IMG/VR virus record: IMGVR_UViG_3300024518_002387
Coordinates: 1 to 20,203 of that record
Length of the DNA stretch: 20,203 bases
Strand: one strand, 5' to 3'
Source of the DNA: a virus
The translations under genes and the position numbers were made by a program. Numbering within the stretch: position 1 is the stretch's first letter; each line of letters starts with the position of its first letter. Below, piece after piece: positions 1 to 20,203 of this stretch. The notes under the pieces are model-generated. The model was not told where the DNA came from, searched no databases, and saw only the letters and a list, made by a program, of their open reading frames with translations.

Positions 1-474
1 TTTCCTGGTAGTTACCCAGTAATCAGATACTAGATAAGTATTATCTGCAAATAACCTGGTATGCGGAATATCTAAATTGTTAAATATATTATTTTCTACA
101 GTCCAGTCTAAATATTTAAACCTAATCTGTGCTTTAAACTTAGGCTGTTGTGTTCTAAGAACTTTAGTAAAGTTACTACTATGAGAAGTATTATCTAAGA
201 TGTAACTATATAAGCTGTTACCAGCTTTACCAGTTAGTTCTTTTAACATACTTATAGGGGAAAAAGATAGTTTACCCTTATACCTGGCATTATCTACAAA
301 ATATAATTTGTTTTGATATGCTTGAAATCGACATCTCGGAGTTTTGTCTGGTCTAAAAGGAGACTTATAGTATCTTCCTATTTTTGGATAATATCCCAGC
401 GCTAATCTGAAAAGTTCTTCTTCTGATACTTTTTTTAATACCTCTTCTATTGTAATAGTTCTTCCACCAAACAT
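1..474 (-). CDS. DnaG-like DNA primase, N-terminal part (cut by window edge)
   Basis: The frame is open from an ATG at 474 to the left edge (158 codons), so the gene continues outside the window. Residues about 25-50 read LGYYPKIGRYYKSPFRPDKT followed by PRCRF. This resembles the N-terminal CHC2 domain of DnaG-type primases, where the usual motif is CPFHxxKTPS. Here the first Cys is Ser and the His is Arg, so the zinc ligands appear to be missing while the PF..DKTP core is kept. The role would be RNA primer synthesis beside the DnaB-like helicase further upstream. The start follows an A-rich run. The frame stays open back to a stop at 526-528, so a longer N-terminus from a non-ATG start is possible. 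The catalytic TOPRIM domain is not in the window, so the assignment rests on this motif and the replication context. Confidence 0.6.
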   Translation of the reverse strand, partial: MFGGRTITIEEVLKKVSEEELFRLALGYYPKIGRYYKSPFRPDKTPRCRFQAYQNKLYFVDNARYKGKLSFSPISMLKELTGKAGNSLYSYILDNTSHSSNFTKVLRTQQPKFKAQIRFKYLDWTVENNIFNNLDIPHTRLFADNTYLVSDYWVTTRK

Positions 475-521
475 TTCTTTTTTTTTTTCAATTAATTCTG
501 CTATTATTAATAGTCTGCCAT

Positions 522-824
522 TTAATTAATTTCGTGTAAAACTTTCATTTTCTTGGCTAAAAGCCATGTTCCTCCTTGATATGCAGATCTTTCAAGTTCT
601 ATAACGCCGTCTAATTCTACTTTAACCCATACTCGGTTCTTGTGACTTAAATGTGGTGCTTTCATTTCTGAAGTACAGTGCCAGAATGGTCTGATTTTAT
701 ATCCTTTTGTAGGATAATTTTTTGCTTCTAACCAAATACCGATAGGTATTCTCTCTGTTTTATTAATAAACAAAGAGGTTAAATTACCGTCTTTAAGCTT
801 TCTAACTAATTTATAAGCTATCAT
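522..824 (-). CDS. Conserved phage-type hypothetical protein, 100 aa
   Basis: A 100-residue basic protein with no signal peptide or membrane segment. The ordered pattern GIWLEA, KGYKIRPFWHCT, APHLS, RVWVKVEL and GGTWLLAKKMKVL resembles a small uncharacterised protein I associate with phages of gut Bacteroidota; that is recollection, not a search result. The conserved Trp, His and Cys residues suggest a compact fold. It lies downstream of a strong intrinsic terminator (841-864) and just upstream of the primase fragment, so it may begin a new transcription unit with the primase. Function unknown. Confidence 0.75.
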   Translation of the reverse strand: MIAYKLVRKLKDGNLTSLFINKTERIPIGIWLEAKNYPTKGYKIRPFWHCTSEMKAPHLSHKNRVWVKVELDGVIELERSAYQGGTWLLAKKMKVLHEIN

Positions 825-834
825 TTTAAATGAT

Positions 835-864
835 AATTAAATAGGGGAGCTTACACTCCCCTAT
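835..864 (-). terminator. Intrinsic terminator after the 301-aa gene
   Basis: Bases 841-864 form a perfect 9-bp stem (ATAGGGGAG / CTCCCCTAT) with a 6-base loop. On the minus strand the stem is followed by a T-rich stretch (TTTAATT). It lies 9 bases past the stop of the gene ending at 873, where transcripts from the helicase/Sak4 block would end. Confidence 0.85.
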
Positions 865-872
865 TCAGTATT

Positions 873-1778
873 TTACTTAAGCCAAGTATTAGTAGGGGTA
901 GCCGGACTCACAGTTTCATTAGGCACTGCGCCTTCTATATTGGTACAATTTTCTTCATTAAATTCCTGGAATTTATATGTATAGAGTTTTGTAGTTAAAG
1001 TTAAACCCTGTTCTATTCGCTTATTAACTATAGTTCTTAACCTATTATGCATTCTTTCGTCTAGTTTGTTATAGTAACTAAAGAATGTATCTGTATTGGA
1101 CAATATATCTTGTCTGTGTTTGAAGGTTTCTACACCTTCGTCAGAAACAACTGTTTTCTTGGTTACTACATATAAACCAACAATCTGCATTTCGTTGTCT
1201 CTAGTGTATTCTATAAAGGTTTTTAGGCCGTCTAAGCTGTTATTATATAACTCATCAAAGGTCATATTATACTTGCTTAGGTCAGCTCTCCAATCTGCAT
1301 CTGCATTTTTTGGAGAATATTTTACTAATCTTTGCATGAAGTTATTAATATTTTCTTCACCATATCGCAAAGGTACTAAAGAATCTGTATCAATCCAAGT
1401 TACTTTAGCATTATCAATAATTTCTTGTTTATCTGTTACATAATAAGTACTTTGTCCTAATTTATCTATATACCGCATTTTACCATTGGCAGCAGTCACA
1501 GTATTTAAGGACAAATTGAATGTAATTGGAGTGTATGCTTTAGTTAAATCACTAGTTACCCAGAAAGTAATAGGACGTTCCATACGTCCGTTGTGTGGAT
1601 TTTCCCTTAGCTCATAATTAGGAGTCCAGGTTATGTCTCTATCAAGAAGTTCTGCCAATTCCTCGGTAGAGGGGTTTACTGCACATAAAGTTAATGGTGC
1701 TAGTCCTGTGTAAAGACTAAAAGTTGATGATGTTGCGGTATTTTCACCGCCAAACATTGTTGTTTTAGAATCGTTCAT
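873..1778 (-). CDS. Unknown protein of the replication block, 301 aa
   Basis: A soluble 301-residue protein that I do not recognise. It has a Ser/Thr-rich N-terminus, a central region rich in aromatic and acidic residues (FWVTSDLTKAYTPITFNLSL; later SYYNKLDERMHNRLRTIVNK) and a disordered Pro/Thr-rich tail ending in NTWLK. It is the last gene before a strong terminator and sits directly downstream of the Sak4-like ATPase. In many phages that ATPase is encoded with a single-stranded DNA-binding or annealing protein, so a role as SSB or recombination partner is a reasonable guess from position only. No OB-fold or other diagnostic motif can be seen by eye. Confidence 0.85.
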   Translation of the reverse strand: MNDSKTTMFGGENTATSSTFSLYTGLAPLTLCAVNPSTEELAELLDRDITWTPNYELRENPHNGRMERPITFWVTSDLTKAYTPITFNLSLNTVTAANGKMRYIDKLGQSTYYVTDKQEIIDNAKVTWIDTDSLVPLRYGEENINNFMQRLVKYSPKNADADWRADLSKYNMTFDELYNNSLDGLKTFIEYTRDNEMQIVGLYVVTKKTVVSDEGVETFKHRQDILSNTDTFFSYYNKLDERMHNRLRTIVNKRIEQGLTLTTKLYTYKFQEFNEENCTNIEGAVPNETVSPATPTNTWLK

Positions 1779-1825
1779 TAAATTTTAAAATTTTTTGGTT
1801 TAGTTATTAAATAGAATATTATTTT

Positions 1826-2608
1826 TTATTCCGGTTTAAAAATTTCTTCCCAATAAGTTATAAGTTCTCCTGTTTCTAATTTTTCAGAGATTACGAATTC
1901 CTTATTAGATAAATGTGGTGGTCGTGCTCCACAAACTAATTCTTCACTAGTTTTAAATGAGATCATGTTTATTGGTTTGTCTTTTATTCTGTATATAAAA
2001 CCAATAGCGTCTACATCTGCAGCTACTATATTTCTAAGTTTACCCGTTAGATCTATATCTCTAGCTGTCAAACTCTTACCTTCTTTGGTAATACTTTTAT
2101 CTTTAACATGACCTGCTAAAAGTAAACATTTTCTGCTAAGACCGTTAAATTCTTGGTATATTATTTTAAAGGCTTCTCTTAAGTACCCATAACCAGCCCC
2201 GTTAGGTAAGTTCCTAACAGTAGCTTCTTTAAAGGTTTTACCCATAGGGGTATTTTTATACATATTAGTAGCCAAGTCCCAAGCAACTTCTTCTAGTTCA
2301 GTTACAGTATCAAGTGTGATGTAATCATATATATAGTCTCCAGCTTTAGCATTTTCAAGTTTAATCTTATCTGCTATACCTTTTAAGACACTTAATACGC
2401 TAATATCTTCTTTTCTAGCAATCTCTTTAACATTAAAGATTGCTGCATTTGCAACGTAGTTACTACCTCCTTCTAAATCTATTAGAAGATTATTAGGTAG
2501 ACTAGCAAGTAATTCTGTTTTTCCAGTTTTTGGTGGACTAAATAAGAATAGCTTACTAGGATTTAATGAATGTGCTTTTGCCCTTACTTCAGGCAATTCT
2601 AATTCCAT
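1826..2608 (-). CDS. Sak4-like / RecA-core ATPase
   Basis: A 260-residue P-loop ATPase. Walker A is SPPKTGKT at about residues 24-31, soon after the start. A hydrophobic Walker B-like strand, YDYITLDT, is at about 94-101, and LLLAGHVKD near 165 looks like the sensor strand. Length and layout fit the Sak4-type, RecA-like recombination ATPases of phages (AAA_24 group), which act in single-strand annealing and recombination-dependent replication. The likely start is the ATG at 2608, overlapping the helicase stop as TGATG. A TTG one codon upstream is the less likely alternative. The 1-base overlap with the DnaB-like helicase suggests translational coupling. RAD51/UvsX-type function is inferred from fold and length. 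Confidence 0.8.
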   Translation of the reverse strand: MELELPEVRAKAHSLNPSKLFLFSPPKTGKTELLASLPNNLLIDLEGGSNYVANAAIFNVKEIARKEDISVLSVLKGIADKIKLENAKAGDYIYDYITLDTVTELEEVAWDLATNMYKNTPMGKTFKEATVRNLPNGAGYGYLREAFKIIYQEFNGLSRKCLLLAGHVKDKSITKEGKSLTARDIDLTGKLRNIVAADVDAIGFIYRIKDKPINMISFKTSEELVCGARPPHLSNKEFVISEKLETGELITYWEEIFKPE

Positions 2609-3717
2609 CAAGATTTTTTCTTTTTATTGTTATCTAAAATATCTTGATAAACTTTTGGCATAGATAAACTGTCTGGTAGTGGTAGTTCAGAGAACTCATT
2701 AGTAGCTCCATCGAAGTATAAACCTATTTTTAATCCAGGTCTTCCCAAACGATTTTTTAAGACACTTAAACATCTGTAATTATCTAACAACTTAGTTACG
2801 TCATAACCAAGATGTTTAGTTATTTCATAGCGTACAGGAGCAAATAGTCCTAATACCACATAATCATCTCTTATAACAATTTTATTATCTGCTGCTTTGT
2901 CTAAGGATGGTTCTAATTTATTGTTTTTAAAGTGTTCTACATCCTCTCCAGCAGCCATTAATTGTTGTACATTAACAACTATCCAGCCCCAGTGTTTACT
3001 AATTTGCTTCTTACAATAATCCATACTCCACATAGACATTGTTTGATGTAGTGATTTACCTGATTCTGGAGTCATTAATCCTACGTGGTCTGCTACTACC
3101 AGAATTCTTTCTTCAGGATCATTTGCTTTGTAGTGAGAATAGATCTTTTCAGTTTTACCATTGATTTCTACATTCCTATATATATGTGTACCTTTAAGCT
3201 TAGATATTTCTCTACAAGCTTTATAGCATCCAGTAGGGTTATATACATTATCAATAATAGTAACGTGGTTTAAAATATCTTGCACATCTTTTGAGCAAGC
3301 TTCTATTTTAACTAGAAGCTCATCTGATAGTGCGTGTTTATAGTAACTACTTAGCGCTAGTGTATCTGTTCTTATATTGTATTTAATCTTTAACAGCATC
3401 ACTATAAGACTATCTATAAACTCATTCTCACTCTCCTCAAGAGCAAAGTAAATAGTATGGAACTTCTCTCCAAAGACTTTAAAATAATAAAAAGGCATTA
3501 TAATAGTAAGAAATTTAACTAATTTAGTTTTACCTATACCAGATTGAGAAAGAATCTTGTACATTACTCCAGGAATGAATCCTGGAACTTGTTCGCTAAA
3601 TCTAGGTAAATGTTCATAAAAAGGGATTAAGTTAAATTTTCCTGATTCCCTTCTTAACTTCAAGGCTTTTAATTCCTGAATTCTTTTCTCTATTGAATGC
3701 TCTCTTAATGCAGTCAC
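2608..3717 (-). CDS. DnaB-like replicative helicase
   Basis: A 369-residue protein matching the C-terminal ATPase domain of DnaB-family replicative helicases. Walker A is SQSGIGKT (about 57-64). The acidic FALEES after the second strand (91-96) carries the catalytic Glu. Walker B is ILVVADHVG (205-213), the VVNVQQ strand with sensor Gln lies at 247-252, and the basic KNRLGRPG (321-328) fits the arginine-finger region. It is shorter than cellular DnaB (about 450-470 aa) because the N-terminal primase-interaction domain is mostly absent, which is common in phages. It would unwind the fork as a hexamer. It is coupled to the Sak4-like gene through a TGATG junction. Confidence 0.88.
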   Translation of the reverse strand: MTALREHSIEKRIQELKALKLRRESGKFNLIPFYEHLPRFSEQVPGFIPGVMYKILSQSGIGKTKLVKFLTIIMPFYYFKVFGEKFHTIYFALEESENEFIDSLIVMLLKIKYNIRTDTLALSSYYKHALSDELLVKIEACSKDVQDILNHVTIIDNVYNPTGCYKACREISKLKGTHIYRNVEINGKTEKIYSHYKANDPEERILVVADHVGLMTPESGKSLHQTMSMWSMDYCKKQISKHWGWIVVNVQQLMAAGEDVEHFKNNKLEPSLDKAADNKIVIRDDYVVLGLFAPVRYEITKHLGYDVTKLLDNYRCLSVLKNRLGRPGLKIGLYFDGATNEFSELPLPDSLSMPKVYQDILDNNKKKKS

Positions 3718-3745
3718 TTTTCCATAATTTTATTAGCTAGTCGTT

Positions 3746-3952
3746 TTATTTGATTGCAAAATTATTGTAATCCTCACCTTTCCAATTTGGGTTGTCTGAC
3801 CTAAGCATAGATGAACGACCAGAATTAAAGGCTTTTATAACTGCTTCCTCAATAACAGTGTCCATATCATTTAAGAATGTAGGGGAATCAATATCATTTG
3901 ATTGCTTTACATGTTGTTTTAATACTATTGCTATTCTTCTGCTACGTGTCAT
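3746..3952 (-). CDS. Small hypothetical protein, 68 aa
   Basis: A 68-residue protein with a basic N-terminus (MTRSRRIAIVLKQHVKQ), a helical acidic centre and a C-terminus containing DNPNWKGEDY. It has no membrane segment. It starts 6 bases after the zinc-binding protein and ends 28 bases before the helicase, so it is probably co-transcribed with both. Function unknown; a small replication accessory is possible only from position. Confidence 0.65.
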   Translation of the reverse strand: MTRSRRIAIVLKQHVKQSNDIDSPTFLNDMDTVIEEAVIKAFNSGRSSMLRSDNPNWKGEDYNNFAIK

Positions 3953-3958
3953 TTCGTT

Positions 3959-4201
3959 TTATGAAGTTTTCCAATCTTTACATAATCCCTTTTCTCCAAA
4001 ATCTTCTATATGGTCAATATCATTATGTAAATTGCATCCATTCCAAAAACCTGAAATGGAAGCGCCTTCTTCTGTTCTATGTTCACATGTCCAGCATTGT
4101 TTATTTATTGGATTAAAGGAGCACACTGGTTCATGTAGTTCCATATCTGTTTCTGTGTCTCTGGTAGTTGAGCAAAAATCACATTGAAATACTTTTTTCA
4201 T
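3959..4201 (-). CDS. Small Cys-rich, probable zinc-binding protein, 80 aa
   Basis: An 80-residue acidic protein with seven Cys and several His residues. CDFC at residues 7-10, with HEPVC about fifteen residues later, could form one C2H2/C3H zinc site. CWTC with a following EHRT, then NGCNLH and GLCKDW, could form a second treble-clef or ribbon-like site. It may bind nucleic acid or protein. It sits between the 177-aa protein and the 68-aa protein in the operon leading to the helicase. No named family is recognised. Confidence 0.75.
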   Translation of the reverse strand: MKKVFQCDFCSTTRDTETDMELHEPVCSFNPINKQCWTCEHRTEEGASISGFWNGCNLHNDIDHIEDFGEKGLCKDWKTS

Positions 4202-4219
4202 AAATCACTTAATTATTTA

Positions 4220-4753
4220 TTAAATTTGTTGAGAAGACCAATCACTGGAATCAGTAGTATTTTGATCTAGTTCCCCTACCCAATTAGATAGCTCACTAGA
4301 CTCTTCTGTAGCTCTACCTGTATCTCTTTTAAATATAAAGTAATCAGCTCTTCTTACGTAACGCTTATCAGTGTTACTTAGATAGTAACTAGTAGCCTTT
4401 AATATATCCTCTTCAGAGAATTCTGGATTATCTTTACGCCATCTAGCCATTTTACCTGATACACTTTTAGCATTACCTTTCTTACCAGGCATTCCTATAT
4501 TACTCTTATCAAACAATTCTTGGTAGTCTTGTATAAAATCAGAAGTCTCTGGGTATACTGTAGAAACTGTTTCATAGTCTATGACATTTCTGCCTATTAA
4601 GTTCTTACTAATTAATAAAAATTCGTCATGATCAGAAATAATTACATTATCTGTTAATAAACTGTATCGTAAACAAAATAAATAAGTTATAGCTGAATCT
4701 AAGTTATCTAATTCTAAGCTATTCAATTTATCTATTAGTTGTTCATTTAACAT
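4220..4753 (-). CDS. Unknown protein next to helicase block, 177 aa
   Basis: A 177-residue soluble protein. The first 100 residues are predicted helical and acidic. The C-terminal half has a basic patch, PGKKGNAKSVSGKMARWRKD, followed by EDILKATSYYLSN and YVRRADYFIFKR, and then a Ser/Asp-rich tail. The basic-helical C-terminal half recalls DNA-binding or helicase-loader C-termini (DnaD-like), and it lies a few genes upstream of the DnaB-like helicase. This is a weak structural guess and no named family is recognised. Confidence 0.75.
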   Translation of the reverse strand: MLNEQLIDKLNSLELDNLDSAITYLFCLRYSLLTDNVIISDHDEFLLISKNLIGRNVIDYETVSTVYPETSDFIQDYQELFDKSNIGMPGKKGNAKSVSGKMARWRKDNPEFSEEDILKATSYYLSNTDKRYVRRADYFIFKRDTGRATEESSELSNWVGELDQNTTDSSDWSSQQI

Positions 4754-4775
4754 TTATTGCTGTTTCTTATTTATT

Positions 4776-4958
4776 TTAAAATGCTCTGTTGTTTTCGTCT
4801 ATAATATAAACGTTTTCAAACTCATCAATAGTTTCTTCAATATCAGTAACCTGATGCTCAAAATCAGGATCATCTCTAGCTAATTGTATTAAGTCGCCTT
4901 TATAGTCATTTAGATAATCTAAGACTTTCTCTTTTAAAGATTTATTTGACGGTGTCAT
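4776..4958 (-). CDS. Small acidic hypothetical protein, 60 aa
   Basis: A 60-residue, strongly acidic protein (IEETIDEFENVYIIDENN) with no membrane segment, likely a helical bundle fragment. Its first 17 bases overlap the end of the 145-aa gene, which supports an operon. Function unknown; such small acidic phage proteins are often inhibitors of host factors, but nothing here shows that. Confidence 0.6.
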   Translation of the reverse strand: MTPSNKSLKEKVLDYLNDYKGDLIQLARDDPDFEHQVTDIEETIDEFENVYIIDENNRAF

Positions 4959-5379
4959 TTTTTTTCTTTTGTTTGTTATACCATCTTATAAATTTAACCA
5001 CACTAGTATAAGTAGCTTCCATTTTTGTTTTAAATTCGCTATTATCATATTCCATTTTATAACCTAAAAAGGTTACACTAGAGTTTATAGTAGCCTCATT
5101 TACATTAGTACCAGCATAATAATGTATATTAGTAGATACTCCTAAATTTTGTATCTTTTCAACTACAGGCATTAACCAGTCCCAAGAATTATGGTATTTT
5201 AACCCAGAAACACTCACATAAGAGTTTATAGTAGCCTCATATTCACCAGTAAGAGTATTTTCATTTTTACCTAAATATGGTAAATAATAACCCGAAATGT
5301 TAATATGTTTTCCTGTCTTCCACATTATTTTACCGCCCATAAATTCTGCTATAAGTTTATTACTTTTCTGTATATTCAT
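4942..5379 (-). CDS. Phage-type conserved hypothetical with internal repeat, 145 aa
   Basis: A 145-residue protein whose ends resemble a small uncharacterised family I associate with Bacteroidota and their phages: SNKLIAEFMG at the start, then YHNSWDWLMPVVEKI, and a C-terminus of the type TYTSVVKFIRWYN. Between these sit two copies of an EATINS(Y/S)V segment at about residues 47-56 and 94-103. They are encoded by an identical 20-base DNA repeat at 5080-5099 and 5221-5240. The insertion of Gly/Ser/Tyr-rich sequence around both copies is not what I expect for the family. Function unknown. Confidence 0.8.
   Translation of the reverse strand: MNIQKSNKLIAEFMGGKIMWKTGKHINISGYYLPYLGKNENTLTGEYEATINSYVSVSGLKYHNSWDWLMPVVEKIQNLGVSTNIHYYAGTNVNEATINSSVTFLGYKMEYDNSEFKTKMEATYTSVVKFIRWYNKQKKKNDTVK
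5080..5240. repeat. Two copies of a 20-base direct repeat inside one gene
   Basis: The 20 bases agagtttatagtagcctcat occur at 5080-5099 and again at 5221-5240, 141 bases (47 codons) apart and in the same reading frame. They encode the same EATINS peptide twice. An in-frame exact repeat within a 145-codon gene points to a recent internal duplication or to two insertions of related sequence. Confidence 0.85.
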
Positions 5380-5414
5380 CTTTTCTTTATTGAAATTTAG
5401 ATTTTTAATAATTT

Positions 5415-6635
5415 TTAATAAGTTTTAATAAATTTAGGATCAATTTCTTTTAAAGCATTTTGTAAATAGACTTCGTCTCTAGTATTTCTCATAACTAGTA
5501 CATAAATTATTGGGTGTTCTGCCCTAAAGCATCTACCCAGCATTTGAATAAATGAGAGTTCCTCAGAATCAAGTTGTGTAACTATACCTACCTCTATGTT
5601 TTTAAAATTCATAGATTCGCGTAACATTTTTACTGCAAATATTTCAGAGATTTCACCATTATTAAACTTGTCTATTATAATTTGGTTCTTATCCTTAGCT
5701 CTGTTACTATTTACAGTATTCTTGCTAAAATGCTCTGATTGTTTAATACTTCCTGTAAAACATACAAATCTAGAGCTTTTGTGTTTTTCTATAATAGGTT
5801 TAAGATATTTAGTTTTACAATTAGCTACAAAAGTTTTTCTCTGTGCGCCTAAATTTAACCATTTGTGCTTATAAAAGATACTAAAAGTAGCTCTTCTACC
5901 AAAGTAGTTTATATCTTTAGTTATTAGTTGGTAGTATTCTTGTTCAGTGCAATTAACTGTTAACTGATAATTATCTATCTTTTTTCTTTTTAACTCAGTT
6001 AATTTTCTAATCATTTCTTTAGCAGAACAAAAGAATTTAAGTGCTTTCTTAGCCTTACCCTTTGTTTTAATATACTTTTCAGTGACTTTGTCATCATTAA
6101 GAACACAGTCTACTATATAAATAGTTGGTTCAGGGAGCATGTTGCTGTTTATAGCATTATCCATTGAGATGGTAAACCTATAAACACTCTTATTAGTAAA
6201 TAACTTTTCCAAAGCTCTATATTTAAGTATTGGAATTTTAGCACTTAAAAACACTCTTTTTTCTGAATGAATGGTATTTATCCTTTCTATCCTTAATTCA
6301 GATATTGCTCCATGACACTCATCTAATATTAAATTAGCGTTTGTATTTAAATGCTTATGCAAAGAACTATAACAAAATAATGTTATATACTTTAATAGAT
6401 GTTGATAGCCATGTTTGTTAATTTCTTCTAACCAGTTATTTATATGATTAGTTTCTTTACACAAGATGTACCAGTTGCCTTTTAGTCGGTCTATTATTTT
6501 TAACGCAGCTAAGGTCTTTCCTGCTGAAGTAGCCCATTCTAAAAATAAATTATCGTACTGAGAAATGTAGTTGGTAGCCTCGTGCTGTATTTTTTCTTTT
6601 AATTTATCTTCTGTTTTCATTTTTATGGTAGGCAT
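5415..6635 (-). CDS. SF2 DNA/RNA helicase (UvsW/DEAD-like)
   Basis: A 406-residue superfamily 2 helicase. Motif I is ATSAGKT (35-41), motif II is DECH (105-108), motif III is FLSA (129-132), and motif VI is QMLGRCFR (364-371) with an arginine finger. Motif V is around SMNFKNIEVGIVTQ. Phage proteins of this type (T4 UvsW and relatives) remodel forks and recombination intermediates. Two starts are possible: ATG at 6635, or ATG at 6620 (MKTEDKLK). They overlap the upstream gene by 32 or 17 bases. It is co-transcribed with the PNK-like protein. Confidence 0.85.
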   Translation of the reverse strand: MPTIKMKTEDKLKEKIQHEATNYISQYDNLFLEWATSAGKTLAALKIIDRLKGNWYILCKETNHINNWLEEINKHGYQHLLKYITLFCYSSLHKHLNTNANLILDECHGAISELRIERINTIHSEKRVFLSAKIPILKYRALEKLFTNKSVYRFTISMDNAINSNMLPEPTIYIVDCVLNDDKVTEKYIKTKGKAKKALKFFCSAKEMIRKLTELKRKKIDNYQLTVNCTEQEYYQLITKDINYFGRRATFSIFYKHKWLNLGAQRKTFVANCKTKYLKPIIEKHKSSRFVCFTGSIKQSEHFSKNTVNSNRAKDKNQIIIDKFNNGEISEIFAVKMLRESMNFKNIEVGIVTQLDSEELSFIQMLGRCFRAEHPIIYVLVMRNTRDEVYLQNALKEIDPKFIKTY

Positions 6636-7119
6636 TAGTTAACTCAGAAGCCACTCCAATACCGGCGTAGTCATTTTTAGGCTTTATATATTTAAAATAA
6701 AGTTTTCTAATAATAAACTCTGATACCGGGTTCTCACTTTTGTTATTTAATATTAGGTACTCGTCTAAATTATAACCAACTTTTTTTACTGGTGTTCCAA
6801 TTACTGATACATTAATCCCGTCTTTACGACATTGAGATACTGCGTCATTGATTAAACTTTCTATTTTTTCAGTATCTAGATTATATCCATCTATTATTAC
6901 AGAAAGACCTTGATTAACTGCAGCTTCTATCATACACATAAACATATTTTCGGCTACTCTTATACACGTCTCTGGTTTAAGTTTTTTTATACCCAACATC
7001 TCTATAATCTCTTCTAGAGAAAGTCTTATTCTGGAAGTTGTTACTCCTAACCAACCTTTTATATGCATGTCTTGCCCACAATTAGGCATACCGCTTAAAT
7101 ATTTAACAAATACTACCAT
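6604..7119 (-). CDS. Polynucleotide-kinase-like protein with degenerate P-loop
   Basis: A 171-residue protein with the layout of the small P-loop kinase domain of T4 polynucleotide kinase. It has an N-terminal strand and loop VKYLSGMPNCGQDMHIKGW, then RLSLEEIIEML where such kinases have the R-D lid start. Next comes GLSVIIDGYNLDTEKI, matching the GxxVIIDxTNL strand of the family, and a C-terminal helical region. In the P-loop the expected GxPGSGKS/T reads GMPNCGQD, so the phosphate-binding Lys and Ser/Thr are absent. It is probably a catalytically altered or dead paralogue, or a binding protein. Its end overlaps the SF2 helicase. Confidence 0.6.
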   Translation of the reverse strand: MVVFVKYLSGMPNCGQDMHIKGWLGVTTSRIRLSLEEIIEMLGIKKLKPETCIRVAENMFMCMIEAAVNQGLSVIIDGYNLDTEKIESLINDAVSQCRKDGINVSVIGTPVKKVGYNLDEYLILNNKSENPVSEFIIRKLYFKYIKPKNDYAGIGVASELTNAYHKNENRR

Positions 7120-7121
7120 AC

Positions 7122-7688
7122 TTAAGTTTTAGTATTATTTGTATATCTCATGTATAAATGTCTTTTGTCTTGATGCATATAATTTGGATTCCTGTACTCA
7201 AACATTGATTTAAATTTTAAATACTTAAAAAAAGCATTGTAATGTTCATTTCTTTTACAAAAACTGTATAATTGGTAATTACCACTAAAGAGAATGTCAC
7301 TAAATAAGATACTATAAGCGCATCTACAGTTTTGTACTGAATTTAATATATCATTAAGTGTTTTTATTAACGGTTTGTGTTTCTCTGCACTTAAATCATA
7401 GGGAAACTTGTAGCCAAACAATTCTGCTAAACCACAATTATAGTTTCTTTGTAAAAAAAATTCGACTTTTGTAAACCCTTTCGACAACTTTACATTGTAA
7501 CCATGAAGAGGTTTGTACTCTATTATAAGTGAAAATCCATTTTTTATGGTTACTTCATAAAGTAGATTCTCTTGGTATGGTACCTGTTTCGTTAATACAT
7601 TATATCTACCATAACGATTATTAGTAATAATTACTTCTTCTTTTGGCTTTACTACGTCCTCTGTTTTTTTTATGTCTGATGCATTCAT
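7122..7688 (-). CDS. Unknown protein, 188 aa
   Basis: A 188-residue protein, rich in Tyr, Phe, Lys and Asn, with a charged N-terminal 25 residues. It contains a patch NYNCGLAELFGYKFPYD and Cys residues at NCRCAYS and FCKRN. There is no membrane segment or known motif. It sits between the polymerase 3' exon (9 bases upstream) and the PNK-like gene (2-base gap), so it is translated in the replication operon. Function unknown. Confidence 0.8.
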   Translation of the reverse strand: MNASDIKKTEDVVKPKEEVIITNNRYGRYNVLTKQVPYQENLLYEVTIKNGFSLIIEYKPLHGYNVKLSKGFTKVEFFLQRNYNCGLAELFGYKFPYDLSAEKHKPLIKTLNDILNSVQNCRCAYSILFSDILFSGNYQLYSFCKRNEHYNAFFKYLKFKSMFEYRNPNYMHQDKRHLYMRYTNNTKT

Positions 7689-7697
7689 ATTATAAAA

Positions 7698-8510
7698 TTA
7701 ATGTGCCCATCTATCGCTTATAATAGGTTTTGCGGGCATAGGTATTTGTGAACAAAATATTTTTCCAGCAGATTCCATAGAATCTTGTATGATGTTAGCA
7801 TATTTATTTGTTAATTCTTCGGGGCATTCACTTATTATTTCATCATGTACTTTACAAGGAATTAATACTATGCCCCATAGATTATCAGCTAGTATGTGCC
7901 TATAAAGTTTTATTGCTGCAAGCTTTAGCATATCTGCGCCTGTACCTTGTATTGGAAAATTCATAGCCTTACGACTAATAGCTCCTTTAATCATAAAGTA
8001 CCTCTTAACTTTAGGTTTTAACTCTTCATTAAATAATAAAGTATCTAAAGCTTTTTGTTTTCTATATTTACTCCAAAATCTTGAGTTGTTTACTTCGTGC
8101 TCTAATGTTTTAAACTCTTCAAAGTTAGGTATAAAGCTTTTTCGTCTACTTACATTATTTATAAGAATATAGCCTTTACTTAAAGCATCTTTAACTACTT
8201 TATCCCAGTATTCTGCTATAGACGGAAATTGTGCTAAAAAGGAATTATATACTACATCTCCTAACTCTATAGGTATACCTATATTATTAGCTATAGTAGC
8301 TCCATTACCGCCATATTGAATGGCGAAAGTGCCTGGTTTTATACGCTGACGTTTATCAGAGTGCGTACTTTCAATAATTTTGTGTGGTAAATCTTTTAAT
8401 TCGGGATATACAAAGGATGCTACTAAACTATGTAAATCCTTAGTAGGGTCAGAAATGTAGTTAATATATTCTTGGTCTTGAGAAAATTCTGCTAGTATGC
8501 GAGTTTCTTG
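7698..8510 (-). CDS. polA: Family A DNA polymerase, 3' exon (palm/fingers)
   Basis: 270 codons of polymerase continuing the 5' exon at 10650-11783. The first residues, QETRILAEFSQD, complete motif A (DYSGQETRILA across the splice). Motif B (O-helix) is RxxxKxxxFxxxYG in DKRQRIKPGTFAIQYGG. Motif C is VHDE, with the catalytic HDE at about residues 600-602 of the joined 648-aa protein. The frame has no start codon near its 5' end; the first in-frame ATG is 172 codons in, which would remove motif B. Production therefore requires splicing of the 2139-base intron. The joined length is normal for a phage exonuclease-polymerase without a 5' nuclease domain. Confidence 0.9.
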   Translation of the reverse strand, partial: QETRILAEFSQDQEYINYISDPTKDLHSLVASFVYPELKDLPHKIIESTHSDKRQRIKPGTFAIQYGGNGATIANNIGIPIELGDVVYNSFLAQFPSIAEYWDKVVKDALSKGYILINNVSRRKSFIPNFEEFKTLEHEVNNSRFWSKYRKQKALDTLLFNEELKPKVKRYFMIKGAISRKAMNFPIQGTGADMLKLAAIKLYRHILADNLWGIVLIPCKVHDEIISECPEELTNKYANIIQDSMESAGKIFCSQIPMPAKPIISDRWAH

Positions 8511-8594
8511 CTTGTTGTTACTCCTGTTTCCAGGGACAAAGTCATTTCTGCTTTGTTCTATATGTCACCATATAGTTCGGACTGTCTCATCAAC

Positions 8595-9155
8595 CTATTT
8601 AAATTTACATTCTTTAGTACATACCCATCCAAATTTTGCAGTATGGGCTATTTCATATAACTCTCCAACTTTTTGAAAAGCTATAATTTTTTCCCATTTA
8701 GGAAATTTACGATAATCTCCATCATATTTTAAATATGTAGGAATTCTATTTGTAAATTTCTTTTTATTTTCTCCAAAATATGTTAATGTATGTTTCACTC
8801 CATTGGAAAATCCTTCTTTATAATCATCATAAAATTTAGGATGTCTTAAAGGAGCCACTAATTCTGCTAATTTAGTTATAGGTTGCTCATTGTCAGTCTC
8901 TACACCGTTTCTTAAAATAAGATGTAATTTTTTTATTATATCTAACAAATCTTCTGCTATATAATCATGTACATTTGTAGCTCCTTTTGTTAATTCTAAT
9001 AAAATAGTATAATCTCTTTTTGTGAGTGACGGCACGGGATTGTCTTTTTCAATAATATAATTTTTACCAGAGCTAGTTTCAATTATATTTTTAATTTTCC
9101 ATCCATTTTTTAAAAGTGGATCTAAATTATATTCTCTGTCTATTACTTTTTGCAT
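8595..9155 (-). CDS. Intron-encoded unknown protein overlapping the ribozyme core, 186 aa
   Basis: A 186-residue basic protein (MQKVIDREYNL to CTKECKFK) ending with TAG a few bases before the P7 strand of the intron. No LAGLIDADG, GIY-YIG or clear HNH motif is seen; the C-terminus FGWVCTKEC has two Cys. Its position in the intron suggests an endonuclease or maturase, but sequence does not show it. Candidate P4' (9032-9044) and P7 5' (8888-8904, containing GAGACTG) elements fall inside the frame, so protein and ribozyme sequence would share bases. An open run of 186 codons in such AT-rich DNA argues for a real gene. Confidence 0.6.
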   Translation of the reverse strand: MQKVIDREYNLDPLLKNGWKIKNIIETSSGKNYIIEKDNPVPSLTKRDYTILLELTKGATNVHDYIAEDLLDIIKKLHLILRNGVETDNEQPITKLAELVAPLRHPKFYDDYKEGFSNGVKHTLTYFGENKKKFTNRIPTYLKYDGDYRKFPKWEKIIAFQKVGELYEIAHTAKFGWVCTKECKFK

Positions 9156-9301
9156 AACTTAATTATTTTAAAGGTTTTCCCCGTTAGCTTAAACTTATTT
9201 TTTAGATTAAAATAGAAAATAGTATTAATAATTTTCATATTTTATGTTTAAACCCCAAGGCTACTAACCTTAGATTCGGAATTTTCGTTAATTAATTTTT
9301 T

Positions 9302-9408
9302 TTATTGTAAAAAATGTTCCTTCATAAAACGATCAAATTCTTCAAGACAATTATCAGCACTTGTATCAACCTTTGACCACCAAGCTGTTCTATTCTTTCC
9401 AAGCTTTA
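9302..9408 (-). pseudogene. Out-of-frame C-terminal extension of the 151-aa intron protein
   Basis: Directly after the TAA of the 151-aa gene, the -1 frame is open for 36 codons and reads like protein: LGKNRTAWWSKVDTSADN, then LEEFDRFMKEHFLQ and a TAA at 9302. It has no start codon of its own. Re-reading one A in GTA-AAA-TAA joins the two frames as DVKIIKLGKN, giving about 187 residues. It is either the remnant of a one-base loss in an A-run or the product of a -1 frameshift. Confidence 0.55.
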
Positions 9409-9864
9409 TTATTTTACATCAGTCCAAATCATTTCTTGTTCAATAGTTTCAAGAGCATCTGATTTAGTATCACCAGTAAAACAATAAAAGGTTTTAGTTG
9501 AGTCATCTTCAAAAGTAAGCTTAATAACAGGTGTAGCCCATTTTGAACCTATGATGTCACCAAGAAAGTTGTTACGGTATTTGTCAAGATCAGGATTACA
9601 TATTTGACCATCTATTGTATCTTCTGGAAGCATATCTTTGGGAGCTTGAATAAATATAGGTAGTTCATCATTCTTACACTTTTCTTGATACTCATCGTAA
9701 ATCTCTTTGACATTATCAGAAAGTGGATGAGTATAACCATCTTCTTTATTCCAAACATCTTGAGCAGTCCAGGACCAATCTTCGTGCATACCTAAAGAAG
9801 CAGATACTAGGTTCTCTGTAGAATTAATGATTTGTTTAGCTAGAATGAAATTGTAATTACGCAT
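9409..9864 (-). CDS. Unknown protein in intron 5' region, 151 aa
   Basis: A 151-residue acidic protein with no membrane segment. Notable parts are LGMHEDWSWTAQDVWN at about residues 24-39, a central region IFIQAPKDMLPEDTIDGQI, and TPVIKLTFEDDSTKTFYCFT near the C-terminus. No known family is recognised and no nuclease motif is visible. It lies inside the polymerase intron between the 5' splice site and the core, unusual for a non-endonuclease gene. Its stop follows an A-run and the -1 frame continues with protein-like sequence to 9302, so the true product may be longer. Confidence 0.7.
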   Translation of the reverse strand: MRNYNFILAKQIINSTENLVSASLGMHEDWSWTAQDVWNKEDGYTHPLSDNVKEIYDEYQEKCKNDELPIFIQAPKDMLPEDTIDGQICNPDLDKYRNNFLGDIIGSKWATPVIKLTFEDDSTKTFYCFTGDTKSDALETIEQEMIWTDVK

Positions 9865-9922
9865 AATAATAGTTGTTTTAATAGTTAATAATGTTGTTAC
9901 TTAATTATTTCTGCAAGCTCAA

Positions 9923-10102
9923 TTATATTTTATTCATATAGTTTAAAAAATCAACATTATTTAGTCCAGTAAAAGAGAATTGTTCAAGCATTTCATTACT
10001 TACCTTCTCATTATAATGCTTCTCATAAACAACTATAAAGTCAGCTAATGACATATTAAGATATTTATTTCTTATTTCAATTGCTTTTAATAACTTTTTC
10101 AT
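9923..10102 (-). CDS. Small hypothetical protein in intron, 59 aa
   Basis: A 59-codon frame, MKKLLKAIEIRNKYLNMSLA to FLNYMNKI, starting with ATG 3 bases after the stop of the 156-aa gene and using the same A/T-rich leader as its neighbours. It is predicted to be an all-helical soluble protein. It fills the gap between the two larger intron genes, so the three look like an ordinary phage operon lodged in the intron. Function unknown. Confidence 0.6.
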   Translation of the reverse strand: MKKLLKAIEIRNKYLNMSLADFIVVYEKHYNEKVSNEMLEQFSFTGLNNVDFLNYMNKI

Positions 10103-10104
10103 TT

Positions 10105-10575
10105 TTATTCTATTTTAAATAAATATAAACTTTGTGAGTAGGTTGAAGAATGTTTAAGATTAGTATAAGTGCTTACTCTTTTAAAACCAAATGCTGTTGC
10201 GGCTACTACAAAGGGGTGATCATAATAAGGTTGACCTGCTGTAAAGATTACTGCTCCGACATCATAGGCGCTAACATATTCATTATTATCACAATAAGAA
10301 CGAGTTCCTTTTTTTCCTACAAAAGAAAACAGTGTTTTTAATAGTTTATTAGCTATTTCTATCGTGCTTATATCTAAATAACTGTATATACAGCCTAAAC
10401 CGCAACCACCTTCAAATTCTTTTATTCTAAGGCTGTCGCACTCTCCTCTTATAGCTACTTCAATAGTAGGATGCCAGCGTCCTGTGGGGCCGTCTAATCT
10501 TACTGTTGTTACCCTATCTTGGTCTATAACAGCTTTATCTGCTTTAGATGATTGGGTAGATTTTTTCTTTACCAT
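10105..10575 (-). CDS. Unknown protein in intron 5' region, 156 aa
   Basis: A 156-residue protein with a Lys/Ser-rich N-terminus, then RVTTVRLDGPTGRWHPTIEV, a Gly/Cys cluster FEGGCGLGCIYSYL, and a C-terminal segment GAVIFTAGQPYYDHPFVVAA plus FGFKRV. The C-terminal part (strand, helix, GF turn, strand) resembles the last 50 residues of the 107-aa protein at 12762-13085, suggesting a shared domain. It begins 74 bases after the polymerase 5' splice site. No endonuclease motif is seen; function unknown. Confidence 0.75.
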   Translation of the reverse strand: MVKKKSTQSSKADKAVIDQDRVTTVRLDGPTGRWHPTIEVAIRGECDSLRIKEFEGGCGLGCIYSYLDISTIEIANKLLKTLFSFVGKKGTRSYCDNNEYVSAYDVGAVIFTAGQPYYDHPFVVAATAFGFKRVSTYTNLKHSSTYSQSLYLFKIE

Positions 10576-10649
10576 GTATTATATATTTTAAAAACTTTAA
10601 ATTAATTAACTTACCTAAGACATTACTGCCTTAAGGGGCCATTGTGTTA

Positions 10650-11783
10650 ACCCGAGTAATCGCATACTATAAATTTGTTTCCTGGTTTTGTAATAAAATG
10701 AGATCGTTTAATAACAGGAATGTTCTGTAAATTAACAGAACCATTGCCACCACTAGATAATCTGCCTGTGTTCATTAATTGAGCAAAATTTGTGTGGATT
10801 CTTCTTGTCACTTTATTTACAGATCTTAAAAAGTCTAGTCCATAAGTGGTAGTAAGCTTTTTGATTTTTTGATGCTGTAAATATATAGGAACTATAGGAT
10901 GTAAATTAACTTGTTTTTTAATAACAGGGGCTTCTACAGAATCTTTATATTCCCCAGTTTTTTTATCTTTAACCTGCAAATTTAGTCCTAAATCTCTAAA
11001 TAACGGTATTACTTGTTTAGAAGAACTCCAGTTTACATTAGAAGTCCACTTAGGATTAAATAAATCAGGTTGTTTCATAAATTTACGTAAACCTAATTTA
11101 ATTAAATTTGTGTCTAAAGTATTTTTTATCTCCTCTAAATCAAGTAAATCTTGTTTGGCGGATTTTGTCCAACTACTTGTTTTTATACCAAATCCAAAAT
11201 ATTCTGTATATGCTAATACACATACATATAAATTATCTAAGGCTAAAGCATCTAATAAATCTTTTTCTTTCAGAAGCTGTTCTTGGTAGCGCCATAATTC
11301 CACTAAATGCTCTACATCCTTAGCCGCATACTCAACTACTCTTTGATTTCTTATACCTAGTTTATGTATTAAACCTCTAACCTCTTTAGGCATAATTACT
11401 TTCAAATACCTGTATACACAGGCTTGTAAACTCTTTCTGTGAGAATCTATTCCCATTGAGAGCACTCTTTCTGCTAAATATGTGCATATTACATTTCCAA
11501 AAGGAATAATTCCTTGATGATACAAAAATTGTAGATCAAACTTTGCATTATGCATTAATATAATTTTTGTTTCTAACAATTCCTTGTACAATTTTATGTT
11601 TACAGTTTGAGCATCTATTACATATTGAACATGTTCGTTGCCTATTTGTAAAGATAGTAGTTTACAAGTGTGGGGATCAAATCTCTCTGTTTCTGTATCA
11701 ATAGCAAGTATCTGGAAACGGGAGAGTATCTTTATGGATAGTGGTACCTCTTTGTTTTGTGTTATTAATATAATTTTTCTCAT
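10650..11783 (-). CDS. polA: Family A DNA polymerase, 5' exon (3'-5' exonuclease and palm start)
   Basis: 378 codons encoding the proofreading exonuclease and the start of the polymerase domain. Exo I is AIDTETE (catalytic D29 and E31), Exo II is HNAKFD (N79, D83), and Exo III is YAAKD (Y152, D156), so proofreading residues are all present. Near the end, LMNTGRLSSGGNGSVNLQNI is typical of the region before motif A in A-family enzymes. The exon stops in the middle of motif A, VCDYSG, and continues after splicing at 8510. The unspliced frame would end at a TAA at once. The first 86 bases overlap the preceding gene. Confidence 0.92.
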
Positions 11784-12087
11784 GAAACTTTGTAATCTTC
11801 TTTTCTGTTATCTCTCCCACGAGATATTCTATAGGATTAAAAAGTTGTTGTACTAATACTTTTTCATAAAAAGTATTACGTTCTTTTAAAGAGAGCAGGT
11901 CTTTAATTATTGCTAGTATTAATTCCGTTATATTGTAACCACTACTATCATAAGAGGGATTAATACGTTTTGTTATATATACTATTGATCTGTTAATACT
12001 AACGGAGATGTTGCTCTCTGGGTAAAGTTTCTTTAACAGCTTTACCAGGGCATTCTTCTGTAGTTCTGAGTATGTTAATAGTTTCAC
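11698..12087 (-). CDS. Unknown protein overlapping both neighbours, 129 aa
   Basis: A 129-residue basic protein beginning MKLLTYSELQKNALVKLLKK, likely helical at first, then strands with NISVSINRSIVYITKRINPS. The only Met is the first residue, so the start is fixed unless a non-ATG codon is used. Its first 89 bases overlap the end of the 225-aa gene and its last 86 overlap the start of the DNA polymerase, all on the same strand in different frames. No family is recognised. Confidence 0.65.
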   Translation of the reverse strand: MKLLTYSELQKNALVKLLKKLYPESNISVSINRSIVYITKRINPSYDSSGYNITELILAIIKDLLSLKERNTFYEKVLVQQLFNPIEYLVGEITEKKITKFHEKNYINNTKQRGTTIHKDTLPFPDTCY

Positions 12088-12676
12088 TTAATATGTTTTT
12101 TAATTTTTTAGGTACTGCAAGCCATGCTTTTACTGTTTCTTTTCTTGGTTTAGCTATAAAATCTATTTTTTTACCAGCAGCTTTTATTAATTCACTGTTA
12201 GTAGATTGCTTTATAATTTTTTTTAAAATATTTATAGTGTTTAAATCATACATGTTTCGTTTTGTTAATTCTAAGTTATTTTCACTTGTGTCTATTTCCC
12301 CATTATTAAAGAATTCTGGTTTGTCCACTAAACTGCAGGGAGAGTCTGATAGATATTCATTTCTATAAGACCACCCCGCGTTATAGTTGTCTTCTTCCAT
12401 TTTTACTTCAAATCTAAGGTTTTCTGTAATAGTTTTACCGTCACTAATATATCTACATTTCCATATTTCACAACAATATTTATTTAAACCCTTTTTATGA
12501 GTAATCATACTGTTAAATCCTGTTGTTTGGAAACGCAAATAATCTATAAATTTGACTGGTATTACTATTTTGCCTAATCCTTTTCTAGTTTTCCATTTAG
12601 GAAAATGGATTATAGGTTTTCCTACTGTTACTTCATTGTTTATTTGCACCAGATTAATATAATAGTTAAAATACAC
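11999..12676 (-). CDS. Unknown protein, 225 aa
   Basis: A 225-residue basic protein. The N-terminal half is strand-rich with aromatic residues (IIHFPKWKTRKGLGKIVIPV; CCEIWKCRYISDGKTITENL). The C-terminal half is helical and Lys-rich (INILKKIIKQSTNSELIKAA). It ends with a TAG followed two codons later by a TAA in frame. It lies upstream of the polymerase operon and overlaps the next gene by 89 bases. No known family is recognised; DNA binding is possible from composition only. Confidence 0.75.
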   Translation of the reverse strand: MYFNYYINLVQINNEVTVGKPIIHFPKWKTRKGLGKIVIPVKFIDYLRFQTTGFNSMITHKKGLNKYCCEIWKCRYISDGKTITENLRFEVKMEEDNYNAGWSYRNEYLSDSPCSLVDKPEFFNNGEIDTSENNLELTKRNMYDLNTINILKKIIKQSTNSELIKAAGKKIDFIAKPRKETVKAWLAVPKKLKNILSETINILRTTEECPGKAVKETLPREQHLR

Positions 12677-12761
12677 ATAAGAGTCATAAGTATTTTAAGT
12701 TTAAAGACTTCTTTATGTATATTGTTTATGCACACAGAACAGTTGCAGCGTGTATGTTTCA

Positions 12762-13085
12762 TTAGTATGTTTTGTATGTTACCGGCACTAAGTTTTTAGT
12801 GTACATTTCAATCCAACCTTTTGGGTACCCGTTTCTTCTAGCAAATATGTGTGTTTTAGAGAAACCTAGTCGTAGTAATTTGTCTACTAAAGGGGTTTCT
12901 GCAGGCATAGTAGCCATTATAAAAACACTAGTTTGGCCTTGATTAAAAGGATCTTCTACTTTATGTTTTTGTTCTGCTTCTTTTTTAAGTTGTATTAATA
13001 GTGTACTTAAATCTTTTATTGTAGTTTCATTGTTTACTCTTGATATTTGCCCGAAGGCACAACATCTTGTACCAGTTTTTATCAT
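12762..13085 (-). CDS. Unknown protein, 107 aa
   Basis: A 107-residue protein: MIKTGTRCCAFGQISRVNNE, a Lys/Gln-rich helix, then SVFIMATMPAETPLVDKLLR LGF and a basic C-terminus ending LVPVTYKTY. The C-terminal strand-helix-GF-strand layout resembles the end of the 156-aa protein in the polymerase intron. Its ATG overlaps the stop of the 255-aa gene (ATGA, 4 bases), so translation is probably coupled. Function unknown. Confidence 0.75.
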   Translation of the reverse strand: MIKTGTRCCAFGQISRVNNETTIKDLSTLLIQLKKEAEQKHKVEDPFNQGQTSVFIMATMPAETPLVDKLLRLGFSKTHIFARRNGYPKGWIEMYTKNLVPVTYKTY

Positions 13086-13849
13086 ATTGTAATTTTTAAA
13101 CTCTTGTAATTAAAATTAATGGGGTTTTCCAAGTTTGTAGCAGCTTTTATTATATCGTCTAAAGAATACTTAGGAATACACGTATAGTTATCATAACCAT
13201 AACGTACACTAGCTATAAAGGTGCTAATGCTGCTTGTTTTTGAAAGTACAGAAGTTCTTCTCCAAACAAACTCTTCAACGTCATTACAATATTGCATAAA
13301 TAACTGCATATCCCCCCCTTCTAAAGTTTGACGTAGTAAATAATTTGCTAGTTCTTCTATACTTACCTCATAGTAGGTGTTTACTATTGTTAATAAATCT
13401 TTAAAACTTCTTCTAGCCGAATGGCATTGTTGTATAGTACAAGCGGGATTTTTATAAGTGGGTACGAAAAAACCTGTAGCATAATGAGTAGGGGAATATT
13501 TATTAAAATATTTATTCAACAACTCTTTCCAAGAATCGCTTTGTTGGTTTTTAATGTATATGCCTGCTTTGTGTTTTACTAGTTTTTTTACTATGCATTT
13601 AGACAAACGTTCTTTACTTCCATAACCAATCGCAATGTTTTTAGATAGACACATAGCGTTGTTAGTAGGTGTAAAAAGCTTTTTAGAATATTGTCTTACT
13701 GTTGCTTGTGCAGGTTCATTTGGGAACAGATAAAGGACTTGTGGATATGTTTTTATTTTATAGGTATATTTTGATGAGCCTACTATTTTATATTGTTGGC
13801 CTTTTACTAGGTTGCTATTTACTGGAGCACGAATACAAATAACTTCCAT
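13082..13849 (-). CDS. Unknown protein sharing a domain with its upstream neighbour, 255 aa
   Basis: A 255-residue basic protein. The N-terminus MEVICIRAPVNSNLVKGQQY followed by KIVG looks like a small beta-barrel (SH3-like). A second region at about 141-172, QCHSARRSFKDLLTIVNTYY followed by EVSIEELANYL, matches residues 38-71 of the 143-aa protein just upstream (QC....RSF.DL......(Y/F)....T/S..EL..(Y/I)L). The two genes probably arose by duplication of this helical domain. It starts 2 bases after the upstream stop and overlaps the next gene by 4 bases. Function unknown. Confidence 0.78.
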   Translation of the reverse strand: MEVICIRAPVNSNLVKGQQYKIVGSSKYTYKIKTYPQVLYLFPNEPAQATVRQYSKKLFTPTNNAMCLSKNIAIGYGSKERLSKCIVKKLVKHKAGIYIKNQQSDSWKELLNKYFNKYSPTHYATGFFVPTYKNPACTIQQCHSARRSFKDLLTIVNTYYEVSIEELANYLLRQTLEGGDMQLFMQYCNDVEEFVWRRTSVLSKTSSISTFIASVRYGYDNYTCIPKYSLDDIIKAATNLENPINFNYKSLKITI

Positions 13850-13851
13850 AA

Positions 13852-14283
13852 TTAATTAACTAAAGCTATTAAAGCTTTTCCACAATAGTTAAAAGAATCT
13901 GTTTTATCTAATTCGGCATAGTCCTTATGCTCATTACCTACAGTGTTGTGTATATTACCTGGATAATCGACTCTAAATATAACATACGCATCTATATCAG
14001 GACAATATCCTAAATATGTATATGCGAGGTTTTCCCCTAAAATGCCAAAAGCAGTTTCACTGTATGTTTTTAATATTTCCATTAGCTCCGTATTTGTAAA
14101 AGGTTTTTTAAACCGAGTTTCTAGCATAGACTTTAAATCACGGAAAGATCTATTACAACCTTTTCTACATTGGTGGCTAGTTTCTTTTATATCATGATAG
14201 GTTTCTGGACAACCTTTAGAAAGGTATTCTTTTATCCAATTCTGTGGTTTTCTTGCTCTGATTTCTTTACAAAAAATATTCAT
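13852..14283 (-). CDS. Unknown protein with shared QC-RSF-DL domain, 143 aa
   Basis: A 143-residue protein. Residues 38-71, with QCRKGCNRSFRDLKSMLETR and TNTELMEILK, match the helical domain of the 255-aa protein downstream. The second half is strand-rich (LAYTYLGYCPDIDAYVIFRV). It is the first gene after the terminator that ends the glucosaminidase unit, so it probably follows a promoter in 14284-14340, where only A/T-rich DNA is seen. The pattern recalls uncharacterised proteins repeated in Bacteroidota phages; no function is known. Confidence 0.75.
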   Translation of the reverse strand: MNIFCKEIRARKPQNWIKEYLSKGCPETYHDIKETSHQCRKGCNRSFRDLKSMLETRFKKPFTNTELMEILKTYSETAFGILGENLAYTYLGYCPDIDAYVIFRVDYPGNIHNTVGNEHKDYAELDKTDSFNYCGKALIALVN

Positions 14284-14319
14284 TTTGATAAATTTATTGA
14301 TATTTTAAAAATGAAAAGA

Positions 14320-14365
14320 TTTTTAATTATAATATAAACTGCGGGAGAGATTGCTCTCAACCCGC
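14320..14365 (-). terminator. Intrinsic terminator after glucosaminidase gene
   Basis: On the minus strand the stem GCGGG..GAGAG / CTCTC..CCGC (bases 14341-14365, loop CAAT, 2-base bulge) is followed by a T-rich stretch, GTTTATATT. It lies 7 bases past the stop at 14372. Confidence 0.75.
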
Positions 14366-14371
14366 AATTTA

Positions 14372-15103
14372 TTATTTATCGTATTCATAGAGTTTATATT
14401 CTTCTATTACTCTAATCAATTTTCCAGCATAATGTTTATCAGTAGCATAACCTGCTTTTTTGAGACCATGCGCCCATTTTTTATAATCAACGCCATAACC
14501 TGTAAGATTAACATATCTACCCTTAGTAATTAAAATGCTGTGTGCTCTCCAACTTTCCCAAGGACTGTCGTAAATACGAAAGAAATCTTTGTGGTGATCA
14601 TCTGTTGCATTAATACAATGTCCTTTTTTACATTTTTTAGAATGGCATTTTATCCCAAAATGATTATTATTATTTACAGCTAAACGACTAGTACCAGCAC
14701 GGCTTTCAATTAATCCTTGAGCAAGCTTAATACTTGCAGGAATACCGTATTTATGCATTTCAGATACAGCAATATGAGAGAACCTGTTAATATAAGCTGC
14801 AGTTTTATCATCCATTGTATTTAGCTCTTCTGTTGAAATAGGAGCATACTCATTTTTAGCAGGTTGTTTTGTTGTAACTAAACCTGCATGTACTACTGTT
14901 ATAGGAGATATAGAATCGGGTTGTGGGATGGCCTCAATATTATGTGCTGCTAATTCAGGAGTTGTTGACCAGCTAAATGTAGCAGATACATTCTGTTTAG
15001 TTGCTACAAACAGTAAAAATCCAATTAGTACTAATTTAAACCAGTTCTTCGCTAAGAATTCCTTCCAAAAAGGAATTCGTATCCAAGTCATTTTATTATT
15101 CAT
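14372..15103 (-). CDS. Membrane-anchored glucosaminidase (putative lysis/entry enzyme)
   Basis: A 243-residue peptidoglycan hydrolase of the FlgJ/Bax-type glucosaminidase family. After a short cytoplasmic N-terminus a transmembrane or signal-anchor helix spans about residues 21-37 (WFKLVLIGFLLFVATKQ), followed by a Pro/Thr-rich linker. The catalytic domain begins near 105. KLAQGLIESRAGTSRLA carries the expected catalytic Glu (E133), with NNNNHFGIKCH and the later DSPWESWRAHS typical of the family. It would cleave the glycan strand between GlcNAc and MurNAc. ATG at 15103 is chosen because an upstream ATG at 15160 would run through the terminator of the previous gene. It forms a single-gene unit flanked by terminators. 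Confidence 0.88.
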   Translation of the reverse strand: MNNKMTWIRIPFWKEFLAKNWFKLVLIGFLLFVATKQNVSATFSWSTTPELAAHNIEAIPQPDSISPITVVHAGLVTTKQPAKNEYAPISTEELNTMDDKTAAYINRFSHIAVSEMHKYGIPASIKLAQGLIESRAGTSRLAVNNNNHFGIKCHSKKCKKGHCINATDDHHKDFFRIYDSPWESWRAHSILITKGRYVNLTGYGVDYKKWAHGLKKAGYATDKHYAGKLIRVIEEYKLYEYDK

Positions 15104-15133
15104 GTCAATTTTTTTTATTTTTAATGAACAGTA

Positions 15134-15162
15134 GAAAAATTGGGTGGCACTTAGACACACCC
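15134..15162 (-). terminator. Probable intrinsic terminator after 185-aa gene
   Basis: On the minus strand GGGTG (15162-15158) pairs with CACCC (15146-15142) around an 11-base loop, followed by AATTTTTC. It lies 16 bases past the stop at 15179. The stem is short but GC-rich. Confidence 0.65.
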
Positions 15163-15178
15163 TTTTATTAATACGGGA

Positions 15179-15736
15179 TTAGGGTACTCCGGCACCAGCG
15201 TCCATTGCTGAAAGGGCTGTTGCAGGTGTTGTTGTAGTAACTCGCTTATCAATATCTTCTACAAAGGTTGTTTGCAAGAAGTATTGAACATACTGTGGTG
15301 GGCCTTCTAATTCAACAATATTTCCTTTTTCGTCGGCTCTTTTGACTCGAAAACGGTCTTGATAATTTTCAAGTGTCTGATCTGTGTTGTTTAATGACCA
15401 TTTTTGTTCGTCACTTAATACATCATTGATGTCATTACTTCGATAAGCTTGTAAATGAGCCTTACCTAGTAATTTGCTGAACTGGTCAACAGTTGTTCCT
15501 TTAGGTACTGTGTACCAGGAAACACGGTTTGAATTGTACTCAGTAGTGTCCAGACCAAAGGCATCCCCGGAGAAAAATTCTCCAGCCAAACTAGAGTTTG
15601 GTCTTGCAGAAGGATACTGCTTTGTTACAACCTGTCGTACTTGCGCACGGTCAAATTGATCTTTAAAAGCATGTGGTTCAATATTGTCCACAGATACTTT
15701 TCCGAATGTTGTTTTAATTCCTGAAGTTTCTAACAT
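15179..15736 (-). CDS. Unknown soluble protein, possibly highly expressed, 185 aa
   Basis: A 185-residue hydrophilic, acidic protein with balanced composition and visibly higher GC than its neighbours. Notable segments are RQVVTKQYPSARPNSSLAGE, FFSGDAFGLDTTEYNSNRVS and a Thr-rich C-terminal tail TTTTPATALSAMDAGAGVP. It has no membrane segment or catalytic motif. It is a single-gene unit between strong terminators at both ends, which suggests independent and strong expression. A structural or cargo role is possible; no family is recognised. Confidence 0.8.
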   Translation of the reverse strand: MLETSGIKTTFGKVSVDNIEPHAFKDQFDRAQVRQVVTKQYPSARPNSSLAGEFFSGDAFGLDTTEYNSNRVSWYTVPKGTTVDQFSKLLGKAHLQAYRSNDINDVLSDEQKWSLNNTDQTLENYQDRFRVKRADEKGNIVELEGPPQYVQYFLQTTFVEDIDKRVTTTTPATALSAMDAGAGVP

Positions 15737-15774
15737 AATTTAAGATGTGTTTTAAAATGTTTAAAAATAAGTTT

Positions 15775-15811
15775 AGTAAAAAAGAAGAAGAACCCTCTTT
15801 TGGATTCTTCT
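15775..15811 (-). terminator. Strong intrinsic terminator after 119-aa gene
   Basis: Bases 15786-15811 form a 10-bp stem on the minus strand, AGAAGAATCC / GGGTTCTTCT, with loop AAAAGA and one G-T pair. It is followed by TTCTTTTTTAC. It separates the 119-aa and 185-aa genes. Confidence 0.9.
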
Positions 15812-15842
15812 ATCCAAAATCTAAACCAAAATTGTTTTTTTA

Positions 15843-16202
15843 CTATACAGTTACTACTGTAGTAGCGCCTAGTGCTGTTTTTGTATTGTCTGGTTTATCC
15901 ACTCTAGGTAGACGTGGACTCCATTGTTTTGCTCTTTGCATAGTATTAGCTTGTAATAAGGCGTAGAAGTTAAAATAATTTTCCAAAGTTTTTGCGGTCT
16001 TTGGAGTATTTTCTATCGCTACTATTGCTTGCGGTTGTTTTTTAAGTCTATCCATAGCAATAGATACACCTAGTTCAGCGTCAAATGCTTGGTTTTTACC
16101 ACATTTTGATGTGCCAATTACAAAGCCTTTTTCTGTAATTTCACCTACAATAGTAATACCTTCTTCAGCTTGTTGGAAGATAAATGGTGCTGTCTTTTTC
16201 AT
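15843..16202 (-). CDS. Unknown protein, 119 aa
   Basis: A 119-residue basic protein: MKKTAPFIFQQAEEGITIVG, then GFVIGTSKCGKNQAFDAELG VSIAMDRL, and a C-terminus with QRAKQWSPRLPRVDKPDNTK. KCGKNQ is not a full P-loop. It has no membrane segment. It stands as a single-gene unit bounded by terminators (16269-16285 upstream, 15786-15811 downstream), like the 185-aa gene, and shares its Thr/Ala-rich C-terminal style. Function unknown. Confidence 0.75.
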   Translation of the reverse strand: MKKTAPFIFQQAEEGITIVGEITEKGFVIGTSKCGKNQAFDAELGVSIAMDRLKKQPQAIVAIENTPKTAKTLENYFNFYALLQANTMQRAKQWSPRLPRVDKPDNTKTALGATTVVTV

Positions 16203-16246
16203 AAATTTAAATTTAAATTTGTTAAAATGAAATAATTATTTCTTCT

Positions 16247-16285
16247 TTTAAAAGAATATTAAAACAGATAGGCAACTAATGCCTA
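16247..16285 (-). terminator. Intrinsic terminator after two-helix membrane protein
   Basis: On the minus strand TAGGCA-TTAGT-TGCCTA (16285-16269) forms a perfect 6-bp stem followed by TCTGTTTTAATATTCTTTT. It lies 46 bases past the stop at 16331. Confidence 0.75.
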
Positions 16286-16330
16286 CTGATATAATAATCG
16301 TAATTTGTTTTACTTTCATAATTAGGTATT

Positions 16331-16699
16331 TTAGTGACATAATAAATTATCTTTTTTCTTTAAGGCTATATCTAATTCTACATTATTTTTAGCATTAATT
16401 ATTTCGTCATTAACTTTATTAAGTTGTTTTTGTCCTTCTTTACGTCGTTGTCTTCTTTCTTTAAATGGTGCTGATATATTTATTTCAAATTTAATATCAT
16501 CTTTTAGTAAATTTAGAAGGAATAATACTATCCAAATAAAAGTTAGGAGTGCTCCTAAAATCATTGTAATAACTAAAATTATATCTAAAAATGTAGGATC
16601 TGGCTCCCATTCTGGACTTAACCAATTAGGCATAAAAAAACAAGTAACTATAAAAACAATTTGAATTAAGTAAAATAAACTTTTGTTTGTGAATTTCAT
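16331..16699 (-). CDS. Two-helix membrane protein (holin-like candidate), 122 aa
   Basis: A 122-residue membrane protein. Helix 1 (about 5-27, SLFYLIQIVFIVTCFFMPNW) and helix 2 (about 37-65, FLDIILVITMILGALLTFIW) are joined by a short acidic loop. A highly charged tail rich in Arg/Lys/Glu follows (KERRQRRKEGQK), possibly coiled-coil. ATG at 16699 is chosen because an upstream ATG at 16738 would run into the hairpin next to the tmRNA. Two helices with a charged cytoplasmic tail and the glucosaminidase gene nearby fit a class II holin, but other small membrane proteins look similar. Confidence 0.75.
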   Translation of the reverse strand: MKFTNKSLFYLIQIVFIVTCFFMPNWLSPEWEPDPTFLDIILVITMILGALLTFIWIVLFLLNLLKDDIKFEINISAPFKERRQRRKEGQKQLNKVNDEIINAKNNVELDIALKKKDNLLCH

Positions 16700-16730
16700 A
16701 ATTTTAAGTTTTAATAAAGAGAATGAAGAC

Positions 16731-16780
16731 ACTAGCATGTCTTTTTATGTCTGTTTGACAATGTTCCTTTGTCCGCTAGT
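16731..16780 (-). terminator. Folded element just past the tmRNA 3' end
   Basis: ACTAGC (16780-16775) and GCTAGT (16736-16731) can pair to close a 50-base element that also holds a GACA..TGTC hairpin. It starts 23 bases past the tmRNA end. It could be a terminator or a 3'-processing signal, but it lacks a clear T-run. Confidence 0.4.
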
Positions 16781-16803
16781 TTTCTTTTATTTTAATAACA
16801 ATG

Positions 16804-17144
16804 TGGAGACGGCGGGAATTGAACCCGCGTCCAGTCATAATGCTATATTAAGAGTTAAAGGATAAAAGGGCCTGACTAAAAACAACAGTCAAGTTCCACC
16901 AATCTGTTTATAATTATACCCAAAACAGATAAAAAGTTGATAGCTTTACGTCTATGCGTATTCTGTTTCTTGGACTACTACTGTCCTCAGCATGTTATTC
17001 TCGAGTGCATTACGCACTTCAGCCATTGCATTATTTGGTTGAATGTCGCCATTTAACTATTTAACTGATCTTTTACGTAATATACAGTTATAATACGTTA
17101 TCCCTCTTAATACATCAATTACCCTGTCGATTCCGTGCGTCCCC
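16804..17144 (-). ncRNA. ssrA: Transfer-messenger RNA (tmRNA)
   Basis: A complete one-piece tmRNA of 341 bases. The 5' end GGGGACG pairs with CGTCTCC at the 3' end to form the 7-bp acceptor stem, with discriminator A and no encoded CCA. GGAATCGACAGGG near the 5' end matches the conserved D-region of tmRNA. The T-arm is GCGGG-TTCAATT-CCCGC. A perfect 9-bp long-range helix (TATTAAGAG at 17112-17104 with CTCTTAATA at 16854-16846) is the expected P2. tmRNA rescues stalled ribosomes with SmpB and adds a degradation tag. The tag frame is uncertain: resume GGC at 17050 gives a 32-codon tag ending ETEYA and TAG at 16952; another frame gives 20 codons. Confidence 0.92.
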
Positions 17145-17150
17145 ATAATT

Positions 17151-17354
17151 TTAGATTTCTTCGTAATTATCTTCAAAATATTTTTTTGCAATTAACCATC
17201 TATCCATAGGATCATCTGGATTGTATGCAATCATATCTCCTTCTTTAGGACTACCAGCAAGTTTATCGGCTTCTGATATACTCACTGATGTAAGTATCAT
17301 CTTTTTGTCATAAGGATACATTGGAGTACTTCCCTTTTTTCTGTACAGTTTCAT
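17151..17354 (-). CDS. Small conserved-type phage protein, 67 aa
   Basis: A 67-residue protein, MKLYRKKGSTPMYPYDKKMI to WLIAKKYFEDNYEEI, with segments SISEADKLAGSPKEGDMIAY and DPMDRWLIAKKYF. This order (KYRKK start, GD-MIA-NP middle, W-VA-KYF-NY end) resembles small proteins common in Bacteroidota phages. ATG at 17354 is chosen over an upstream ATG at 17423, which would overlap the 45-aa gene. It ends 6 bases before the tmRNA 5' end. Function unknown. Confidence 0.7.
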   Translation of the reverse strand: MKLYRKKGSTPMYPYDKKMILTSVSISEADKLAGSPKEGDMIAYNPDDPMDRWLIAKKYFEDNYEEI

Positions 17355-17359
17355 GTTAA

Positions 17360-17497
17360 TCAATTTAAGATGCTTTTGTACAATATGTAACCATTTGTAA
17401 TAGGTGTAACATAATAAAAACATTCTTTTAGTAAGAGATTTCTATTTTGTTCTTCTATTTTTTCTTTTAGTAGTTTTATATCTTGATTTGTAAACAT
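17360..17497 (-). CDS. Small hypothetical protein, 45 aa
   Basis: A 45-codon frame, MFTNQDIKLLKEKIEEQNRN to NGYILYKSILN, with a charged amphipathic helix at the start. It begins 8 bases after the T-rich tail of the terminator at 17506-17550, ends 5 bases before the 67-aa gene and uses TGA. It is probably co-transcribed with that gene and the tmRNA. Function unknown. Confidence 0.5.
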   Translation of the reverse strand: MFTNQDIKLLKEKIEEQNRNLLLKECFYYVTPITNGYILYKSILN

Positions 17498-17505
17498 AAC
17501 TATTT

Positions 17506-17550
17506 TTTTAGAAAAATTAAAGAAGAACCAGTAGAAAATACTAGCTCTTC
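17506..17550 (-). terminator. Strong intrinsic terminator after 119-aa basic protein
   Basis: Bases 17522-17550 form a 12-bp stem on the minus strand (GAAGAGCTAGTA / TACTGGTTCTTC, two G-T pairs) with a 5-base loop. It is followed by TTTAATTTTTC. It lies 10 bases past the stop at 17560. Confidence 0.9.
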
Positions 17551-17559
17551 CTCACTAAA

Positions 17560-17919
17560 TTAATCAATTCTAAAAGCGCTTCCCGGCGCTCTATCGTGCA
17601 CGAGGTCTTCCACATGCATCAAGATCCTTCTTTTAGGATCTAATCTGTTAAAAGTCTTGAAGTCTACATTGTGTTTCTTCATTATAGTGCGAGATGGTAA
17701 TGTACGAGTGAAATTGTTTACTGCAGTTTCGCTTAATTCAATGGTTTGAATAGCAGGCTTACGAGTAAACACAAAATCTCTTTGTTTGTTGGGTACTCTG
17801 GATGGAGAGAGTCTCCTAGTATATGCAAAAGGCACGTCTTCATGATTCAACTTAGCCTTTTTCCCCTTTGTTCTGCGAGATACTTCTGTGGTACCTTCGT
17901 GATAGATAGTGATTAACAT
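17560..17919 (-). CDS. Unknown basic protein, 119 aa
   Basis: A 119-residue strongly basic protein rich in Arg/Lys (SRRTKGKKAKLNHEDV, YTRRLSPSRVPNKQRDFVFT, FNRLDPKRRILMHVEDLV) with no membrane segment and visibly higher GC than the small genes around it. The composition suggests nucleic-acid or ribosome association, but no motif confirms it. It is followed by a strong terminator and starts 13 bases after the lipoprotein stop. Function unknown. Confidence 0.75.
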   Translation of the reverse strand: MLITIYHEGTTEVSRRTKGKKAKLNHEDVPFAYTRRLSPSRVPNKQRDFVFTRKPAIQTIELSETAVNNFTRTLPSRTIMKKHNVDFKTFNRLDPKRRILMHVEDLVHDRAPGSAFRID

Positions 17920-17932
17920 GATGTGTGTGTTT

Positions 17933-18403
17933 TTAATAGGTTTTTAAATTTTTATCGTCTGTCCTAAATTTCTGTATCCAGGTAACAGGATCAATGGCTT
18001 CAGTGCATAATATAATCCTACTACCTGTAGAGAGTCTTTCAAGTATAAACGTGCTTACAAAGTCATTATTTGCTAACATAATGAAATGTTTGTCTCCGTA
18101 TATATCAAACATGTAACACATTAATATACCTAATTTATTATTTACCTGGATTGTAGTTACAGGTTTTAGTAGTATTTCAATAGGATTAGTACTACCATAT
18201 TTTATTAATATGGTATTGTTATCTATCAACACTGATGCTGCTGTAGCATAGTTTGGAGTGTGCTGATTAAACACTTGACTGTCTTTTTTATAGACAGAGT
18301 AGTGTGTAAATTCAAAGGTACTTCCATCTGGATATTGTGTTTGTGTACAGGCAACTATTCCTATTAATAGGAATGTTATTAATGTGAAAAATTTACGTTT
18401 CAT
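17933..18403 (-). CDS. Putative lipoprotein, 156 aa
   Basis: A 156-residue protein with a classic lipoprotein signal: MKRKFFTLITFLLIGIVAC, with IVAC as lipobox and Cys19 as the lipid-bearing residue. The mature part is soluble, with YPDGSTFEFTHYSVYKKDSQ and a run of strands. The residues after Cys (TQTQ) lack the acidic export signal reported for Bacteroidota surface lipoproteins, so a periplasm-facing location is more likely. Known phage lipoproteins can block re-infection at the receptor, so superinfection exclusion is one guess. ATG at 18403 is chosen because the longer frame runs into a terminator hairpin. Confidence 0.75.
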   Translation of the reverse strand: MKRKFFTLITFLLIGIVACTQTQYPDGSTFEFTHYSVYKKDSQVFNQHTPNYATAASVLIDNNTILIKYGSTNPIEILLKPVTTIQVNNKLGILMCYMFDIYGDKHFIMLANNDFVSTFILERLSTGSRIILCTEAIDPVTWIQKFRTDDKNLKTY

Positions 18404-18421
18404 TGTCTTAAGGTTTTGGTT

Positions 18422-18459
18422 TAACAAAATGCTAGTCACAACTAAGTGTTGCAACTAGC
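18422..18459 (-). terminator. Intrinsic terminator upstream of the lipoprotein gene
   Basis: Bases 18431-18459 form a 12-bp stem on the minus strand, GCTAGTTGCAAC / GTTGTGACTAGC, with loop ACTTA. It is followed by ATTTTGTT. It ends the small-gene cluster to the right. Confidence 0.85.
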
Positions 18460-18490
18460 TTACTTTAAATTAGGCTGGTTATAAAATAAG

Positions 18491-18670
18491 TTACTTTTCT
18501 TTTATTTCTTGTTGTCTGCTAAATTCGGTGTCTTCTTTGGCTAATATTAGACTTAGTATTAATAGTCCAATACAACTACAACCAAATAGAATAAAGTAGT
18601 CTTGGGCTACAGATATTAGAATAAATAACATTGATAATATAAATAATACTGCAAATAATAAGTTTTTCAT
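18491..18670 (-). CDS. Small membrane protein, 59 aa
   Basis: A 59-codon frame starting ATG 1 base after the preceding stop. It has two hydrophobic helices, LLFAVLFILSMLFILISVA and YFILFGCSCIGLLILSLILA, then a charged tail EDTEFSRQQEIKEK. It is the last gene before the terminator at 18431-18459. Small two-helix proteins like this in phages can be holins, membrane anchors or host-interaction proteins; nothing here separates these. Confidence 0.65.
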   Translation of the reverse strand: MKNLLFAVLFILSMLFILISVAQDYFILFGCSCIGLLILSLILAKEDTEFSRQQEIKEK

Positions 18671-18671
18671 T

Positions 18672-18959
18672 TTAATTAATGTTTAGTTTTTTAAATTTAT
18701 CTAACTGTGTTTTAATTTTTATAGCAGCTAATTGAGCTTCCTTATTATCTGGACTGGTAAAAGCTTTAAACAGTATATCATAATTAGCAGGCCCGGCACC
18801 ACCAATTTTGTCGTCAATATATTTACAAAAATCGTGTATAGTTTGAGCCTCATTGCAATACAAAGCCTCTTCAATATAGTAATACCCTTCTTTAAAAGAG
18901 CCTTCCATATTAGCGCCCATTCCTATAAGTGTTTTATTTCGTCTTGAAAGTTTTTTCAT
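18672..18959 (-). CDS. Unknown protein, 95 aa
   Basis: A 95-residue protein with a basic N-terminus (MKKLSRRNKTLIGMGANMEG), a helical centre with YYYIEEALYCNEAQTIHDFC and a Lys-rich helical C-terminus. It has no membrane segment. Its start overlaps the upstream small membrane gene by 26 bases, and the next gene begins 1 base after its stop. Function unknown. Confidence 0.7.
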   Translation of the reverse strand: MKKLSRRNKTLIGMGANMEGSFKEGYYYIEEALYCNEAQTIHDFCKYIDDKIGGAGPANYDILFKAFTSPDNKEAQLAAIKIKTQLDKFKKLNIN

Positions 18960-19119
18960 GATTTGTACTGGATTTAGGTTTAATTTTAGAGAGCATTGTC
19001 ATAGTTATTAACCAAATTGCTAATGCTGTGATAAAAGCAATTGGATGTTCACTAAATACACCAAATATTGCAAGTACAGTGCTTAGTATTAGTATGATAA
19101 GAAGATTTGCTTTTTTCAT
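18934..19119 (-). CDS. Small two-helix membrane protein, 61 aa
   Basis: A 61-residue protein with two hydrophobic helices, LLIILILSTVLAIFGVF and IAFITALAIWLITMTML, linked by a short SEHP turn and ending in a basic tail (KIKPKSSTNHEKTFKTK). The positively charged tail suggests a cytoplasmic C-terminus. It overlaps the next gene by 26 bases. Function unknown. Confidence 0.65.
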   Translation of the reverse strand: MKKANLLIILILSTVLAIFGVFSEHPIAFITALAIWLITMTMLSKIKPKSSTNHEKTFKTK

Positions 19120-19160
19120 TGTATTAAATTAAAAGGTTTACCAAATATTATCAATCATAC

Positions 19161-19382
19161 CTAAGGTATATCTTTACAGTTTGATTTAACAAACTCATTG
19201 TATTTTGGCATGTCTTCATCAAGTAAATTTATGAATATTTTTTCTCTTCTCTTGTTTTGATAATAAATTAGTATAGATTCAAAATTTGAGTTGTTATGAT
19301 CACTTATAAAGAGTAGCATAAGTGCTATGATAAGTAATATTGTAGCTGTGATTATAAGTGTAATAATAATTGATTCAGTCAT
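19161..19382 (-). CDS. Small single-helix membrane protein, 73 aa
   Basis: A 73-residue protein with a long N-terminal hydrophobic helix (IIITLIITATILLIIALMLLF) and a soluble charged C-terminal part (YYQNKRREKIFINLLDEDMP). The topology is probably N-out, C-in. It is part of the small-membrane-protein cluster. Function unknown. Confidence 0.65.
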   Translation of the reverse strand: MTESIIITLIITATILLIIALMLLFISDHNNSNFESILIYYQNKRREKIFINLLDEDMPKYNEFVKSNCKDIP

Positions 19383-19414
19383 TTTATTAGATTTTTTGTT
19401 TAGTTTGAATAAAA

Positions 19415-19708
19415 TTATTTACCATCATATTGCCACGATACTGCATTACAGTAAGCATGTACTGCTCCTTCTGTCATTCCTATTTTATGACAGTGTTGTA
19501 AATGTACAGGATGTTTTAAGAAATCAGGAGGAAATAAGTTCCAATCTATTTCTTTGTCTGTTATTTCTTTTGGTGCTGACTCTTGTAGACTACATTTACA
19601 ATATATACATTTATGTTCTTGTTGTTGAATATATTGTTCTCTAACTATTCTTTTTTCTTTCCAATGTAGCTTTGTATAGTCTATTGGTAACTTATATATT
19701 TTAGTCAT
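19415..19708 (-). CDS. HNH/endonuclease VII-like zinc protein, 97 aa
   Basis: A 97-residue protein with a basic helical N-terminus. It has a CIYC zinc knuckle at about residues 34-37, then VHLQHCHKIGMTEGAVHAYC followed by N near the C-terminus. This matches the HNH pattern of endonuclease VII-like proteins (CxxC, HxxHxxxG, GxxHxxCN), with the first catalytic-type His retained and Cys where Asp or Asn is usual. Such small phage HNH proteins may cut DNA at branch points or nick DNA during packaging or replication; an inactive, structural zinc domain is also possible. Confidence 0.65.
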   Translation of the reverse strand: MTKIYKLPIDYTKLHWKEKRIVREQYIQQQEHKCIYCKCSLQESAPKEITDKEIDWNLFPPDFLKHPVHLQHCHKIGMTEGAVHAYCNAVSWQYDGK

Positions 19709-19719
19709 TTTTATTCAAT

Positions 19720-19872
19720 TTATGTTATTTGTATACGTTGTATTTCTTCTGCAATCTCTTTTATGATTTTCTTTGTAATTCTATTATTACTAAGGTGTAA
19801 GAACTTTTCATAATAAAGCACCTTTTGTAATTGTCTTTGATATTCTATATCTTTTGAAGGTGTTGTGATCAT
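19720..19872 (-). CDS. Small hypothetical protein, 50 aa
   Basis: A 50-codon frame, MITTPSKDIEYQRQLQKVLY to IAEEIQRIQIT, predicted to be helical throughout with heptad-like hydrophobic spacing. It starts 10 bases after the stop of the 49-aa gene and ends 11 bases before the HNH-like gene, fitting the tight spacing of the cluster. Function unknown. Confidence 0.55.
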   Translation of the reverse strand: MITTPSKDIEYQRQLQKVLYYEKFLHLSNNRITKKIIKEIAEEIQRIQIT

Positions 19873-19882
19873 AATTATCTAT

Positions 19883-20032
19883 TTATTCGATATTATTTAT
19901 AGTGTTTTTTAAATCTTCTAGTTCTTCTTCTGTAAAGTATAGATTTATATGTCTATTTGGAAAGGAAACAGTTAAGAAATATAAATCCTCTGCTTTCTCT
20001 ATGTCAAATTGTGCTTTAAGAGGCTTTTTCAT
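19883..20032 (-). CDS. Small hypothetical protein, 49 aa
   Basis: A 49-codon frame, MKKPLKAQFDIEKAEDLYFL to EDLKNTINNIE, soluble, with two short strands and an acidic C-terminal helix. Its ATG overlaps the TGA of the upstream membrane gene (ATGA), strong evidence that both are translated together. Function unknown. Confidence 0.6.
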   Translation of the reverse strand: MKKPLKAQFDIEKAEDLYFLTVSFPNRHINLYFTEEELEDLKNTINNIE

Positions 20033-20154
20033 AATCCTGAATCTTCTTTATTCTTCTCTATCCAAACCCTAACAAGAAGATATAATAAGAACATAATACT
20101 AGCACTGATGGCTAAATTAGATCCAATTTCAATTACATACATAGCTAAGATCAT
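20029..20154 (-). CDS. Small single-helix membrane protein, 41 aa
   Basis: A 41-codon frame, MILAMYVIEIGSNLAISASI followed by MFLLYLLVRVW and a charged end IEKNKEDSGL. One membrane helix covers most of the protein. It ends in TGA overlapping the next ATG by 4 bases. Function unknown. Confidence 0.55.
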   Translation of the reverse strand: MILAMYVIEIGSNLAISASIMFLLYLLVRVWIEKNKEDSGL

Positions 20155-20161
20155 AATATTT

Positions 20162-20203
20162 TTATTTAGTGGTTAATAAATAAGTTCTATTAATAAATTC
20201 AAC
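20162..20203 (-). CDS. C-terminal end of a gene entering from the right edge
   Basis: The frame is open from the window edge to a TAA at 20162-20164 and reads VEFINRTYLLTTK. It ends 7 bases before the 41-aa gene, the spacing expected for another gene of this cluster. Only 13 residues are visible, so the product cannot be judged. Confidence 0.4.
   Translation of the reverse strand, partial: VEFINRTYLLTTK

Follow-up and report, generated by a model that had tools for sequence, protein, structure and literature searches.

A tmRNA gene lying among phage genes raises the questions of whether it belongs to the phage, whether the RNA is intact and what its tag would do to the proteins that receive it; the answers bear on why phages carry tmRNA. 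The stretch of DNA analysed, hereafter the window, makes up the whole of an IMG/VR record and is a linear fragment of 20,203 bases.

Structure and surroundings of the tmRNA gene

ARAGORN called a one-piece tmRNA at 16803-17144 on the minus strand, with the tag frame at RNA positions 95-193, and Infernal with the Rfam models returned RF00023 at 16801-17144, minus strand, with 74.9 bits (gathering 47), E 8.9e-28, over the full model 1-374. The first-pass annotation, made by eye, had placed a complete tmRNA at 16804-17144; the two programs agree with it, the Infernal search it had proposed gave a match above the gathering score, and its coordinates are exact, since the discriminator A73 is position 16804. 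The elements of the RNA are the following.

16804..17144, minus strand: tmRNA gene (ssrA), one-piece, 341 nt encoded (ARAGORN and RF00023)
17138..17144, minus strand: acceptor stem, 5' strand GGGGACG, with G3 of the alanine identity pair G3.U70 at 17142
16805..16811, minus strand: acceptor stem, 3' strand CGUCUCC, with U70 at 16807
16804, minus strand: discriminator A73, the 3' end of the encoded RNA
16812..16828, minus strand: T-arm GCGGG-UUCAAUU-CCCGC (Rfam alignment, pairing check, MFE fold)
17104..17112, minus strand: P2 helix, 5' strand UAUUAAGAG, partner 16846-16854 (sequence and MFE fold)
16846..16854, minus strand: P2 helix, 3' strand CUCUUAAUA, 9-bp core (sequence and MFE fold)
17062..17098, minus strand: pseudoknot PK1 (H-type), single-sequence shuffle p 0.035
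17098-17094 with 17079-17075, minus strand: PK1 stem ACGUA/UACGU
17090-17085 with 17067-17062, minus strand: PK1 stem UAACUG/CAGUUA
17005..17017, minus strand: P5 hairpin GUGC-GUAAU-GCAC, within the tag frame (Rfam alignment and MFE fold)

All twelve pairs of the acceptor stem (7 bp) and T-arm form, G3.U70 included, and MFE folding recovers the acceptor stem, the T-arm, the long P2 and P5 unaided. The 3' CCA is absent from the gene, CAU coming after the discriminator A. PK1 sits at the position of PK1 in Bacteroidota hosts; a second pseudoknot near the tag stop has p 0.04, and the position of the PK2 found in some relatives is not matched in the window. The fold as a whole is of modest stability for a single sequence (5 of 100 shuffles equally stable, z -2). 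Comparative evidence for the structure is stronger than single-sequence folding: across 16 phage sequences 100% of cells in the acceptor and T stems are paired, with 7 covarying pairs and a covariation of 0.653 against 0.141 in shuffled and at most 0.145 in slid alignments, G3.U70 is invariant, and PK1 is found at shuffle p <0.1 in 10 of the 16. A scan for promoters and terminators brought up nothing convincing. In one relative (G015, locus L096, about 1465-1500) a strong terminator-like hairpin of the intrinsic type, AACCCGAC...GTCGGGTTTTTTTT, lies directly 3' of the tmRNA, which suggests a defined transcript end there.

The neighbouring genes used to place the window are these.

17151..17423, minus strand: 90-aa ORF upstream of the tmRNA, its stop 6 nt ahead of the tmRNA 5' end
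5415..6635, minus strand: SNF2-type helicase, downstream of the tmRNA on the same strand, the anchor for tmRNA position in relatives
2608..3717, minus strand: DnaB-like replicative helicase, crAss-like
1826..2611, minus strand: Sak4-like ssDNA annealing ATPase, crAss-like

As the annotation had it, the tmRNA stands among phage genes of the same strand, which are crAss-like replication genes. The window was placed with the crAss-like phages on the matches of its PolA (43.5% to cr108_1, Steigviridae), its SNF2-type helicase (55 matching records, nearly all crAss phages), its DnaB-like helicase and its Sak4-like protein, which bears out the earlier assignment to a Bacteroidota-type phage. The placement stops above the family level, as the 20-kb fragment holds no structural genes (capsid, portal, terminase module). 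The 90-aa ORF and the tmRNA are likely to share one common transcript; two 119-aa ORFs near the tmRNA had no phage match. No smpB (PF01668) was found in the 20-kb record, in keeping with the earlier remark that host SmpB would be needed, nor was SmpB found in any of 17 tmRNA-bearing virus records (the window and 16 others). The PolA gene of the window is interrupted exactly inside motif A, between DYSG and QET: its N-part (11783-10650) and C-part (8510-7701) are separated by 2.1 kb with four small ORFs (8511-10649), a stretch without Rfam match even at E 1.

A phage clade of tmRNA genes

PolA and the SNF2 helicase served as protein queries to collect relatives from IMG/VR, and 153 distinct records were scanned for RF00023. 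Fourteen of them carry a match above cut-off, a pattern scan added one more (L382), and among the SNF2-set records longer than 75 kb the count is 7 of 17; these frequencies are lower bounds, many of the other records being fragments. One-piece tmRNA is absent from many relatives, and therefore dispensable within the group, and is absent also from all seven GenBank records first tested. The pattern scan, with 95 ARAGORN tmRNA calls among 120 matches, indicates that phage tmRNAs are abundant in general. The description of phage tmRNAs as rare has thus to be corrected, in view of the 14 further genes among the relatives and of a survey that found tmRNA in 402 of 18,146 phage genomes, about 2.3% (PMC9004378). 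Three other searches were less informative: blastn of the window tmRNA against INPHARED gave short matches or none, relative scans by single window proteins gave nothing or one distant locus, and genome contigs scanned for the T-arm pattern gave matches in many phyla, which did not indicate a host.

In a maximum likelihood tree with 24 Bacteroidota host tmRNAs, the 16 crAss-like phage tmRNAs form one group (support 90/90). When the Cellulophaga phages phi38:1 (NC_021796) and Calle (MT732432), both Pervagoviridae, are added, the phage tmRNA clade stays apart from the hosts with 98/93 and in 97% of bootstrap trees. The comparison with hosts proposed in the first-pass annotation thus places the window RNA with phage tmRNAs. 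Some AT-rich rows of the alignment deviate in composition, which could favour clustering, and evidence independent of the tree therefore matters. Two sequence motifs and the gene order supply it.

16895..16901, minus strand: TGGTGGA motif, in 11 of 16 crAss-like phage tmRNAs and in phi38:1 and Calle; 0 of 48 hosts
16962..16969, minus strand: GAAACAGA motif, a form of GRAACAGAA, in 11 of 16 crAss-like phage tmRNAs; 0 of 48 hosts

TGGTGG(A/T) and GRAACAGAA occur jointly in 11 of the 16 phage RNAs, that of the window included, and in none of 48 hosts. The tmRNA lies on the strand of the SNF2 helicase, 2.4-11 kb upstream of it, in the window and in all seven testable relatives, i.e. those with the helicase gene inside the fetched flank. 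The gene is the phage's own and was probably inherited within a phage lineage of tmRNAs. A bacterial chromosome segment with the host ssrA, the other origin considered, is ruled out by the clustering of the RNA with phage tmRNAs and by its crAss-like replication neighbours; identity to host tmRNAs is about 51% at best. Of 148 Bacteroidota genomes, 143 gave an ssrA match, so that the phage tmRNA is an addition to a host copy.

A second, diverged tmRNA-like match of 49 bits was seen on a Bacteroidota chromosome (G182:C1:772761-773172, locus L275), 45 kb from the main ssrA, and is perhaps a prophage copy. The small unidentified phage record LT996079 (11 kb; L511) has a one-piece tmRNA at 2679-3034 with the tag AKNNTQTYAMAA.

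Tag peptides of phages and hosts

The more interesting feature of the locus, missed by the first-pass annotation, is its unusual tag.

16952..17050, minus strand: tag reading frame GDIQPNNAMAEVRNALENNMLRTVVVQETEYA, resume codon GGC at 17050, stop UAG at 16954-16952

The frame, the longest of the three, has 32 codons and then UAG, and the 32-aa tag ends in ...QETEYA with no terminal AA. Host tags are 9-10 aa long in 48 of 48 cases, all ending in (Y/F)x(M/L)AA. Aligned with the hosts, the window start GDIQPNNAMAE... matches GDYNYAMAA-stop apart from an insertion of two codons, and other sequence takes the place of the canonical stop region; where the relative L495 has V-M-A-stop, the window has A-M-A-E and then 22 further codons to UAG, a run-on that spans P5 and the motif region. 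TAG reassignment occurs in other crAss phages (PMC7886860), but at this stop it is ruled out, since the standard code leaves the conserved genes of the window uninterrupted and TAG is the stop of four ORFs.

Long tags are the rule in the group. Those of the 16 crAss-like phages have 16-32 aa (median 22), about 2-3 times the host length, and those of phi38:1 and Calle have 30 aa and end in ...VAVGV, their resume codon having been placed by homology in a frame that agrees with ARAGORN. Seven tags (L122, L497, L498, L499, L501, L505, L506) were located by eye from the conserved sequence around the resume codon. An AA ending, the ClpXP-type degron, is present in 11 of 18 phage tags against 48 of 48 host tags. 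Such an ending is typical of tmRNA tags without being universal, and its absence does not speak against the window RNA being a tmRNA. It is lacking in the window (EYA), L495 (VMA), L496 (MAS), L499 (LTA), phi38:1 and Calle (VGV), and L119 (LSY), the last read by eye only, as ARAGORN misses it, and less certain. Most relatives' tags keep a degron-like (L/M/I)AA end; the tag of the window, judged by its sequence, is probably a poor ClpXP degron.

The long phage tags look selected as peptides, to judge from two pairs of relatives. Between L497 and L501 the 29-aa tag peptide is identical and 86 of 87 tag nucleotides agree, against 211 of 334 in the remaining RNA, although recombination could be an alternative cause of this identity; between L096 and L382 pN is 0.10 and pS 0.37, on few changes. 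The tags of phi38:1 and Calle are identical, as is nearly the whole RNA. The best polymerase identity of the window to any relative is 49%, so that it has no close relative with which to compare its own tag. Permuted phage tmRNAs in L299, L322, L375 and L388 have tags of 23-31 aa that contain ANNIVAF, some of them AA-less; tags of this long, altered kind may be more widespread among phages.

Proposed function and comparison with known systems

The reading that we prefer, with a probability of roughly 0.65, is that the window carries the one-piece tmRNA of a crAss-like (Crassvirales-related) phage, intact in structure and passed down in a lineage of phage tmRNAs, and that this RNA would rescue ribosomes with a phage-specific tag. 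A tmRNA is charged with alanine through G3.U70, is delivered by EF-Tu and SmpB, and makes the ribosome switch templates; from this established biology the window RNA should rescue stalled ribosomes, and we infer its expression, charging, rescue activity and the fate of tagged proteins. The RNA would be transcribed early, together with the replication genes, have its 3' end completed by the host CCA-adding enzyme, and be charged by host AlaRS through G3.U70. Host EF-Tu and SmpB would then deliver it to ribosomes that have stalled on broken mRNAs, such as should arise from host mRNA degradation in infection. It would accept the stalled peptide, and the ribosome would move to the internal reading frame and terminate there. 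The freed ribosomes could again translate for the phage, and the protein that had stalled would have gained a long phage-specific tag. An altered fate of the tagged protein is proposed because a mere host backup would keep the host tag, yet the tags differ; in the window, with its QETEYA end, rescue would likely proceed without efficient ClpXP degradation.

The phage-only clade, the fixed place near replication genes and the tags about 2-3 times longer, often without AA, together suggest that the tag, and not rescue alone, is under phage-specific selection. A broader and tentative proposal, which we consider doubtful, is that Bacteroidota phages, crAss-like and related, keep a private tmRNA whose long tag has shifted away from the signal for degradation in the host; ribosomes would then be rescued, and the tagged proteins, often those of the phage, would be spared or redirected. 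If true, this would be trans-translation with a virus-specific outcome.

The alternative that fares best concerns the window alone: its tag may be decaying, or the tag stop may have been altered in sequencing or assembly, so that the frame overruns a stop lost after ...AMA. The comparison with L495, the passage of the 22-codon run-on through P5 and the motif region, and the origin of the window in a metagenomic contig with no close relative would all fit. We nonetheless think this unlikely, as the remainder of the RNA is intact and long AA-less tags occur also in phi38:1 and Calle, which are cultured and were independently sequenced; moreover neither other frame of the tag region has an AA ending, so that a single indel does not account for the tag.

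The long tag might also matter in itself, a phage-specific part of the GKVINL kind directing proteins not simply to ClpXP but to a different protease, to an adaptor of the phage or to some use by the phage. The start G(K/N)VINL common to L122, L499 and L505, and similar in L120, the strong conservation of the L497/L501 tag in diverged RNAs and the long tags of phi38:1 and Calle speak for this; but no adaptor or protease was identified, the window tag lacks GKVINL, and recombination could account for the L497/L501 identity. We consider this reading quite unlikely. More improbable still is that the RNA acts mainly as a competitor that titrates or displaces host tmRNA and SmpB and so blocks host-style degradation tagging, the tag mattering little. 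A tag-less tmRNA fragment of phage DS6A has been reported to inhibit host tmRNA (PMC11915505, PMC4131195), and the AA end is gone from some phage tags. A decoy, however, needs no tag, and the tag frames remain open, most of them with an AA ending, and encode peptides that are conserved between related phages. tmRNA genes are common integration sites. A host ssrA copy with which a temperate phage would restore the gene upon insertion, as suggested for phage Panino (PMC11590407), is hardly credible here, given a full-length RNA so distant from host tmRNAs, embedded among replication genes at an equivalent position in relatives, grouping with phages and not with one host, in a window in which no integrase was seen.

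The preferred reading, an intact phage tmRNA with a tag of its own, can be set against known systems. Host Bacteroidota tmRNAs (tags GDYNYAMAA, GENNYALAA) share with the window the architecture, G3.U70, the PK1 position and the tag start (GD...NxAMA), but lack the TGGTGGA and GRAACAGAA motifs and have short tags with an AA end where the window has 32 aa and EYA. Among unrelated phages, mycobacteriophages (Bxz1 group) and Bacillus phage G (PMC4131195) and the marine phage Melnitz, whose tmRNA is permuted (PMC9004378), carry tmRNAs proposed to use host factors, and the tag of phage G, AKLNITNNELQVA, is AA-less like that of the window.

The first-pass annotation knew of no tmRNA in this kind of Bacteroidota phage. 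Those of Calle (PMC8776804) and of the Maribacter phage Panino (PMC11590407) are in fact published, and two gut crAss phages of the genus Burzaovirus (Suoliviridae), cr7_1 and cr124_1, have a tmRNA annotated in GenBank. The subject goes unmentioned in the main survey of crAss genomes (PMC7886860), and in the literature searched, a limited search without subscription journals, no discussion of crAss tmRNA was found, and the clade, the synteny and the extended tags appear undescribed.

The tmRNAs of cr7_1 and cr124_1 are, like that of the window, encoded by Crassvirales, but the gene is circularly permuted (RF04321) and not one-piece. Their tag, (D/G)NVNNIVDYTNVA, has a start that resembles GNVINL of the one-piece relatives and no AA end; in L509 and L510, from these two genomes, the permuted (two-piece type) tmRNA lies at about 2448-2804, with the tags DNVNNIVDYTNVA and GNVNNIVDYTNVA. 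Permuted tmRNA was found in none of 50 long relatives and none of 99 sampled Bacteroidota genomes, and because of the latter this type of permutation may have arisen in phages.

The tmRNA of phi38:1 (L532 1501-1862, equal to NC_021796 26803-27164) lies where the record has no tmRNA feature and where a hypothetical ORF of the opposite strand, gp041, is annotated across it. crAss-like phages form one of the most abundant groups of phages in the human gut, and it is with their tmRNAs that those of phi38:1 and Calle group. The two resemble the window in clade, TGGTGGA motif and a long AA-less tag, and differ from it in phage family and in the sequence of the tag (GNNTNAVNAQIEANMEAVNAILNLEVAVGV); as both are cultured, with cultured Cellulophaga hosts, the question is directly testable in them.
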